Source of the DNA: Janthinobacterium sp. PC23-8
GTDB lineage: Bacteria; Pseudomonadota; Gammaproteobacteria; Burkholderiales; Burkholderiaceae_D
Direction of reading: 5' to 3'
NCBI RefSeq assembly: GCF_002250505.1
Contig: NZ_NJGY01000002.1
Location: 364,839-428,838, forward strand
DNA: 64,000 nucleotides
Below the pieces are notes generated by a model. It worked only from the letters and a program-made list of their open reading frames with translations, did no database searches and was not told where the DNA came from. Of this stretch, positions 1 through 64,000 are shown one piece after another; position 1 is the stretch's first letter; each line of letters begins with the position of its first letter. Both the position numbers and the translations under genes were made by a program.

Positions 1-2
1 GC

Positions 3-422
3 TACACATTGAAAGAGCATCCGGTCCAGGGATCAGGCTGGATAGACTTCATCCCTGCTGGCGGCATCGTATCGAATGCAAAAGACTTGAATCTATGGGA
101 CGAAAAACTTCACAAGGGAAAAATCCTGACGCCAGCATCCTACCAGTTGATGACAAGTTACAACATCTCGAGCCGGCATGTGGCGTTTGGTGATGAAAAA
201 ATTGGTTACGGCTACGGCGTGTATGTGAACGACAAAATCCCGGCCAGCTATATCGGCCACTCCGGGAAAGGCTTGGGTTTTGCCTCCATCAAAGTCTATT
301 TTCCTGAAAAAGATGTCGACATGATCGTGCTGGAAAATCAGTTCAGCGAAGACAGCGCCCTTCATTACCACTTCGAAATAAAAATAAGAGAAATAGTGAT
401 GAACAGCAGTCTTTTAAGGTAA
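3..422 (+). CDS. Serine hydrolase / class C beta-lactamase-like protein, C-terminal part
   Basis: The reading frame is open to the left edge of the window, so only about the last 139 residues are present. The visible part has the PAGGIVSNAKDL segment and the GHSGKGLGF segment typical of the penicillin-binding-protein-like serine hydrolase family (beta-lactamase, PF00144 type). The HSG triad corresponds to the KTG box; the catalytic SxxK lies upstream and is not visible. The substrate cannot be told: these proteins may be esterases, peptidases or peptidoglycan-related enzymes. Base composition is clearly lower in GC than the genes after it (about half G+C by eye), which suggests acquisition by transfer. 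A TTG at 9 is only an internal codon. Confidence 0.75.
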   Translation, partial: YTLKEHPVQGSGWIDFIPAGGIVSNAKDLNLWDEKLHKGKILTPASYQLMTSYNISSRHVAFGDEKIGYGYGVYVNDKIPASYIGHSGKGLGFASIKVYFPEKDVDMIVLENQFSEDSALHYHFEIKIREIVMNSSLLR

Positions 423-728
423 GCAAGACCAGATCACCGGCACGGCGGCCACGGCGCTTGCACGCTGACACCCAGGCTGCGGCAAGTGGCGCCAAAACTG
501 CCTCAGATCAAGATTTTCGCGCTGTCCACGCCCCCATTTTCGTGCTTTCGCAGCCGGATCTTGTCATCGGCACTATAATGTCGGCACCGCGTGCAGCGAC
601 ATTGGTGGCGATAGACGGTAACAATTTCGCGTGCGGGCCAGTACAATAGCGGCTCGGCCAACACGGGGTAACACTCTAGCCAGCAGTTGCCAGCACCTAA
701 CCATTTTTTTGACCAGCAAACCAATACT
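423..728. other. Gene-free stretch before fpr
   Basis: About 300 bases without a convincing coding sequence. A short open frame at 458-649 has no recognisable protein features. The stretch probably holds the 3' flank of the hydrolase gene and the fpr promoter: there is a perfect TATAAT at 574-579 and a TACAAT at 642-647. No hairpin terminator stands out. Confidence 0.5.
574..579 (+). promoter_or_regulatory. Candidate -10 box upstream of fpr
   Basis: A perfect TATAAT lies 149 bases before the fpr start. The -35 region at the proper distance (cagccg, 551-556) is poor. A second candidate, TACAAT at 642-647, is closer to the gene. This is inferred from sequence only. Confidence 0.3.
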
Positions 729-1502
729 ATGAGTTCGATGAATGAAGAGCGCGTCTTAAGCGTGCACCACTGGACGGATACCCTGTTCTCCTTTACCACC
801 ACGCGCGATCCTTCGTTGCGTTTCTCGAATGGTCATTTCACGATGATCGGCCTGCGCGTGGACGGCAAGCCGCTGCTGCGCGCCTACAGCATCGCCAGCG
901 CCAATTACGAGGAACACCTGGAGTTTTTCAGCATCAAGGTGCCGGGCGGCCCGCTGACCTCGCGCCTGCAGCACCTGCAAGTGGGCGACACCGTGATCGT
1001 CGGCCGCAAGCCGACCGGTACGCTGGTCTCCGACTACCTGCTGCCAGGCAAGCGCCTGTACATGCTGTCGACCGGCACCGGCCTGGCGCCGTTCCTGTCC
1101 ATCGTGCGCGATCCGGACATCTACGAGCGCTTCGACCAGTTGATCCTCGTGCACGGCGTGCGCCACGTCGATGAACTGGCCTACCACGACCTGCTGGTCG
1201 AGCACCTGCCGAAGGACGAGTTCCTGGGCGAGATGGTGACCGACAAGCTGCGCTACTACCCGACCGTCACCCGCGAAGAATACCGCAACATGGGCCGCAT
1301 CACGTCCCTGATCGAAAGCGGCAAGCTGTTCGAAGACCTGGGCGTGCCCGCGCTGGACCCGGCCGTCGACCGCGTAATGATCTGCGGCAGCTCCGAGATG
1401 CTGCGCGACCTGAAGGACATGCTGGAAGAGCGCGGCTTCAAGGAAGGCAATACCTCCACGCCGGGCGACTTTGTTGTCGAGCGCGCGTTCGCCGAGAAGT
1501 AA
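729..1502 (+). CDS. fpr: Ferredoxin--NADP(+) reductase
   Basis: A 257-residue FAD/NADP(H) oxidoreductase that moves electrons between NADPH and ferredoxin or flavodoxin in the cytoplasm. The FAD-binding RAYS motif is at residues 51-54 and the NADP-binding STGTGLAPFLS segment at about 114-124; the CGSSEM segment near the C terminus and the ending FVVERAFAEK are characteristic of proteobacterial subclass Fpr. The length fits the family. I chose ATG 729 because family proteins start close to here; an upstream in-frame start at 687 adds 14 residues without family character, and ATG 738 is a second choice. It appears monocistronic, with a hairpin just after the stop. Confidence 0.93.
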   Translation: MSSMNEERVLSVHHWTDTLFSFTTTRDPSLRFSNGHFTMIGLRVDGKPLLRAYSIASANYEEHLEFFSIKVPGGPLTSRLQHLQVGDTVIVGRKPTGTLVSDYLLPGKRLYMLSTGTGLAPFLSIVRDPDIYERFDQLILVHGVRHVDELAYHDLLVEHLPKDEFLGEMVTDKLRYYPTVTREEYRNMGRITSLIESGKLFEDLGVPALDPAVDRVMICGSSEMLRDLKDMLEERGFKEGNTSTPGDFVVERAFAEK

Positions 1503-1516
1503 TCTTTCTCACGCTA

Positions 1517-1560
1517 CCAGGGGCCTGGCCTTGCCGCATGCGGTGACGCCGGGCCTCTGG
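1517..1560 (+). terminator. Probable terminator hairpin after fpr
   Basis: Two 13-base arms (1517-1529 and 1548-1560) are complementary with two mismatches, giving a strong GC-rich stem 15 bases after the fpr stop. There is only a weak T stretch afterwards (cgttta), so termination efficiency is uncertain. Confidence 0.5.
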
Positions 1561-1631
1561 CGTTTATGGCACTGTATCCAGGCGTGCGCGCCCAGGGCAA
1601 GATTGGTTCTTTGGGAGATCGTTGTTCGGAT

Positions 1632-1658
1632 GTAAGCGCTCCATAAACCACAGCCTTG
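1632..1658 (+). repeat. IS66 left inverted repeat
   Basis: Left end of the insertion sequence. It matches the complement of 4635-4661 at 24 of 27 positions by eye. The outermost bases gtaagcg are typical of IS66-family ends. Confidence 0.9.
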
Positions 1659-1712
1659 TGACGTGATCCCGATTTGCGCATGCTTGCCGTTTCAATTTGA
1701 ACGGGAGCAAGT

Positions 1713-2036
1713 ATGGAAGGCGACACCGAATTCTGGACCTCACATATCGAGGCCTGCCGCCGTGAAGGCATGGCGGCGAGCGTATATGCACGGCAGCATG
1801 GCCTGACGCTGGCGTCGCTGTACTACTGGCGGCGCAAGTTGACGCGGGTCGCAGCAATCGGCGCCGATGGCGCGGCGAACCAATTTGTCGCCCTGCGCGT
1901 GGTTGATACGGCAGTTGGCGCCGCAACCGGCACGTGCACCCTGGTGCTGCGTTCCGGTCTGCGCCTGGAGCTGGCCGCGCTGCCGTCGCCAGCCTGGCTG
2001 CTGGCCCTCGACCAAGCCCACGCGGGAGTGCGCTGA
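1713..2036 (+). CDS. tnpA: IS66 family accessory protein TnpA
   Basis: A 107-residue protein, the first of the three standard IS66 genes. The N-terminal half has a helix-turn-helix character (WTSHIEACRREGMAASVYARQHGL, then SLYYWRRKL), as expected for the TnpA/Orf1 accessory protein that is required for transposition together with TnpB and TnpC. The remainder is variable and low in motif content. The stop codon overlaps the tnpB start (TGATG at 2034-2038), so the two are probably translationally coupled. ATG 1713 is preceded by a purine-rich gggagc stretch. Confidence 0.88.
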   Translation: MEGDTEFWTSHIEACRREGMAASVYARQHGLTLASLYYWRRKLTRVAAIGADGAANQFVALRVVDTAVGAATGTCTLVLRSGLRLELAALPSPAWLLALDQAHAGVR

Positions 2037-2392
2037 TGCACCCGGGCTGCCGCATCGACCAGGTGTTTTTATGCCGCGACCCGGTCGACTTCCGCAAGTC
2101 CATCGGTGGTCTGTCGGTGCTGGTCGAGCAGGCGCTGGGACTTGATCCGTTCGGCAGCGCGCTGTACGTGTTCATCAACCGCGACCGCAACAAGATCAAG
2201 GTGTTGTACTGGCACCGTAACGGCTTCTGTCTGTGGCTCAAGCGGCTCGAAGCGGAGAAATTCGCGTGGCCGCGCGACGCCGACGGCGCCACGCAAGGCG
2301 TCACGCTGCAGCAGTTCGAGTGGCTGCTGGAAGGCTTCGATGTCTGGCAGAAGCCACCCCATAAAACCCTGCATTTCAGTTCTGTTTCATAG
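2036..2392 (+). CDS. tnpB: IS66 family accessory protein TnpB
   Basis: A 118-residue protein with the family signature VDFRKSIGGL near residue 20 and the YVFINRDRNKIKVLYWHRNGFCLWLKRLE-type core of IS66 Orf2 (shown only in part: NRDRNKIKVLYW and GFCLWLKRLE). The start is the ATG overlapping the tnpA stop; a longer open frame beginning at 1934 is not needed. It is essential for IS66 transposition by family knowledge, though its biochemical role is unclear. Seven bases separate it from the TTG alternative start of tnpC. Confidence 0.92.
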   Translation: MHPGCRIDQVFLCRDPVDFRKSIGGLSVLVEQALGLDPFGSALYVFINRDRNKIKVLYWHRNGFCLWLKRLEAEKFAWPRDADGATQGVTLQQFEWLLEGFDVWQKPPHKTLHFSSVS

Positions 2393-2413
2393 GAGAATTT
2401 GGTAAACTACGGC

Positions 2414-4060
2414 ATGTCTGCCACCACCGCCAAACCGTCCAACCTGCCGCCGCGCTACAGCCTGCCAGAACTGGTGCTGCCGGCCGTGTTGCCGACCGAT
2501 GCGGCAGCGCTGACGGCGTTGCTGCACTCGGTCATCGCCGCGCACCACGACGTCAAGACGCAGGCGATGAACCACATGCAGCACATGCTGGAACAGTTCG
2601 TCCTGGCGCGCCACCGCATGTTCGGCGCCAGCTCGGAACAGTCGTCAGCCCAAGGCCGCTTGTTCGACGAGGCCGAGGCGTTGGCCGCTGGCAGTGATGC
2701 AACGCAGGATGTAGCACCGCTGCCGCCGGATACCAAGCATGATGCCAAATCGAACAGCAAACCGGGGCGTGGCAAGCGCAGCCCGTTGCCGGCCGAGTTA
2801 AAACGCGTCGATATCGTGCACGATGTACCAGCCGCCGAACGTACTTGCCCGTGCGGCACGCCGATGGTGGAAATCGGCGAGGACGTCAGCGAGCAACTCG
2901 ACCTGGTGCCAATGCAGGTGCGCGTGCTGCGCCACATCCGCAAGCGCTACGGCTGCCCCGGCAGTGCCCACGCGCCGGTGACGGCGGCGTTGCCGCCCCA
3001 ACCCCTGCCCAAGAGCAACGCCAGCGCCGATTTGCTGGCCATGCTGCTGGTGGTCAAGTTCATCGATGGCCTGCCACTGGCGCGCTTTGAACATATATTG
3101 GCTCGCCACGGCGTGATGGTGCCGCGCCAGACGCTGGCGCGCTGGGTCATCGGCGCGGCCGGCGTGCTGCAGCCGTTGCTCAACCTGATGCGCGACGCCT
3201 TGCTCGACGGCCCGTTCCTGCACGTCGACGAAACGGTGGTGCAGGTGCTCAAGGAAGCGGGCAAGGCGCCGACCTCGAACAGCTATATGTGGGTGCAGAC
3301 GGGCGGGCCGCCGGGGCGGCCGGTGGTGGTGTTCGACTACGATGCGAGCCGCAGCGGGCAGGTGCCGCTGGGCCTGCTGCACGACTACCGGGGTTACTTG
3401 ATGACCGACGGCTACAGCGGCTATAACGAGTTGATGCGTACCGATGGCATCGAGCAGCTCATTTGCTGGGCGCACGTGCGTCGCCGGTTCGTCGAGGCCG
3501 TCAAGGTGCAGCCCAAGGGCAAGCGCGGCCTTGCGGACGAGGCCGTTGCCATGATAGGCAAGCTGTACGGCGTCGAGCGCGACCACCAGGACGCCGATGA
3601 CGCCACGCGCCTGCTGGCACGGCAAGCCCGCAGTGTGCCGGCGCTGGCGGCGCTGCGGACCTGGCTCGACCAGACGCTGCCGGGTGTGACGCCGAAGAGC
3701 GCGCTCGGCACGGCGCTGTCGTACCTGCGCGATTACTGGCCGCGCCTGACACGCTACACGGAGCGCGGGGACCTGCCGATCGACAACAACCGCGCCGAAA
3801 ACGCGATCCGCCCGTTCGTCGTCGGCCGCAAGGCCTGGCTGTTCAGCGACACGGTGGCCGGCGCCAACGCCAGCGCGGTCATCTACTCGGTGCTGGAGAC
3901 GGCCAAGGCGAACGGGGTGGAACCTTACGCCTGGTTGCGGCGCGTGCTGCGCGAGCTGCCGGCGGTGAAAAACGTCGAAGACGTTGAGGCGCTGCTGCCG
4001 TGGAATGTGAGCGCACTCGACCACGGCCAGAGCGTGACACCGATGGGCGTGCTGCAATGA
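2414..4060 (+). CDS. tnpC: IS66 family transposase TnpC
   Basis: A 548-residue DDE transposase. Order of parts: N-terminal coiled-coil/helical region, a Cys-rich zinc-binding segment (TCPCG, about residues 143-147, and the later RYGCPG), the central DDE domain and the IS66 C-terminal domain. The probable catalytic acids are D272 (HVDETV), D332 (MTDGYSGY) and E462 (NNRAENAIRPF). All are present and the frame is uninterrupted, so the enzyme may be active. ATG 2414 is chosen; a TTG at 2399, only four bases after an AGGAG, is an alternative that adds five residues. Its stop overlaps the start of the next gene (ATGA at 4057-4060). Confidence 0.95.
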   Translation: MSATTAKPSNLPPRYSLPELVLPAVLPTDAAALTALLHSVIAAHHDVKTQAMNHMQHMLEQFVLARHRMFGASSEQSSAQGRLFDEAEALAAGSDATQDVAPLPPDTKHDAKSNSKPGRGKRSPLPAELKRVDIVHDVPAAERTCPCGTPMVEIGEDVSEQLDLVPMQVRVLRHIRKRYGCPGSAHAPVTAALPPQPLPKSNASADLLAMLLVVKFIDGLPLARFEHILARHGVMVPRQTLARWVIGAAGVLQPLLNLMRDALLDGPFLHVDETVVQVLKEAGKAPTSNSYMWVQTGGPPGRPVVVFDYDASRSGQVPLGLLHDYRGYLMTDGYSGYNELMRTDGIEQLICWAHVRRRFVEAVKVQPKGKRGLADEAVAMIGKLYGVERDHQDADDATRLLARQARSVPALAALRTWLDQTLPGVTPKSALGTALSYLRDYWPRLTRYTERGDLPIDNNRAENAIRPFVVGRKAWLFSDTVAGANASAVIYSVLETAKANGVEPYAWLRRVLRELPAVKNVEDVEALLPWNVSALDHGQSVTPMGVLQ

Positions 4061-4566
4061 GCCGGATCTCATCGCCGACGCTCGCCGACGCCATCAAAGT
4101 CGTAAGGGCCATGGGCATCGAGCAAAAAGAGGTACTGGCCAACGAATTGTTCGAGCGGCAGCCAAACCTGTTCGGCTCGGCGCTCGCACTCCACCGCATG
4201 GGTGTCGCCCCGGCAAAAATCGAGGTGGTGCTTGATCTGCTGTTCATCTGCTTCCAGTCAATGAAGCAGTCGGGGTTAAGCTGGCCATTGATCACCGAGG
4301 CTGACCTGGACAAGCAATTAGGACGCTATGTCTCCACGGTGCGGTTTGGTGAAGACCTGGCCTTGGCACAACGCCAGCGCGCCATGACGCAATATCTCGA
4401 ATCCCATCCGGAAAAACCGCTGCTCGCCCATGTCATCGACGAGCTCAACAAATGGTTGGTCGGCATCACACCCGAAGCAACCGACAACTACGTCATGCTC
4501 GCCGCCATGAACTTCGTCAACTGTATCGCATTCACCCCGATCCCGAAGCCGGCGAAGCGAACCTGA
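4057..4566 (+). CDS. IS66 passenger gene, unknown function
   Basis: A 169-residue protein that I do not recognise. It lies within the insertion sequence, between the tnpC stop (4-base ATGA overlap) and the right inverted repeat, so it travels with the element and is probably co-translated with the transposase. It is mainly helical in character, has no signal peptide or clear membrane segment, and no visible catalytic motif. Segments such as AMGIEQKEVLANELF and SMKQSGLSWPLITEADLDKQL look like a soluble regulatory or accessory protein. Function is unknown; possible roles are regulation of transposition or a host-directed cargo function, neither of which can be shown here. Confidence 0.8.
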   Translation: MSRISSPTLADAIKVVRAMGIEQKEVLANELFERQPNLFGSALALHRMGVAPAKIEVVLDLLFICFQSMKQSGLSWPLITEADLDKQLGRYVSTVRFGEDLALAQRQRAMTQYLESHPEKPLLAHVIDELNKWLVGITPEATDNYVMLAAMNFVNCIAFTPIPKPAKRT

Positions 4567-4634
4567 ACGACCTTGCCTGGTTTGTGAGGCATGGACTTCA
4601 ATGCCATCATCATGCCGGCCAGAAGATTAGCGGG

Positions 4635-4661
4635 CAAGGTTGGGGTTTATGGATCGCTTAC
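4635..4661 (-). repeat. IS66 right inverted repeat
   Basis: Right end of the insertion sequence, complementary to 1632-1658 with about three mismatches, immediately followed by the second copy of gttcggat (4662-4669). Confidence 0.9.
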
Positions 4662-4953
4662 GTTCGGATCGTAAACGTTGATGGCATCTGCGCCAGTCAG
4701 CGCGTCAGTGTTCCAGCGTCCGTCCGGTATCGTCAAGCCAGTAAGCCGAATTTGGCGCGCAGCTGTGCTTGTCTGTGGTTTATGGTTGTCATCAGGAACC
4801 GATCTGCTTCCAGCCGCGTGAGAATGACCGCATTATAATTCCCTGCAGTTCTGGCACACGCACATTCCTACATCAAAACAGGACGCGGCCTATTTCCAGC
4901 GCTGGCAGCCAGGCCGACAATGGTGTGTCGCTCAATGATGAACAGGCCACGCC
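4662..4953. other. Non-coding stretch after the IS
   Basis: No convincing gene. It holds the second target-duplication copy, a 13-base string (ctgtggtttatgg, 4773-4785) identical to an internal part of the IS right-end sequence type, and a TATAAT at 4834-4839 that could serve the next gene. Before the insertion this was continuous with 1503-1631. Confidence 0.5.
4834..4839 (+). promoter_or_regulatory. Candidate -10 box for the DUF1264 lipoprotein gene
   Basis: A perfect TATAAT, 115 bases before the start codon. The -35 position (cagccg at 4811-4816) is non-consensus. Notably the TATAAT before fpr (574-579) has the same cagccg at the same spacing, which may reflect a local promoter type or chance. 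Confidence 0.3.
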
Positions 4954-5685
4954 ATGCAGCTTGCCCGTATTTTTCTCCTTTGCTCTCTGCTTGCCGCCTG
5001 CGGCGACCAAGCCACGCAATCGCCCGTGCAAGCCCCCGGCAAGCCTGCCACCATCGCCACGCGCGGCCTGGAAGCCGGCGCGGCCATCTTGCAGGACAAG
5101 CCACCGATCGAGGCGCTGAACGCCTACCTCGACGGCTTTCATTTCTACAGCGGCAACATGAAGGCGCAGATGGAGGCCCATCATTATTGCGCCATTGTCA
5201 ATGAGGACGTGATCCAATGCGTGATCTACGATGGTAACGTCGGGGACGCGAAATTGATGGGTGTCGAATATATTGTCAGCGGCAAGCTGTTCCAGGCTCT
5301 GCCGCTGGCCGAGCAAGCCCTGTGGCACAGCCATGTGCATGAAGTCAAATCGGGCCAGCTGATTGCACCCGGCATTCCCGCTGTCGCCGAAAAGGCGCTG
5401 ATGCAAAAGCTGGTGGGCACCTATGGCAAGACCTGGCATATTTGGCATACGGATCTGCACAAGCAATTGCCGCTGGGCGTGCCGCAGCTGATGATGGGTT
5501 TTACGCAAGATGGGCAGGCCGACGCGGCCATGGTGGTGGCGCGAGATGCGCGTTTCAAGGTGCAGTCGCTGGAAAAACGCCGCCAGCGCGCCGATATTGC
5601 CGCGCCGGCGATCGATCCGGGCGCCGATGCCTGGCAGCATGGCAAGTTACTGCAGTTGCAGGACCCGACTGGCGCCGCGCATTAG
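4954..5685 (+). CDS. OBAP-family (DUF1264) lipoprotein
   Basis: A 243-residue protein with a lipoprotein signal peptide: hydrophobic stretch then LLAAC, lipidation at Cys16. The mature part matches the oil-body-associated-protein family (DUF1264): HFYSGNMKAQMEAHHYCAIV, then VIYDGN, MGVEYIVSGKLF, LWHSHVHEVKSG and TWHIWHTD. Many conserved His residues suggest metal or ligand binding, but no enzymatic activity is established for bacterial members. The membrane in which it is anchored is not certain; residue +2 is Gly, which is compatible with outer-membrane sorting. It is followed 58 bases later by the DUF3297 gene. Confidence 0.85.
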   Translation: MQLARIFLLCSLLAACGDQATQSPVQAPGKPATIATRGLEAGAAILQDKPPIEALNAYLDGFHFYSGNMKAQMEAHHYCAIVNEDVIQCVIYDGNVGDAKLMGVEYIVSGKLFQALPLAEQALWHSHVHEVKSGQLIAPGIPAVAEKALMQKLVGTYGKTWHIWHTDLHKQLPLGVPQLMMGFTQDGQADAAMVVARDARFKVQSLEKRRQRADIAAPAIDPGADAWQHGKLLQLQDPTGAAH

Positions 5686-5743
5686 TCGCCACGCACTAGC
5701 TGCCCTGTTGTCGTTCAGCGCATTCTGGGCGATAATTGCGGCC

Positions 5744-5992
5744 ATGAACGATACCACCACCTTACCCCCATTGCCCGATCGCCTGTCGATCGACCCCAGC
5801 AGCCCTTATCACGTCGCCGCCGTGTTTGAAAACGACGTGGGCATCAAGTTCAACGACAAGGAACGCCTCGATGTCGAAGAATATTGCATCAGCGAACGCT
5901 GGATCAAGGTTGCCTCGACCAAGTCGCTGGACCGCCGCGGCCGTCCGCTGCAAATCAAACTGAAAGGCAAGGTCGAAGCGTTTTATCGCTGA
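5744..5992 (+). CDS. DUF3297 family protein
   Basis: An 82-residue small acidic/basic mixed protein. The central part, DVGIKFNDKERLDVEEYCISE followed by GRPLQIKLKGKVEAFY, is the conserved core of the DUF3297 family, which is widespread in proteobacteria and of unknown function. ATG 5744 gives the family length; longer upstream extension in the frame has no family character. It has no signal peptide, so it should be cytoplasmic. A clear terminator follows 30 bases after the stop. Confidence 0.82.
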   Translation: MNDTTTLPPLPDRLSIDPSSPYHVAAVFENDVGIKFNDKERLDVEEYCISERWIKVASTKSLDRRGRPLQIKLKGKVEAFYR

Positions 5993-6022
5993 TTCTTGCG
6001 CTGCTCCCTGTTCCTGTCATTG

Positions 6023-6051
6023 CAAAAGGCCGACGTGATCGGCCTTTTTTG
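6023..6051 (+). terminator. Rho-independent terminator
   Basis: aaaaggccgac / gatcggccttttt: a 7-8 bp GC stem followed by six T residues. It ends the DUF3297 transcript; the A-rich start also makes it usable from the minus strand for the convergent DUF2063 gene. Confidence 0.85.
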
Positions 6052-6066
6052 CGCCTGGCACAAGGT

Positions 6067-6903
6067 TCAATCTGCACCGCATGTGATACCGGCGGCGCTC
6101 GCCAGCGGCAGCCACAGCAGGGCGTCGGCCAGCACCTGGGCGACCGGCAAGGCGCACTCTCTGGCCGCATGCAGCGCGCAGGCTTGCAAGCCATGTGCTT
6201 CATGCTCGGCCGCCTGCAGCAAGTGAAATTGCCACGGCAGCAATACGTGCATGTTCAGCCGGTACTGTAATCTGGCAATCGCCAGATAATCCGCGCCCGG
6301 CGCGGGCGGCGGCGGCATGGCTTGCTCCGATGCGGCCTGTGCTTGACGCCAGAAAGCCTGCACCGGAAACGACAGGGCCAGCAAGCGCGTGCAGGGCGCC
6401 AGCCGTATCGCTTCTTCGCCACCGGTCAGCCAGCCAAGGTCCGGCGTCCCGGGCGGGCGGCGCTTTTCCAGCCCCGGCGCCCTGCCCGCCTCGCTGCGCG
6501 CCCTTTCCAGCCGGGCCAGTTCGACGGGGAAACGCAGCTGCCCGCCGCTGCCTGGCGGCTGGCTCGCTGCCAGGAAATCGGCAAAACCGCCGCCCAGGTC
6601 GTACAAGGTGGGCGAGCGCGACGGGTGGCGCCAGACATAGGCGCGGGCGAAAAAGTCGAACAGTTCATCGCCCATGGTTTTGCGCAACACGGGAAAGTCG
6701 GCCTGCAGGCATTCGAGCAGGCGCTGCACATAGCCGTCGGCGTAGATATGCAAACGCCCTTCATTCTTGAGCACCTCGCCCTGGCTCAGGCCATGGTGCT
6801 GCTGCGCCAGTTCCATGCCGCGCCGCGCGCCGCCGGGCGCCGTCATGGCGGTCAGAAACCAGGCCTGCAGCCGCGCCAGCGGTAGATGCTCGGGTTCATG
6901 CAT
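6067..6903 (-). CDS. MNIO partner protein, DUF2063 (HvfC/BufC-type)
   Basis: A 278-residue protein. Its N-terminal region (about residues 8-105: [15 protein letters not shown], then [24 protein letters not shown] cut here as [11 protein letters not shown] and [14 protein letters not shown], then [20 protein letters not shown]) is the DUF2063 domain found in HvfC/BufC. These partners help the neighbouring DUF692 oxidase recognise its peptide substrate, by family knowledge. ATG 6903 gives an 8-base overlap with the end of the upstream DUF692 gene and the expected N terminus; a longer open frame to 6975 is a shadow. It is the last gene of the three-gene operon. Confidence 0.88.
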
Positions 6904-7822
6904 GGATATCTCCCAGGTGAAAGCTGAGCGGACTGGACACGGCGCCGCGCGCCACCGCCGGCACATCGTCGCCAAATTCGCCCCGCTCGGCCGCGCGCGC
7001 CTTGGCCAGTTCAGCCAGCAACTGCGGATACGGCGGAATATTGGCGTCCCATTCCAGCAGGGCCGACACGCCGCCCGTCAGCCTCTGCGCCAGCGCGTAC
7101 AGCCGCCAGACGGCCGCCGGCACCGGTGCGTCGTGGGTATCGATCAGCACCTCGCCGCAATCGGTGGGGCCGGCCAGGTGCAGTTGCACGATATGACGGT
7201 GCGGCAACTGGCGGATATAGTGAACCGCATCGTAACCATGGTTGTGCGCGCTGACATGCACGTTATTGACGTCCAGCAGCAGGCCGCAGCCCGTTTCCGT
7301 CGCCAGTCGGCCCAGGAATTCCCATTCCGGCATGCTGGACGATGCGAACTCGACGTAGGTGCTGGGGTTTTCCAGAACCAGCGGGCGCCCCAGGAAATCC
7401 TGCACCTGGCGCACCCGCGCGGCCACATGGCGCAAGCTCGCTTCATCGAGCGGCAGTGGCAGCAGGTCGTGGCTGTTGACGCAGGCGACGCCGGTCCAGC
7501 ACAGATGGTCCGATACCCAGGCGGGTTGCAACTCGTCAGCCAGTTGGCGCAGCTTGCGCAAATACACCAGGTCGAGCGGATCGCTGCTGCCGATCGACAG
7601 CGACACGCCATGCATCACGATCGGCACTTGCGCGGCCACCGTTTCCAGCACATGGCGGCCGTAGCCATGGTTGTCGATAAAGTTCTCGCTGATGATCTCG
7701 AACCAGTCCACCTGCGGCCCGTGTTCGAGGATGTGCTGGTAGTGTTGCGGGCGCAGCCCGACGCCCAGGCCCAGATGCGGCAGGCCCAGGCGGGGAGCCG
7801 CCATGGTGGTGGCGGCCGTCAT
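6896..7822 (-). CDS. Multinuclear non-heme iron oxidase (MNIO), DUF692 / UPF0276, BufB-like
   Basis: A 308-residue TIM-barrel enzyme of the DUF692 family, which modifies Cys or other residues of ribosomally made peptides using two or three iron ions. Probable metal ligands are all visible: H71 (MHGVSLS), D105 and H106 (SDHLCW), E151 (ENPSTYVEF), D184 and N187 ([13 protein letters not shown]), H215 (QLHLAG), H230 (DTHDAP) and E257 (EWDANIP). The SDHLCW and DTHDAPV segments fit the BufB/HvfB-type group. Its ATG overlaps the stop of the upstream ferritin-like gene by one base (TGATG), and it overlaps the DUF2063 gene by 8 bases, so the three are co-translated. The likely substrate is the Cys-rich tail of the upstream gene product. 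Confidence 0.92.
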
Positions 7823-9876
7823 CAGGTCGACGGTGGCAGGGCCATGCGCAGATCGGTCGGCGCCGGCTTCGGCCCAGGTGTCGCGCCGCGCGCGGCCATC
7901 ACCTTGCCATACGCTTCCCAGGCCTTGTCATACACGCTGTCGCCGAGCGCAAAGCTGAGCGTTTCGCCCAGCGATTTCGCCTTGTGGTCGGGAGCGGGTC
8001 CGAAGTTGTACAGGGTCATGGTGCCTGGCGTGGCGTTGGGGAACAGCTGGGAGGCCGAAATCGGCACGGCGCAGCCGCCGAAGCTGGCGCATTTGTTGTC
8101 GCTCGGTGCGCTGTAGACCTCGTCTGCCGGTACCGGTGGCGTCGGCTTGGGCGCGCCGCACAGATTGCCGGCCACCTTGGTGACCTTGGCCGAGTGCCCG
8201 CAAGACGATGCGGCAGCGCCGCAGCCAGCAGCGGAGCCGCCGCACTGGCCGCCGCCCGTATCGAGTTGGGCAAAGCCGCAGCCGCCCTGGGCATGGCAGC
8301 CATTGGAGCCGCGGCAGGTATGGTAGACGGCCAGCGCCGCGCACGTCGCTTCGGCCTCGCCTTCCAGGTGCATGCCCTGGCAGGCGTGATACAGCACGTC
8401 TTTGTCGCGCACCGGCACGCCTGTCGCGAGGTCAGGCGCCTGGCCCAGCACGGCCCAGCACAGCGCCATGCGGTCGCCAGCGCCGACCATCGACGGATAC
8501 GGAAACGCCGTGCTCTGGTCTTGCCAGTAGGTATCGAGCACCGAGGTGATGCCGTAGATGGCGCCATTGGCGACCGTGCTCAGCATGTTCAAGGTGTCGT
8601 GATTGTCCTTCAGGCGGTTCAGGGCGCCCGCCACGTCGTCGGGGCCGGGGATATTCTGCGGTGCCGTGGCCGGATTGTAGCGCTCGTTCGTCAGCAGGGC
8701 TGCGCTCCAGCTATTGCCTTGCGCATGCCATTGGGCCCAGGTCATGACGGGCAGCATGGCCCTGACCTGCTCGAAACGCTCGTAGTGGTCATATTTGGCG
8801 CTGTCATGGCGGGCCGCCGCGTCGCGCGACTCGGCATCCTTGCCGTCGTTGGTGTAGGACGGATAATCGACTTTCAGCGCGGCGTCGTCCTCGCGGTAGT
8901 CGGGCTGCACGGCCATCAGCATGGCTGCAGCGCTGCGGCGGTAGCGCTTGATGGCGCTGTCACTGCCTTCGCCCTGGTCGGTAATGGCGGCCATCATGTC
9001 GATCGCCTTGTTGAACGAGGTGGTGAGGCCGCCGTCCTGGTCCTGCGGGCCGAAACAGGTGTCGAAGCGGGGGAATTCGGCCTTTTCATGGCCCTTGACT
9101 GTGGTATTGAACATGTCCTGCTGCACCGAATCGTTGACGAACAGCTTTTGCCACAGCGTTTCGCCATCGGTGTATTCGATGCTGATATAGGCCGCATAGC
9201 ATTCGTACATATAGCCGATGGTGCCGAACAGCGGCAGGTCCTGCACATGCTTTTCCGGCGTCCAGCCCGCCAGTGGCACTTGCGGGAAATACTTGCTGTG
9301 GTCGATCTTGTCGAAGGCGCGCAATTGCTCCCTGGCCTGCTCTTCCGGCTGCTCGATGGCGCAGAACAGCTCGCACTGGTTGGCGTTCAGTTCTTCCAGG
9401 TTGACGCGCACCTGGCTGTAGCCCGAGGTATCTTTCAGGTCGACGATATGCGGAATCATCGACAGGTCCGGCCCGTAACAGGTCCAGCCATGCTGCAGGT
9501 TCTGCAGTTCGGTACCTGTGAAGCACGGCGCCGCGCCGATGGCGGTGGCGATATTCGAGGCCATCTGCAGATGCAGCATTTCCTGGATAAACACGCTGAA
9601 AATGATATTGAAGGCCTTCTGCTCTTTCGATTCCGGCTTTGCGGTGGTGCTCATGCCCGGCCATTGCCGGCCTTCGTAATAGCGCACGCCCTTGGAATTG
9701 ATCTGGTGCGTGCCATAAATCGAATACATGGTGGCCATGTACAGCGGAATGGTAAACAGCTCCACGCTGACTGCCGCCTGGGCAATCGCGCGCACGGCCG
9801 CCGTATCGGTGGCCAGCATGTCGAGCGGACGGTTGGTGATGGGGGCTTGGGTACTGCCTGATGCGGGCATTTTCAT
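7822..9876 (-). CDS. Ferritin-like (VioB-type, PF12902-like) protein with Cys-rich tail; probable MNIO substrate
   Basis: A 684-residue protein. The N-terminal domain resembles the ferritin-like domain of VioB-type iminophenyl-pyruvate dimer synthases: [20 protein letters not shown] with E39, and [12 protein letters not shown] with E99xxH102 as probable metal ligands; HYERF is at 364-368. The C-terminal part has 11 Cys between residues 499 and 602 (bases 8071-8382). Within it, [18 protein letters not shown] (519-536) resembles the CxGxNxCxxxGGC repeats of MNIO-modified proteins. It is followed by [17 protein letters not shown] and NKCASFGGC. There is no signal peptide. A GGAGAG lies just before ATG 9876. 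It is the first gene of an operon with the DUF692 and DUF2063 genes, overlapping the former by one base. That the tail is the oxidase substrate is inference. Confidence 0.85.
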
Positions 9877-10149
9877 GCGTATCTCTCCACGGAAAGGAAG
9901 CGTATCGGACGCCGGACATGGGCATGGCGCCCGTATCCGGCAAAAAGATCATACGCCGGGAAAAGATACTGATGTGACAATAGTTGTTGTCTGAAGAAGG
10001 TATTGCACCAAAGCAATAAATCTCATGAAAAGCACTGGAAAAAGTGTTTTTCACAGTATCAATCATGACAATTGAATAGATTTTGCCACTGGCGGCGCGT
10101 GTATAAGACGCCAGCCAGAGCAACTTGCCATTCGATAGTGATACGCTGA
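9877..10149. other. Promoter region of the ferritin-like/MNIO operon
   Basis: An AT-richer gap of 273 bases between the glutaminyl cyclase stop and the ferritin-like gene start, both on the minus strand. It has a hairpin (see 10027-10050) and should hold the operon promoter. I see no convincing -35/-10 pair with normal spacing (TTGTCA near 9972-9977 and TATGAT near 9945-9950 on the minus strand are too far apart) and no small Cys-rich open frame that could be a separate precursor peptide. Confidence 0.4.
10027..10050 (-). terminator. Possible terminator after glutaminyl cyclase gene
   Basis: aaaagcact and agtgttttt pair around a 5-6 base loop (one G-U type mismatch), about 100 bases beyond the stop of the minus-strand cyclase gene. 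The stem is AT-rich, so its activity is uncertain. Confidence 0.35.
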
Positions 10150-10968
10150 TCAGTGGCGCTGGATCTCGATCAGCTCGATCTCGAACAGCTTGGGCCACAG
10201 CTTGCCGGTGACAAACAGACGCTTGCCGTGCTTGTCCCAGGCGATGCCGTTGAGCACGGCATCCGGGTTTTCCGTGCCGCGCTGATCTGGCGGCAACAAG
10301 CCCGTCAGGTCGATCCAGCCCACCACCTTGCCGCTGGCGGGGTCGATGCGGGCGATCACGTCGGCGCCCCACACATTGGCGAACAACTGGCCGTCGACCA
10401 TTTCCAGTTCGTTCAGGCGTTCGATGGGCTTGCCCTCGGCCTTGACGTCGAAACGGCGCACTTCCGCCAGGGTTTTGGGATTGAGTACGCGGATGGCGGC
10501 GCTGCCGTCGCTCATGTAGACATATTTGGCGTCGCTGGCCAGGCCCCAGCCTTCGCCCTTGTACTCGAACTTGCGCTTGAGCTTGAATGTTTTCTGGTCG
10601 AACACGTAGCCGGTCTGCGAAGTCCAGGTCAGCGCCACGATGTCATCGCCCACATCGGTAATGCCCTCGCCAAACACACTCTGGTCCAGCATTTCGCGCT
10701 GCAACACCCTGCCCGTCTTCAGGTCCACCTTGCGCAACGAGGACTGGCCGTTCTGGCCCGTGCTTTCATACAGATGGCCATCCTTGAACAGCAAACCCTG
10801 GGTAAAGGCGCGCGGATCGTGCGGATAGGTATGCTTGACCAGATAGCCGTAGACGGGAATGGCGGCCTGGGCGTAGCCCATTTCGCCCATCAGCCCGACC
10901 GTGCATGTCAATCCCAGCAGCAAGGAAGTGGTGATGCGCTTGAGTTTGGTCGTGACGGTGGTATTCAT
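10150..10968 (-). CDS. Glutaminyl-peptide cyclotransferase (glutamine cyclotransferase)
   Basis: A 272-residue exported protein: the N terminus has a positively charged start and a hydrophobic segment ending AQAA, a signal peptide with cleavage near residue 35. The mature part is the plant/bacterial-type glutamine cyclotransferase beta-propeller (PF05096), with YPHDPRAFTQGL, LYESTGQNGQSSLR, FGEGIT, LTWTSQTGYVFD, GEGWGLA and NELEMVDGQLFANVW, then NGIAWD. It converts N-terminal Gln to pyroglutamate on secreted peptides. ATG 10968 is preferred; the open frame extends upstream to 11067 without signal-peptide features. It lies 25 bases after the LysR gene and may be cotranscribed with it. Confidence 0.92.
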   Translation of the reverse strand: MNTTVTTKLKRITTSLLLGLTCTVGLMGEMGYAQAAIPVYGYLVKHTYPHDPRAFTQGLLFKDGHLYESTGQNGQSSLRKVDLKTGRVLQREMLDQSVFGEGITDVGDDIVALTWTSQTGYVFDQKTFKLKRKFEYKGEGWGLASDAKYVYMSDGSAAIRVLNPKTLAEVRRFDVKAEGKPIERLNELEMVDGQLFANVWGADVIARIDPASGKVVGWIDLTGLLPPDQRGTENPDAVLNGIAWDKHGKRLFVTGKLWPKLFEIELIEIQRH

Positions 10969-10993
10969 GTTCGGATGGAATGGTTGCGGTCGC

Positions 10994-11911
10994 CTATTGT
11001 AATCGCACTGGCGGGACGCCATGCGGCATATGCGAGCGCACCAGGTCGAGCCAGGCACGCGCCGCAAACGACAGCCGGCCGGCGCGGCGCCAGGCCAGCA
11101 TCAGATTCCATTCCACCACCGGCTTGGCCAGCGGCACGATGGTAAAGTCACCGGCGTTCAAGGTGTCGCAAAACATCTTCGGCAGCAGGCAGACACCCAC
11201 GCCCAGGCGCACCAGCGAGGCGATAAAGTCCCACTGGCCGCTGCGACTGGTAATGCGCGGCGCGAAACCGGCCCGCTGGCAGGCGTCGAGCACGATCTCG
11301 TTGAGTGCAAACGCATCGCCGTAGAACACGAAGGGACTGTCAGCCAGCTCGGCCAGGGCCACTGTCTGCCGCCCTTGCCAGCGTGAGTCGCGCGGTGCAA
11401 GCAGGCACAGAGGCGAGCGCACCAGCGGCAGCGCTTCAAAATCTTGCCAGGTCGCCGCATTGCCGGGGTAGTCGAGCATGGTGCCGAGCTCGACGGTGCC
11501 CTTGCGCAAATCGCGCTCGATGGCCTGGGTGCCGCTCTCGACCATTTTCAAGGCGATGCCCGGATAGCGCTGGTGATATTCGGCCAGCCAGGAATCGATC
11601 GCCATATGGGTCTGCGGCGACACGCCCACGCGCAATTCGCCGCGCTCAAGGTGTTGCAAGTCGCGCAGCTCCACTTTCAGTTCTGCATGCAGGGCCAGCA
11701 ATTCATGCGCGCGCGACAGCACCACCTGGCCCGCATCGGTCAGGGTAAAGCGCTTGCCCACCCGGTCGAGCAAGGCCAGGTCCAGCGACTGCTCCAGTTG
11801 CGCGATCATCTTGCTGACGGTGGGCTGGGTGACGTGCAGCCGGCTGGCGGCGCGTGTAAAGCTGTTTTGTTCCACCACTTCCACGAAGTAGCGCAGCGAG
11901 CGGATATCCAT
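10994..11911 (-). CDS. LysR-family transcriptional regulator (CidR-like position)
   Basis: A 305-residue LysR-type regulator: winged helix-turn-helix at residues 1-60 (MDIRSLRYFVEVVEQNSFTRAA; VTQPTVSKMIAQLE) and a periplasmic-binding-protein-like effector domain from about residue 90 (ELRVGVSPQTH onwards). The ATG at 11911 gives the standard N terminus; one at 11923 adds four residues. It is divergent from the cidA/lrgA-like gene with 98 bases between, the arrangement of CidR and cidAB in other bacteria, so it probably controls that pair. The effector is unknown. Confidence 0.9.
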   Translation of the reverse strand: MDIRSLRYFVEVVEQNSFTRAASRLHVTQPTVSKMIAQLEQSLDLALLDRVGKRFTLTDAGQVVLSRAHELLALHAELKVELRDLQHLERGELRVGVSPQTHMAIDSWLAEYHQRYPGIALKMVESGTQAIERDLRKGTVELGTMLDYPGNAATWQDFEALPLVRSPLCLLAPRDSRWQGRQTVALAELADSPFVFYGDAFALNEIVLDACQRAGFAPRITSRSGQWDFIASLVRLGVGVCLLPKMFCDTLNAGDFTIVPLAKPVVEWNLMLAWRRAGRLSFAARAWLDLVRSHMPHGVPPVRLQ

Positions 11912-12009
11912 CTTGTATTCCAATATCGAATGAACTTCATAAGTTTAAGTCATTTTATCTTTTAATCAGACCAACCTACAATGCAATCTTCCACCTATGA
12001 AAGCCTGTT

Positions 12010-12471
12010 ATGCACGCCAGTTGCTCCCCTCATGCTTTGTCCCTTGCCGCGCCGCCGGCCTGGCGCCGTCCCGCGCAAACGCTGTGGCAGGTGGGCCTCC
12101 TGATTGCCGCCTGGTGGGCCTTCGATCATGTGGCCGCAGCCTTGCATCTGCCATTTTCGGGCGGCGTGGTGGGCCTGTTCGTGCTGCTGCTGTTGTTGGC
12201 GACAGGCTGGCTCAAGCCTGCCGCCATCGAACTGGGCGCCAACTGGCTACTGGCCAATATGCTGCTGTTTTTTATTCCGCTGGTGGTGTCGGTGGTGCAA
12301 TTTACCGAGCTGATCAAGGCCAAGGGGCTGATTTTGCTGCTCGACATCGGCCTTGGTTTTTCCTGCGTGATGCTGGCGACCGCCTTCACGGTCGAATGGG
12401 TGTGCCGCATCGAACGCCGGCGGCGCCTGAAAAAGCTGCTGCGCCAGCGCGCGGCAAGGACGGCGCCATGA
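12010..12471 (+). CDS. CidA/LrgA family holin-like membrane protein
   Basis: A 153-residue inner-membrane protein with four hydrophobic segments (about residues 26-44, 50-66, 74-97 and 104-126) and the family segment LPFSGGVVGLFVLLLLL followed by WLLANMLLFFIPLVV. LrgA/CidA proteins are holin-like and affect autolysis or by-product (for example pyruvate or glycolate) transport with LrgB/CidB. The N terminus is longer than usual by about 20 residues. It overlaps the lrgB start by four bases (ATGA), so the pair is coupled. Confidence 0.9.
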   Translation: MHASCSPHALSLAAPPAWRRPAQTLWQVGLLIAAWWAFDHVAAALHLPFSGGVVGLFVLLLLLATGWLKPAAIELGANWLLANMLLFFIPLVVSVVQFTELIKAKGLILLLDIGLGFSCVMLATAFTVEWVCRIERRRRLKKLLRQRAARTAP

Positions 12472-13157
12472 ATACCCTGTCATTGTCGCTGCTGTTCCTG
12501 CTGCTGACCCTGGTGCTGTTCTATGCCAACCAGGCGCTGCACCGGCGCCATCCGCACGTGTTGCTGACGCCCGCGATCTGCACCTCGGCCATCTTGATCA
12601 TCATCGTGCAGACCACCGCCACGCCGTTTTCCACGTATTTTGGCGAAACGCGCTGGCTGCCCTGGCTGCTGGGGCCGGCCACCGTCGCCTTTGCGCTGCC
12701 GATCTTCCAGGAGCGCAAGCTGATCCGCAAGCACTGGCTGGCCCTGTCGCTGGGCAGTTGCGCCGGCATCGTGGCCTCGATCGCCGCCACCTTGCTGCTC
12801 GACCGCCTGCTGGGCGTGCATGGCGACATGGCGCGCAGCCTGCTGGCGCGGTCGGTCTCGACGCCATTCGCGCTGGAAGCGTCGCGCCAGATGGGGGGCT
12901 CGGCCCAGCTGACCGGCATCTTCGTGGTGATGACGGGCCTGTTCGGGCTGATGCTGGGCAAGCCGCTGCTGAAACTGTTGCCGCTGCGCATGCGCATCGC
13001 CCGCGGCGCCCCGTATGGTGCGGCCGCCCACGGCTTTGGCCTGTCGGTGGCGCGCAGGGTCGGTACGGAAGAAGGCGCGGTGGCCAGCCTGACCATGATT
13101 TTCTCGGGCGTGGTCACGGTGCTGCTGGCGCCAGTCATCGGGCACGTGCTGGGCTAA
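12468..13157 (+). CDS. LrgB/CidB family membrane protein
   Basis: A 229-residue membrane protein with multiple hydrophobic segments and the LrgB family hallmarks: LLTPAICTSAILI, LLGPATVAFALPIF and KSVSTPFAL-like (here RSVSTPFALEASRQMGG), and GAAAHGFGLSVAR with EEGAVASLTMIFSG. It acts with the upstream CidA-like protein. The start ATG overlaps the cidA-like stop. Function as an antiholin/autolysis modulator or metabolite exporter is known for the family; the actual role here is not visible. Confidence 0.92.
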   Translation: MNTLSLSLLFLLLTLVLFYANQALHRRHPHVLLTPAICTSAILIIIVQTTATPFSTYFGETRWLPWLLGPATVAFALPIFQERKLIRKHWLALSLGSCAGIVASIAATLLLDRLLGVHGDMARSLLARSVSTPFALEASRQMGGSAQLTGIFVVMTGLFGLMLGKPLLKLLPLRMRIARGAPYGAAAHGFGLSVARRVGTEEGAVASLTMIFSGVVTVLLAPVIGHVLG

Positions 13158-13221
13158 GCCCGCACACCGGCGGCGGTTATCGGGGATAATACGGCTTCAC
13201 CCGTTTCCCGGCGCCGCCACG

Positions 13222-14322
13222 ATGAAATACCCCGCAGTTTTGCCCTTTGCCGAAATCCTGCCGCAACTGGGCCAGTTCGATGCCATTATCGACGTGCGCA
13301 GCCCGTCCGAATTTGCCGAAGATCACTTGCCGGGCGCCATCAACCTGCCGGTGCTCGATGATGAAGAGCGCATCAAGGTCGGCACCCTGTACAAGCAGAC
13401 CAGCGCCTTCGAAGCGAAGAAGGTGGGGGCGGCGCTGATCGCCAAAAATATCGCGCACCATATCGAAACCCATTTTCTCGGCCATCCGCAAGCGTGGAAG
13501 CCGCTCGTGTATTGCTGGCGCGGTGGCAACCGCAGCGGCGCCATGGCACATATCCTGGCGCGCATCGGCTGGCCCGTGATCCAGCTCGACGGCGGCTACA
13601 AGGAATACCGGCGCCATGTGAATGCCGAACTGGCCACCCTGCCTGGCGCATTCCATTTCATCAATGTGCTGTGCGGACCCACCGGCAGCGGCAAGAGCCG
13701 CTTGCTGCAGGTGCTCGACCGGCAAGGCGCGCAGGTGATCGACCTGGAACAGCTGGCGGCCCACCGCGGCTCGGTGCTGGGCGGCTTGCCCGAGGCAAAC
13801 CAGCCATCGCAAAAAGCATTCGAAAGCGGCCTGTGGCGGCAGCTGCGCCATTTCGACGCCGGCAAACCCGTGTTTATCGAGTCCGAAAGCAAGAAGGTGG
13901 GACGCTTGCGCGTGCCCGACGCGCTGATGGACAAGATGCGCGCCGCCGACTGTACCAACGTGCAGCTGTCCACCAGCGACCGCGTGCAGTTGCTGATGGA
14001 AGACTACGCGCACTTCGTTGGCGACCCGGAAAAACTCAATGTGCAACTGGCGCTGCTGACGCAGCTGCATGGCCGCGAAAAAATTGCTCACTGGCAGCAG
14101 CTGGCCCTGGCCGGCCGCATGACTGAATTGGTCGAAGAACTGCTGGTGCAGCATTACGACCCCGGCTATTTGCAATCGATCAGGCGCAACTTCAGCCGCT
14201 ACCAACAGGCCGCAGCCCTGGTGCTGCCCGATATTTCCGATGCTGCGTTCGAGCAAGCTGCGCGCGGCTTGTGTGCTATCGTCAGCACCAACACCAACAA
14301 CACCCCCATCAGCAGGAATTAA
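13222..14322 (+). CDS. mnmH (selU): tRNA 2-selenouridine synthase
   Basis: A 366-residue enzyme that replaces sulfur by selenium at the 2-position of wobble uridine 34 in tRNA(Lys, Glu, Gln), using selenophosphate, through a geranylated intermediate. N-terminal rhodanese domain with catalytic C98 in YCWRGGNRSG; P-loop GPTGSGKS at 152-159 in the C-terminal domain; DVRSPSEFAEDHLPGAINLP and LDGGYKEYR are family segments. It ends only five bases before the selD start, so the selenophosphate maker and user are co-expressed. No selA or selB is visible in the window. Confidence 0.95.
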   Translation: MKYPAVLPFAEILPQLGQFDAIIDVRSPSEFAEDHLPGAINLPVLDDEERIKVGTLYKQTSAFEAKKVGAALIAKNIAHHIETHFLGHPQAWKPLVYCWRGGNRSGAMAHILARIGWPVIQLDGGYKEYRRHVNAELATLPGAFHFINVLCGPTGSGKSRLLQVLDRQGAQVIDLEQLAAHRGSVLGGLPEANQPSQKAFESGLWRQLRHFDAGKPVFIESESKKVGRLRVPDALMDKMRAADCTNVQLSTSDRVQLLMEDYAHFVGDPEKLNVQLALLTQLHGREKIAHWQQLALAGRMTELVEELLVQHYDPGYLQSIRRNFSRYQQAAALVLPDISDAAFEQAARGLCAIVSTNTNNTPISRN

Positions 14323-14327
14323 CTCTT

Positions 14328-15383
14328 ATGTCAGATAGCATTGCAGCACCGATCCGATTGACCGAATTTGCCCATGGCGGCGGCTGCGGCTGCAAGATCG
14401 CGCCGGGCGTGCTGGCCGATATTCTGAAAGGCAGCGGCGGTTTTCCCATCCCGAAAGAGCTGCTGGTCGGCATCGAGACGGCCGATGACGCCGCCGTCTA
14501 CCAGCTGAACGACGAGCAGGCGCTAATCGCTACTACCGATTTCTTCATGCCCATCGTCGACGACCCGTTCGACTTTGGCCGCATCGCCGCCACCAACGCC
14601 ATTTCCGACGTCTACGCCATGGGCGGCACGCCCATCATGGCGCTGGCCCTGGTCGGCATGCCGATCAACAAGCTGCCGGTGGAAACCATCGGCCTGATTC
14701 TGAAAGGCGGCGAAACCGTCTGCGCCCAGGCCGGCATTCCGATCGCCGGCGGCCATACCATCGATTCGGTCGAGCCGATCTACGGCTTGGTCGTGCTGGG
14801 CCTGGTGCACCCGTCGCAGGTCAAACGCAATGCGGGCGCGCGCGCCGGCGACAAGCTGGTGCTGGGCAAACCGATCGGTGTGGGCATTTTGTCGGCGGCC
14901 CTGAAAAAGAATGCGCTCGACGCCGACGGCTACGCGGCGATGATTGCCAACACCACCAAATTGAATACGCCAGGCAAGAAACTGGCCCTGCTCGACGGCG
15001 TGCATGCGCTGACCGATGTGACCGGCTTTGGCCTGCTGGGCCACACGCTGGAACTGGCGCGCGGCGCCGCTCTGCTGGCGCGCATCGCGTTCGCTGACGT
15101 GCCGCTGCTGCCGCAGGTCCGGCAACTGGCCGACCTCGGCAATATCACGGGTGCCTCGGGACGCAACTGGCAGGGTTATGGCGCGCAAGTGCAGCTGGCC
15201 CCATCCCTGAACGCGGTCGACCAGGCCATCCTGACCGACCCGCAAACGGCCGGCCCGCTGCTCGTTTCGTGCGCGCCCGAGGCGGTCGAACAGGTGCTGG
15301 CGATTTTCCGCGCCGAAGGTTTTGCGGAAGCGACCGTGATTGGCGAGATGCAGGCAGGCGCCACCGGCGTCGCCATTTATTGA
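14328..15383 (+). CDS. selD: Selenide, water dikinase (selenophosphate synthetase)
   Basis: A 351-residue ATP-dependent enzyme that makes selenophosphate from selenide. The catalytic segment HGGGCGCK has C20 as the active-site Cys (Cys17 in E. coli), C22 and K23. The family segments DDAAVYQLN, TTDFFMPIVDDPFDFGRIAATNA, NAISDVYAMGG and AGGHTIDSVEPIYG (parts) are all present. A Cys, not selenocysteine, is at the active site. The ATG at 14328 is preceded by AGGAATT; an in-frame ATG at 14271 lies within selU and is rejected. It is followed 33 bases later by the putative selenate-binding protein gene. Confidence 0.97.
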   Translation: MSDSIAAPIRLTEFAHGGGCGCKIAPGVLADILKGSGGFPIPKELLVGIETADDAAVYQLNDEQALIATTDFFMPIVDDPFDFGRIAATNAISDVYAMGGTPIMALALVGMPINKLPVETIGLILKGGETVCAQAGIPIAGGHTIDSVEPIYGLVVLGLVHPSQVKRNAGARAGDKLVLGKPIGVGILSAALKKNALDADGYAAMIANTTKLNTPGKKLALLDGVHALTDVTGFGLLGHTLELARGAALLARIAFADVPLLPQVRQLADLGNITGASGRNWQGYGAQVQLAPSLNAVDQAILTDPQTAGPLLVSCAPEAVEQVLAIFRAEGFAEATVIGEMQAGATGVAIY

Positions 15384-15416
15384 TTCAATTCGTTCCTATT
15401 TATAGAAAGCAAGCTC

Positions 15417-16280
15417 ATGAACTTCTCCAAATTCCCCGCCATCCTGGCCACCGTCGCCGCCACCCTGGCCATCCACAGCGGCATCGCCCAGGCGCAGCAA
15501 GTGTTGCGCGTGTCGGCGATTCCCGACGAAGCGCCGACGGAATTGCAGCGCAAGTTCAAGCCGCTGGGCAGCTACCTGGAGAAAAAGCTGGGCATGAAGG
15601 TGGAATTTACGCCCGTCACCGATTACGCCGCATCCGTCGAAGGCCTGATCAACCACAAGCTGGACATGGTGTGGTTCGGCGGCTTTACCTTCGTGCAGGC
15701 AAACGTGCGCAGCGGCGGCAAGATCGTGCCGCTGGTGCAGCGCGAGGAAGATACCAAGTTCCGCTCGGTATTCGTCACTACCAGCAAGGACATCAACAGC
15801 CTGGCCGACCTGAAAGGCAAGAATTTCACGTTTGGTTCGGAATCGTCGACCTCGGGCCACCTGATGCCGCGCTACTACCTGCTGGCCGCCAAGATCAACC
15901 CGGATACCGACATGAAGCGCATCGCCTTTTCCGGCGCGCATGACGCCACCGTGGCGGCCGTGGCCGGCGGCAAGGTCGATGCGGGCACCCTGAATATCTC
16001 GGTATGGGAAAAACTGGTCGAAGCGAAAAAAGTCGATCCGGCCAAGGTGCGCGTGTTCTACACCACGCCTGGCTACTACGACTACAACTGGAGCGTGCGT
16101 TCGGACATGAACCCCGTCATGCGCCAGAAGCTGACCGACGCCTTCCTGGCGCTGGACCCGTCCACGCCCGAAGGCAAGGAAATCCTGGAACTGCAGCGCG
16201 CCACCAAATTCATCCCGACCAAGGCCGAGAACTACAAGGAAATCGAAGCGGCTGCGCGTGATGCGAAGTTGTTGAAGTAA
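15417..16280 (+). CDS. Putative selenate ABC transporter periplasmic binding protein
   Basis: A 287-residue PhnD-like binding protein with a signal peptide (cleavage after AQA near residue 26). The mature part has VSAIPDEAPTELQRKFKPLG, the TDYAASVEGL segment, DMVWFGGFTFVQA and FGSESSTSGHLMPRYYL, the pattern of the subfamily named putative selenate ABC transporter binding protein because it sits next to selD. The substrate is inferred from that neighbourhood, not from a binding test; phosphonate or phosphite are alternatives for the fold. It lies directly downstream of selD and upstream of the matching ATPase and two permeases. Confidence 0.88.
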   Translation: MNFSKFPAILATVAATLAIHSGIAQAQQVLRVSAIPDEAPTELQRKFKPLGSYLEKKLGMKVEFTPVTDYAASVEGLINHKLDMVWFGGFTFVQANVRSGGKIVPLVQREEDTKFRSVFVTTSKDINSLADLKGKNFTFGSESSTSGHLMPRYYLLAAKINPDTDMKRIAFSGAHDATVAAVAGGKVDAGTLNISVWEKLVEAKKVDPAKVRVFYTTPGYYDYNWSVRSDMNPVMRQKLTDAFLALDPSTPEGKEILELQRATKFIPTKAENYKEIEAAARDAKLLK

Positions 16281-16304
16281 TTTTTCGTTCAATCGTTGTA
16301 CCTC

Positions 16305-16338
16305 AGGTCGGATGACGCCCTTCGGCCTAATCCGACCT
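16305..16338. repeat. REP-like palindromic repeat
   Basis: Perfect 9-base arms aggtcggat (16305-16313) and atccgacct (16330-16338) around a 16-base loop. The unit read on the minus strand, starting gtaggtcggattagg, resembles the GTAGG(T)CGGATTAG...CATCCGAC-type extragenic palindromes dispersed in many genomes. It lies between the binding protein and the ATPase of one transporter operon, where it could modulate expression by stabilising or attenuating the mRNA. Copy number cannot be judged in this window. Confidence 0.65.
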
Positions 16339-16353
16339 ACTTATCTTATAAGC

Positions 16354-17166
16354 ATGACACTCCAACTGCACAAGGTCAATGTCCACCACGCGGGCGCCGC
16401 TGGCAATGCGCTGGCGCTGCGCGAACTGAGCCTGGACGTGGCGCAAGGTGAACAGATCGCCCTGATCGGTCCCTCGGGCGCCGGCAAGACCAGCCTGCTC
16501 CATACCCTGGCCTGTGCGCTGCGCCCCGCATCCGGCACACTCCATATTCTGGGTGCCGCGCCTTGGCAACTGGCCAGCGGCGCGCGCCACGCCCTGCGCG
16601 CGCGCCTGTTCCTGGCGCCGCAAACGCCGCCCTTGCCGCCGCGCCAGCGTGTGGTCAACGCCGTGCTGGCCGGCCGCCTGCCGCAATGGAGCTTGTGGAC
16701 CGCGATCCGTTCGCTGGTGGCGCCGACGGACCCGCGCGCCGCCTGGGAAGCGCTGGGCAGGTTCAATCTGCAGGACAAATTGTATGCGCGGGTCGACCGC
16801 CTGTCCGGCGGCGAACGCCAGCGCTGCGGCATGGCGCGCGCGCTGGTATCAAACGCCGAAGTGTTCCTGGTCGATGAACCGCTCTCCGCGCTCGACCCCA
16901 CGCTGGCCTTGCAGACAATTGCTGTATTGCAGGAAGAAGCCACGGCGCGCAACGCCACCCTGATCTGCAGCCTGCACCAGGTCGAGATCGCCCGCGCCTG
17001 CTTTGCCCGCATCGTCGGCCTGCGCGACGGCCAGGTAGTGTTCGATGCGCCGGCCACGCAAGTGACCGACGCGATGATCGCCGCGCTGTACAAGAACAAG
17101 ATGGACCCCGCCCCCGAATTCGATGCCGTGGCGGCTGAACCCGAAGCGGCGAGGCCCCATTGCTGA
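16354..17166 (+). CDS. Putative selenate ABC transporter ATP-binding protein
   Basis: A 270-residue ABC ATPase of the PhnC type: Walker A GPSGAGKT at 39-46, signature LSGGERQ from residue 150, Walker B VFLVDEP near 170-176 and a switch His in SLHQVE. ATG 16354 is chosen; the open frame extends to 16312 through the palindromic repeat and is unlikely to be used. It ends in a 7-base overlap with the first permease. It powers uptake of the ligand bound by the upstream periplasmic protein. Confidence 0.93.
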   Translation: MTLQLHKVNVHHAGAAGNALALRELSLDVAQGEQIALIGPSGAGKTSLLHTLACALRPASGTLHILGAAPWQLASGARHALRARLFLAPQTPPLPPRQRVVNAVLAGRLPQWSLWTAIRSLVAPTDPRAAWEALGRFNLQDKLYARVDRLSGGERQRCGMARALVSNAEVFLVDEPLSALDPTLALQTIAVLQEEATARNATLICSLHQVEIARACFARIVGLRDGQVVFDAPATQVTDAMIAALYKNKMDPAPEFDAVAAEPEAARPHC

Positions 17167-17990
17167 CGGCGCCACCCTTGCCGCGCGACCCGGCCTGGCG
17201 CGGGAGGCTGATCACGACCGCCGTGATACTGATCGTGCTGTGGCCAATGCTGGTGCAGGCCGAATTCAAGCCCTGGATCTTGTGGGACGCGCAAAGCCTG
17301 GCAGCGACCTGGAACTTTCTCTCCAGCTTTATACCGCCGGCCCATACACCGGAGTTCCTGCAGCTGGTGCTGGTGTCGAGCTGGGAAACCATCGCCATGG
17401 CCACCGCCGGCATGGCGCTGGCCATGCTCGGCGCCATACCCCTGACCCTGCTGGTGACGGAGCGCCTGTCGATCTCGCGCATCGGCTCCGGCCAGGTGTC
17501 ACCCTTGGCGGCGGCCCTGCGCCATGGCGTGCGCAGCTTGCTGGTGTTGCTGCGCAGCGTGCCGGAACTGGTGTGGGCGCTGTTGCTGGTGCGTATCGTT
17601 GGCCTGGGCCCGACGGCCGGCGTGATCGCGATCGCCCTCACCTATTGCGGCATGCTGGGCAAGGTCTACGCGGAAATCCTCGAGTCTTCCGACGCCTCGG
17701 CCTGCAACGCCCTGCTCAACAACGGCAGTGGCCGCCTGGCCGCCCTGCTGTATGGCGCCCTGCCCGAATCGGCCGCCGAACTGGTGTCGTACACGATTTA
17801 CCGCTGGGAATGCGCGATCCGCGGTTCCGTGGTGATGGGCTTTGTCGGTGCGGGCGGCCTGGGCCAGCGCATGGATGAGTCGATGAAGATGATGGCCGGC
17901 GGCGAGCTGGCCACCATGCTGATGGTGTTCGTGCTGCTGGTCGCCGGCGCCGACGCCGTCTCGGCCATGCTGCGACGCAGGCTGGCATGA
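17160..17990 (+). CDS. Putative selenate ABC transporter permease 1 (PhnE-like)
   Basis: A 276-residue inner-membrane permease with about six hydrophobic segments and the EAA-loop region (GALPESAAELVSYTIYRWE, then GFVGAGGLGQRM) of PhnE-type permeases. The apparent start is TTG at 17160, overlapping the end of the ATPase gene by seven bases; no better ATG is near. It overlaps the next permease by four bases (ATGA). The pair of different permease genes suggests a heterodimeric channel. Confidence 0.88.
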   Translation: MLTAPPLPRDPAWRGRLITTAVILIVLWPMLVQAEFKPWILWDAQSLAATWNFLSSFIPPAHTPEFLQLVLVSSWETIAMATAGMALAMLGAIPLTLLVTERLSISRIGSGQVSPLAAALRHGVRSLLVLLRSVPELVWALLLVRIVGLGPTAGVIAIALTYCGMLGKVYAEILESSDASACNALLNNGSGRLAALLYGALPESAAELVSYTIYRWECAIRGSVVMGFVGAGGLGQRMDESMKMMAGGELATMLMVFVLLVAGADAVSAMLRRRLA

Positions 17991-18784
17991 AAACACTGCC
18001 GCCCCTGCCAGTCGCCACACCGGTACGCTGGTCCACCTGGACCTTGCTGGCCGCGCTGGTGCTCCTGATCGTCGCCAGCTTTGCCAGCCTGCCTTTGAAA
18101 TGGGGCGAGTTATTCAGCGCGGACGCCATCCGCACCACCCTGGACTTCCTGCACGGCTTCGCACCGCCGGAACTGGCGAGCGCTTTTCTTGCCAAAGTCG
18201 GCGTCGCCACCTTTGAAACCCTGGCCATGTCGGCCATCGGCACGATGATCGCCGCCGTGCTGGGCGCGCTGCTGGCCCTGCCCGCCAGCGGACGCTTTGG
18301 CCTGCTCGCGCGCAACAGCACGCGCGGCATGCTGAACGTGCTGCGCTCGATCCCCGAACTGGTGTGGGCGTCGATCCTGCTGATCGCCGCCGGCCTGGGG
18401 CCATTTGCCGGCACCCTGGCGCTGGCCCTGCATACGGTGGGCGTGCTGGGCCGGCTGTTTGCCGATGCCTTCGAGAATTGCCCGCCGCTGCCGGCCGCCA
18501 CCTTGCGCATCAACGGCGCGCGCCCGGCCGTGGCCTTTCTGTACGCGACCTTGCCGCAATGCAGCCCGCAAATGATGTCCTACACCCTGTACCGATGGGA
18601 AAACAATATCCGCGCCGCCGCCATCCTCGGCGTGGTGGGCGCCGGTGGCCTGGGGCAAATGCTGAAATACCATTTGTCGCTGTTCCAGATGCAACAGGCG
18701 GCCACCGTGATTATCGCCATGCTGCTGATGGTGGCGGCCGTCGACGCGCTCAGCTATCTGCTGCGCCGGGCGATGACCAGATAA
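17987..18784 (+). CDS. Putative selenate ABC transporter permease 2 (PhnE-like)
   Basis: A 265-residue permease homologous to the one upstream: both share LRSIPELVWA-type and YTLYRWENNIR...GVVGAGGLGQ segments, so the pair arose by duplication. It has six probable membrane segments. The ATGA overlap with the upstream gene means tight co-translation. It is the last gene of the selU-selD-transporter run; no clear hairpin terminator follows. Confidence 0.9.
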   Translation: MKTLPPLPVATPVRWSTWTLLAALVLLIVASFASLPLKWGELFSADAIRTTLDFLHGFAPPELASAFLAKVGVATFETLAMSAIGTMIAAVLGALLALPASGRFGLLARNSTRGMLNVLRSIPELVWASILLIAAGLGPFAGTLALALHTVGVLGRLFADAFENCPPLPAATLRINGARPAVAFLYATLPQCSPQMMSYTLYRWENNIRAAAILGVVGAGGLGQMLKYHLSLFQMQQAATVIIAMLLMVAAVDALSYLLRRAMTR

Positions 18785-18945
18785 GGACGTTTTTGCCTGC
18801 GGCGCAAGGGCGGAATTGTTCCTGAGTGACACGGCCAACATAACGGCCAGGTCTGCGCCAACATCTGCCGGTGGAAATGCTAATATTGCCCAGGCAATGC
18901 AAGCACACTCGCGGCATTTACACAGACCAGACAAGGAACAACAGC

Positions 18946-19587
18946 ATGGGATTGGCAATATCCGTCGGCGCACTGGCCGAACTGCAGGAAGAAGACCCGG
19001 AAGACGCACAATGGCTGCAGGACGCCATCGGCCAGGCGAACGCCTTGCTGCAACAGGCAGGGCTGCCGCTGCACATGGAGCCGGCATCGCTGCCGCAACT
19101 CGATACGCGCGCGATGGCCGATTCCTTTCCTTACAGCTGTCTGCATTATCTGCGCCGTGCCTATGCGCATGCGGCGCTCGATGGGCAGTGGCGCGCCACG
19201 CCGCTGGCCGAAGGCGAGGATCCGACGGACGATCCGGTGCTCGACGAGGCGCAGAGCATGTTTGACAGCCACCTGATCTGCCACTCCGACTGCGAAGGGT
19301 TTTATTTCCCCATCGTCTTTGACGACGTCATTTTTGCCGACGATGACCATCCTCTGCCGGGCGGCATGCTCGGCTCTTCCTACAAGCTGCGCGAGGAACT
19401 GGCGACGGTCGCCCCTGCGCTGGGTATCTTCCTGCTGGGCGATGAGCTGGGCGACGAGGAAGCAGAACGCATCAATACCCGCATCGATGCGGAAGACGGC
19501 TTGCAGCGCGAGCTGTTGGCCTGGCTGGCGGCGTACGAAGCGTGCCGGCTCAGCATCGCGCACAAGACGGCCATCGTATTCAATTGA
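18946..19587 (+). CDS. Conserved hypothetical protein (acidic, 213 residues)
   Basis: I recall similar proteins beginning MGLAISVGALAELQEEDPE in other proteobacteria, but no function. The protein is acidic, soluble, has no signal peptide, and contains conserved-looking CLHYLRRAYAHA, SHLICHSDCEGFYFP (Cys/His residues that might bind a metal) and GGMLGSSYKLREEL. The architecture is compatible with an immunity-type protein of toxin systems, which is speculative. ATG 18946 is preferred over one at 18871 because it matches the remembered N terminus. It overlaps the GNAT gene by four bases. Confidence 0.75.
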   Translation: MGLAISVGALAELQEEDPEDAQWLQDAIGQANALLQQAGLPLHMEPASLPQLDTRAMADSFPYSCLHYLRRAYAHAALDGQWRATPLAEGEDPTDDPVLDEAQSMFDSHLICHSDCEGFYFPIVFDDVIFADDDHPLPGGMLGSSYKLREELATVAPALGIFLLGDELGDEEAERINTRIDAEDGLQRELLAWLAAYEACRLSIAHKTAIVFN

Positions 19588-20072
19588 ACGTCGTCATCCG
19601 CGCTACCGGACTGGCCGACTGGCGCGCCCTGAAAACGACGCGCCTGGCCGCCCTGCTCGATGCGCCGACCGCGTTTGGCGCCAGTCATGCCAGTGCGGCC
19701 GCCTTCACGGACGAGGATTGGCAAGAACGCGCGGTGAGCACGGCGCAGCGCACTTTCGTGCTGGCCTATGCCGGTGGCCAGCCCATCGGTATTGCCGCCC
19801 ATGTGGTCGATGGCCAGGGCGAGTGCAGCCTGCAGGCTATGTGGCTCAAGCGCGAATATCGCGGCAGGGATATTGCGGCAAGATTGGTCGATGCCGTCAA
19901 GCAATGCACCGTGGCTGGCGGCTACCGGCGACTGGTGCTCGATGTGTCGCCCGACAATGCGCGCGCGGCGGCGTTCTATCGCAAGCAGGGGTTTGTGTTC
20001 CTGCCGCAGTGGCAGCCGCTGGACAGCCACCCGCATATCCGGGTGCAAACAATGGCGTGGCTGGCGGCGTAG
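19584..20072 (+). CDS. GNAT family N-acetyltransferase
   Basis: A 162-residue acetyl-CoA-dependent acetyltransferase. The core has LQAMWLKREYRGRDIAARLVDAV with the acetyl-CoA-binding R-x-x-G/A loop, and LVLDVSPDNARAAAFYRKQGF, the typical GNAT beta5-alpha4 segment. The likely start is TTG 19584, whose sequence TTGA overlaps the previous gene's stop; no ATG is suitably placed nearer than the unrelated 19542 frame extension. The substrate is unknown. It is probably cotranslated with the upstream hypothetical gene. Confidence 0.82.
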   Translation: MNVVIRATGLADWRALKTTRLAALLDAPTAFGASHASAAAFTDEDWQERAVSTAQRTFVLAYAGGQPIGIAAHVVDGQGECSLQAMWLKREYRGRDIAARLVDAVKQCTVAGGYRRLVLDVSPDNARAAAFYRKQGFVFLPQWQPLDSHPHIRVQTMAWLAA

Positions 20073-20219
20073 TTTTAACCCAATTGCAAAGTGCTGCGGT
20101 TAAGGGTCAGTTGCGTCTCTTCGGGTTTTCACAGTAACCGCACCGGATGCGCGGGCCGGTTGCATCTGTTTGCGGTGCCACCGCGTCAAACCAGCACGTT
20201 TTTTTCCAGCATCCGACGT

Positions 20220-21203
20220 CTATTGCGCACGCCTGGACAGCTCCTGGTAAAGCTGTGTCGACCGTTCCAGTGCCAGTCCAAGCGACTCGGTCACTTCGGC
20301 AACTGGCGTGCCTTTCTGAAATTCCTGGACCGCGAACGTGTTACGCAGCGTTCTGCCGCCAGTGCGTGACACGTCCGCCATGCCGGCGCGCTGAAACGTC
20401 GCTTTCACCTGTCGATACACTGTGGCTTTGTTGAGCCTGGCCCCTTGCCGATCGGCGGGAAATACGAGCGTTCCGGGTATGTCGAGCATGCGGCGTTCAG
20501 CGAGCCAGTTCAATAACTCACGCGCCGCGATCGGCGGCAAAACAGCAGTGTGATCGTAGCTCGTGTCGTGCTTCGCCACCGGGGTGATATGAATCTCAAG
20601 AGCGCCATCGATCCGACTCTGTTTGGCGACTTCTTCGACGAGCAGACCGATCGTTTCCGCAACCCGCAACCCGCCCAGCAGCATGACGATTTGCATCGCC
20701 CGGTCGCGGCGCCGTTTCCAGCTGGCATAGCCGCGGCCGGGAGGAACGTCGATTGGCGGAAGGTGCGCTAAAAATGCCGCGATTTGAATGTCGTCGAGCG
20801 CGATCGTTCGTCCATCGCTGGCCACTTTTCCTGTCTTGAACGCATCGAAAATGGCGCTTTGTGCCGCGTTCGGACTGATTTCCAAATGCGTCAGGCACCG
20901 CTCGATCAGTCGCAGGTAACGATAGGCGATTTTGCTGTTGAGGTCCTTGGATTCCGGCGCATCGCCGTAGTCGAGAAATTGCAACAGATCGCGCGCAGTG
21001 ATCCGCGAGAACACCTTGTGCTGATCGTTCATCCACAGCGCGAATTTCCCAAACATATAAACGTACACCGACGCGGATGCGTCGGAGATCGGCGGCCTGT
21101 CGTTGGCGCCGGCATGTTTCGAAATCCTGACGAAGTCGGTACTTTTAACAAATTGCTTAAAAGCATCTAAAGGATGAGCATCCCATTGAGTCGAAAGTGG
21201 CAT
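20220..21203 (-). CDS. Tyrosine recombinase / phage-type integrase with altered active-site boxes
   Basis: A 327-residue protein of the tyrosine recombinase family: an N-terminal SAM-like domain (about 8-110) and a C-terminal catalytic domain (about 130-320). The first catalytic Arg is R180 in LLGGLRVAE, the second Arg R287 in TGGRTLRNTFA and the nucleophile Tyr319 in STQLYQEL. Two usual His positions are replaced: Arg284 in place of the box II His, and Leu310 in the place of His in LGHS. The start is uncertain: ATG 21203 is preceded by gcaggt, while the frame is open to 21317. No phage or plasmid genes adjoin it, and GC content is somewhat lower than its neighbours. Confidence 0.85.
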   Translation of the reverse strand: MPLSTQWDAHPLDAFKQFVKSTDFVRISKHAGANDRPPISDASASVYVYMFGKFALWMNDQHKVFSRITARDLLQFLDYGDAPESKDLNSKIAYRYLRLIERCLTHLEISPNAAQSAIFDAFKTGKVASDGRTIALDDIQIAAFLAHLPPIDVPPGRGYASWKRRRDRAMQIVMLLGGLRVAETIGLLVEEVAKQSRIDGALEIHITPVAKHDTSYDHTAVLPPIAARELLNWLAERRMLDIPGTLVFPADRQGARLNKATVYRQVKATFQRAGMADVSRTGGRTLRNTFAVQEFQKGTPVAEVTESLGLALERSTQLYQELSRRAQ

Positions 21204-21574
21204 GATTCGATTACCTGCAAAGGGGCGCTCCATCTTACCTATAAATGCCACTAACTGACGAAAATTTGCAGATGATTTGTAGATGAGGGGCGGAATCGTT
21301 ACGCAGAGGTCGGCCATTTTTTGCAGACGCTTTCCGGTGATTATCGTTCAATTTTTTGTGACCGTCGGCACCTCTGACATCCTGTTGCTTTTTATTTCCT
21401 GTCGGTTAGTTGCATTTTGAGTGCATCGAGCGCCCCCTTTTTTAGGGTTTCGGCTGCTTGTTTGTGCGTAATGAAAATGGCGGTGGATTTGCGATGCCGC
21501 TCGCTTCGCGACCGTATTGCGCCCCATTGGGGCGCACCGCCCTGCAGGGTCCAACCCTGTCCTTGCTCCTGGGC
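21204..21574. other. Gap between integrase and regA
   Basis: About 370 bases with no convincing gene. It may hold an N-terminal extension of the integrase (to 21317) and its promoter. At 21518-21536 a perfect 8-base stem (tgcgcccc att ggggcgca) occurs, followed by ccctgcaggg and ccaaccctg. No tRNA gene or obvious direct-repeat attachment site was found. Confidence 0.45.
21518..21536. repeat. Short perfect hairpin downstream of regA
   Basis: tgcgcccc and ggggcgca pair around a 3-base loop, 39 bases beyond the regA stop. Without a T run in the minus-strand direction it is not a classical terminator; it could be a dispersed palindrome or a weak termination/RNA-processing site. Confidence 0.45.
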
Positions 21575-22123
21575 CTACTTCACCCTTTGCTTTTCCAGCT
21601 TTCTCGCCAGGGTGCGCCGATGCATTCCCAGCCGCCTTGCCGTTTCCGAAATATTGAAATCGGTCTCGGCCAGCATTTCGTGGATGCGTTCCCATTCCAG
21701 GGTCTTGATATTGGTGGCGCGGCTGCTCAGTTCGATTTCGGCCGCCCCGGCCACATGGCCGAAGGCCGCTTCGATATCGTCGGTGTTCGACGGCTTGGCC
21801 AGGTACTGGCAGGCGCCCAGCTTGATCGCTTCGACGGCCGTGCCAATGCTGGCGTAGCCGGTCAGCACGACGATCAGCATTTCCGGATCGTGCTGGTGCA
21901 GCATCTGCACGCAGGCCAGGCCGGAAGTATTGCCGTTCAGTTTCAGGTCGACCACGGCGTAGTCGGGGCAATGTTGTTCCAGCAAGGTGCTCGCTTCGTC
22001 GAAGTTGGTGGCCAGGATCACCTGGTAGCCGCGCCGTTCGAACGAGCGGCCCAGGGTGCGCGCAAAGGCGGCGTCGTCTTCGATGATCAGCAGCAGCCGA
22101 TCGGCAGCCAGTTCAGTTGACAT
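21575..22123 (-). CDS. regA: Response regulator RegA/PrrA/RoxR family
   Basis: A 182-residue two-component regulator. Receiver domain 1-125 with D59 as phosphorylation site (YAVVDLKL) and acidic pocket EDD 15-17; Fis-type helix-turn-helix at the C terminus (NISETARRLGMHRRTLARKL) that is nearly invariant in the RegA group. It is the partner of the adjacent redox sensor kinase and by family knowledge controls respiration and other redox-dependent genes. ATG 22123 is the natural start and overlaps the end of the kinase gene by 11 bases. Confidence 0.93.
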   Translation of the reverse strand: MSTELAADRLLLIIEDDAAFARTLGRSFERRGYQVILATNFDEASTLLEQHCPDYAVVDLKLNGNTSGLACVQMLHQHDPEMLIVVLTGYASIGTAVEAIKLGACQYLAKPSNTDDIEAAFGHVAGAAEIELSSRATNIKTLEWERIHEMLAETDFNISETARRLGMHRRTLARKLEKQRVK

Positions 22124-23462
22124 GGTGGTCGCTTTCACTTTCCAGTTTGATGGCCGCCAGCGGCAGCGCCAGGTGCACGGCCGCCCCACCCTGCACCCGG
22201 TTGCGCGCCGTTACCGTGCCGCCCAGGGTACGCGCCACGTTGACCACCAAAAATAGGCCCAGGCCGCTGCCTGGCTTGCCCTTGGTGGACTGGTAAGGCT
22301 TGCCCAGGTGGCTCAGCATCGACGGCTCGAAGCCGGGACCGGCGTCCGTCACCACCAGGTGCAGCGCATCGGCTTCGCGCGTCGCTTCAAAGCGCAGCCA
22401 GTCGGGCGAGGCTTCCAGCGCATTGTCGAGCACATTGCAGATGGTCTGCTTCAAGGTGGAATCGAACACCACCGGCACGTCAATCTCGATACGGTTGTCG
22501 TATTCGAAATGGTGGATGGGACGGCTGCTGCGCCACTCGAGCGCCAGTTCGTCGAGGAAGGTATTGATGGTGGTTTTCACGGAAGATTCTCCGCGCGCCT
22601 CGCCGGCCGACAATAAAATGCCGCTGACGATGCTTTTGCAGCGCTGCAGTTGGGCCTGCATTTCGGTGATTTCTTCCAGCAACTCGCTGTTCTTGCTCAG
22701 TTCGGGCATGCGGCGCCAGTCCCCCAAAATCACCGACAACGTGGCCAGCGGCGTGCCCAGCTCATGGGCAGCACCGGAAGCGAGCAGCCCCATGCGGATG
22801 ATATGTTCTTCTTCGGCCGCGCGCTGGCGCAAATCGGCCACCTTGGCGTCGCCGGCGCGCTGGTTGCGGTTGATGCGGGTGATGAACAACACCAGCAAGG
22901 CGGCGTTGAGCATAAAGCAGATCAACAGCCCCTGCACATACAGGCTGGCAAAACCGCGTTCGGGGTCGATCGGCAAAATCAACGGGCCGGGCAGCAAGGC
23001 CAGGCCGGCCAGGCACAGCCCGGTAATGGCCACCATGATCCAGGTCGAGCGCACCTCCAGCAGCACGGCGCTGAGGATCACTTGCAGCAGATACAGGAAG
23101 GCAAACGGGTTGCTGATGCCGCCGCTCAGGTAGAGCTGGGCCGTCAGCACGGTCACGTCGACCAGCAGCGCCAGAAACAGCGCCGTATTCGACACCGGCT
23201 GGCGTTCATGCCAGCGCAGCAGGCTGGCCAGGTTGAAAGCGATCAGGCAGGACAGCACTTCGAGCATATACGGCACCGGCAGGGCGATGCCCAGCCCCAG
23301 GCCGACGCCGAAGATGGTGCTGATCTGGCCGATCACGGCCAGCCAGCGCAACTGGATCAGCAGCTTCATGTTCTGGTGGCCGGCCGGATGTTCCATCTCG
23401 GCTGCCACCGCACCGCGCTCCAGGACTTCGCGGTTGGGCACTATTTCAATCCTGCCCGGCAT
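22113..23462 (-). CDS. regB: Redox sensor histidine kinase RegB/PrrB/RoxS family
   Basis: A 449-residue membrane kinase with six probable transmembrane segments (about 38-200), the ubiquinone-linked heptad GGISNPF at 114-120, phosphoacceptor H233 in SGAAHELGTPL, the redox-active Cys275 in QRCKSIVSG, and ATPase motifs NALEASPDW, DAGPGF and GSGLGLFL. RegB senses the quinone pool/redox state and phosphorylates RegA. The start is uncertain (ATG 23462, ATG 23477 or TTG 23486); 23462 is used and gives a 17-base overlap with surf1. Its position at the end of a terminal oxidase operon suggests feedback on respiratory gene expression. Confidence 0.92.
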   Translation of the reverse strand: MPGRIEIVPNREVLERGAVAAEMEHPAGHQNMKLLIQLRWLAVIGQISTIFGVGLGLGIALPVPYMLEVLSCLIAFNLASLLRWHERQPVSNTALFLALLVDVTVLTAQLYLSGGISNPFAFLYLLQVILSAVLLEVRSTWIMVAITGLCLAGLALLPGPLILPIDPERGFASLYVQGLLICFMLNAALLVLFITRINRNQRAGDAKVADLRQRAAEEEHIIRMGLLASGAAHELGTPLATLSVILGDWRRMPELSKNSELLEEITEMQAQLQRCKSIVSGILLSAGEARGESSVKTTINTFLDELALEWRSSRPIHHFEYDNRIEIDVPVVFDSTLKQTICNVLDNALEASPDWLRFEATREADALHLVVTDAGPGFEPSMLSHLGKPYQSTKGKPGSGLGLFLVVNVARTLGGTVTARNRVQGGAAVHLALPLAAIKLESESDHHVN

Positions 23463-24267
23463 GGTAATGAGGAGCATTAGCAGCAAGCGGACGCCGGCGG
23501 CGCGCTTCGCGCACGATCCACCAGCTGATGCCCGCCACCATCAGGGCCAGCGCATACCAGGTCAGCGCATAGACCAGGTGGCTGTTATGGAAGGAAATCA
23601 CGGTCAGCCCGCCCACCGGGGCGTCCGGCGCGCTTTCCTGGGCCCTGGCCGCATCGACAAAGTATGGCGCCAACCCGGTGAGCATATGCGAGCCGCCGAT
23701 GGCGGCCACGTCGCGCGAATACCAGAGCTGCCTGACAGCGTCGTTCTCGCGCAGGAAGCCGCCGCGCGGTTCGCTGATGCGCAGCAGGCCCTCGATGGTG
23801 ACCGTGCCCGGCGGCGTGCTGACGGCGATGCCCTTGCGATCCTTCACGAAGCCGCGGTTGACCAGCACGGTCGTGCCGTCGGCCTGGCGCAAGGGCGTGA
23901 GCAGCCAGAAGCCGCTGCCAAGGTCGGTGCTCGCCTGGACCAGGGTATTGAACAGGGGAAGATAAATGCCGGAGAGGCGCACATGGCGGTACTCGTCCGT
24001 TTGCTGCGTGACACTGGCCCAGCGCTCGGGACCAGGGGCCTGCGTTGCCGGCGCATGTACGCGTTGTTCGACGCGCTCGATCAGGTCAAGCTTCCATTGC
24101 AGGCGCATGACTTGCCAGGTGCCCAGGGCACAGAAGCCGGCAAAAACCATCCCCGCAAGCAGGGCCAGCGCAGTGCGCATGGCCTTGCCGCGTGGGCCTG
24201 GCACGGCATCTTGCGATGCCGCGCCAGGGGCGCGCCCGGTGTTGCCTGGGCGCGGTTGGTGCATCAT
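23446..24267 (-). CDS. SURF1 family oxidase assembly protein
   Basis: A 273-residue inner-membrane protein with an N-terminal transmembrane segment (about 31-52), the SURF1 motif CALGTWQVMRLQWK followed by YRHVRLSG, VLVNRGFV, and a C-terminal transmembrane segment (LVYALTWYALALMVAGIS). SURF1 aids heme insertion into terminal oxidases. It overlaps cyoD by four bases (ATGATG), so it belongs to the cyo operon. SURF1 is best known for aa3-type cytochrome c oxidases, so its place after a bo3 quinol oxidase is noteworthy but seen in other betaproteobacteria. Confidence 0.92.
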   Translation of the reverse strand: MMHQPRPGNTGRAPGAASQDAVPGPRGKAMRTALALLAGMVFAGFCALGTWQVMRLQWKLDLIERVEQRVHAPATQAPGPERWASVTQQTDEYRHVRLSGIYLPLFNTLVQASTDLGSGFWLLTPLRQADGTTVLVNRGFVKDRKGIAVSTPPGTVTIEGLLRISEPRGGFLRENDAVRQLWYSRDVAAIGGSHMLTGLAPYFVDAARAQESAPDAPVGGLTVISFHNSHLVYALTWYALALMVAGISWWIVREARRRRPLAANAPHYHAGQD

Positions 24268-24668
24268 GGCGCCGATTGCATGTGCGTGGCGTCAGGCATC
24301 ATGCTTGGCATCATGTTGTGGTTCATGTGGTACATGACCCACAGCGAACCGGCCATGGCGATGACCACCACCATGATGGTGAAGATCAGGGCCATCATGT
24401 TCCAGCCGCCTTCCGACTTGCTGTTCATGTGCAGGAAGTACACCATGTGCACCACCACCTGCACCGCCGCAAAGCCGAGCAGGACCAGGCCCATGGTGCC
24501 GGAACTGGTGATGGTTTTGTTCATCACCAGCCAGAACGGGATGGCCGTCAGGATGACCGACAGGATAAAGCCGATGGTATAGCTTTTCAGGCTGCCATGG
24601 TCATGCTGGTCATGGTGCGCACTGTCGTGGCCGTGACCGTGGTCGTCGTGTGTGTGGTGGCCGCTCAT
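24264..24668 (-). CDS. cyoD: Cytochrome o ubiquinol oxidase subunit IV
   Basis: A 134-residue small subunit. A His/Asp-rich N terminus (residues 4-25: GHHTHDDHGHGHDSAHHDQH) precedes three transmembrane segments with SYTIGFILSVILTAIPFW and VQVVVHMVYFLHM, the CyoD pattern. The C terminus is Met/His-rich (MYHMNHNMMPSMMPDATHM), possibly copper-binding. ATG 24668 overlaps the cyoC stop by four bases; an earlier in-frame start at 24749 lies within cyoC. Confidence 0.93.
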   Translation of the reverse strand: MSGHHTHDDHGHGHDSAHHDQHDHGSLKSYTIGFILSVILTAIPFWLVMNKTITSSGTMGLVLLGFAAVQVVVHMVYFLHMNSKSEGGWNMMALIFTIMVVVIAMAGSLWVMYHMNHNMMPSMMPDATHMQSAP

Positions 24669-25300
24669 GGCAGAACTCCCATCAGGTATACAAAGGTGAA
24701 GACGCCGATCCAGATCACGTCCAGGAAGTGCCAGAACAGCGACAGGCACATCATGCGACGGCCGTTTTCCGGAGTCAGGCCATGCTTTTTCAGCTGGAAC
24801 ATCAAGGTCACGAGCCAGATCACGCCGAACAGCACGTGCATGCCGTGGGTGCCGACCAGGGCGAAGAACGAGCTCAGGAAGGCACTGCGCTGCGGGCCGG
24901 CGCCTTCATGGATCAGGTGCACGAACTCGTACATTTCCAGCGACAGGAAGGCCACGCCGAACAGGCCGGTGATGGCCAGCCACAGCAGGGTGCTACCCAG
25001 TTGCTTGCGCTGCATCGCCAGCATGGCGAAGCCATACGTGATCGACGACAGCAGCAGCATGGCCGTATTGAGCGCGACCAGCGGCAGGTCGAACAGCGCG
25101 GCGCCGGTCGGGCCGTCCGCGTAGTTGCGGCCCACCACCGCATAGGTGGCGAACAGACAGGCGAAGATCAGGCAATCGCTCATCAGGTAGAGCCAGAAAC
25201 CGAGCAGGCTGCCGTTTTCCGGGTGGTGCTCGCGCACAAAATACTGCTTGCGAACTGCGGCGCCCGGGGCGCCGGTGTTATGGACGATGGTTTCAGACAT
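24665..25300 (-). CDS. cyoC: Cytochrome o ubiquinol oxidase subunit III
   Basis: A 211-residue subunit with five transmembrane segments; [24 protein letters not shown], the [25 protein letters not shown] region and [10 protein letters not shown], plus [13 protein letters not shown], are CyoC hallmarks. The start overlaps the cyoB stop by eight bases. The subunit sits in the inner membrane next to subunit I. Confidence 0.95.
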
Positions 25301-27296
25301 GGCTGTTCAGCAATTTAGTGTAAGCGTTTTCGGTACGGACCACTTCTTCCGCCGAAATATAGTAATCGCGCTTGTAGTTAAAGGTGTGGACGATGATGGT
25401 GATCAGCATCACCAGGAAGCCGAGACCGGCGACCAGCCACATTTGCCAGATCAGGCCGAAACCGACCACGGCGGCCAGTGCCGAGATCACGAAACCGGCC
25501 CAGGTGTTTTTCGGCATGTGGATCTTCGTGAAGCCCGAGGTCGGACGCTCGTAGCCATGTTTCTTCATGTCGGTCCAGGCATCGAGTTCATGCACTTGCG
25601 GCGTGAAGGCGAAGTTGTAGTCTGGCGGTGGCGACGAGGTCGACCATTCCAGCGTACGGCCACCCCATGGGTCGCCGGTGAAGTCGCGCAAGGCGGCGCG
25701 GTTGCGGAAGCTGACGTAGAACTGGATCACCAGGCAGGCGATGCCCAGTGCGATCGAGACGGCGCCGAACCAGGCGATGATGGTCCACACTTGCAGCGAT
25801 GGATCTTCAAAGTGGTTGAGACGACGCGTCACGCCCATCAGGCCCAGCACATACAGCGGCATGAAGGCCAGGTAGAAACCGACGAACCAGAACCAGAACG
25901 AGCATTTGCCCCAGAAGGTGTCGAGCTTGTAGCCGAAGGCTTTCGGGAACCAGTAGTTGATTGCGGCAAACACGCCGAACACCACGCCGCCGATGATGAC
26001 GTTATGGAAGTGGGCAATCAGGAACAGGCTGTTGTGCAGCACGAAGTCGGCCGGTGGTACGGCCAGCAAGACGCCGGTCATGCCGCCGATGGTAAAGGTG
26101 ACCATGAAGCCCACGGTCCACAGCATCGGCAACTCGAAGCGGATACGCCCGCGGTACATGGTAAAGAGCCAGTTGAAGATCTTCGCGCCGGTCGGGATCG
26201 AGATGATCATCGTCGTGATGCCGAAGAAGGAGTTGACGCTGGCGCCCGAACCCATCGTGAAGAAGTGGTGCAGCCATACCAGGTAGGACAGGATCATGAT
26301 GACGCAGGTGGCGTAGACCATCGACGCATAGCCGAACAAACGCTTCGAGCAGAAGGTTGCGACGACTTCGGAGAAGACGCCAAAGATCGGCAGCACCAGG
26401 ATGTAGACCTCGGGATGGCCCCAGATCCAGATCAGGTTGACGTACATCATGGCGTTGCCGCCCAGTTCAGTGGTGAAGAAGTTGAAGCCGGCCATGCGGT
26501 CCAGGCCCAGCATGGCCAGCACGGCCGTCAGCACCGGGAAAGCGGCAACGATCAGGATGTTGGTGCACAGCGCGGTCCACGTAAAAATCGGCATGCGCAT
26601 CCAGGTCATGCCTGGCGCGCGCATCTTGACGATGGTGGCGATCAGGTTGACGCCGGACAGCAAGGTGCCGACCCCGGCAATCTGCAAGGACCAGATGTAA
26701 TAGTCTACCCCCACGTCCGGACTGCCGGCGATGCCCGACAGCGGCGGATACGCGAGCCAGCCGGTACGGGCGAACTCGCCGACGAACAGCGAAGCCATCA
26801 CGAGCACGGCGCCCATGGTGGTCATCCAGAAGCTGAAGTTGTTGAGGAAAGGGAACGCCACGTCGCGCGCGCCGATTTGCAGCGGCACCACGTAGTTCAT
26901 CAGGCCCGTCACGAAGGGCATCGCGACGAAGAAGATCATGATCACGCCGTGGGCGGTGAAGACCTGGTCGTAGTGGTGCGGCGGCAGGAAGCCGGCGTTG
27001 TCGCCAAAGGCGATCGCCTGCTGGGTGCGCATCATCAGCGCGTCGGCAAAGCCGCGCAGCAGCATGATGATACCGAGGATCATGTACATGATACCGATTT
27101 TTTTATGGTCGATACTGGTGATCCAGTCGCGCCACAGGGTGCCCCAGACGCGGAAATACGTCAGCGCCGCAACCAGTGCGATGCCGCCCAGGCCAACCAT
27201 TGCAAAGGTCGCCAGCAGGATAGGTTCGTGAAATGGAATTGCATCCCAAGTCAGACGGCCGAATATAAGCTTCGTCAGATCAATATGGTCTAGCAT
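25293..27296 (-). CDS. cyoB: Cytochrome o ubiquinol oxidase subunit I
   Basis: A 667-residue heme-copper oxidase catalytic subunit that oxidises ubiquinol and reduces oxygen to water while pumping protons. It has the full set of ligands: the low-spin heme His in FTAHGVIM, the CuB/Tyr site in [12 protein letters not shown], the HH pair in LVWLHHFF and the heme His pair in [30 protein letters not shown] near residue 100 is typical of the quinol-oxidising group. There are about 15 transmembrane segments. Ninety bases separate it from cyoA. Confidence 0.97.
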
Positions 27297-27385
27297 TGTT
27301 ACTCTCAGAGAAAAAAGGGAGGCGCCAGGCGAACGGCGCCAGTATCTGCCGCGCTGAACGACGCGCGGCGGGATTCATGCAGTTG

Positions 27386-28369
27386 TTACTTGGCTTGAAC
27401 GCCCTTTTCAACCACCGCATTGCTGGCCACTACTGCCGTGGCAGGCGCTACCGGGCTTTCTGCCAATGCCACTTTGTATGGCTGCACCGGCGTCACGCAC
27501 AGCGCGTCGGAAACGATGGTGCGATTCAGGATGGCCTTGTACAGATCGACCGGCACGTTGCTGTAGCGGCGCACGGGATCGCGCTCGCTCGGCTGGGCAA
27601 GGGTCAGGTAGTCATCGCGGTTCAGCGCGCCGCCGCCGGCACGGGTGGTCGCCACCCATTTGTCGAAGTCCGCATCATTGACGCCATGGAACTTGAAGCG
27701 CATGCCCGAAAAGCCCGCGCCGCTGTAGTTGGCCGAGAAACCATCGTAGACGCCCGGCTTGTTCATTACAGCGTTGAGCTTGGTCTCCATGCCCGGCATG
27801 GCGTAGATCTGACCTGCCAGTGCCGGAACGAAGAACGAGTTCATCACCGACTGCGCGGTAATCTTGAAGCGGATCGGACGGTCGACCGGCGCATACACTT
27901 CATTGACCGAGGCGATGCCCAGCTCCGGATAGATGAACAGCCATTTCCAGTCCAGCGCCACCACTTCGACGATCATCGGCTTGGTGCTTTCTGGAATCGG
28001 ACGGTTGGCGTCGATGCGGCTCAATGGACGATACGGGTCCAGCGTGTGGGTGCTGATCCAGGTCAGGAGGCCGAGCACGATGATGATCAGGAGCGGCGCG
28101 CCCCAGATGATCAGTTCCAGGCGCGTCGAATGGTCCCAGTCCGGCTCATACTTGGCCGCGGTGTTGTTTTTTCTGTAGCGCCAGGCGAACAGCAGGGTGA
28201 GAGCGATTACCGGAACGATAATCAGCAGCATCAGCAGAGTGGAAATGACAATCAGATTGCCTTGCTGGACTGCGATATCACCGGACGGATTGAGTACCAC
28301 CGTATTGCATCCTGCCAATAAGGTAAGAGGTAACAGCGCCAGTCCGTGACGAACTTTGAGTGAAAACAT
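27386..28369 (-). CDS. cyoA: Cytochrome o ubiquinol oxidase subunit II
   Basis: A 327-residue lipoprotein subunit: signal LLAGC with lipidated Cys21, two transmembrane segments (about 40-62 and 84-106) and a periplasmic cupredoxin-fold domain (VVALDWKWLFIYPE). It lacks the CuA Cys/His set, as expected for a quinol oxidase. The chosen ATG 28369 leaves a proper lipoprotein signal; an earlier in-frame start (28450) does not. It is the first gene of the cyoABCD-surf1-regBA run. Confidence 0.95.
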   Translation of the reverse strand: MFSLKVRHGLALLPLTLLAGCNTVVLNPSGDIAVQQGNLIVISTLLMLLIIVPVIALTLLFAWRYRKNNTAAKYEPDWDHSTRLELIIWGAPLLIIIVLGLLTWISTHTLDPYRPLSRIDANRPIPESTKPMIVEVVALDWKWLFIYPELGIASVNEVYAPVDRPIRFKITAQSVMNSFFVPALAGQIYAMPGMETKLNAVMNKPGVYDGFSANYSGAGFSGMRFKFHGVNDADFDKWVATTRAGGGALNRDDYLTLAQPSERDPVRRYSNVPVDLYKAILNRTIVSDALCVTPVQPYKVALAESPVAPATAVVASNAVVEKGVQAK

Positions 28370-28585
28370 ACAGGAAAGTCCAGTACAGGGGATAAAGATA
28401 TGGTACTTTATTCTTACTGGAGCACAATGGCAATTGGACGTTTTGTCCACCCCTTGGGCCCGGACTTCATTCAGTAGTAAAGGACTTGTCCTACAGCTAC
28501 TGTCTGAATGGTCCTACTTCAGGTTTGAGACGCCTGGGGTAAGTTATACGTGTTGTCGAACTCGAAACTATGAAAGAGGCTCATC
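28370..28585. promoter_or_regulatory. Divergent cyoA / MFS promoter region
   Basis: 216 bases between two divergent genes, AT-rich compared with the coding parts, so it must carry both promoters. I cannot place a convincing -35/-10 pair or an FNR/ANR box. A purine-rich gaaagaggc precedes the MFS start. Confidence 0.45.
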
Positions 28586-29932
28586 ATGTCCAGCACGCGC
28601 ATACATAGCGGAGACGTACCCGCTGATTTTTCCCCCCACTCCCTGCGCGACGCACGCGGCGCCGGCACGGTCGAATCCCATATCGACCCCGGTGAGATCG
28701 CCGTCGGCGTGATCATCGGCCGCGCTTCCGAATATTTTGACTTTTTTGTCTACGCCATTGCCTCGGTACTGGTGTTCCCGCAGGTCTTCTTCCCGTTCGA
28801 AGAGCGCCTGGAGGGCACCTTGTACGCGTTCCTGATTTTCTCCTTTGCCTTTATCGCCCGTCCTTTCGGTACGGTGATCTTCATGGAAATCCAGCGCCGG
28901 CTCGGACGCAGCGCCAAGCTGACCATGGCCCTGTTCCTGCTCGGCGTCTCCACCGCCGGCATCGCGTTCCTGCCGACCTACGCGCACCTGGGCTTTGCCG
29001 CCATCATCTGGCTGGCCGTGCTGCGCGTCGGCCAGGGTGTCGCGCTTGGCGGCTCATGGGACGGCCTGCCGTCGCTGCTGGCCCTGAACGCGCCCGAAAA
29101 CAAGCGCGGCTGGTACGCCATGCTGGGCCAGTTGGGCGCCCCGCTCGGTTTCCTGATCGCCGGCGGCCTGTTCTGGTTCATGCTGACCAACCTGACGAGC
29201 GAAGAATTCCTCGACTGGGGCTGGCGTTATCCCTTCTATGTGGCCTTCGCCATCAACGTCGTCGCCCTGTTTGCCCGCCTGCGCCTGGTCTCGACCAATG
29301 AATACGCCAAGCTGCTCGACGAGCGCGAACTGCAACCGGTGAGCGTGTTCGAAATGAGCCGCGGCCAGGGCCGCAACGTGATGATCGGCGCGCTCGCCGC
29401 GCTGGCCAGCTACGCACTGTTCCACCTGGTGACGGTGTTCCCGCTGTCGTGGGTGTCGGTGTACCAGACCCGCGCCGCCTCGGACTTCCTGCAGGTGCAG
29501 ATGGTCGGCGCCGTGCTGGCCGCCATCGGCATCGTGCTGTCGGGCCTGCTGGCCGACCGCTTCGGCCGCCGCACCACGCTGGGCACGCTGGCCGTGCTGA
29601 TCGCCATCTTCAGCGCCTTTATTCCCAGCCTGATGGGTGGCGGCAATACTGGCCAGGACGCCTTCATCCTGGTCGGCTTCAGCCTGCTGGGCCTGTCGTA
29701 CGGCCAGGCCGCCGGTGCCGTGACAGCCAACTTCCCTGCCCGCTTCCGCTATACCGGCGCGGCCCTGACGTCGGATCTGGCGTGGCTAGTCGGCGCCGGC
29801 TTCGCCCCGCTGGTGGCGCTGGGACTGTCGGCCAACTTCGGCCTGGCCTATGTCAGCTTTTACCTGCTGTCGGGCGCGGTCGCCTCGCTGGCGGCGCTGA
29901 GCCTGAATCGCGCGCTGGAGATCCGCAACTAG
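28586..29932 (+). CDS. MFS transporter, MHS-like
   Basis: A 448-residue membrane transporter with 12 probable segments. SEYFDFFVYAIASVLVFPQVFFP and FAFIARPFGTVIFMEIQRRLGRS resemble the metabolite:H+ symporter (MHS) group, although the usual GDRxGRK loop is changed to EIQRRLGRS. The second half has LSGLLADRFGRR. The substrate is unknown (MHS members carry organic acids, proline/betaine or shikimate). It is divergent from cyoA, so expression may be tied to respiratory state. A strong terminator follows. Confidence 0.85.
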   Translation: MSSTRIHSGDVPADFSPHSLRDARGAGTVESHIDPGEIAVGVIIGRASEYFDFFVYAIASVLVFPQVFFPFEERLEGTLYAFLIFSFAFIARPFGTVIFMEIQRRLGRSAKLTMALFLLGVSTAGIAFLPTYAHLGFAAIIWLAVLRVGQGVALGGSWDGLPSLLALNAPENKRGWYAMLGQLGAPLGFLIAGGLFWFMLTNLTSEEFLDWGWRYPFYVAFAINVVALFARLRLVSTNEYAKLLDERELQPVSVFEMSRGQGRNVMIGALAALASYALFHLVTVFPLSWVSVYQTRAASDFLQVQMVGAVLAAIGIVLSGLLADRFGRRTTLGTLAVLIAIFSAFIPSLMGGGNTGQDAFILVGFSLLGLSYGQAAGAVTANFPARFRYTGAALTSDLAWLVGAGFAPLVALGLSANFGLAYVSFYLLSGAVASLAALSLNRALEIRN

Positions 29933-29951
29933 GCTTTATTGAGTGGCAGAC

Positions 29952-29983
29952 AAAAACGGGACCCGGTCGGGTCCCGTTTTTTT
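29952..29983 (+). terminator. Rho-independent terminator after MFS gene
   Basis: aaaaacgggaccc and gggtcccgttttttt form an 8-12 bp stem around a short loop, followed by a run of seven T residues, 19 bases after the stop. Confidence 0.93.
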
Positions 29984-30142
29984 ATTGCCTGTTGATTCCT
30001 CGTCTTTTTGACCGCGACACACGCGTGCGCCACTGCAGCGTCCGTACCGCCTGCTATGCTATCGCCTGCCGCACGATTGCGCTTCAGAAATATTGCTTTT
30101 CATTTAAAATTATTTACCCCTGATTATTCTTCCACGGACCCG

Positions 30143-33100
30143 ATGAATACCAAGACTCCGATCGACACTTTCAGTTTCCGCCGCATCCTCGCGCGCAACG
30201 TGACCCTGCCGCTGGTGGTCGGCGTGCTGACGGCGCTGGTGTTTGTCGGCCTCATCGCCTATCTGCTCAGTGCGCTGCGCTCGGTCGAGCATTCCGAACG
30301 GGTGATCGGCAACGCCAACGAGGTAATGAAGCTGTCGGTCGACCTGGAAACGGGCATGCGCGGCTATCTGCTGACGGGCGACGAAACCTTCCTGGCGCCC
30401 TATAAATCGGGGAAGGCCAAGATCGCGGTGGAAATGACCACTTTGCTGGGCCTGGTGGCCGACAGCCCGATCCAGGAAGACCGTTTGCGCCGCATCGGCG
30501 CGCTGCAAAACCAGTGGACGCAGTATGCCGAAACGATCATCGACCAGCGCCGCAATAACCAGGAATACCTGGCGCGCGTGCGCCAGGGCGAGGGCAAGCT
30601 GGAATTCGATGAAATCCGCCGCGAATTTCTCGCCTTTCTGGGCATGGAGCAGCGCTTGCGCCAGGAGCGCGGCGACTCGGCCGAGGCGCGCACCGTGATG
30701 GCGGTGGTGGTGTTCCTGGTGCTGAGCCTGGGCTTGTCGGGCCTGCTGGCCTTGCTGGGCCGGCGTGAACTGATGCGCTTGTCCGATATTTATAATGAGG
30801 CGCTCGAGCAGCGCGGCAAGGATAACGAGGTGCTGCAGGAACAGGCCTGGCTGCGCACGGGCCAGACCGAACTGGCCGCCTACACGAGTGGCCAGCTGGC
30901 CCTGCCCCAGCTGGGCCGCCAGGTGCTGGACTTTTTGGCCAACCGGCTTGACGTGGCGGTGGCGACCATCTACGTGACCGAAGAAGACGCTAGCCTGCGC
31001 CGCACGGCCGTGTACGGTTTCAGCGACCAGCATATCCAGGACAAGCAGGTCTTCAAGCCTGGCGAAGGCCTGGTCGGCGAGACGGCGCGCGAGAAAAAAC
31101 TCAAGCATTTGAAGCAAGTGCCCCACAATTACCTGATGGTCAGTTCCAGCCTGGGCCACGGCGCGCCGCTGGAACTGGTCTTGATGCCAGTAAACAACGA
31201 AGGCGCCGTCAATGGCGTGATCGAACTGGGCTTTACGCGGCCCGTGGTCCAGCGCGAGCTCGAACTGCTGCGCCTGATCGCTTCCAACGTCGGTACTTCG
31301 CTGGAAGCGGCGCTGTATCGCCAGCGCCTGCAAAACGTGCTGGAAGAAACCCAGCAATTGAACGAAGAGCTGGAAGTGCAGCAGGAAGAGCTGCGCACGG
31401 CCAATGAAGAGCTGGGCGAGCAGTCGCGCGTGCTGGAACAATCGCAGTCGCACCTGGAACAGCAGAAAGCGGCGCTGGAGCAATCGAACGAACAGCTGGC
31501 CATGCAGGCGCTGGCGCTGGACCAGAAAAACGTGGCCATCGGCCAGGCGCACGACCAGTTGGAAGCGCGCGCAGCAGAGCTGCAGCGCGCCAGCCGCTAC
31601 AAGTCGGAATTTTTGGCCAATATGTCGCACGAGCTGCGCACGCCGCTGAATAGCTCGCTGATCCTGTCCAAGTTACTGGCCGACAATAGCGACGGCAATC
31701 TGACGCCGGAGCAAGTGACGTTTGCGCAAACCATTTATTCGGCCGGCAATGACCTCTTGACCCTGATCAACGACATCCTCGACATTTCGAAGGTCGAGGC
31801 TGGCAAGCTGGACCTGACGCCGGAAGCCATCCCCTTCAGCGAACTGCTGAGCAGCCTGCGCATGCTGTTCGGCGCGCAAGCGCAGCAAAAAAAACTCGAC
31901 TTTTCCGTGTCGGTGGCGCCGGACGCGCCGCCCTCGTTTGTCAGCGACCGCCAGCGCCTGGAACAGATCCTGCGCAATCTGCTGTCGAACGCCATCAAAT
32001 TTACCGATACGGGCACCGTTTCGGTGCAGGTGATGGCGGACGCGGCCGGCCATGTCCGCTTCCAGGTCCAGGACAGCGGCATCGGCATCGCCGACGACCA
32101 GCAGCAAAAAGTGTTCGATGCCTTCCACCAGGCCGATGGCACCACCAGCCGCCGCTATGGCGGCACGGGCCTGGGCCTGTCGATTTCGCGCGACCTGGCG
32201 ACCTTGCTGGGCGGCACCATCGAACTGAGCAGCACACCCGGCCATGGCAGCACCTTTACGCTGGTGCTGCCGATGGCCTGGCAGGAACGCGCCGTGCCGC
32301 AAGAGCAGGCGCTGGCGCCTGTCAGGGCCGCGCCGCCTGCGCATATCCGTACCAGCTCGGCCGCCATCGCGCCGCTGGCGGCGCCGAAACCGGTGCCGGT
32401 CGCCACCTTCAAGGACGACCGCGAAAGCGTGCCGGCCGCGCGCACCGGCGAGCGCTCGGTGCTGGTGATCGAGGACGAACCGGCGTTTGCCGGTATCCTG
32501 TTCGATCTCGCGCATGAAATGCATTACAAGTGCCTGGTCGCACACGGCGCCGAGGAAGGCTTGCGCCTGGCGGCCGAATTCCTGCCCGACGCCATCCTGC
32601 TCGACATCGGCCTGCCCGACCGTCCGGGCCTGCTGGTGCTGCAAAAGCTCAAGGAAAACCCGCTGACCCGCCATATCCCCGTGCATATCGTCTCGGGCAA
32701 TGACCAGGTGCAGGCGGCCATGCAGCTCGGCGCCATCGGCTACGCCACCAAGCCGCGCACGCGCGAGCAGCTCAAGGACGTGTTCCTCAAGCTCGAATCG
32801 AAGTTTACGCAAAAGATGAAACGCATCCTGCTGGTCGAGGACGATGAACGCCAGCGCGAAAGCGTGGTGCACCTGATCAGCGACGACGATGTGGAAATCA
32901 CTGCCGTGGCGCTGGGTGAAGAAGCGCTGGCCTTGCTGAAAACGCAGATTTTCGACTGCATGATCATCGACCTGAAGCTGCCCGATATCCAGGGCAACGA
33001 ATTGCTGGAACGCATGGAGCATGAAGAGCTGTGCTCGTTCCCGCCCGTCATCGTCTATACCGGCCGCAACCTGAGCCGCGAGGAAGAAGCGGACCTGATG

Positions 33101-33634
33101 AAGTATTCGCGCTCGATCATCATCAAGGGCGCCCGTTCGCCCGAACGCCTGCTCGACGAAGTGACCTTGTTCCTGCACAAAGTGGAGTCGGAACTGTCGA
33201 CCGAGCGCCAGGGCATGCTGCAGCAGGTGCGCAGCCGCGAACGCGTGTTTGAAGGACGCAAGATCCTGCTGGTTGACGACGATGTGCGCAATATCTTCGC
33301 CCTGACCAATGCGCTGGAGCAAAAAGGCGTGGTGGTGGAAATCGGCCGCAACGGCTTTGAAGCGATCAGCAAGCTCAACAGCGTCAACGATATCGACCTG
33401 GTGCTGATGGATGTCATGATGCCGGGCATGGACGGCCTGGAAGCGACGCGCCAGATCCGCGCCGACGGCCGCTACAACAAGCTGCCGATCATCGCCATTA
33501 CCGCCAAGGCCATGAAGAATGACCAGGAAGAATGCCTGCAGGCCGGCGCCTCCGATTACCTGGCCAAGCCGATCGACCTGGACCGATTGTACTCGCTGCT
33601 GCGCGTCTGGATGCCGAAGATGGAACGCATCTGA
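30143..33634 (+). CDS. Hybrid sensor histidine kinase (CHASE3-GAF-HisKA-HATPase-REC-REC-REC)
   Basis: A 1163-residue membrane kinase. Order: N-terminal transmembrane segment (about 19-41), CHASE3 sensor (about 45-175; ETGMRGYLLTGDETFL), second transmembrane segment, GAF domain (about 245-395), long coiled coil (395-490), HisKA with H496 (HELRTPLN), HATPase, then three receivers with probable phospho-Asp D821, D943 and D1090. Receiver 1 lacks the usual MPxMDG (IGLPDRPG) and receiver 2 has KLPDIQG with an unusual end (IKGARSPERL), so they may be degenerate. The start ATG 30143 is chosen by position of the membrane segment. It overlaps cheR (TGATG). Confidence 0.92.
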   Translation: MNTKTPIDTFSFRRILARNVTLPLVVGVLTALVFVGLIAYLLSALRSVEHSERVIGNANEVMKLSVDLETGMRGYLLTGDETFLAPYKSGKAKIAVEMTTLLGLVADSPIQEDRLRRIGALQNQWTQYAETIIDQRRNNQEYLARVRQGEGKLEFDEIRREFLAFLGMEQRLRQERGDSAEARTVMAVVVFLVLSLGLSGLLALLGRRELMRLSDIYNEALEQRGKDNEVLQEQAWLRTGQTELAAYTSGQLALPQLGRQVLDFLANRLDVAVATIYVTEEDASLRRTAVYGFSDQHIQDKQVFKPGEGLVGETAREKKLKHLKQVPHNYLMVSSSLGHGAPLELVLMPVNNEGAVNGVIELGFTRPVVQRELELLRLIASNVGTSLEAALYRQRLQNVLEETQQLNEELEVQQEELRTANEELGEQSRVLEQSQSHLEQQKAALEQSNEQLAMQALALDQKNVAIGQAHDQLEARAAELQRASRYKSEFLANMSHELRTPLNSSLILSKLLADNSDGNLTPEQVTFAQTIYSAGNDLLTLINDILDISKVEAGKLDLTPEAIPFSELLSSLRMLFGAQAQQKKLDFSVSVAPDAPPSFVSDRQRLEQILRNLLSNAIKFTDTGTVSVQVMADAAGHVRFQVQDSGIGIADDQQQKVFDAFHQADGTTSRRYGGTGLGLSISRDLATLLGGTIELSSTPGHGSTFTLVLPMAWQERAVPQEQALAPVRAAPPAHIRTSSAAIAPLAAPKPVPVATFKDDRESVPAARTGERSVLVIEDEPAFAGILFDLAHEMHYKCLVAHGAEEGLRLAAEFLPDAILLDIGLPDRPGLLVLQKLKENPLTRHIPVHIVSGNDQVQAAMQLGAIGYATKPRTREQLKDVFLKLESKFTQKMKRILLVEDDERQRESVVHLISDDDVEITAVALGEEALALLKTQIFDCMIIDLKLPDIQGNELLERMEHEELCSFPPVIVYTGRNLSREEEADLMKYSRSIIIKGARSPERLLDEVTLFLHKVESELSTERQGMLQQVRSRERVFEGRKILLVDDDVRNIFALTNALEQKGVVVEIGRNGFEAISKLNSVNDIDLVLMDVMMPGMDGLEATRQIRADGRYNKLPIIAITAKAMKNDQEECLQAGASDYLAKPIDLDRLYSLLRVWMPKMERI

Positions 33635-34536
33635 TGCTGGTCGATTACACGGAGGTGCAACTGCAAGCGCTGATGGAGGCCATCTACCAGCGCTACAGCT
33701 ATGATTTCCGTGATTATTCCGCGCCCTCGCAGCGGCGCCGCCTGAACCATGCGCTGGCGCGCCTGCATTGCGCCAGCCTGGAAGAACTGCAACGCAAGGT
33801 ACTGAAAGACCCTGGCGCCTTCGGGCAGCTGCTGCAGACGCTGACGGTGCCGGTTACCGCCATGTTCCGCGATCCGGGGTTTTTCCTGGCCCTGCGCGAG
33901 CAGGTGGTGCCGGTGCTGAAAACCTATCCGTCGCCAAAAATCTGGGTGGCCGGCTGCTGTACCGGCGAAGAAGCGCTGTCGCTGGCCATTATCCTGCACG
34001 AGGAAGGCATGCTCGAACGCAGCCTGATCTACGCCACCGATATCAATCCGGTGGTGCTGGACAAGGCCCGCCTCGGCGTTTATCCCCTGCCCCCCATGGC
34101 CGGCTACGGCGCCAATTACACGGCGGCCGGTGGCCTGGGCAAGCTCGACGAGTACTATACGGTGGAACATGGCACGGCGCGTTTCGACAAGCGCTTGCTC
34201 GATCGCATCAATTTTGCCGACCACAGCCTCGCAACCGACAGCGTGTTTGCGGAAACGCAGTTGATTTGCTGCCGTAATGTGCTGATCTATTTTAATAAAG
34301 CCCTGCAGGACCGCGCGCTGGGCTTGTTCCATGAATCGCTGTGCCACCGGGGTTTTCTCGGTCTGGGCAGCAAGGAAAGCACGAATTTCAGCGCCTTTGC
34401 CAGCCACTTCGAAGCACAGCCCGGGCTGGACAAACTGTACCGCAAGCGCTTGTCCCTCGGCGCCCAGCGACATGAGACGCGGCACAAGCCGCGCCAGGGA
34501 GGCTTGGCAACACCAGGAAACAGCCATGATAAATGA
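33634..34536 (+). CDS. CheR-type protein-glutamate O-methyltransferase
   Basis: A 300-residue SAM-dependent methyltransferase of the CheR family. N-terminal helical domain (YSYDFRDYSAPSQRRRL; TVPVTAMFRDPGFF), SAM-binding WVAGCCTGEEALSLAI (canonical GCSTGEE), the YATDINPVVLDKAR segment and CCRNVLIYFNKALQ. It starts on the ATG that overlaps the upstream kinase stop. No CheB methylesterase, methyl-accepting receptor or CheA/CheW is nearby, so it probably modifies or couples to one of the neighbouring kinases; the true substrate is unknown. Confidence 0.92.
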   Translation: MLVDYTEVQLQALMEAIYQRYSYDFRDYSAPSQRRRLNHALARLHCASLEELQRKVLKDPGAFGQLLQTLTVPVTAMFRDPGFFLALREQVVPVLKTYPSPKIWVAGCCTGEEALSLAIILHEEGMLERSLIYATDINPVVLDKARLGVYPLPPMAGYGANYTAAGGLGKLDEYYTVEHGTARFDKRLLDRINFADHSLATDSVFAETQLICCRNVLIYFNKALQDRALGLFHESLCHRGFLGLGSKESTNFSAFASHFEAQPGLDKLYRKRLSLGAQRHETRHKPRQGGLATPGNSHDK

Positions 34537-35716
34537 CACACAGACCCGCACCAAACTGCTGATCGTCGACGACCTGCCGGAAAACCTGCGCGCGCTCAAC
34601 GCCCTGATACGCGAAAACGACCGCAGCGTCTACCAGGCGTCGTCGGGCGAAGAAGCACTGGCCTTGCTGCTCGAACACGACTTCGCGCTGGCCATCCTCG
34701 ACGTGCAGATGCCGGAAATGGACGGCTTCGAGCTGGCCCAGCTGATGCGCGGCACCGACAAGACGCGCCATATTCCCATCGTCTTCGTCACGGCGGCCGG
34801 CAAGGAAATGAATTTCTCGTTCCAGGGCTATGAAAGCGGCGCCGTCGACTTTTTGCACAAGCCGCTCGACATCAACGCCGTGCAAAGCAAGGTCAATGTA
34901 TTTGTCGCCCTGCACCAGCAGCGCGCCGAAACGCGGCGCCAGGTGCAGGCGCTGGAGCACAGCCGCCAGCAGCAGGACGCGCTGCTGCAGCAATTGCGCG
35001 CCACGCAAGCCGAGCTGCAGCGATCCTTGCGCATGCGCGACGAATTCATGTCGATGGTGGCGCATGAACTGCGTACGCCCCTCAACACCCTGTTCCTGGA
35101 GACCCAGATGCGCACCCTGAACCTGGAAAACGGCAACCTGGCCGCCTTTGCGCCCGATAAACTGCCGAAGATGGTGGCGCGCGACGCGCGCCAGATTCGC
35201 AGCATGGTGCGCCTGATCGACGATATGCTCGACGTGTCTCGCATCAGCAGCGGCAAGCTGTCGATCCGGCGCGAACCGGTCGACCTGGCCGCGCTGGTGC
35301 GGCGCGTGGCCGAAGATCTGGCGCCCTGCCCGGACCAGCTGCGGGTGCAGGTGCAGGCAGAGGCGCAGGTCGAAGGCTACTGGGATGGTTACCGGGTCGA
35401 GCAGATCGTCGTCAACCTGATCAGCAACGCGCTGCGCTACGGCGAAGGCAAGCCGGTCGACATCAGCCTGGCAAAGACGAAAAACAGCGCCGTGCTCGAA
35501 GTGCGCGACCATGGCATCGGCATCGGCCCCAAGGACCAGGAACGCATCTTCGACGCCTTCGAGCGTGTGGTCAACCAGGACAGTACCGGTGGCCTGGGCC
35601 TGGGGCTGTTCATCACCAAGCAGCTGGTCGACGCCCACGGCGGCGCCATCACCGTGCAAAGCCAGAGCGGCCATGGGGCGCTGTTCAGCGTGACGCTGCC
35701 GCTGGCGGGATCGTGA
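34526..35716 (+). CDS. Receiver-histidine kinase (REC-HisKA-HATPase)
   Basis: A 396-residue soluble kinase with an N-terminal receiver (D59 in LAILDVQMPEMDG; the usual T/K residues in FVTAAGKE and HKPLDI), a coiled-coil linker (about 130-165), HisKA with H180 (HELRTPLN) and HATPase with NALRYG, DHGIGIG and GGLGLGLF. No membrane segment. It overlaps CheR by 11 bases. Because both a receiver and a transmitter are present, it can relay phosphate from the upstream hybrid kinase or receive feedback. Confidence 0.93.
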   Translation: MINDTQTRTKLLIVDDLPENLRALNALIRENDRSVYQASSGEEALALLLEHDFALAILDVQMPEMDGFELAQLMRGTDKTRHIPIVFVTAAGKEMNFSFQGYESGAVDFLHKPLDINAVQSKVNVFVALHQQRAETRRQVQALEHSRQQQDALLQQLRATQAELQRSLRMRDEFMSMVAHELRTPLNTLFLETQMRTLNLENGNLAAFAPDKLPKMVARDARQIRSMVRLIDDMLDVSRISSGKLSIRREPVDLAALVRRVAEDLAPCPDQLRVQVQAEAQVEGYWDGYRVEQIVVNLISNALRYGEGKPVDISLAKTKNSAVLEVRDHGIGIGPKDQERIFDAFERVVNQDSTGGLGLGLFITKQLVDAHGGAITVQSQSGHGALFSVTLPLAGS

Positions 35717-38208
35717 TCATGGCCGGCATGCACACCCCCGCGCCTGTCCCCGAATTTCTGCTGCGACTGGACCGCACCCTGCGCCAGCTGGAAGACAGCG
35801 GCGAGATCCTGTCCGTCTCGGCGCAACTGCTGGGACAGCAATTGCAAGCCCAGCAAGTGGCCTGTTTCGATATCGGCCAGCAACTGCATTACCCGACCTT
35901 GCGCCACGCCTGGAACGACGGCCTGGCGCCGGGCGCCGTCGGTGAATATTTCCTTGGTGAATATGCGGCCGGCCTGGCCGCAGAACTGGAAGCGGACCAC
36001 CCGGTGGCCGTCGACGATATCCGCCTCGACCCGCGCACGGCGACCCCTGACGCCCTGGCCACCTTCGGGCGGCTGGGCATCCGCGCGTTCCTGAATATCC
36101 CCATCGTCAAGCAAGGCCGGTTGGCCGCCCTGTTCGTCGTGCACAGCCGCGCGGCGCGCGCCTGGCAGGCAGACGAGATTACGCTGGCGGTGCAAGTGGC
36201 CGAACGGGTGTGGGCCAGCTTGCTGTGCGCCCAGGCGCAAGCCCAGGTACGCTCGCTGAACGCCGACATGGAGCGCCAGGTGGCCGAGCGCACGCGCGAA
36301 TTCGGCCTCACCTGGCGCGTCAGCCCCGATTTGCTGGGCGTGCTGAACCTGGAAGGCCGCTTCGAGCATATCAACCCCGCCTGGGAAACCACCCTGGGCT
36401 GGACCGGGCACGACATCCGCACCACGCCCTTCATGAGCCTGATCCACCCCGACGACCAGGAGTCGACCCTGGCGGTCTGGCAGGCCTTGCTGCAGGGCCA
36501 GCCTGCGTTGCGCTTTGAAAACCGCTACCGCGCCAAGGGCGGCCGCTGGCACTGGCTGCAATGGGTGGCCGTGCCGGAAAATGGCAAGATCTATTGCAGC
36601 GCGCGCGACGTCAGCGACGAAAAGGCCGCGGCGCAAGCCTTGCGCGCGGCCCAGGCGTCGCTCGACCATAGCGTGTCGGCGTTGCTGCAATCGCAAAAGC
36701 TCGAAGCGCTGGGCAAGCTGACGGGCGGCGTGGCCCATGATTTCAACAATGTGCTGCAAATTATCTCGGGTAATCTGCAACTGTTGCAGATCACCGTGGG
36801 CAGCGATGCGCTGGCAGCCAAGCGCATCGCCAGTTCCAGCGCCGCCGTCGAACGCGGCGCCAAGCTATCGGCGCAACTGCTGGCGTTCGCCCGCCGGCAA
36901 CCCTTGAAACCGCTGGTAACGGACTTGAAAGCCCTGCTGCGCTCGACGGAAGACCTGTTGCGCCGCGCCGTCGGCGAAACGGTTGACACGCAAGTGCAGA
37001 TCGCCAGCGACGCCTGGCAGGCGCTGGTCGACCCGAACCAGCTGGAAAACGTGATCCTGAACCTGGCCATCAATGCGCGCGACGCGATGGAGGGCCAGGG
37101 CCGGCTGACGGTGGCCCTGTTCAATTGTTCCGTGGCTGGCGGCGAAGATCTGGCGGCCGGCGAGTATGTGCAACTGGCCATCGGCGACACCGGCAGCGGC
37201 ATCGCCCCCGAGCTGATCGACAAGATTTTTGAACCGTTCTTTACCACCAAGAAAGAGGGCGAAGGCTCGGGCCTGGGTCTGTCCATGGCGTATGGCTTTC
37301 TGAAACAAAGCGGCGGCCATCTGCGCGTCGAAAGCACGCTGGGTACGGGCACCACCTTCCGCATCTATCTGCCGCGCTCGCTCGACGGCGTGACGGAACT
37401 GCCTTTGCAGCTGACAGGCCCCGTGCTGGGCGGCACGGAAACCATTTTGGTGGTGGAAGACGATCCGCACGTGCAAACCACCGTGGTCGACATGCTGCGC
37501 GGCCTCGGCTACAGCGTGCTCAAGGCGTCCGACGGCCAGGGCGCCCTCAATATTGTCGCTGGCGGCGTGCAGGTCGACCTGTTGTTTACCGACGTAGTGA
37601 TGCCCGGTCCGGTGGCCAGCACGGAACTGGCGCGCCAGGCGCGGCAGCTGTTGCCCGGCCTGGCCGTCTTGTTTACCTCGGGCTACACGCAGGACGCCAT
37701 CATGCACGGCGGACGGCTCGATGCGGGCGTGGAGTTGCTCAGCAAGCCGTACCGGCGCGAAGATCTGGCGCGGCGCCTGCGCCATCTGCTGGCCAACCGC
37801 CAGCATGTGACGCTCTTGCAGCAAGAACTGGAGCAACCATCGCCAGCGGCCAACGCGCGCGCGCGAGGACGCAACATCCTGCTGGTGGAAGACAATGAGG
37901 ACGCGCGCGCCATGACCAGCGAATTGCTCGACATGCTGGGCCATGAGGTGACGGCGGTGGGTTCGGCCGAAGCAGCGCTGCCGCTGCTGGCCATGCCGGG
38001 ACTGGAAATCCTGCTGACCGACATCAGCCTGCCGCGCATGTCTGGCACGGAACTGGCCGCGCTGGCCGCCCGCGATCATCCTGGCCTGCAAGTGGTGTTT
38101 TCCACCGGCCATGCGCCAGCCAATTCCGGCGTGCGGGACCCGGCGGCCCGTTTCCTGCTCAAGCCGTTTTCAGTCGAGCAGTTGCAGCAGGCCTTGCAGC
38201 CGGATTAA
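35713..38208 (+). CDS. Hybrid sensor histidine kinase (GAF-PAS-HisKA-HATPase-REC-REC)
   Basis: An 831-residue soluble kinase: GAF domain (about 20-180), coiled coil (182-195), PAS domain (about 200-300; LLGVLNLEGRFEHINPAWETTLGW shown only as LGVLNLEGRF), HisKA with H342 (GGVAHDFNN), HATPase (NLAINARDAM, GDTGSGI, GSGLGLSM), receiver with D627 (LFTDVVMPG), receiver with D770 (LTDISLPRMSG). The GTG at 35713 overlaps the previous stop (GTGATC); ATG 35719 is an equally possible start. It closes the four-gene signalling block. Confidence 0.92.
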   Translation: MIMAGMHTPAPVPEFLLRLDRTLRQLEDSGEILSVSAQLLGQQLQAQQVACFDIGQQLHYPTLRHAWNDGLAPGAVGEYFLGEYAAGLAAELEADHPVAVDDIRLDPRTATPDALATFGRLGIRAFLNIPIVKQGRLAALFVVHSRAARAWQADEITLAVQVAERVWASLLCAQAQAQVRSLNADMERQVAERTREFGLTWRVSPDLLGVLNLEGRFEHINPAWETTLGWTGHDIRTTPFMSLIHPDDQESTLAVWQALLQGQPALRFENRYRAKGGRWHWLQWVAVPENGKIYCSARDVSDEKAAAQALRAAQASLDHSVSALLQSQKLEALGKLTGGVAHDFNNVLQIISGNLQLLQITVGSDALAAKRIASSSAAVERGAKLSAQLLAFARRQPLKPLVTDLKALLRSTEDLLRRAVGETVDTQVQIASDAWQALVDPNQLENVILNLAINARDAMEGQGRLTVALFNCSVAGGEDLAAGEYVQLAIGDTGSGIAPELIDKIFEPFFTTKKEGEGSGLGLSMAYGFLKQSGGHLRVESTLGTGTTFRIYLPRSLDGVTELPLQLTGPVLGGTETILVVEDDPHVQTTVVDMLRGLGYSVLKASDGQGALNIVAGGVQVDLLFTDVVMPGPVASTELARQARQLLPGLAVLFTSGYTQDAIMHGGRLDAGVELLSKPYRREDLARRLRHLLANRQHVTLLQQELEQPSPAANARARGRNILLVEDNEDARAMTSELLDMLGHEVTAVGSAEAALPLLAMPGLEILLTDISLPRMSGTELAALAARDHPGLQVVFSTGHAPANSGVRDPAARFLLKPFSVEQLQQALQPD

Positions 38209-38217
38209 GGTTTTTCA

Positions 38218-38272
38218 GGGCATAAAATTTCTTAAAACACAATAAAGAACGGTGTTTTTTAAAAGTATGCCC
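38218..38272 (+). terminator. Possible extended terminator hairpin
   Basis: An outer stem gggcata (38218-38224) with tatgccc (38266-38272) encloses an inner AT-rich stem aaaacac (38234-38240) with gtgtttt (38252-38258) and a T run to 38260. It is placed 9 bases after the kinase stop. The inner element is terminator-like. Confidence 0.45.
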
Positions 38273-38342
38273 CTCCGGCATGGTTTTGCAGGATGGCCAC
38301 CATGCTAGAGTATTGCTTTCTATCCATCTGCCAGACTCCCCG

Positions 38343-39248
38343 ATGACCTTGCCCTCCTCCCTGATCGCCACCGCCTTGCTGGCCGCCGTCCAGGGTGCCG
38401 TCGCCGCCCCCATGACGCTGGACGACTACCTGGCGCTGAACGGCCCGCAAGCCACGGTCCAGATCGCTTACGGCCCGGCGCCGTCGCAATACGCCCAGCT
38501 GTTCCGCCCCAGCGGCACCGGTCCGTTTCCGGTGGTGGTGCTGGTCCATGGCGGCTGCTGGACAGTCCAGTTCGGCGGCATCAAACAGATGCGCAACGTC
38601 GCCAATGCCTTGAGCAGCCAGGGCATCGCCGTGTGGAACGTCGAATACCGCCGCGTCGACGAGGAAGGCGGCGGCTATCCCGGCACCTACCAGGACATGC
38701 ATGCGGCCATGGACAGCCTGCAAAGCCATGCCGGCCAGTACCAGCTCGACACCAGCCGCATCCTTGCCATGGGCCATTCGGCCGGCGGCCAGCTGGTGCA
38801 ATGGATCGCCGGCCGCAGCGAGCTACCGAAAAGCAGCCCGCTCTACCGCGAGCATCTTCTGCCGATCAAGAACATCATCAGCCTGGGCGGCCTGGCCGAC
38901 CTGCGCCATGAAGCAACGCTGATCCAGTCCAGCTGCGAGCGCGACATCGCCCAGCTGGCAGGCAGCGCCAGCCTTGAGCGCCCCGACATCTACAGCGACA
39001 CCAACGCCGCCGACCTGATGCCCAACGCCAGCCGCACCGTGCTGATCACGGGCGAGCTCGACACCATCTCCCCGCCGCGCGTGGCGCATGATTACGCAGC
39101 CAAAGCCATGCAAGCCGGCGACCATGCGGAAGTGCTGATACTGCCAGGCGCCAGCCACTACGACGAGATCGCGGCGACCTCGCCGGCGTGGAAGCTGATT
39201 TTGCCGGTGATACGGCAAATGCTGGGCCTGCAAAGCGAGCGCCAATGA
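38343..39248 (+). CDS. Exported alpha/beta hydrolase (BD-FAE/esterase-like)
   Basis: A 301-residue protein with a signal peptide (LIATALLAAVQGAVA, cleavage near residue 21-22). It has the oxyanion-hole motif HGGCW, the nucleophile elbow GHSAGG with Ser near residue 142, and the probable acid and His in the C-terminal region (TGELDT; GASHYDE). The fold is that of the BD-FAE/carboxylesterase group, acting outside the inner membrane. The substrate is unknown. ATG 38343 gives a good signal peptide; the frame's earlier start at 38280 does not. It overlaps the small gene downstream by four bases. Confidence 0.9.
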   Translation: MTLPSSLIATALLAAVQGAVAAPMTLDDYLALNGPQATVQIAYGPAPSQYAQLFRPSGTGPFPVVVLVHGGCWTVQFGGIKQMRNVANALSSQGIAVWNVEYRRVDEEGGGYPGTYQDMHAAMDSLQSHAGQYQLDTSRILAMGHSAGGQLVQWIAGRSELPKSSPLYREHLLPIKNIISLGGLADLRHEATLIQSSCERDIAQLAGSASLERPDIYSDTNAADLMPNASRTVLITGELDTISPPRVAHDYAAKAMQAGDHAEVLILPGASHYDEIAATSPAWKLILPVIRQMLGLQSERQ

Positions 39249-39469
39249 AAACCCTGAAATTCAATATTTTCGGCACCCTGATCGCCGTCAACGGCGCGCC
39301 CGGCGCCTGGCAGGCTTATTATCTTGGCGCCGAAGGCAAACGCCGCCCCGCCGACTTCATCATACCGAACGACATTGCCGAACCAGACCTGTGCGACTAC
39401 CTGGCCGACCTGTTCCATGAAGAAGCCACACCGCGCAACAACACGGCAAGCGAGATCAACCATGCTTGA
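39245..39469 (+). CDS. Small conserved protein, DUF7661-like
   Basis: A 74-residue protein, MKTLKFNIFG at the start and YYLGAEGKRRPADFIIPNDI in the middle, matching what I remember as the DUF7661 group of unknown function. No signal peptide. ATGA overlap with the esterase gene implies coupling. The assignment to the family is from memory and not certain. Confidence 0.65.
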   Translation: MKTLKFNIFGTLIAVNGAPGAWQAYYLGAEGKRRPADFIIPNDIAEPDLCDYLADLFHEEATPRNNTASEINHA

Positions 39470-39533
39470 CTTGCTTGCAAAGCATGAACACCGATACAGC
39501 GCGAACCAGCCCGCGCCGCAGGCAAAGGCCCCC

Positions 39534-39557
39534 CGGGCGTCTCCGGCCCGCTTTTTT
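39534..39557 (+). terminator. Terminator between convergent genes
   Basis: cgggc (39534-39538) pairs with gcccg (39546-39550) around a 7-base loop and six T residues follow. It ends the esterase/DUF7661 transcript before the convergent SRPBCC gene. Confidence 0.55.
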
Positions 39558-39563
39558 CAGGTC

Positions 39564-40073
39564 TTACTGCACGCGTGCAAGATAGGCTGCCAACTGCGCA
39601 AAAGTCGCCCCAAACCCCTGCTTCATCGACTCATGCCCTTCCTTGAAGGTTGCCTGTTCAAGCTCTGAATCCCCCTGCGGCACCGACCGCAACGTCATCA
39701 TCGTCTTCCCGTCCTCCACCGATAAAGTCATGGTATTAAGCGACGTCAAAGGCCAGGTCGCGCTCACCGGATGCCGCACCACATTGCCTTCCTGATCCGC
39801 AAACGACGAAACGAAAACCACCTTCTCCGGCGCTGCGATGGCCTGGTATACAAACTTCCCCCACATCTCATAGCCATTATCGGCTCGCATACCGTAGTGG
39901 AACATGCCGCCCGGCTTGAACTCCAGCGCCAGCACGCTGAGTTCAAAGCCCACCGGGCCCCACCACTGCAGCAGACGTTCCGGCTCGCGCCACGACTGGA
40001 ACACCAGCTCGCGCGGTGCCTCAAACGTCTGGGTAATCACAAACTCGCTGCTTGCCTGTTCTTTTGTCGCCAT
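39564..40073 (-). CDS. SRPBCC / AHSA1-like domain protein
   Basis: A 169-residue START/Bet v1-like protein: ITQTFEAPRELVFQSWREPERLLQWWGP is the classic AHSA1 N-terminal segment (only parts are given), followed by FKPGGMFHYGM and the C-terminal helix HESMKQGFGATFAQLAAYL. Such proteins bind hydrophobic ligands or act as regulators; no ligand can be inferred. ATG 40073 is supported by the family N terminus; the open frame reaches 40376 across the promoter region. It is divergent from the marR gene, so both may respond to the same operator. Confidence 0.88.
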   Translation of the reverse strand: MATKEQASSEFVITQTFEAPRELVFQSWREPERLLQWWGPVGFELSVLALEFKPGGMFHYGMRADNGYEMWGKFVYQAIAAPEKVVFVSSFADQEGNVVRHPVSATWPLTSLNTMTLSVEDGKTMMTLRSVPQGDSELEQATFKEGHESMKQGFGATFAQLAAYLARVQ

Positions 40074-40171
40074 GACGATACTCCCCGATAAAGTGGACCA
40101 GCCCTGAATGTAGCAGCGTACGGAAAAATCACAAAGCCCTACACATTCAGCATTTCTCAGTGTTAAAATAT

Positions 40172-40189
40172 TAGTTCGATACCTAACTA
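40172..40189. promoter_or_regulatory. Candidate MarR operator
   Basis: An inverted repeat tagtt (40172-40176) and aacta (40185-40189) with an 8-base spacer, 17 bases before the marR start and in the region shared with the divergent SRPBCC gene. MarR regulators usually bind 16-20 bp palindromes overlapping their own promoter, so autoregulation is likely. Confidence 0.5.
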
Positions 40190-40205
40190 TTAGACGACTT
40201 ACCTT

Positions 40206-40640
40206 ATGCTTGATATTCAAGAGCGCTTCTCCACCGCACTCCACAAGACGGCGCGCGGCTGGCGGCACGCCATCGACCGGCGCCTGAAAGACCTCGACCT
40301 GGGGCAAGCAAGCTGGATGTGCATCGCCATGATCGCCAAATCGCCGCAAGCGCCGTCGCAAAGCGAGCTGGCCCATCAGCTGGGGGTGGAAAACCCGACC
40401 ATGGTGTCGATGCTGGACCGGCTGGTGAAATCAGGCTTCGTGCAGCGCCAGCCGTCCGCGCTGGACCGGCGCGTGAAACTGGTGGTGCTGACCGAGGCTG
40501 GCATGCAAGTGTTTGAAACGGTGCGCAAGGAAGCAGACAGTTTCCGCAGGGAGCTGCTGCAAGGCATAGACGCGGACCAGTTGCTGGCCGCCACCGAATT
40601 GCTGGAAGCGTTGCAGGCGGCGACGGAGAAATCCGCGTGA
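40206..40640 (+). CDS. MarR family transcriptional regulator
   Basis: A 144-residue winged helix-turn-helix regulator. PSQSELAHQLGVENPTMVSMLDRL is the recognition-helix region and LDRRVKLVVLTEAG the wing, both typical of MarR. It is the first gene of an efflux operon, so it most probably represses the operon until a toxic ligand binds. GTGA overlap with the MFS gene downstream (its GTG at 40637). Confidence 0.93.
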   Translation: MLDIQERFSTALHKTARGWRHAIDRRLKDLDLGQASWMCIAMIAKSPQAPSQSELAHQLGVENPTMVSMLDRLVKSGFVQRQPSALDRRVKLVVLTEAGMQVFETVRKEADSFRRELLQGIDADQLLAATELLEALQAATEKSA

Positions 40641-42205
40641 ATGCCGTCACCACAGCCTCACCGCTGCCCGCGTCAAGCGACCCCACGCTCAACCGGCGCA
40701 TGATCACGATATCGATCATGCTGGCCACCATCATCCAGGCGCTCGACGGCACCATCGCCAACGTGGCCCTGCCGCACATGCAGGGCAGCCTGTCCGCCTC
40801 GCAAGACCAGATCACCTGGGTGCTGACGTCCTTTATCGTGGCCGCCGCCATTGCCACGCCACTGACGGGCTGGCTGTGCGACCGTTTTGGCCAGAAAAAG
40901 ACGTTTCTGGTGTCTGTTGCGGGTTTTACCATCGCATCGGTGCTGTGCGGCCTGTCGGCGACCTTGTCCGAAATCGTTGCCGCCCGCCTGCTGCAGGGCG
41001 TGTTCGGCGCGGCGCTGGTGCCGTTGTCGCAAGCGGTGCTGCTGGACATCAATCCGCGCGAAAAGCATGGCTCGGCCATGGCCATCTGGGGCATGGGCGT
41101 GATGATCGGGCCTATCCTCGGGCCGACGCTCGGCGGCTGGCTGACAGACAGCTACAGCTGGCGCTGGGTCTTCTTCATCAATATCCCGATTGGCGCGATG
41201 GCCTTCTATGGCATCTGGCGCTATATCCGCAAGGATGCGCCGAATCGCCGCATGAATTTCGACATGTTCGGTTTTGCAACGCTCAGCCTGTCGATCGGCG
41301 CGCTGCAGATGCTGCTGGACCGGGGCGAGCAGAATGACTGGTTTTCGTCGACGGAAACCTGGATCGAAGCGATCGTACTGGCCATGAGCTTGTGTTATTT
41401 CATCGCCCATACGGCCTTGCGGCCCGCCGGCAAGTCCTTCCTCGATTACCGGCTGCTGAAAAACTCGAACTATGTGAGCGGCCTGCTATTCATCTTTATC
41501 GTCGGCCTGGTGCTGTTCGCCACCCGTGCGCTGACGCCCTCGATGCTGCAGGGGCTGATGAATTATCCGGCGGCGATTGCCGGCCTGGTGACGGCGCCGA
41601 GCGGCCTGGGCACCATGATGGCGATGCTGGTGGTGGGCAAACTGACGGGCAAGTTCGATACGCGGCTGCTGCTGGGCGTGGGCTTTTCGATCACGGCGTT
41701 TTCGTTGTGGCAGATGGCCAATTTCACGCTGGACCTGGTGCCGCAGACCGTGGTGTGGAACGGCATTATCCAGGGCATCGGCCTGGGCCTGGTGTTTGTC
41801 CCCTTGAGTGCGGCCACCTTTGCCACCTTGTCGCCGCAAATGCGGGCGGAAGGCACGGCGATTTATAGCCTGGTGCGCAATATCGGCAGCAGTATCGGCA
41901 TCGCGCTGGTGCAAACCCTTTTGGTGCGCAACACGCAGATCGCCCATGCGTCGCTGACCGAGCACATCAATATCGCCAACCCGGCCCTGCACGAGCCGGC
42001 GATCGCCAGGGTATTTGATTTGTCCACCGGTCCCGGCATGGCCGCCCTGAATGGCGAGATCAACCGGCAAGCCTCGATGATCGCCTACCTCGACGACTTC
42101 TGGATGATGATGTGGCTGACCATTTTGGTGCTGCCATTGCTGCTCCTGATCAAGCCACCGAAGAAAAATGCGCCTGTCGTGGTCGACCACGCGGCGATGG
42201 AGTAA
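40637..42205 (+). CDS. DHA2 family MFS multidrug transporter (EmrB type)
   Basis: A 522-residue membrane transporter with 14 probable segments. The family motifs LDGTIANVALPHMQGSL, LTGWLCDRFGQKK, and PILGPTLGGWLTDSYSWRW (motif C, G-x-x-x-G-P-x-x-G-G) identify a DHA2/EmrB proton-driven drug exporter. The start is GTG 40637. It pairs with the downstream outer-membrane factor and the membrane-fusion protein to make a tripartite pump. Confidence 0.93.
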   Translation: MNAVTTASPLPASSDPTLNRRMITISIMLATIIQALDGTIANVALPHMQGSLSASQDQITWVLTSFIVAAAIATPLTGWLCDRFGQKKTFLVSVAGFTIASVLCGLSATLSEIVAARLLQGVFGAALVPLSQAVLLDINPREKHGSAMAIWGMGVMIGPILGPTLGGWLTDSYSWRWVFFINIPIGAMAFYGIWRYIRKDAPNRRMNFDMFGFATLSLSIGALQMLLDRGEQNDWFSSTETWIEAIVLAMSLCYFIAHTALRPAGKSFLDYRLLKNSNYVSGLLFIFIVGLVLFATRALTPSMLQGLMNYPAAIAGLVTAPSGLGTMMAMLVVGKLTGKFDTRLLLGVGFSITAFSLWQMANFTLDLVPQTVVWNGIIQGIGLGLVFVPLSAATFATLSPQMRAEGTAIYSLVRNIGSSIGIALVQTLLVRNTQIAHASLTEHINIANPALHEPAIARVFDLSTGPGMAALNGEINRQASMIAYLDDFWMMMWLTILVLPLLLLIKPPKKNAPVVVDHAAME

Positions 42206-42210
42206 CCCTG

Positions 42211-43659
42211 ATGAAGAAAGTGACCATGAAGCTCCCCCTTGCCGTGCTGGCCTTCAGTATTGCCCTGGCCGGCTGCGCCAGCATTCCGCCCGACACGCAG
42301 GTATTGCCGCAGCAAGACCTGGCGACAACGCAGCTGGCCGCCGATATCCATCTGGCCAGCGAAGGCTGGCCAGCGGCCCAGTGGTGGCGCCAGTTCCAGG
42401 ATGAGCAGCTCGACGGCCTGGTCGAACAGGCGCTCTCCAGCAGCCCCAGCCTGGACGTGGCCAATACCCGCATCGCCTCGGCCCTGTCCGCTTTTGACTA
42501 CCAGCATGCGGACCGCGATCCCCGTGTGGATATGAACGCCAATCTCAACCGCCAGCGCTATTCGGGCAACGGCCTCACGCCCGCGCCCATCGGCGGCAAT
42601 TACTACACCGAGGCGACATTCAAGGTGCAAGCCCATTACGACCTCGACTGGTGGGGCAAGCACAAGGCGCAGATCGCCGCCGCCCTGGGTGAAGTCAACG
42701 CCCGCCGCGCCGAGTATGCGATGGCCGAGCAGATGCTGGCCGCCGAGATTGCTCGCCATTACTTCAGCATGCAAAATGGCTGGGCCCGCATGGACAATCT
42801 GCATGCGCTGCTGACCTTGCAGCAGTCGCTGGTCACGGACAAGGACAAGCGCATTGCCAACGGCCTGGGCGTCAACGACGACCATCTGTCCGCGCAAACC
42901 CGCTTGAGCTTGCTGGAACAGCAGATCGCCTTGCTGGAAACCCAGATCGTCACCGAGCGCGAAGCGCTGCGCGCGCTATTGGGTGCGGACAGCACCGCGC
43001 TGGCCCATCTGCAGCCGCACGCGGTGCTGGCCTTGCCGCACAGTCTGCCCGGCAAGCTGGGCATGGAGTTGCTGGCGCGCCGTCCCGACCTGCAGGCAGC
43101 GCGCTGGCGGGTGCAAGCGTCGATGAACCGGATCGAGGCTGAGCAAGCGGCGTTCTATCCCGATATCGACCTGGGTGCGTCCATCGGCCTGGACACGGTC
43201 AGGCTCGGCAAGTTGCTGCAAGCGGGCAGCCGCACCCTGTTTGTCGGGCCGGCCCTGTCGCTGCCCCTGTTCGACAGCGGCCGCCTGCAAGCCCGGCTCG
43301 ATGGCGCGCGCAAGGAGCGCAACGAACTGATCGCCGACTACAACCAGAATGTGTTCAATGTGGTGCGCGACGTGGCGCAGGCCGGCGCCCGCGTGCAGGG
43401 CGTGGAGCACCAGTTGCGCCTGCAGGGCGAGAGCCTGCGCGCCAGCGAAGCGCAGCTGCGCAACGCCAACGCCCGCCTGAAACAGGGCCTGGCCGACCGC
43501 GCCACCGTGCTCAATGCGGAAATGACCGTGCGCGGCCAGGTGGACCTGGGCATGCAGCTGCAAAACCAGCGCCAGAACGCGGAAGTCAATTTGAACGTGG
43601 CACTGGGCGGCGGCTATCGCGGCGCCAGCGATTTTGCTTCCACCACAACGACCAAATAA
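42211..43659 (+). CDS. Outer membrane efflux lipoprotein (NodT/OprM family)
   Basis: A 482-residue TolC-like channel. Signal peptide with the lipobox ALAGC (Cys22 or nearby), then PAAQWWRQFQDEQLDGLVEQAL, YDLDWWGKHKAQIAAAL, LARRPDLQAARWRVQASMNRIEAEQAAFYPDI (parts) and LPLFDSGRLQARLDGA, all family hallmarks. It lies between the MFS and HlyD genes, completing an EmrAB-TolC-like complex. ATG 42211 is the start; the earlier one at 42112 is inside the MFS gene. Confidence 0.93.
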   Translation: MKKVTMKLPLAVLAFSIALAGCASIPPDTQVLPQQDLATTQLAADIHLASEGWPAAQWWRQFQDEQLDGLVEQALSSSPSLDVANTRIASALSAFDYQHADRDPRVDMNANLNRQRYSGNGLTPAPIGGNYYTEATFKVQAHYDLDWWGKHKAQIAAALGEVNARRAEYAMAEQMLAAEIARHYFSMQNGWARMDNLHALLTLQQSLVTDKDKRIANGLGVNDDHLSAQTRLSLLEQQIALLETQIVTEREALRALLGADSTALAHLQPHAVLALPHSLPGKLGMELLARRPDLQAARWRVQASMNRIEAEQAAFYPDIDLGASIGLDTVRLGKLLQAGSRTLFVGPALSLPLFDSGRLQARLDGARKERNELIADYNQNVFNVVRDVAQAGARVQGVEHQLRLQGESLRASEAQLRNANARLKQGLADRATVLNAEMTVRGQVDLGMQLQNQRQNAEVNLNVALGGGYRGASDFASTTTTK

Positions 43660-43677
43660 TTCATCAGAGAACCGACC

Positions 43678-44841
43678 ATGAGCAACGACAACACCGCTGT
43701 TTCCACCGAAAACCCCGGCAAGCGCAAGACCGTGCTGATCGCCATTACCGCCGCCTTCGTGCTGGCCGGCCTGGGCTGGGCCGCCTATTACAAGCTGGTG
43801 CTGTCCAAAGAGGAAGTCACCGACAACGCCTATGTAGGCGGCAACCTGGTGACCTTGTCGGCCCAGGTAACGGGCAATGTCGACGAAATCCGCGCCGACG
43901 AAACGCAGATGGTCAAAGCCGGCGCGCCGTTGATTACCCTCAACGCCATCGATGCCGACCTGGCATTGCGCCAGGCCGAAGCGCGCCTGGGCAATGTGGT
44001 GCGCCAGGAACGCGAGCGCTATGCCAGCGTGGCGCAGTACGACGCCGTGATCGAGCAGCGGCGCCTGGCGCTGGTCACCGCCCAGGGCAATCTGGCGCGC
44101 CGCGCGCCGCTGGCACTCGATCACACCATTTCCGGTGAAGACCTGGCCCATGCCAAACAGGCGGTCGACGACGCAAAAGCAGCCCTGGCGGTGGCGCAGC
44201 GCCAGGCCGACTCGGCCAAGGCCGGCGTGGCGGGCGTGGGCCTGGTCAGCCATCCGGCGGTGCTCTCTGCCAAAGGCGATGTGCTGCAAGCGTGGCTGGC
44301 CGTGCGCCGCAACGCCGTACTCGCGCCGGTGTCCGGTTATGTGGCCAAGCGCAGCGTGCAGCTGGGCAGCCATGTGACGCCGGGCACGCCCCTGATGTCC
44401 ATCGTGCCGCTGGACCAGCTGTGGGTCGACGCCAACTTCAAGGAGTCGGAACTGCGCAATATCCGTATTGGCCAGGCGGCAACCATCGAGACGGACTTGT
44501 ACGGCAGCAAAGTCGTGTATCACGGCAAGGTGCTGGGCATGTCGGCAGGTACCGGCAGCGCGTTTTCGCTGCTGCCGGCGCAAAACGCCACCGGCAACTG
44601 GATCAAGGTGGTGCAGCGCGTGCCGGTACGCATCAGCCTGGACCCGAAAGAGCTGGCAGCCCATCCGCTGCGCATCGGCCTGTCGACCACGGTGACGGTG
44701 GACACCAGCCATGCCGAAGGGGCGACGCTGGACCAGCCGATGCTGGCCAGCGCCTTGTATGCGACCCAAGCCCTGAGCCAGCCGGTGGCGGAAGCGGAGA
44801 AGATTGCCGATACGATTATTGCGCAGAATCTGGCTCGTTAA
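43678..44841 (+). CDS. HlyD/EmrA family membrane fusion protein
   Basis: A 387-residue periplasmic adaptor with one N-terminal transmembrane segment (about 18-38), the lipoyl halves (VTDNAYVGGNLVTLSAQVTGNV; APVSGYVAKRSVQLGSHV), a coiled-coil hairpin (about 90-180), and the beta-barrel part with DQLWVDANFKESELRNIRIGQ. It bridges the inner-membrane exporter and the outer-membrane channel. The EmrA-like features match an MFS partner rather than an RND pump. Confidence 0.94.
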   Translation: MSNDNTAVSTENPGKRKTVLIAITAAFVLAGLGWAAYYKLVLSKEEVTDNAYVGGNLVTLSAQVTGNVDEIRADETQMVKAGAPLITLNAIDADLALRQAEARLGNVVRQERERYASVAQYDAVIEQRRLALVTAQGNLARRAPLALDHTISGEDLAHAKQAVDDAKAALAVAQRQADSAKAGVAGVGLVSHPAVLSAKGDVLQAWLAVRRNAVLAPVSGYVAKRSVQLGSHVTPGTPLMSIVPLDQLWVDANFKESELRNIRIGQAATIETDLYGSKVVYHGKVLGMSAGTGSAFSLLPAQNATGNWIKVVQRVPVRISLDPKELAAHPLRIGLSTTVTVDTSHAEGATLDQPMLASALYATQALSQPVAEAEKIADTIIAQNLAR

Positions 44842-44856
44842 ACCCAGGGGCAAGAA

Positions 44857-44881
44857 CCGGGGTCAGACGGTCTGACCCCGG
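44857..44881. repeat. Perfect GC-rich palindrome, possibly dispersed
   Basis: ccggggtcaga and tctgaccccgg, 11-base arms with a cgg loop, between the convergent emrA-like and EF-G genes. It may act as a bidirectional terminator without a T run, or be a dispersed palindrome of the GGGGTCAGACC type, which I have the impression is frequent in related genomes. Confidence 0.6.
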
Positions 44882-44906
44882 CATCTGCTTCACGGGTTTG
44901 GTTTGG

Positions 44907-47012
44907 CTACTTTGTCTTGCCAGCGGCGACCTGGTCGAGAATATGCCTGGGCACCGCCGCATAATGCTTGAACTCCATCGTATAAGTCGCCCGGCCCTGC
45001 GTCAGCGAGCGCAAGGTGGTCGAATAACCGAACATCTCGGCCAGCGGCACCAGCGCGCGCACGATGCGCCCCGAGCCGCCGGGGATATCGTCCACGCCCT
45101 GCACCATGCCGCGCCGGGCCGTCAGGTCGCCCATCACATTGCCCATGAAGTCTTCCGGCGTTTCCGCCTCGACCTGCATCATCGGTTCGAGCAAGACGGG
45201 CGCGGCGCGGCGCATGCCTTCCTTGAAGGCGATCGCGCCGGCCATGCGGAAGGCATTTTCGTTGGAATCGACGTCGTGATACGAGCCGAAGGTCAGGGTG
45301 GCCTTGACGTCCACCACCGGATAGCCGGCCAGCACGCCTGACTTCAGGGTTTCAAGGATGCCCTTGTCGACGGCGGGAATGAATTCGCGCGGCACCACGC
45401 CGCCCTTGATGGCGTCGACAAACTGGTAGCCGCTGCCCGCTTCCAATGGTTCGAGCTTCAGGACCACATGGCCGTACTGGCCGCGTCCGCCCGACTGCTT
45501 GATGAATTTGCCTTCGATATCGGCCACCGGGCGCGTGATGGTTTCGCGGTACGCCACCTGTGGTTTACCCACGTTCGCTTCGACGCCGAATTCGCGCCGC
45601 ATGCGGTCGACCAAAATTTCCAGGTGCAGCTCGCCCATGCCCGACATGATGGTCTGGCCCGACTCTTCATCGGTATGCACGCGGAACGACGGGTCTTCCT
45701 GCGCCAGACGATGGAGGGCGACGCCCATCTTTTCCTGGTCGGGCTTGGTTTTCGGCTCCACCGCCTGGGAAATCACCGGCTCCGGGAAAATCATTTTTTC
45801 CAGCACGATGACATGCTCGGGCGCGCACAGGGTATCGCCGGTGGTCACCGCTTTCAGGCCGACGGCGGCGGCAATATCGCCCGCATACACTTCCTTGATT
45901 TCCTTGCGCTCGTTGGCATGCATCTGCAGGATGCGCCCCAGCCGTTCTCGCGCGCGCCTGGTGGGGTTCCAGACCATGTCGCCCGAGTTGACCACGCCGG
46001 AATAGACGCGGAAAAACGTCAGCTGGCCGACAAACGGGTCGCTCATGATCTTGAAGGCCAGCGCGGCAAAGTGTTCGTCGTCGGCCGGATGGCGTTCCAC
46101 CTCGTTGTCGTGCTCGTCATGGCCCATGATGGGCGGCACTTCGACGGGCGACGGCAGGAAGTCGATCACGGCGTCGAGCATCGCTTGTACGCCCTTGTTC
46201 TTGAAGGCGCTGCCACACAGCATGGGCACGATTTCATTGCGGATGGTGCGCGCGCGCAAGGCTTGTTTCAACTCGTCTTCGGAAAACTCCCCGCCGTTCA
46301 GGTAGCGCTCGGTCAGTTCCGGCGTGGCTTCGGCCGCCTGCTCGACCAGCTTGTCGCGCCATTGCCGCGCCTGGCCTTGCAGTTCGGCCGGGATAGCGCC
46401 ATAGCTGAACTGCACGCCAAAGCTGGCGTCGTCCCAGGTAATGGCGCGCATTTTGAGCAGGTCGATCACGCCCGTGAAATGTTCTTCGCTGCCGATCGGC
46501 AGCTGGACCGGCACGGCCACGCCTTTCAGGCGGTCGCCGATCTGCTGGCGCACGCGCAGGAAGTCCGCCCCGACCCGGTCCATCTTGTTGACGAAGGCGA
46601 TGCGCGGCACATGGTATTTGTTGGCCTGCCGCCATACCGTTTCCGACTGCGGCTGCACGCCGCCGACGGCGTCGTAGACCATCACGGCGCCATCTAACAC
46701 GCGCATGGAACGCTCCACTTCAATGGTGAAGTCGACGTGTCCCGGGGTATCGATGATATTGATGCGGTGTTCGGGATAGTTGCCGGCCATGCCTTTCCAG
46801 AAGGCAGTGGTGGCGGCCGAAGTGATGGTGATGCCACGCTCCTGTTCCTGCTCCATCCAGTCCATGGTGGCGGCGCCATTGTGCACTTCGCCGATCTTGT
46901 GATTGACGCCCGTATAGAACAGGATGCGCTCGGTGGTGGTAGTCTTGCCGGCATCGATATGGGCGCTGATGCCGATATTGCGGTAGCGCTCGATGGGGGT
47001 TCTGCGTGTCAT
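44907..47012 (-). CDS. fusA2: Elongation factor G (second, stand-alone copy)
   Basis: A 701-residue translational GTPase: G1 AHIDAGKT at 17-24, DTPGHVDF (G3), NKMD (G4), CGSAFKNKG, and the C-terminal domains with [22 protein letters not shown]. It catalyses ribosome translocation. ATG 47012 follows AAGGAGAG; the long upstream frame to 47180 is spurious. It is not next to rpsL-rpsG-tuf, so it is probably a paralogue of the str-operon fusA, which in other species may serve stress, antibiotic tolerance or ribosome recycling. Confidence 0.93.
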
Positions 47013-47239
47013 CACACTCTCCTTGCCTGGGCCGGGAAATTCAACACTGTGGGTATATATCAGTGTAGCAGAGCGCGCGCGCAGGGCCAGTTTTACCATG
47101 CGTACAACAAACCGTGGGCCACGCACGCCACCGCGCCTGAATATCGGGGGCTTTCCGCTATACTTTCCGGTGAATAACATTAACAGAGTTTAATCTGGAT
47201 CAAAACGCGCCGCACCCACAGAAATGTTCCTATAGTCCT

Positions 47240-48358
47240 ATGAAAATCGACCCAAGAAAAATAATCCTTGCCACCTTGCTGGCCTCGCCAGTGTTTGCCA
47301 TGGCCGGCGAACTCGAGCAGCAGCTGCAGCGCTGCGCCGTGCTCGGCGACGCCAGCGCCCGCCTGGGCTGCTTCGATGTACTGTCCAAGGCCGTGGAAGC
47401 GGCGACGATCGGCACCGGCGGCAATGCCCACGCTACCGGCGCCACCCTGGCCGCAGCCGAGGCCGTCTCACCCAGCACGGCGGCCAATCCGGCCGGGGTG
47501 GCCACGCCGGCCGCCGTCAACGCGGCCTTGCCTGCCGTCGCACAAAGCGGCGCCACGCCGCCGGAAGCGCCGATCTCGCGCGTGACGCAAGCGTGGGAGC
47601 TGGACGAACCATCGAAGCGCGGCCTGTTCAACCTGCGCCCGCACCGCGACAATTATTTGCTGCTGGCCAACTACAGCAGCGCCTCGAACGACCAGCCTTT
47701 CAAGGAATTCACGCCGGGCGGCGTCAAGTCGCAGCACGTGGAGCTGACCTACCAGCTGAGCTTCAAGATGAAGATGCTGGAAGATATCGCCGGCTCGCCG
47801 TTCGATCTGTGGCTCGGCTATACCCAGCAAAGTTTCTGGCAGGCGTATAACCGCAAGGCCTCGAGCCCGTTCCGCGAAACCAACTACCAGCCTGAAGCCA
47901 TGCTGATCTTGCCGATCAACAAGTCGATTGCCGGCCTGGACTTCAAGTATGCCAACTTCGGTCTGGTGCACCAGTCGAATGGCCAGACCTCGACCCTGTC
48001 GCGCAGCTGGAACCGCCTGTATGCGGAACTGGGCATGGAGCATGACAACCTGGCCGTCACAGCCCGCGTCTGGAAACGCCTGGACAACAGCAAGTCGGAC
48101 AATGACAATATCGACATCACCGACTACCTGGGCCACGGCGATGTGCGCGTGAGCTACCGCAATGACGGCCACGAGTTCTCGGCCACCATGCGCCGCAACT
48201 TCAGCAAAAAGCACGGCTCCATACAGGCTGGCTGGGCGTTTCCCCTCAAAGCCAACCTGAAGGGCTATCTGCAAGTGTTTTCCGGTTACGGCCAGAGCCT
48301 GATCGACTACAACTATTCGCAGAAGTCGATCGGCGGCGGTTTCCTGGTCGATTACTGA
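47240..48358 (+). CDS. pldA: Outer membrane phospholipase A (OMPLA)
   Basis: A 372-residue outer-membrane esterase with a signal peptide (cleavage after AMA near residue 22). The catalytic residues H244 and S246 are in HQSNG, and N258 in SRSWNR, with the 12-residue Ser to Asn spacing of E. coli OMPLA. The C-terminal part is a 12-strand barrel ending in a terminal aromatic-rich strand (GGGFLVDY). The N-terminal part has the RCAVLGDASARLGCFD motif and a long Ala/Pro-rich linker (about 55-110), an extension compared with the enteric enzyme. It hydrolyses phospholipids in the outer leaflet. Confidence 0.93.
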   Translation: MKIDPRKIILATLLASPVFAMAGELEQQLQRCAVLGDASARLGCFDVLSKAVEAATIGTGGNAHATGATLAAAEAVSPSTAANPAGVATPAAVNAALPAVAQSGATPPEAPISRVTQAWELDEPSKRGLFNLRPHRDNYLLLANYSSASNDQPFKEFTPGGVKSQHVELTYQLSFKMKMLEDIAGSPFDLWLGYTQQSFWQAYNRKASSPFRETNYQPEAMLILPINKSIAGLDFKYANFGLVHQSNGQTSTLSRSWNRLYAELGMEHDNLAVTARVWKRLDNSKSDNDNIDITDYLGHGDVRVSYRNDGHEFSATMRRNFSKKHGSIQAGWAFPLKANLKGYLQVFSGYGQSLIDYNYSQKSIGGGFLVDY

Positions 48359-48374
48359 TTGTTGCTTGCAACGT

Positions 48375-48401
48375 AAAAATGGCGCCAAGGGCGCCATTTT
48401 T
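48375..48401 (+). terminator. Rho-independent terminator after pldA
   Basis: aaaaatggcgcc aag ggcgccattttt: perfect stem of 12 bases with flanking A and T runs, so it can act in both directions between pldA and the convergent small membrane gene. Confidence 0.92.
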
Positions 48402-48415
48402 CATGCCTGACCGGA

Positions 48416-48616
48416 TTAACGCCGGCTACCGCCACCGAGCACCCGCGCCGGCAGCATCACGATGGCGCGCAGCAACTCGAACACGCCATCGACGCCGATG
48501 CCGATCAGGCGGAAGGGCAACAGCAGCAACCATGCCAGCGGATACAGCAGCAGGGCCAGCAAGGCCAGCGGCCAGCACACGATCAACAGCAGCAGCCACA
48601 GCACGAATCCAAGCAT
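48416..48616 (-). CDS. Small two-segment membrane protein
   Basis: A 66-residue very hydrophobic protein: a first long segment (LGFVLWLLLLIVCWPLALLALLL) and a second (about 24-42, PLAWLLLLPFRLIGIGVDG), ending GGGSRR. Too short and low-complexity to be assigned; I recall similar small membrane proteins in relatives but no function. ATG 48616 is followed by an unbroken frame. Confidence 0.55.
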   Translation of the reverse strand: MLGFVLWLLLLIVCWPLALLALLLYPLAWLLLLPFRLIGIGVDGVFELLRAIVMLPARVLGGGSRR

Positions 48617-48769
48617 TGTCGTCTCCCAGAATAAATGTGCGGAGCAAGCCGTGCTTGCCCCGCTACCGAGCTGCCACTATAAAACATGCTGGCGTTGCGG
48701 CAATGGCAATGCGATGAACTGCGAACTGGCGTGACGGGGAGACGAAAAACGGGAATGAACGGTGTTTAC

Positions 48770-49018
48770 TTATTGCCCGACGCAGATCACTTTGGTGATG
48801 TATTCATGCGCATTGGGCTTCTTGCCGGTGGCCCATTTGATAGCCTGGTTGGCGTCGGCGATGGTCATCACCGTGGCCTTTTCCTTTGATTTGATAAAGG
48901 ACACGCCTTCGAAGACGCCTTCCTTGCTGCGCATGACCTTGGCAAACACGGGCGGCCGGGTCTGGCCGTCGCTGATTTTGTTTTGCTGCACGAGGTAGCG
49001 CTGATCGTTCTGTTCCAT
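48770..49018 (-). CDS. Small hypothetical protein
   Basis: An 82-residue soluble protein of unknown function, with KISDGQTRPPVFAKVMRSKEG and a second half rich in Lys and Ala (KEKATVMTIADANQAIKWATGKKPNAHEY). There is no signal peptide. ATG 49018 is preferred to a start at 49048. The coding region is supported only by its open frame and plausible protein composition. Confidence 0.5.
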   Translation of the reverse strand: MEQNDQRYLVQQNKISDGQTRPPVFAKVMRSKEGVFEGVSFIKSKEKATVMTIADANQAIKWATGKKPNAHEYITKVICVGQ

Positions 49019-49118
49019 AGTAATAAAGCTGTCCGTTGGGTAAAACACGGAATATACCCTGAATGGCGCAACGCCGCAGGAGCAAATGCCGCAGCGTTGC
49101 CATGAAAGCGATGAATCT

Positions 49119-50042
49119 TCAGGCGTAGACGACCGACTGCGTGGCCGGCTGCAGGGTGACGTCGTACAGCACCTGCACCTTCATCGACGCTTCCAGCGAA
49201 GGAATCGAGCCGCCGGCGCGGTACTGGAAGCTCACTTGCAGCACGTCGCCGGCCTTCACCGCCATCGCCTGCGGCAGCGGCAAGCACATGTAATGGTTGA
49301 GCCAGTCGATGGTGCTCGAACGCTCGGGCACCACGGCCAGGATATTTTTGGTGACGAAACGCAGCGCGTTCAGGGTGCCGCTGCGCTCGACCACGAACTT
49401 GCCGTCAAAACCGAACAGACTGTCGGTCGGCTGGGTAAAGTCGATGATGCTGTAGACGGCCGGCGGCGCCAGTTCCAGCACGCCGGGATGGATCGCCGTG
49501 GTTTCCTGGAACTGCACGATGGGCGCATAAAACCCTTCGAAATCATATTCCTGCTGCATCGGCTGCACCGCCATGATCACCGCTTCGGGCACGAACAGCG
49601 GCAGTGGACCGCCGAAGCGGGCCAGGTAGCGGCGCTTGAACGATTCGATCACCTCGACCTGTTTTTCGCGCAGCATGCCGACATGGATCATTTCGCAGAT
49701 GACCACATCGACCGGCTCAGGCGGCAGGTATTCAAAGGCATCGGCGTGCACGACTTCGACTTTTTCGCCGTTGGCATTGAGCGCGAGCATCTTGCGCGCT
49801 TCCTTCACCATATCGGGATTGAACTCCACGCACCAGACCTTGTCGGCTTTGGCAGCCGCAAAACACGACAGCACACCCGTGCCGCCGCCCAGTTCCAGCA
49901 CCTTCATGCCCGGCGTGACCGCATAGTCGATGGCCGACTTGAAGCCATGCATGCGGTTCTGGTCCATCAGCATATTGTGATGGTAATGCACGGGGATGAA
50001 TTGCCCCAGGTAACAACTCTCGATCTCGCGTTCATTCAGCAT
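49119..50042 (-). CDS. SAM-dependent methyltransferase, PRMT-like
   Basis: A 307-residue protein. Motif I VLELGGGTGVLSCFAA, acidic post-I segment WCVEFNPD, then VDVVICEMIHVGMLREKQV, corresponding to the double-E loop region of protein arginine methyltransferases, though only CEM-H is clear. A C-terminal beta-rich domain follows (from about residue 170). Bacterial members of this group have not been assigned firm substrates. The start ATG 50042 gives a typical N terminus; an in-frame start at 50171 adds a low-quality extension. Confidence 0.83.
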   Translation of the reverse strand: MLNEREIESCYLGQFIPVHYHHNMLMDQNRMHGFKSAIDYAVTPGMKVLELGGGTGVLSCFAAAKADKVWCVEFNPDMVKEARKMLALNANGEKVEVVHADAFEYLPPEPVDVVICEMIHVGMLREKQVEVIESFKRRYLARFGGPLPLFVPEAVIMAVQPMQQEYDFEGFYAPIVQFQETTAIHPGVLELAPPAVYSIIDFTQPTDSLFGFDGKFVVERSGTLNALRFVTKNILAVVPERSSTIDWLNHYMCLPLPQAMAVKAGDVLQVSFQYRAGGSIPSLEASMKVQVLYDVTLQPATQSVVYA

Positions 50043-50282
50043 GGGTGTCCTCGTGGGGGCTGGTTCCGTGTTCCGTTCGATTTTGTCGTTCCAGAAAGCA
50101 GTGACATCGCATGGGCTGGGTGCGGGCCGGCGGCAAAACAGCCGGCGCCTGGCGTAAAAGGGACTGCCCATTGCATTACTCCTGATTAATGCGACACCAG
50201 CATTATCATCAATCAGAGGCCAGCACCATCTGTGGAGATGAGGGGCAATTGCGTGCCAGTTCGGAAATGGTTGCAGGTCACG

Positions 50283-50954
50283 TCAGTTGCGGCGGCTGCG
50301 CTCTTGGGTGCGCGCCTGCAGGAATTTGTCGATGATGGCCGCCACGCCGGGCTTGTCGGCGGCCAGCGCAAATTGCGCGGCGGTCCAGCCGTGGCTGCTT
50401 TTCAAAGCGGGATCGGCACCCGAGGCCAGCAGCAGTTTGACGGCCTCTTCCTGTCCTTCGCGGGCGGCAAACATCAGCGGCGTGATATTCGTCGGTGCGT
50501 AGGCGTCGACTGTTGCACCGCGCGCAAGGAACACTTGCATGATAGGAATATCGCCGGCCGAGGCCGCATAGTGCAGCGCCGTCCAGCCGCTCTGGTTGAC
50601 CCTGGCGCCCTTGGCCAGCAAGGCGTCGACCGCCTCGCGCTTGTGCTTGTAGGCGGCCATCATCAGCGCCGTATTGCCATTGGCCGAGCGCGCTTCCAGG
50701 TCGATGCCCGGCGTTTCCAGCAGGATCTTGAAGACCTTGTCGGCGTCGTCGCGCAAGGCAATCACCAGCGCCGTGTCGCCGCGCTGGTCGTCAGGCAAAT
50801 TGGGATTGACGCCTTCCTGCAGCATCTTGCGCACGCCGCTGGCGTTGTCGATCGACACGGCGCGATAAAAACCGGCCTGGTCTGGCGCCGCCTGAGCCAG
50901 TCCAGCACAGCAGAACAAGACGGCTGCAGCAGTTTTACGCATTATGTTTTGCAT
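50283..50954 (-). CDS. Exported ankyrin repeat protein
   Basis: A 223-residue protein with a signal peptide (KTAAAVLFCCAGLAQA) and four to five ankyrin repeats (for example GNTALMMAAYKHKREAVDALLAKGA, GWTALHYAASAGDIPIMQVFLARGA, ITPLMFAAREGQEEAVKLLLASGAD; parts only). It should be periplasmic and protein-binding. ATG 50954 or ATG 50942 may be the start. It is seven bases after tatD and probably in the same operon, an arrangement common in betaproteobacteria. Confidence 0.88.
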   Translation of the reverse strand: MQNIMRKTAAAVLFCCAGLAQAAPDQAGFYRAVSIDNASGVRKMLQEGVNPNLPDDQRGDTALVIALRDDADKVFKILLETPGIDLEARSANGNTALMMAAYKHKREAVDALLAKGARVNQSGWTALHYAASAGDIPIMQVFLARGATVDAYAPTNITPLMFAAREGQEEAVKLLLASGADPALKSSHGWTAAQFALAADKPGVAAIIDKFLQARTQERSRRN

Positions 50955-50961
50955 GAGGTTG

Positions 50962-51741
50962 TTACGCTATCTGCTTGAAAAGCTTGAAGAAATTGCTGGT
51001 CGTCTGTTCCGCGACCTGGGCCAGCGCGATGCCTTTCAGGCTGGACAGGTATTCCGCCACATGGGCCACATAGCCGGGCTCGTTCATGCGGCCGCGAAAC
51101 GGCACCGGCGCCAGGTAAGGCGAGTCGGTTTCGATCAACATACGCTCCAGCGGCACTTCCAGCGCGACGGCCTGCAGGTCTTTCGCGCTCTTGAAGGTGA
51201 CAATGCCCGAGAACGAAATATAGAAACCCATGTCGATGGCCGCTTTCGCCACTTCCAGAGATTCCGTAAAGCAATGCATGACGCCGGCCACGCCGCCGTC
51301 GGCCACGCCAGCGCCCTCTTCGCGCAAGATGCGGATGGTATCTTCGCTGGCCGCTCTTGTGTGAATAATCAACGGTTTACGGGTAATTCTTGACGCTTTG
51401 ATATGCGTGCGAAAGCGCTCGCGCTGCCATTCCAGGTCTCCCGTCAGACGAAAATAATCGAGGCCCGTCTCGCCGATGGCGATGATTTTCGGATGATCGG
51501 CCAGACGTACCAGCTCATCGACCGACGGCTCGGGCGTGTCCTCGTAATCGGGATGCACGCCGACCGAGGCGAAAATATGCGGATACTCTTCAGCCAAGGC
51601 CAGCACTTGCGGAAAATCGGGCAAGTCGACCGACACGCATAGGGCGTGCGTCACCTTGTTCTCGGCCATTTTGGCAAGAATTTCAGGCATGCGAGCAGCC
51701 AGCTCGGGGAAATTGATATGGCAGTGGGAATCGATATACAT
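50962..51741 (-). CDS. tatD: TatD family metal-dependent hydrolase (DNase)
   Basis: A 259-residue TIM-barrel hydrolase. Metal-site residues are visible in DSHCHINFPEL (H6, H8), IGETGLDYF, IIHTRAA and HCFTES, and the catalytic Asp in IETDSPYLAPVPFRG. It is a Mg-dependent 3'-5' nuclease by family knowledge. ATG 51741 is the natural start; the frame reaches 51792. It belongs with holB-tmk-mltG in the conserved block, though a GNAT gene intervenes. Confidence 0.93.
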   Translation of the reverse strand: MYIDSHCHINFPELAARMPEILAKMAENKVTHALCVSVDLPDFPQVLALAEEYPHIFASVGVHPDYEDTPEPSVDELVRLADHPKIIAIGETGLDYFRLTGDLEWQRERFRTHIKASRITRKPLIIHTRAASEDTIRILREEGAGVADGGVAGVMHCFTESLEVAKAAIDMGFYISFSGIVTFKSAKDLQAVALEVPLERMLIETDSPYLAPVPFRGRMNEPGYVAHVAEYLSSLKGIALAQVAEQTTSNFFKLFKQIA

Positions 51742-51838
51742 AAAGAGAATTGTACCGGACGCAGAGGAACCACGTAGAGCATGAAGCAGCAAAAGACGCC
51801 AGCAGGGGCCCGCGACTGTGGCCCGCCGTTTTTAAAAT

Positions 51839-52354
51839 CTAAGCAACACGCTTGCCGAGAATAATCAGATCCCGCTCCACACCATCCAGATTGGCCACCT
51901 TCGGCAAATTGGCCCACGGCTCAAACCCGAACTTGCGAAACAACCCCAGCGAAGGCGCATTGTGCCCAAAAATAAATCCCAGTACAGTATGCACGCCGAC
52001 GGACGGCGCATGCGCAATCGCCTCGCTCAGGCCATAAGCGCCTATCCCCTTGCCCCTTGCCTCGGGAGCAATATACACCGACAACTCCGCCGTGCCCGAA
52101 TACGCCGGCCGCCCATAAAAATTCGAGTAAGACAACCACCCCAGCACAGCGGGCGTAGCAGACTCATCATTGGCAGACTCGATGACCCACAACGGCCGGC
52201 GCTCCGGCGTATGCTCGTGAAACCAGCCCAGGCGCGACTCGACCGTCACCGGTTCCGTATCGGCGGTAACTTCGCGCGAGGCGATGGTGGTGTTATAGAT
52301 GGCGACAATGGCAGGCAAGTCGGCAAGCGTGGCAATACGGTGGCGATAGCTCAT
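51839..52354 (-). CDS. GNAT acetyltransferase (phosphinothricin acetyltransferase-like)
   Basis: A 171-residue enzyme. IATLADLPAIVAIYNTTI, ASREVTADTEPVTVESRLGWF, LSVYIAPEARGKGIGAYGL (acetyl-CoA loop RGKGIG) and VLGFIFGHNAPSLGLFRKFGFE are the PAT/Pat-like GNAT set. The substrate (for example a Met sulfoximine-type or an amine) is unknown. ATG 52354 is chosen because the sequence upstream is AT-rich non-coding. It lies between holB and tatD where related species often have pilZ. Confidence 0.88.
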   Translation of the reverse strand: MSYRHRIATLADLPAIVAIYNTTIASREVTADTEPVTVESRLGWFHEHTPERRPLWVIESANDESATPAVLGWLSYSNFYGRPAYSGTAELSVYIAPEARGKGIGAYGLSEAIAHAPSVGVHTVLGFIFGHNAPSLGLFRKFGFEPWANLPKVANLDGVERDLIILGKRVA

Positions 52355-52400
52355 GTGATGAATGAATAATGATTTACAAGTATTTGTTTTAAAAGATAAT

Positions 52401-53429
52401 TTACTGGCAATTTGCAGTATAGTCGAGCAGCATGTCTTCAAGAAAAAGCTTGGGCGACAGCGGATGGTCGGCGATCGCGCGGCGCTCGTTGGCAGCCTTG
52501 ATGGCGGCCATCAGGCGGCCGATATGGATGCGTCCCGCCAGGGCTTCCAGTTCGCGCCGGTGGCGCGGATAGTAGCGGATGGTGCCGGCCAGCTTCATCG
52601 AAAACACATCATACAGCCAGCGCTGCAAGGAGGCCACCAACGGCGCCAGGGGGGACTTTTGCAGCTTGTCGGCCGCCTTCAACGCCGCTTCCACGCCCGG
52701 ATGGGCCAGCACCTGCAGCAATTGTTCGGTTTCTTCGCGGCCGCCCGACTCGGACTGGGCCAGCGCCGCCAATGGCGCGCCGCCCTGCTCGCGCAGCCAG
52801 CTGTCGGCGTCGTTCAAACCCCGGGTTTTCAGCCAGGCCAGCGCCTGTTCGTGGCTGGGCATCGGCAAGGCGAACTTGCGGCAGCGCGATAAAATGGTCG
52901 GCAGCAGGCGGTCCAGGCTGTTCGAGGCCAGCAGGAACAAGGTGCCCGGCGGCGGCTCTTCCAGGGTTTTCAGCAAGGCGTTCGAGGCCGGCGTATTGAG
53001 CGCCTCGGCCGGATACAGCACCACCACGCGCAAGCCCTGGCGGTGCGTCGAGATATTCATGAAGTCGGCGAGGTTGCGGATCTGCTCGATCTTGATGTCT
53101 TTCGACGGCGTTTTGGTTTTGGCGCTTTTCTTGCTAGTTTCTTCGCCTTCGCCCTCGTCAGGCACCTCGTCTTCCAGCGCTTCCGGGCGCACGCGGCGGT
53201 AATCGGGATGGTTGCCCTGCACAAACCAGCCGCAGGAAGCGCAGGCGCCGCAGGCATGGCCGTCGGCGCGCACGTCTTCGCACAGCAAGGCCTGCGCAAC
53301 ATGCTCGATGAAGTCGGCCTTGCCGATGCCTTGGGCGCCATGGAACAAAATGGCGTGCGGCATACGTGGGCGCAAGGCCTGCAGTTGCAGCCACGCGTCC
53401 TGCTGCCAGGGGTAGAGAGAACTAGTCAT
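52401..53429 (-). CDS. holB: DNA polymerase III subunit delta'
   Basis: A 342-residue clamp-loader subunit. YPWQQDAWLQLQ at the start, modified P-loop HGAQGIGKADF, a Cys-rich zinc site (CGACASCGWF), NPDYRRVRPE, an acidic insertion (PDEGEGEETSKKSAKTKTP), LYPAEALNTPASNALLKTLEEPP and the ILSRCR motif. It loads the beta clamp with the other subunits. ATG 53429 is used; TTG 53435 is an alternative. It starts seven bases after tmk ends. Confidence 0.95.
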   Translation of the reverse strand: MTSSLYPWQQDAWLQLQALRPRMPHAILFHGAQGIGKADFIEHVAQALLCEDVRADGHACGACASCGWFVQGNHPDYRRVRPEALEDEVPDEGEGEETSKKSAKTKTPSKDIKIEQIRNLADFMNISTHRQGLRVVVLYPAEALNTPASNALLKTLEEPPPGTLFLLASNSLDRLLPTILSRCRKFALPMPSHEQALAWLKTRGLNDADSWLREQGGAPLAALAQSESGGREETEQLLQVLAHPGVEAALKAADKLQKSPLAPLVASLQRWLYDVFSMKLAGTIRYYPRHRRELEALAGRIHIGRLMAAIKAANERRAIADHPLSPKLFLEDMLLDYTANCQ

Positions 53430-53435
53430 TTTCAA

Positions 53436-54089
53436 TCAATCACTTGCGAAACCATTCTCAGGCAAAGCATCCAGCAGGACATCCAGCAATCCGGCCAGTT
53501 CGATTTGAATATCGGCAATGCTTTGCGTGGAATCGATGATGCGAAAACGCTGCGGGAACTGCGCGGCGCGGCGCAGGTACTCGTTGCGCGTGGCGGCAAA
53601 AAAATCGGCCTGCTCCTGCTCGAACTTGTCGAGCGAGCGCGTGGCGTCCAGGCGGGCGCGGGCGACGGCCAGCGGCACGTCGAACAGGAACGTCAGGTCT
53701 GGCTGCAAGCGCGGATGGACCCAGTCTTCCAGCGCCTCCAGCTTGCGCAGGTCCATGCCGCGTCCGCCGCCCTGGTAGGCGAAGCTGGCGTCGCTGAAGC
53801 GGTCGGAAATGACCCACTCGCCGCGCGCCAGGGCGGGCGCGATCACTTGCGCGATATGTTCGCGGCGGCTGGCGAACATCAGCAAGGCTTCTGTTTCCAG
53901 GTGCATCTTTTCATGCAGCAGCAGTTCGCGCAGTTTTTCGCCCAGGCTGGTGCCGCCCGGTTCGCGCGAGCAAACCAGTGGCACGCCGCGCTGGCGCAGG
54001 TAATCGGCAACAAAACCGATATGGGTCGATTTGCCCGCGCCATCGATGCCTTCGAAGGTGATAAAGCGGGCTGAATAAGATGATGTCAT
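53436..54089 (-). CDS. tmk: Thymidylate kinase
   Basis: A 217-residue enzyme making dTDP from dTMP. P-loop EGIDGAGKS at 13-21, the [10 protein letters not shown] segment, [16 protein letters not shown] (nucleotide-binding DR and LID-preceding region) and LDVPLAVA-like ([13 protein letters not shown]). ATG 54089 gives the family N terminus; a longer frame to 54191 overlaps mltG. It sits between mltG and holB in one operon. Confidence 0.95.
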
Positions 54090-54111
54090 GATACTTTTAT
54101 TGTGTTGGAGA

Positions 54112-55098
54112 TTAACGCTGGTATTTGTTGACGGCGCGGTTATGGTCGGGCAAGTTGTCTGAAAATTCGCTGGTGCCATTGCCGCGCGCAACGAAATACA
54201 GGGCTTGCGTGCGGGCCGGCGCCAGTGCGGCCGTCAGCGACTGTGCGCCGGGCAAGGCGATCGGGGTGGGCGGCAAGCCGCCGCGCGTATAGGTATTGTA
54301 CGGGGTGTCCGCCTCCAGGTCGCGCTTGCGGATCTTGCCCTGGTAGGCCTCGCCCATGCCATAGATCACGGTGGGGTCGGTCTGCAGCAGCATGCCGGCT
54401 TTCAGGCGGTTGACGAATACGCCGGCGATCATGGCGCGCTCGGATTTTTGCCCGGTCTCTTTTTCCACGATGGAGGCCATGATCAACGCTTCATACGGGT
54501 TCTTGTAGGGCAAGGCCGGATCGCGCTTGTCCCATGCCTCCGACAGGCGGGCGATCAACGCCACGTGGGCCTGCTTGAAGATCTGCAGCTCGCTGGCGCC
54601 CTTGGCGAACAGATAGGTGTCCGGAAAGAACAGGCCTTCGGGCTGCGCATACTCGGGACTGATCCTGGCCATCAGTTCGCGGTCGCTCAGTTGCGCCGTG
54701 TCGTGCTTGAGGCCGGGGTGTATCGCCATCACCTGGCGCATCTGCTTGAAGGTCCAGCCTTCGATGATGGTCAGCGATTCCTGCGCGAATTCACCACGCA
54801 CCAGTTGCGTGATCAGGCGCTGCGGCGAGGTGCCGGGCTTGAGTTCATACGACCCCGCCTTGAGCTTCGAGGTCTTGCCCTCGATGCGGGCCAGCAGGTT
54901 GAACAGCAAGGGCTCGATCGGGATGCCGGCATCAAGAATCTGCTGGCCGGCCGCATGGGCACCGCTGCCGGGCGCGATGGCGAACGGGATCGCCTCGCCT
55001 TCGGTGGTGATCGGCTGCCGGGCCCAGTACACAAAGGTGGCACCAAAGCCGATGGCGGCGAGCACGGTACAAACTACAAGTTTTTTAAAGAAAGCCAT
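54112..55098 (-). CDS. mltG: Endolytic murein transglycosylase MltG (YceG-like)
   Basis: A 328-residue inner-membrane enzyme that cuts nascent glycan strands. N-terminal membrane anchor ([22 protein letters not shown]), LysM-like region, the [11 protein letters not shown] segment, ASIVEKETG (catalytic Glu), [19 protein letters not shown] and [22 protein letters not shown] (parts). The start ATG 55098 is chosen. It is divergent from ygfZ and leads the mltG-tmk-holB operon. Confidence 0.95.
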
Positions 55099-55285
55099 TG
55101 TTCCGATTCTTGTGATGCGCGCCAGCTCAGGGCAACAGCCGGGCGCGCCGAATATGATCGTCGTGAATAACACCGGCTGAAAGCGCCGCTAAGCGGACGA
55201 TTCCGGCTGCCGCCGACGCGTTTGACGCGAGATCACTATAATGAACCCGTAATCATAATGCTTAATTGCTGATCTAATGGAAATT

Positions 55286-56359
55286 ATGAATAACTGGAAT
55301 CAATTTTTACTGGCGCAAGGCGCCCGCAGTGCCGATGGCGGCGAAGCCGCGATCGCCGATTTTGGCAACGCCTTGAGCGTGGCCCACTTGCAGGACGGCT
55401 TTGTCGCGCCCGTCACCGACCAGGGCCTGATCGCCGTCAATGGCGACGACGCCGCCAGCTTTTTGCACGCCCAGCTGACCAATGATGTGGAACACCTGAA
55501 CCAGGAGCAAGTGCGCCTGGCCGGCTACTGCACGCCGAAAGGCCGCCTGCTGGCCAGCTTCTTAATGTGGAGAAACGACACCACCGTCTACCTGCAGCTC
55601 GCACGCGACCTCCAGGCGCCGGTGCAGAAGCGCTTGCAGATGTTCGTGCTGCGCGCCAAGGCCAAGCTGCACGACGCCAGCGACGACCTGGCCAACCAGG
55701 TGGTCCTGGGGCTGGGCGGCCGGCAGGCCAGCACCCTGCTGGCCCAGTGGTTCGACAGCCTGCCGGCCACGCCGTTCAGCAAGGTCGACAATAGCATGGG
55801 CACCCTGCTGCGCGTGGCCGATGCGTTTGGCGGCGCGCGCTACCAGTGGCTGACCTCGGTCGAGAATGCCCTGGCCGTCTGGCCAACCCTGGCCGCCACC
55901 CTCGCCAAGGGTGGCAACGACGCCTGGCGCCTGTCGGAAATCCACGCCGGCGTACCGCAGATTACGCAGGCGACGCAAGAGCAGTTCGTGCCGCAGATGG
56001 TCAATTTTGAGTTGCTCGGCGGCGTCAATTTCAAGAAAGGCTGCTACCCTGGCCAGGAAATCGTCGCGCGCAGCCAGTATCTGGGCAAGCTCAAGCGGCG
56101 CACCACCCTGGTCAGCATCGACAGTACAGAGGCCAGGGCCGGGAGCGAACTGTTTGCCAGCAGCGACCCGACTCAGCCTTGCGGCATGATCGTCAACGCG
56201 GCACCGAATGGCGGCGGCGGCGTCGATGCGCTGGTGGAAATGAAACTGGCGGCCATCGAAGAAGGCGCAGCCGCAGGCGCGGTGCGGCTCGGTTCCACCG
56301 AGGGCGCCCCGCTGCGCTTGCTGGCCATGCCCTATGTGCTCGACGCACTCGACCTGTGA
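55286..56359 (+). CDS. ygfZ: Folate-binding Fe-S cluster repair protein YgfZ
   Basis: A 357-residue tetrahydrofolate-dependent protein of the GcvT-like fold. The family signature KGCYPGQE occurs with C253; DQGLIAVNGDDAASFLHAQLTNDV and AGYCTPKGRLLA are other conserved segments. It maintains iron-sulfur enzymes such as MiaB. ATG 55286 (MNNWNQF) is used; ATG 55277 (adding MEI) is also possible. It starts the forward block of ygfZ, DUF4936 and NRDE genes. Confidence 0.93.
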   Translation: MNNWNQFLLAQGARSADGGEAAIADFGNALSVAHLQDGFVAPVTDQGLIAVNGDDAASFLHAQLTNDVEHLNQEQVRLAGYCTPKGRLLASFLMWRNDTTVYLQLARDLQAPVQKRLQMFVLRAKAKLHDASDDLANQVVLGLGGRQASTLLAQWFDSLPATPFSKVDNSMGTLLRVADAFGGARYQWLTSVENALAVWPTLAATLAKGGNDAWRLSEIHAGVPQITQATQEQFVPQMVNFELLGGVNFKKGCYPGQEIVARSQYLGKLKRRTTLVSIDSTEARAGSELFASSDPTQPCGMIVNAAPNGGGGVDALVEMKLAAIEEGAAAGAVRLGSTEGAPLRLLAMPYVLDALDL

Positions 56360-56366
56360 GGATGCC

Positions 56367-56657
56367 ATGAAAGACTTGTATATCTATTACCAGGTAAAAG
56401 AAGAGCACGCACAGGCGCTCGAAGCGCGCGTGCGCTCGCTGCAGGCAAAACTGGCTGCCGATTCCGGCGTATCGCCCCAGCTCAAGCGCCGCCCAGAAAG
56501 CCGCGACGGCTTGCAGACGTGGATGGAAATCTATCCGGTGGTCGGCGAAGGCTTTGCCGGGCAACTGGCGACCGCCGCCGACGAGGCCGGCTTGCTGAGC
56601 CTGACGGCCGGCGGGCGCCATGTGGAAACCTTCATGGACTTGCCCCCATGTGCCTGA
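56367..56657 (+). CDS. DUF4936 family protein
   Basis: A 96-residue protein of a family typical of betaproteobacteria: KDLYIYYQVKEEHAQALEARV, then LKRRPESRDGLQTWMEIYP and RHVETFMDLPPCA. Function unknown. The ATG at 56367 is eight bases after the ygfZ stop, and its end overlaps the NRDE gene by 10 bases, so the three are one operon. Confidence 0.88.
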   Translation: MKDLYIYYQVKEEHAQALEARVRSLQAKLAADSGVSPQLKRRPESRDGLQTWMEIYPVVGEGFAGQLATAADEAGLLSLTAGGRHVETFMDLPPCA

Positions 56658-57385
56658 TCGTTTTTGCCTGGAAAGTCAATCCGCACGTGCCACTGATTGC
56701 CGCCGCCAACCGCGACGAATTCTATGAACGCGCCAGCGCCCCGGCCGGCAGCTGGCCGGAACATCCGCACGTGTATGCGGGGCGCGACCTGCAGGCCGGT
56801 GGCAGTTGGATGGGTATCACGCGCGTTGCCGGTGGCGCGTCGCGCTTTGCGGCCATCACGAATATCCGCAGTCCGCACGACTATCGCGCCGACGCGCCCT
56901 CGCGCGGCGCGCTGGTGGCCGATTACCTGGCCGGCGCCATGTCGGCCGAGGACTATATCGCGCAGATCCGCCCCGGCTGCGCCACCTACAACGGCTTTAA
57001 TCTGGTGCTGGGCGATGCCCACACCCTGATCTGGTTTTCCAACCGCGGCGACGACGACCCGCGCAATGGCCTGCCATTGGAGCCGGGCATCTATGGCCTG
57101 TCGAACGCCCTGCTCGACGCACCCTGGCCGAAGGTCTTGAAAACCAAGGCACAGTTCGCCAGCCTGATGTGCCTGGGCGCACCGGACGAAGCGTATTTCG
57201 AAATGCTGGCAGATACCACCCGCGCGCCGGACTTCCGCTTGCCGGACACGGGCGTGCCGCTGGACCTGGAACGGGTCTTGTCGGCCGTGTGCATCGACAC
57301 GCCCGGTTACGGCACCCGCACCTCGACCGTCGTCAAGCTGTTCCCGGACGCGCCGGGCGAGTTGCACGAACTGCTGGTCCAATAG
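56648..57385 (+). CDS. NRDE family protein (TANGO2-like)
   Basis: A 245-residue protein with the defining AANRDEF motif at about 20-26, the MCLIVFAWK N terminus, GGSWMGITRVAGGASRFAAITN (parts) and the YGLSNALLDAPWPK segment. The family is N-terminal-nucleophile-like (NRDE, PF05742); its human relative TANGO2 is linked to heme and lipid metabolism. Enzymatic activity is not established. The start overlaps the DUF4936 gene. Confidence 0.9.
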   Translation: MCLIVFAWKVNPHVPLIAAANRDEFYERASAPAGSWPEHPHVYAGRDLQAGGSWMGITRVAGGASRFAAITNIRSPHDYRADAPSRGALVADYLAGAMSAEDYIAQIRPGCATYNGFNLVLGDAHTLIWFSNRGDDDPRNGLPLEPGIYGLSNALLDAPWPKVLKTKAQFASLMCLGAPDEAYFEMLADTTRAPDFRLPDTGVPLDLERVLSAVCIDTPGYGTRTSTVVKLFPDAPGELHELLVQ

Positions 57386-57406
57386 CTTGCTGCTGCAATA
57401 AACCGG

Positions 57407-58219
57407 CTATCGCAGCGTCACATGGTAGCGCGCGGCCAGCTGCTGCAAGTAACTTGTGCCGCGCAGTTGGCGGTACTGCTCGCGCAAGCGCTCGACGGTG
57501 GCGCTCGGCGTGCCCAGGCTGGCCGCCACGTAATAGTCGGAATCATCGGACAGCAAGATGGCGCGCCTGACGACGCTCTCGGACACGCCGGCGCTGGCGC
57601 ACAGGGCGCCGATGGAATGCGGATTGCCGACGATCAGGTCAACCCGCCCTACCAGCAGCTTGTTCAGGCCCGACAGCGCGTTGTTGGTCAGGTCCAGCCG
57701 CCCTTTCTGCGCCAGGCCCATCTGCGCCAGTTGCGTGTGCGCGATATCGTCGCGGTTGACCGACGTGATATAGCGCGCCAGGTCGTCCAGGCTGCGCACC
57801 TCAATATCATTGCGCTTGCTTAACTGGTACAGATAGACCTGGCGTCGCGCCAGCGGTGCGATCCATTGAAACTGTTTTTCGCGCGCCGGCGTGCGGGCCA
57901 GGCTGAAGATCAGCACATTGGGCAATTGCTGCGCCATGCGGTAGGCGCGCGCCCACGGATAGGCCGCAAGGCTGTAGGCGATGCCCGCGCGCTCGACCAG
58001 GGCGCGCGCCACTTCCACGCTGTAGCCGGTCAGCTTGCCTTGCTCGATATAATTGAACGGCTTGAATTCCTCGGTCACCAGCATCAGGCGCGGCGCCGAT
58101 GGCGCGGCCTGGGCACCGGCACGGCCGATACCAGCCAGTCCCAGCAACGCCAGGATGGCCGCCGCCGTGGTCCGCCGCCGGCCCTGTTTTACTGCATCGA
58201 TCACCAGATTGCTCTCCAT
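57407..58219 (-). CDS. Periplasmic amino-acid-type (family 3) binding protein, orphan
   Basis: A 270-residue exported protein. Hydrophobic signal (TTAAAILALLGLAGIGRAGAQA), then PRLMLVTEEFKPFNYIEQGKLTGYSVEVARAL, the ALVERAGIAYSLAAYPWARAYRMAQQ segment (parts) and the FSLARTPAREKQFQWI segment, typical of solute-binding family 3 proteins. No permease or ATPase genes adjoin it, so it is an orphan: a sensor or a protein using a distant transporter. Start ATG 58219 is chosen from three candidates (58282, 58219) by signal-peptide position. Confidence 0.85.
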   Translation of the reverse strand: MESNLVIDAVKQGRRRTTAAAILALLGLAGIGRAGAQAAPSAPRLMLVTEEFKPFNYIEQGKLTGYSVEVARALVERAGIAYSLAAYPWARAYRMAQQLPNVLIFSLARTPAREKQFQWIAPLARRQVYLYQLSKRNDIEVRSLDDLARYITSVNRDDIAHTQLAQMGLAQKGRLDLTNNALSGLNKLLVGRVDLIVGNPHSIGALCASAGVSESVVRRAILLSDDSDYYVAASLGTPSATVERLREQYRQLRGTSYLQQLAARYHVTLR

Positions 58220-58315
58220 AATGGCCTCGCCCGCCCGCCGCGCGAATAACTGCCACGATACACCATTGCCTTCCAAAAACAATATGGAAACAAGTTGGAG
58301 AACGCGCGTCCCGTA

Positions 58316-58347
58316 AAAAGAAAGCGCTTGCGCAAGCGCTTTCTTTT
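58316..58347. promoter_or_regulatory. 32-bp perfect palindrome in the divergent promoter region
   Basis: Every base of 58316-58347 pairs across a centre at 58331/58332. It holds two AAGCGCTT cores (58322-58329 and 58334-58341), each having the central CG and AAnCGnTT shape of LacI-family operators. It lies 76 bases before the LacI-type regulator gene and 97 bases before the divergent gene, so an operator is more plausible than a terminator, although its A and T flanks would also suit a bidirectional terminator. Confidence 0.6.
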
Positions 58348-58422
58348 GTTTAGGATGGCATCAAACGCGGCAAAGCCGTGCATTAAATGATAACAATAAA
58401 AAAAAGTACACCAGGAGACACC

Positions 58423-59430
58423 ATGGCCACCATGGAAGATGTAGCGCGGGCAGCGGACGTATCGCTGTCGACCGTTTCGCATGTAGTCAATGGCACCCGC
58501 AAGGTCAGCCCGAAAACCGTCGCCGCCGTCAACGCGGCCATGCAGCAGATTGGCTATGTGCCCAATATGCTGGCGCGCGCGCTGGCCGGTTCCTCGTCCG
58601 GCACGATCGGCGTGGCCATCTCCGCCTTTACCAATCACTATTTCAGCGAAACCGTGCGCGCCATCGAGGCCGCCTGCACGCGGCACGGCATGATGATGCT
58701 GTTTTCCGATACCCATGACGACCCGGAGCAGGAACTCAAGGTGGTGCAGAACCTGCACCAGCGCCGGGTCGACGGCATCGTGCTGGCGCCCTCGGGCGAC
58801 CCACAGGGCCGCGCGCTGGAATATCTCCAAAGTAACAAGATCGCTTCGGTGCTGGTCGACCGCATGTCGGCGCAGGCGTTTGACCAGGTCGGTGTGGAAA
58901 ATGTCGAAGCCACCTGCGAGCTGATCAGCCATCTGATCGTGCGTCACGGCCACCGCCGCATCGGCTTTATCGCCGGCGCGCCCGGCCTGTCGACCACCGA
59001 GGAGCGCATCACCGGCTACCGCCTGGCGCTGGCCCGCGCCGGCCTGCCCTTCGATGCCGCCCTGTTGCAATGGGGCCATTCCAATCTCGAGCGCAGTGGC
59101 GCGGCCACGCGTGAACTGCTGGCGCTGCCACTGGCGCAGCGGCCGACAGCCATTGTTGCCGGCAATAACCTGATGACCATCGGCACCATGCATGCGCTGC
59201 GCGATGCGCAAGTGGCCGTGCCGCAAGACATGGCCCTGGCCGGCTTCGATGATTTCGACTGGGCCGATTACTTCAGCCCGCGCCTGACCGTGATGGCCCA
59301 GCCGCTGGAAGAATTGGGCGCGATGGCGGTCGACCTGCTGATCGAGCGCCTGACCCATCCACAACGCGCGCAGCATGTACAGCGCTTGTCGCCGGTGCTG
59401 CGCGTGCGCAACTCCTGTGGCTGTTCCTGA
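58423..59430 (+). CDS. LacI family transcriptional regulator
   Basis: A 335-residue repressor. The N-terminal HTH (MEDVARAADVSLSTVSHVVNG; KVSPKTVAAVNAAMQQIGYVPNMLARAL, parts) and hinge are followed by a sugar-binding core (SGTIGVAISAFTNHYFSETV...; FIAGAPGLSTTEERITGY). ATG 58423 follows an AGGAG at 58412; ATG 58432 is another option. It heads the sugar operon of kinase, transaldolase and transporter and probably binds the palindrome upstream. Confidence 0.93.
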   Translation: MATMEDVARAADVSLSTVSHVVNGTRKVSPKTVAAVNAAMQQIGYVPNMLARALAGSSSGTIGVAISAFTNHYFSETVRAIEAACTRHGMMMLFSDTHDDPEQELKVVQNLHQRRVDGIVLAPSGDPQGRALEYLQSNKIASVLVDRMSAQAFDQVGVENVEATCELISHLIVRHGHRRIGFIAGAPGLSTTEERITGYRLALARAGLPFDAALLQWGHSNLERSGAATRELLALPLAQRPTAIVAGNNLMTIGTMHALRDAQVAVPQDMALAGFDDFDWADYFSPRLTVMAQPLEELGAMAVDLLIERLTHPQRAQHVQRLSPVLRVRNSCGCS

Positions 59431-59448
59431 GTCCTTTCATTGAAAACC

Positions 59449-60942
59449 ATGACGAACAAGATTTCCCTCGGTATCGATCTCGGTACCTCCGAACTGAAAA
59501 CCGTGCTGATGGACAGCCACGGCGCCATCCGGGCCCAGGCCTCGGTGCGCCTGGCCGTCTCGCGCCCGCACCCTGGCTGGTCCGAGCAGGCGCCGCAGGA
59601 CTGGTGGGACGCCTGCGTGTCGGCCCTGGCGCAGTTGCGCAGCAAGCACGCCGACGACTATGCGGCGATTGCCTGCATCGGCCTGTCGGGCCAGATGCAT
59701 GGCGCCGTGTTGCTCGACTGCAATGACGCCTGCATCCGCCCGGCCATCCTGTGGAACGATGCGCGCGCCCATCAGGAGGCAGCGCAGCTGGCGCACGCCT
59801 ATCCGGCGTTTGCCGACGTGACGGGCAGCCTGGCGATGGCCGGCCTGACCGCGCCGAAGCTGCTGTGGCTGCAAAAACACGAGCCGCAGGCGTTTGCCGT
59901 GCTCGACTGCGTGTTGTCGCCCAAAGACTACCTGCGCCTGCGTTTGACGGGGCAAAAAATCACCGACATGTCCGATGCGGCCGGCACCCTGTGGCTGGAC
60001 GTGCCGCGCCGCGCCTGGTTCGCGCCGATGGTGGAGGCCTGCGGTCTGCGCCTGGCGCAACTGCCGCCGCTGGTCGAAGGGATTGCGGCCACCGGCACCG
60101 TCACGCGCGAAGCCGCTGCCGTGCTCGGCTTGAGCACCGAGGTGGTGGTGGCCGGCGGTGGCGGCGACAACCCGGTCTCGGCCGTTGGCATCGGCGCCGT
60201 CAACGCGGGCGACAGCTTCATTTCGCTCGGCACCAGCGCCGCCATCGTTTCGGTCACCGAACAGCCGCTGGGCAATCCGAACGGCGGCGTGCACAGCTTT
60301 TGTCACGCCCTGCCCGGCCGCTGGTACGCCATGGGCGCCATTCTGTCGGGCGCCAGCTGTTTGCGCTGGGCCACAGGCGTGCTGAACCAGCCCGACGAAG
60401 CGGCGCTGCTGGCGCTGGTCGAGGCCGGTTTGCCCTTGAGCTTGCCGGTGGCCGCCGACGCACCGCTGTTCCTGCCGTATCTGTCCGGCGAGCGCACCCC
60501 CTACAACGATCCGCAAGTGCGCGGCGCGTTTTTACAGTTGGGCCATGATAGCAATCCGGCGCAGCTTGGCTACGCTGTGCTCGAAGGCGTGGCGTTCGCC
60601 TTGCGCGACGCCATGGCGGCCGTCATCTCGACCGGCGCCACCGTGCCGCATTGCCTGCTGGTTGGCGGCGGCGCGCGCAGCCAGTACTGGGCGCAATTGC
60701 TGGCCAATGTGCTGGGCCGCGAAATGCGCACCTTGCACAACAGTGAGTTGTCGGCGAGTATGGGCGCGGCCAAACTGGGCTTTGCCGCCATCGGCGAGGC
60801 CCGGCTGCTGGCCAGCGGCCTGGAAGTGAAAAACACCTTCCTGCCAGACAGCGAACAACACGCGGCGCTGAGCATTCGTTACCAGAAATACCGCAGCCTC
60901 TTTCCTGCCGTTCAGGCACTGCATCAACTGTCGTCTACCTAA
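59449..60942 (+). CDS. xylB: FGGY-family xylulokinase
   Basis: A 497-residue carbohydrate kinase of the FGGY family. Conserved parts: LGIDLGTSELKTVL (phosphate 1), GLSGQMHGAVLLD and RPAILWNDARAH (substrate region), GTSAAIVSV and the LVGGGARSQYWAQLLANVLG segment (adenine/phosphate 2). The QMHG and WNDxR patterns fit xylulokinase, but the true substrate could be another pentulose. ATG 59449 is chosen; a TTG at 59440 is an in-frame alternative. No xylose isomerase is seen in the window. Confidence 0.88.
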   Translation: MTNKISLGIDLGTSELKTVLMDSHGAIRAQASVRLAVSRPHPGWSEQAPQDWWDACVSALAQLRSKHADDYAAIACIGLSGQMHGAVLLDCNDACIRPAILWNDARAHQEAAQLAHAYPAFADVTGSLAMAGLTAPKLLWLQKHEPQAFAVLDCVLSPKDYLRLRLTGQKITDMSDAAGTLWLDVPRRAWFAPMVEACGLRLAQLPPLVEGIAATGTVTREAAAVLGLSTEVVVAGGGGDNPVSAVGIGAVNAGDSFISLGTSAAIVSVTEQPLGNPNGGVHSFCHALPGRWYAMGAILSGASCLRWATGVLNQPDEAALLALVEAGLPLSLPVAADAPLFLPYLSGERTPYNDPQVRGAFLQLGHDSNPAQLGYAVLEGVAFALRDAMAAVISTGATVPHCLLVGGGARSQYWAQLLANVLGREMRTLHNSELSASMGAAKLGFAAIGEARLLASGLEVKNTFLPDSEQHAALSIRYQKYRSLFPAVQALHQLSST

Positions 60943-60954
60943 GGACAAGTCACG

Positions 60955-61917
60955 ATGAATCAACTGCAACAATTGAAACAAGCCAGCACGGTGGTCGCCG
61001 ATACCGGCGACTTCCTGCAACTGGCCCGGTTTGCGCCGCAAGACGCCACCACCAACCCGTCCCTGATTTTGAAAGCCGTGCTGCAGTCCGACTATGCGCC
61101 GCTGCTGGCCGACACCGTTGCCGCGCACAAGAGCGCCGCGCTCGACGATATCGTCGACCAGGTGCTGGTACGCTTCGGCCTGGAAATTCTGAAAGTGGTG
61201 CCGGGCCGCGTATCGACCGAAGTCGACGCCCGCCTGAGCTTTGACCGCGCCGCCACGGTGGCCAGGGCCCGCCGCCTGATCGCCCTGTACGAAGCGGCCG
61301 GCGTCAAACGTGAGCGCGTCCTGATCAAGATCGCCGCCACCTGGGAAGGCATCGAGGCTGCGCGCGAACTGGAAGCGGACGGCATCTTCTGCAACCTGAC
61401 CCTGCTGTTCGCTTTCTGCCAGGCCGTCGCTTGCGCCGACGCCAAAGTGCGTCTGATTTCGCCTTTTGTGGGCCGTATCTACGACTGGCACAAGAAATCG
61501 CTCGGCGCCTCGTGGGACGAAGCGGCCCGTTCGCTGTCCAACGATCCAGGCGTGCAGTCGGTCACCCGCATCTACCAATATTACAAGCAGCATGGCATCG
61601 CCACCCAGGTGATGGGCGCGAGCTTCCGCAACACGGGCCAGATCACCGCCCTGTCCGGCTGCGACCTGCTGACCATCAGCCCCGACCTGCTGGCCAGGCT
61701 CGAAGCGTCCGAAGAGCCGTTCGAACGCGCGCTGGGAGCGGACACTGCGGACCATGGCGCGCCGCAAGCGGCCATCACGTATGACGAAGCCGCTTTCCGC
61801 TACGCCCTGAACGAGGACGCGATGGCGAGCGAAAAGCTGGCCGAAGGCATCCGCGGCTTTGCCGTCGATGCTGGCAAACTCGACAAGATGATCGAGGACC
61901 TGCGCCAGGCCGCTTGA
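60955..61917 (+). CDS. tal: Transaldolase
   Basis: A 320-residue enzyme of the pentose phosphate pathway that transfers a dihydroxyacetone unit. DTGDF and [13 protein letters not shown] (N-terminal), [16 protein letters not shown] with the Schiff-base Lys (VLIKIAATW), and [14 protein letters not shown] are family motifs. The length matches TalB-type enzymes. It sits 12 bases after the kinase gene, linking the imported sugar to central carbon metabolism. Confidence 0.96.
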
Positions 61918-61993
61918 AAAACAGTTTTTACCCCGTAGCAGTTTTATCGCGTAGTACCGTTGTTTTTGACTATAAGAACCCTTGGAGATTCTC

Positions 61994-62929
61994 ATGAAAA
62001 AAGTAATTACCGCCACCCTGCTGTTGTCCGCCGCCTGCAGCGCTTTTGCTGCCGACAAACCGTTGAAATCGATCGGCGTGAGCGTGGGCGACCTGGCCAA
62101 CCCGTTCTTCGTGGCAATTGGCCGCGGCGCTGAAGAAAGCGCCAGGAAAATCGGCGGCGCTGGCGTGAAAGTGACCACCGTATCGAGCAAGTACGACTTG
62201 AACACCCAGGTCGACCAGATCGAAAACTTTATCGCCAACAAGACTGACATCATCATTCTGAATGCGGTCGACTCCAAGGGCATCGCACCGGCCATCAAGA
62301 AAGCGCGCAATGCCGGCGTAGTGGTGATCGCGGTCGACGTCGGCGCCGTCGGCGCTTCGGCCACCGTGATGTCCGACAACACCATGGCTGGCGACGTCTC
62401 GTGCGCCTACCTGGCCAAGCAGATCGGCGGCAAGGGCAATGTGGTGATCCTGAACGGCCCACCGGTGACCTCCGTGATCGACCGCGTCAACGGTTGCAAG
62501 AAAACCCTGGCCGCCTTCAAGGACATCAAAGTCCTGTCGGACAACCAGAACGCCAACGGCAGCCGTGACGGCGGCATGACCGTGATGTCGAACCTGCTGA
62601 CGGCCCATCCGAAGATCGATGGCGTGTTCGCCATCAACGATCCTACCGGCATCGGCGCCGAACTGGCGATCAAGCAAGCCAAGCGCACCGACGTGAAACT
62701 GATCACCGCCGTCGATGGCGCGCCCGATGCCCAGAACGCCCTGAAAAACAAGGCGGGCCTGTTCGCCGCCACCTCGGCGCAAAACCCTTACCGCATGGCC
62801 ACCGAGGCAGTGCAGATGGGTTACGACATCATGAATGGCCGTACGCCGAAACAAACCATGGTGCTGCTGCCGACCCCGGCCATCACCAAGGAAAACGTCG
62901 CGACCTACACGGGCTGGGTAAAGAACTGA
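61994..62929 (+). CDS. Sugar ABC transporter substrate-binding protein (RbsB-like)
   Basis: A 311-residue periplasmic protein with a signal peptide (KKVITATLLLSAACSAFAAD, cleavage after AFA). The mature part has ANPFFVAIGRGAEE, IIILNAVDSKGIAPAIKKA, AVDVGAV and the KGNVVILNGPPV segment of the ribose-type (family 2/4B) binding fold. It delivers a pentose or polyol, judged from the kinase and transaldolase upstream, but the exact sugar is unknown. ATG 61994 is used; ATG 61982 adds four residues. Confidence 0.9.
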   Translation: MKKVITATLLLSAACSAFAADKPLKSIGVSVGDLANPFFVAIGRGAEESARKIGGAGVKVTTVSSKYDLNTQVDQIENFIANKTDIIILNAVDSKGIAPAIKKARNAGVVVIAVDVGAVGASATVMSDNTMAGDVSCAYLAKQIGGKGNVVILNGPPVTSVIDRVNGCKKTLAAFKDIKVLSDNQNANGSRDGGMTVMSNLLTAHPKIDGVFAINDPTGIGAELAIKQAKRTDVKLITAVDGAPDAQNALKNKAGLFAATSAQNPYRMATEAVQMGYDIMNGRTPKQTMVLLPTPAITKENVATYTGWVKN

Positions 62930-63010
62930 TCTGGCTGACCTGAACCACGCGTCGTCCGCTCCGGCTTCGGCCGGTGGCGGGCGGCAGTTTCAAAGCAAGG
63001 AAGGACAGTC

Positions 63011-64000
63011 ATGAGCGACGAAATCATTTTTGAAATGCGCGGCATCGAGAAGCGCTTTGGCGCCACGCGCGCGCTGCGCGGCGTGCACCTGACGGTGCGC
63101 AGCGGCGAAATCCATGCCGTGATGGGCGAAAACGGTGCTGGAAAAAGTACCCTGATGAAAATCCTGTCAGGCGTGTACACCCCCGACGCCGGTGAAATCA
63201 TCCTGGATGGCAAGCCGATCAGGATCCGCAATCCGGGCGAGGCCCGCGCATTGGGCATCAACCTGATCTACCAGGAACTGAGCGTGGCCAAAAACATGAC
63301 GGTGGCGCAGAACGTCTTCATGGGCAGCGAGCCCAAGGGACCGTTCTTTACCGTCAGGGGCGGCGAAATGCGCGCCCGTACCAATGCCATTCTGGCCGAC
63401 CTCGGTTCACGCTTCAACGCCGACACCATGGTCTCGACGTTATCGATCGCCGAGCAGCAGCAGGTGGAAATTGCCCGTGCCCTGGTGCACGAGAGCCGCA
63501 TCCTGATCATGGACGAACCGACGGCGGCCCTGTCCGACCGTGAAACCGAACAATTGTTCCGCATTATCGAAGAACAGCGCGACAAAGGCCTGGCCATCCT
63601 CTACATCAGCCACCGCATGGCCGAGGTGGAACGCCTGGCGCGCCGTATCACGGTGCTGCGCGACGGCGCCTATGTGGGCGAGCTGGGCAAGGACGAACTC
63701 GATCAGAAAAAAGTCGTGCAAATGATGGTCGGCCGGCCCGCCGACGACTTTTATTCGCACGAGCGGCGCACCGCGCGCGGCGCCGAGCGCCTGCGCGTGG
63801 AAAATGTCGGCGCAGGCAAGGTCAAGCCGGCCAGCTTCGTGCTGCACGCCGGTGAAGTGACGGGACTGGCGGGCCTGGTCGGTGCCGGCCGCACGGAACT
63901 GGCGCGCCTGATCTTTGGCGCCGACAAGAAGCAGTCGGGCCAGGTCTGGCTCGACGGCCAGGAAGTGCATATCGGCGAGCCTTTGGCCGCGATCCGCCAC
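63011..64000 (+). CDS. Sugar ABC transporter ATP-binding protein (RbsA-like), 5' part
   Basis: The first 330 residues of a double ATPase, cut by the window's end. The first nucleotide-binding half is complete: Walker A GENGAGKST, Q-loop YQELSVAKN, signature LSIAEQQQVEIARAL, Walker B ILIMDEPTAALSD and HRMAEVE. The second half begins with LAGLVGAGRTELARLIFGAD, where the Walker A is replaced (AGAGRTE), as is normal in RbsA/MglA types. The permease should follow outside the window. Confidence 0.93.
   Translation, partial: MSDEIIFEMRGIEKRFGATRALRGVHLTVRSGEIHAVMGENGAGKSTLMKILSGVYTPDAGEIILDGKPIRIRNPGEARALGINLIYQELSVAKNMTVAQNVFMGSEPKGPFFTVRGGEMRARTNAILADLGSRFNADTMVSTLSIAEQQQVEIARALVHESRILIMDEPTAALSDRETEQLFRIIEEQRDKGLAILYISHRMAEVERLARRITVLRDGAYVGELGKDELDQKKVVQMMVGRPADDFYSHERRTARGAERLRVENVGAGKVKPASFVLHAGEVTGLAGLVGAGRTELARLIFGADKKQSGQVWLDGQEVHIGEPLAAIRH

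Follow-up and report, generated by a model that had tools for sequence, protein, structure and literature searches.

A conserved three-gene cassette of Janthinobacterium sp. PC23-8 combines an MNIO (DUF692) oxidase and its DUF2063 partner with a ferritin-like protein (FER) that bears a Cys-rich C-terminal tail. FER is best explained (probability about 0.78) as a bufferin-like substrate of protein size, probably cytosolic, with tail cysteines that the MNIO would oxidise to metal ligands. The cassette lies in a stretch of 64,000 nt, here called the window (GCF_002250505.1, NZ_NJGY01000002.1, positions 364,839-428,838).

Organization of the cassette

An initial annotation had claimed a set of three overlapping genes in the same direction at 6067-9876, comprising a 684-residue ferritin-like protein, a DUF692 oxidase with its metal ligands and a DUF2063 partner. 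All parts were found, on the minus strand, and profile searches agree with each assignment (Table 1). The FER stop and the MNIO start have one base in common (TGATG at 7824-7820) while the MNIO and DUF2063 genes overlap by 8 bases. For the partner, the ATG at 6903 is a likelier start than the TTG at 6975.

Table 1. Features of the FER-MNIO-DUF2063 cassette (window positions; residues are those of FER)
Feature	Position	Strand	Evidence
FER, ferritin-like protein of 684 aa with a C-terminal Cys-rich tail; proposed substrate of the MNIO	7822..9876	-	PF12902, 81.5 bits (cut-off 22.3)
MNIO (DUF692) oxidase, BufB type, 308 aa	6896..7822	-	PF05114 (355.5 bits) and NCBIfam MNIO_BufB NF050167 (355.6 bits, cut-off 310), above cut-off; TglH-ligand counterparts; clade
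DUF2063 partner (PME-type 1), 278 aa from ATG	6067..6903	-	PF09836
Ferritin-like domain, residues 33-309	8950..9780	-	Pfam; model; Foldseek
First Cys block, residues 499-545	8242..8382	-	Cys conservation; hhalign; mostly low pLDDT
Second Cys block [18 protein letters not shown], residues 596-613	8038..8091	-	Cys conservation; alignment A1; repeat array
Small beta-beta-alpha domain ending LPPST, residues 618-684	7825..8025	-	Block pLDDT 68-80 over 621-680

Nine iron ligands have been reported for TglH (PMC10880893), and alignment and motif place counterparts of all nine in the MNIO (H71, H106, E151, D184, N187, H215, D228, H230 and E257). The partner scores 73.4 bits with the DUF2063 profile (cut-off 27.2) and 53 bits with the HvfC equivalog model, under the cut-off of 142. 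Its AlphaFold2 model (pLDDT 88.9) matches TglI (8hci), 8hi7 and NGO1945 (3dee) in Foldseek at E <0.001. The protein thus combines a DUF2063 profile match with an NGO1945-like two-domain fold, the two features that define PME-type 1 (DUF2063 plus RRE).

Conservation and distribution

FER, MNIO and DUF2063 follow one another in the same order and on the same strand in 59 of 60 loci, with FER represented at one of these (L075) by its tail part alone; the remaining locus, L045, ends at a contig edge. Because these loci were collected by FER peptide patterns alone, the linkage of the three genes is more than chance, and the cassette is a conserved lineage. Its carriers are soil and water bacteria that belong to several families of Pseudomonadota, together with two cyanobacterial genomes. 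Some genomes were apparently sampled twice: L043 seems to duplicate L115 and L026 to duplicate L152, and other genomes may repeat named ones. Full-length FER (at least 69% identity) is present in 8 of 145 genomes of the family, exactly the eight that have an MNIO of at least 74% identity. In the neighbourhoods of 28 fetched loci and the window (29 sets), real genes other than those of the cassette recur in 4 sets at most. Neighbours present in 3-4 sets were of common kinds as judged by eye, such as ABC transporters and sensor proteins, or common to sphingomonads, and most of the larger clusters were shadow frames of the cassette genes.

PF12902 was detected in 17 of 398 Pseudomonadota genomes, of which G515, G630 and G495 have partial matches of 60-64 positions and may not be true members. 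An MNIO gene adjoins the PF12902 gene in three of the 17, and the tail motifs occur in those three only; the stretches fetched from the remaining 14, some of them short, contain no MNIO and none of the tail motifs. Tail motifs and MNIO are therefore present or absent together in these 17 genomes, which supports, as far as co-inheritance goes, the earlier proposal that the MNIO acts on the fused Cys tail. A FER homologue lacking the tail beside an intact MNIO gene, a counterexample envisaged in the initial annotation, did not occur in the sets examined.

Several further matches were recorded. A weak partial MNIO match at L112 (E 0.006), one of the 14, was rejected as its frame reads by eye as an FAD-type oxidoreductase. 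L111, a PF12902 protein without an MNIO, has a Cys-rich end of another kind. A PF12902-like match in G874 (L150) has no MNIO within the 8 kb fetched, and G1000 has a weak FER match. Among 78 genomes searched for relatives of L113, two matched: the genome of L113 itself and, in part, G510. A plasmid search returned two records, both Pseudoalteromonas replicons of more than 1 Mb, the first of which has the cassette.

The ferritin-like domain

The domain is modelled with pLDDT mostly >90, and Foldseek matches it to 3hl1 with a TM score of 0.72 on the target. This structure is that of CC_0557 of Caulobacter vibrioides, a PF12902 protein with the same fold and the same E...ExxH...DQGEG motifs, but the solved chain of 317 residues is too short for a FER-type tail. 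The putative di-metal residues are E39, E99, H102, E175, E303 and, outside the Pfam match, H364. Five of the six are present in 19 of 19 aligned PF12902 proteins (E303 in 18), and all six are invariant in the 36 rows of alignment A2. The label VioB-like, given to FER initially, was not sustained since the window protein matches no NCBIfam family at E<=0.1, including TIGR04492, the curated equivalog profile of VioB proper. L144 is the only FER with weak similarity to TIGR04492 (27 bits, cut-off 1250). FER is the one PF12902 match in the window genome and has no match to the TIGR04222 profile. Three papers were uninformative: the ferritin-like match in PMC8224329 (Caulobacter copper transcriptome) is a reference title, and the hits in PMC12114271 (Chromobacterium) and PMC9860564 (Janthinobacterium) are to vioB of the violacein operon.

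Fusion of a precursor peptide to an enzyme domain is known from borosins of the OphMA type, although the enzyme class there differs from that of the cassette. The ferritin-like domain of FER could be a working second enzyme on its own tail, with the MNIO and the di-metal site acting in turn or the modified tail serving as a metal relay or cofactor. This possibility is compatible with FER as a bufferin-like substrate and extends beyond it, and it is held only tentatively. It is favoured by the presence of every one of the six putative di-metal residues in L143 as well as in proteins of types I and II, by residues 350-477, which are folded in the model with conserved positions and exceed the needs of a passive carrier, and by the faint resemblance of L144 to VioB, an enzyme. 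Conversely, Symploca has the MNIO without a ferritin-like domain, suggesting that at least one lineage may manage without it. Stated fully, FER would be a di-metal ferritin-like oxidase with its own ribosomally made, MNIO-installed tail, in which a protein-derived soft-metal site of C-[G/A]-x-P and CxGxNxC units works with the di-metal centre as relay, redox partner or target, a proposal that is possible but rather doubtful. If it is true, the MNIO product would be a cofactor inside a cytosolic enzyme instead of an exported metallophore.

The Cys-rich tail

The 11 cysteines claimed for residues 499-602 were confirmed, and nine FER cysteines are invariant in 58 of 58 proteins (L045, L052 and L075 being left out of the count). 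C499, C512, C521, C527 and C533 belong to the first Cys block, and C596 and C602 to the second. The other two, C133 and C226, lie within the folded domain, and so conserved cysteines need not all be MNIO targets. The first block contains the BufA2-like motif [11 protein letters not shown] at residues 521-531. The GGCAVPIS block of the tail is invariant. C[GA]xP occurs 161 times in 62 tails compared with 10.5 in shuffles, a contrast to be read with the unit having been spotted before it was counted and the tails being related sequences.

The final residues, 618-684, match nothing in Pfam or NCBIfam; PPST is invariant in alignment A1. This C-terminal domain is a candidate recognition element, but type II FER proteins are without the LPPST end and it is therefore not the recognition element everywhere. 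At the other end, FER has no obvious Sec signal peptide as judged by hydropathy only (N-terminal median 1.02 for 59 FER proteins versus 2.21 for 12 BufA-type ORFs, with overlapping ranges), and in the model ferritin helix 1 is made up of residues 18-50.

The tail cysteines might instead be engaged in disulphides or in a structural site for zinc or iron-sulphur, with the MNIO linked for some other reason. The number of cysteines, the CxxxxxC spacing of some of them, the invariance of C133 and C226 in the folded domain, and the Cys-rich end of L111 in the lack of an MNIO would fit such a site. This explanation is very improbable, since most of the tail is predicted to be disordered, copies of the C[GA]xP unit number 4-8 at 11 sphingomonad loci and six in Symploca, and tail motifs and MNIO keep company across the 17 genomes compared.

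Relationship to BufA2 and other bufferin systems

All 26 cassette MNIOs (23 chosen loci and the window, with L143 and L144 added later) fall into a single clade (100/99), whose neighbours are MNIOs that follow small genes of BufA2 type. The BufA2 search gave 19 loci (L120-L138), of which 16 (all but L129, L134 and L135) were examined for an MNIO; L123, L125 and L126 have no MNIO within their short flanks, and OWN_T4222 and L138 were removed from the final tree as long branches. Because the cassette clade adjoins MNIOs that follow BufA2 genes, FER occupies the usual site of the small copper-binding precursor. The six next-closest MNIOs of the family (49-56% identity) are without FER and are each preceded by a small BufA2-like ORF with six Cys, judged by motif and unscored, whose end lies 66-109 bases ahead of the matched part of the MNIO.

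The claim that a tail segment resembles MNIO substrates proved sound over a short stretch, in which [13 protein letters not shown] matches the BufA2 profile. With only 8 BufA2 rows the type I score was borderline, 24.8 against a maximum of 24.5 among 200 shuffles; the comparison was then extended to 14 rows. In hhalign, the type I tail aligns to BufA2 (CxGxNxCKGxG motif) with a probability of 85 over 13 columns, none of 300 column shuffles scoring as high, and the type II tail (2 rows) with a probability of 91 over 26 columns (0 of 200 shuffles). NCBIfam bufferin profiles match neither the window FER nor its tail (BufA2 NF050166, cut-off 60). The L144 tail has weak similarity to the NCBIfam BufA2 profile, independent of hhalign, at 15.5 bits.

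The cassette thus shares with BufA2/BufB/BufC clusters a BufB-type MNIO above the curated cut-off and from a neighbouring clade, a DUF2063 partner, the gene order and a C-x-G-x-N-x-C-x-x-x-G motif. It differs in its precursor, a ferritin-like protein of 565-799 aa with no evident export signal, in the extra GGCAVPIS block and, in type I, in the LPPST domain.

FER might also be an accessory, such as an iron supplier or tailoring oxidase, with the MNIO precursor encoded elsewhere, for example BufA1 at contig C7. The window genome does have a DUF2282 precursor (L080), but this adjoins its own MNIO-DUF2063 gene. In addition, an accessory needs neither an invariant Cys tail nor the precursor position and the Symploca version is little more than tail, leaving this alternative quite unlikely.

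The fusion had been called unusual, but such fusions have precedents. Passages of PMC12452194 already describe bufferins fused with cytochrome c, FGE-sulfatase, MerC and EF-hand domains, and term the Buf1 and Buf2 fusions "a few instances". Like FER, these proteins (Buf1-cytochrome c-FGE-sulfatase, MerC-Buf1, MerC-Buf2 and EGKC-EF-hand) carry a Cys-rich MNIO-type segment on a larger metal-related domain; FER differs in its PF12902 partner domain and in its own MNIO clade across families. A PF12902-bufferin fusion was not found in the open-licence literature, and may be listed in the supplementary tables of PMC12452194. The TIGR04222 proteins in the same source resemble FER as large, signal-less proteins beside an MNIO with C-proximal Cys-rich segments, but they are membrane proteins with mostly PME-type 2 partners where reported, whereas the FER partner is a bona fide DUF2063 protein.

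A short version in Symploca

In the cyanobacterium Symploca, the L075 protein has 164 aa and is without the ferritin-like domain and the first Cys block; the MAG has no PF12902 match. It keeps the N-terminal end, six repeats of the GCAVPI unit of the second Cys block, which hold its only cysteines, and the C-terminal end, and the MNIO and partner genes are intact alongside. The segment CRGSN, singled out initially as the key one, is thereby displaced by GCAVPI and the C-terminal end. A separate small precursor in a relative, the other counterexample envisaged, was encountered this once, but the gene looks like a FER that is missing its ferritin part and retains the end of the tail, an observation in support of a fused-tail substrate. 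The L075 protein is possibly a natural minimal substrate, although it comes from one MAG contig, and gene decay or an assembly error could also account for it.

Proposed mechanism and implications

Gene order, co-inheritance, conserved cysteines and putative metal residues, the BufA2-like motif, the position of FER as substrate and the identities of MNIO and partner were established directly. From them a course of events can be inferred that reaches from the evolutionary steps to the modification, its target cysteines and chemistry, the metal, the location and the cellular role. A BufA2-like Cys segment would have been joined to the C-terminus of a PF12902 ferritin-like protein in the ancestor of the cassette, and the fusion would have replaced the small precursor in its operon position. 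The disordered tail, roughly residues 490-613, may be bound by the DUF2063 partner and the MNIO, with the conserved domain at the C-terminus of FER, its N-terminal end or both as the probable docking site. Tail cysteines, likeliest those of C-[G/A]-x-P units such as GGCAVPIS and of the CxGxNxC motif, would then be oxidised in the manner of bufferins to give 5-thiooxazole-type ligands. Once modified, the tail may bind a soft metal, Cu(I) or another, in the cytosol, beside an intact di-metal ferritin-like site.

The discussion of PMC12452194 raises the question of whether MNIO enzymes modify full proteins. The conserved cassette, its own MNIO clade and the 164-aa Symploca version make this question directly testable. 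Passages of that paper also report bona fide DUF2063 partners alongside Sec-exported precursors, a correlation to which the cassette runs counter. On the evidence of its sequence, the cassette would connect bufferin-type chemistry with a ferritin-like protein.

Organization and conservation of the cassette

The initial annotation had placed three overlapping genes in one operon, with 11 Cys in the C-terminal part of the first product, and both the placement and the Cys were confirmed (table). The genes encode a ferritin-like protein (FER), a DUF692 oxidase (MNIO) and a DUF2063 partner, and one base is common to the FER stop and the MNIO start. The partner matches the DUF2063 profile, and its model (pLDDT 88.9) matches the structures of TglI (8hci) and NGO1945 (3dee), both from MNIO systems. 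The gene set downstream of the cassette is one that we take to resemble an IS66-type transposase set. The curated bufferin maturase model (cut-off 310) gives the MNIO 355.6 bits, and alignment, with a check, shows counterparts to all nine iron ligands of TglH reported in PMC10880893.

Features of the window and of two further contigs of the same genome
Feature	Location	Position	Strand	Description
Cassette	window	6067-9876	minus	FER, MNIO and DUF2063 partner
FER	window	7822-9876	minus	PF12902 over residues 33-309; 11 Cys within 499-602
IS66-like gene set	window	1713-4060		about 2 kb downstream of the cassette
BufA1-type locus	contig C7 (L080)	1062-3031		BufA1-type (DUF2282) gene, then one gene fusing an MNIO and an HvfC/DUF2063-like part (587 aa)
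Third MNIO	contig C6 (L081)	1558-3319		preceded by a TIGR04222 protein (62.7 bits, cut-off 43) whose C-terminal end is rich in Gly and Cys

A scan of 84,980 species (one genome per species) with FER peptide patterns returned 60 loci, including some in Janthinobacterium, Massilia, Undibacterium, Chromobacterium, Caulobacter, Sphingomonas, Vibrio neptunius, Ralstonia sp. and Dyella and one in a cyanobacterium. The MNIO and then the DUF2063 gene follow FER on the same strand and in the same order in 59 of the 60 (L075 holds the tail part only and L052 begins within FER); in the remaining locus, L045, the contig ends there. FER and MNIO overlap or lie at most 30 bases apart in 48 of these 59 loci, with start codons chosen by the analyst. 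When 28 fetched loci were compared with the window, no further real gene recurred in more than four sets. The three genes are conserved as one block.

The Cys-rich tail and its association with the MNIO

Nine Cys are invariant in the 58 type I FER proteins counted (L045, L052 and L075 excluded), two in the folded domain (133 and 226) and seven in the tail (499, 512, 521, 527, 533, 596 and 602). Residues 490-613 are predicted to be largely disordered, followed by a small domain at about 618-680 (block pLDDT 68-80), and the C-terminal end has no Pfam or NCBIfam model. The conserved blocks of the tail are CxGSNxC...GGCGF, PxDNxC...[11 protein letters not shown]..P and a C-terminal PPST. There are 161 copies of the unit C-[GA]-x-P in 62 tails, many of them related, versus 10.5 in residue shuffles, and 11 sphingomonad loci have 4-8 copies each; the unit was noticed before it was counted. 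In the divergent (type II) tails CxxxNxC and SCATPI are retained, but the PPST end is absent. Among L053-L073, many sphingomonad tails (e.g., L057) are expanded by Pro/Thr-rich CG[TA]P repeats, with up to 22 Cys per protein.

PF12902 is present in 17 of 398 Pseudomonadota genomes, and the surroundings of these genes were covered to at most about 8 kb per side (just 1-3 kb, on at least one side, for L105, L114, L116 and L118). An MNIO adjoins the gene in three (the window's, G701 and G542), and only these three carry the tail motifs CxxxNxC and [GS]C[AG]xP; neither motif occurs in the 14 proteins without an MNIO in the fetched surroundings, three of which are weak partial family matches. The co-occurrence check suggested in the initial annotation thus found tail motifs and MNIO together in 3 of 17 genomes and, within the fetched stretches, neither in the other 14. 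If the cases were independent, 3/3 versus 0/14 would arise once in 680, although close homology links two of the three. One of the 14 (L111) has a Cys-rich end of a different kind. Among 145 genomes of the taxonomic family to which the window belongs, the eight with full-length FER (at least 69% identity) are the same eight whose MNIO reaches at least 74% identity, and their coordinates place the two genes side by side. G990 and G988 have the two MNIOs that come next (55-56%), each located after a divergent PF12902 protein that bears a Cys tail (L143 and L144). Among the best rows of the similarity list, the six that rank after these (49-56% identical) are each preceded by a small six-Cys BufA2-like ORF and none by FER.

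Kinship with BufA2 systems and possible transfer between phyla

An MNIO tree was built from 45 sequences, following an earlier tree, and included 26 cassette enzymes, among them those of type II (L113 and L144) and of Symploca. All 26 form a single clade (support 100/99), and together with the BufA2-associated MNIOs they form a 100/99 group separate from nine others, several of which come after precursors judged by sequence to be BufA1-type. Because the cassette MNIOs group with BufA2-associated enzymes, FER stands in the place of the BufA2 precursor. The tail points to the same relationship. With BufA2, the two type II tail sequences aligned over 26 columns (probability 91, score 33.6, against 18.8 for the best of 200 column shuffles) and those of type I over 13 columns (probability 85, score 29.6, against 19.8 for the best of 300); with a smaller BufA2 set, an earlier type I comparison was borderline (24.8 versus a best shuffle of 24.5). 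The NCBIfam BufA2 model matched the L144 tail weakly (15.5 bits, cut-off 60) and matched neither L113 nor the window protein.

Profile A1, built from FER, found only two carriers in 386 cyanobacterial genomes, L075 and L119. Their MNIOs lie within the Pseudomonadota part of the tree, beside Undibacterium, which suggests that the cassette moved between phyla. In L075, from a Symploca MAG (8.2 Mb) with no PF12902 match, the gene preceding the MNIO encodes only 164 aa. Its first 28-30 residues match the N-terminal end of the full-length L119 FER (67% identity), the tail end follows directly, where a 24-base repeat (98% matches) gives six copies of GCAVPI and accounts for every Cys of the protein, and about 560 residues of L119 are absent. 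Both the MNIO and the partner gene have intact reading frames. Since L075 is one contig of one MAG, the short gene possibly reflects decay or assembly error; if it is functional, GCAVPI and the two ends would be a sufficient substrate.

The ferritin-like domain

E39, E99, H102, E175, E303 and H364 align with conserved residues of tail-less PF12902 proteins (19 rows, one deviating at E303) and are putative metal ligands by family analogy. The FER model matches 3hl1 (TM 0.72-0.74 on target), and from these two lines the domain looks functional. C133 and C226 are both absent in aligned tail-less and type II proteins; the divergent L143 has only C226.

Comparison with bufferins

Bufferin precursors possess a Sec signal and match a curated profile, whereas FER has neither (the Sec signal as judged by hydropathy). 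FER is therefore called bufferin-like rather than a bufferin, since two defining precursor features are missing. Fusions of the FER kind already exist: PMC12452194 lists bufferins fused to cytochrome c, FGE-sulfatase, MerC and EF-hand domains, and its authors suggest MNIO modification of proteins and describe bona fide DUF2063 partners as accompanying signal-peptide precursors. The word "ferritin" is absent from its main text. Besides the cassette, the genome of the window has the two MNIO loci on contigs C7 and C6; the latter agrees with the published TIGR04222-MNIO association.

The initial annotation took the tail to be the probable substrate of the MNIO. That role is well supported by the comparative evidence, and the tail is a predicted MNIO substrate, while Cys modification itself remains a prediction. 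Related MNIO-DUF2063 systems produce 5-thiooxazole, with copper binding (PMC13097082), and by analogy the tail Cys may be converted to thiooxazoles. The cassette is real and informative, and it offers an unusually direct way to test the action of MNIOs on proteins.
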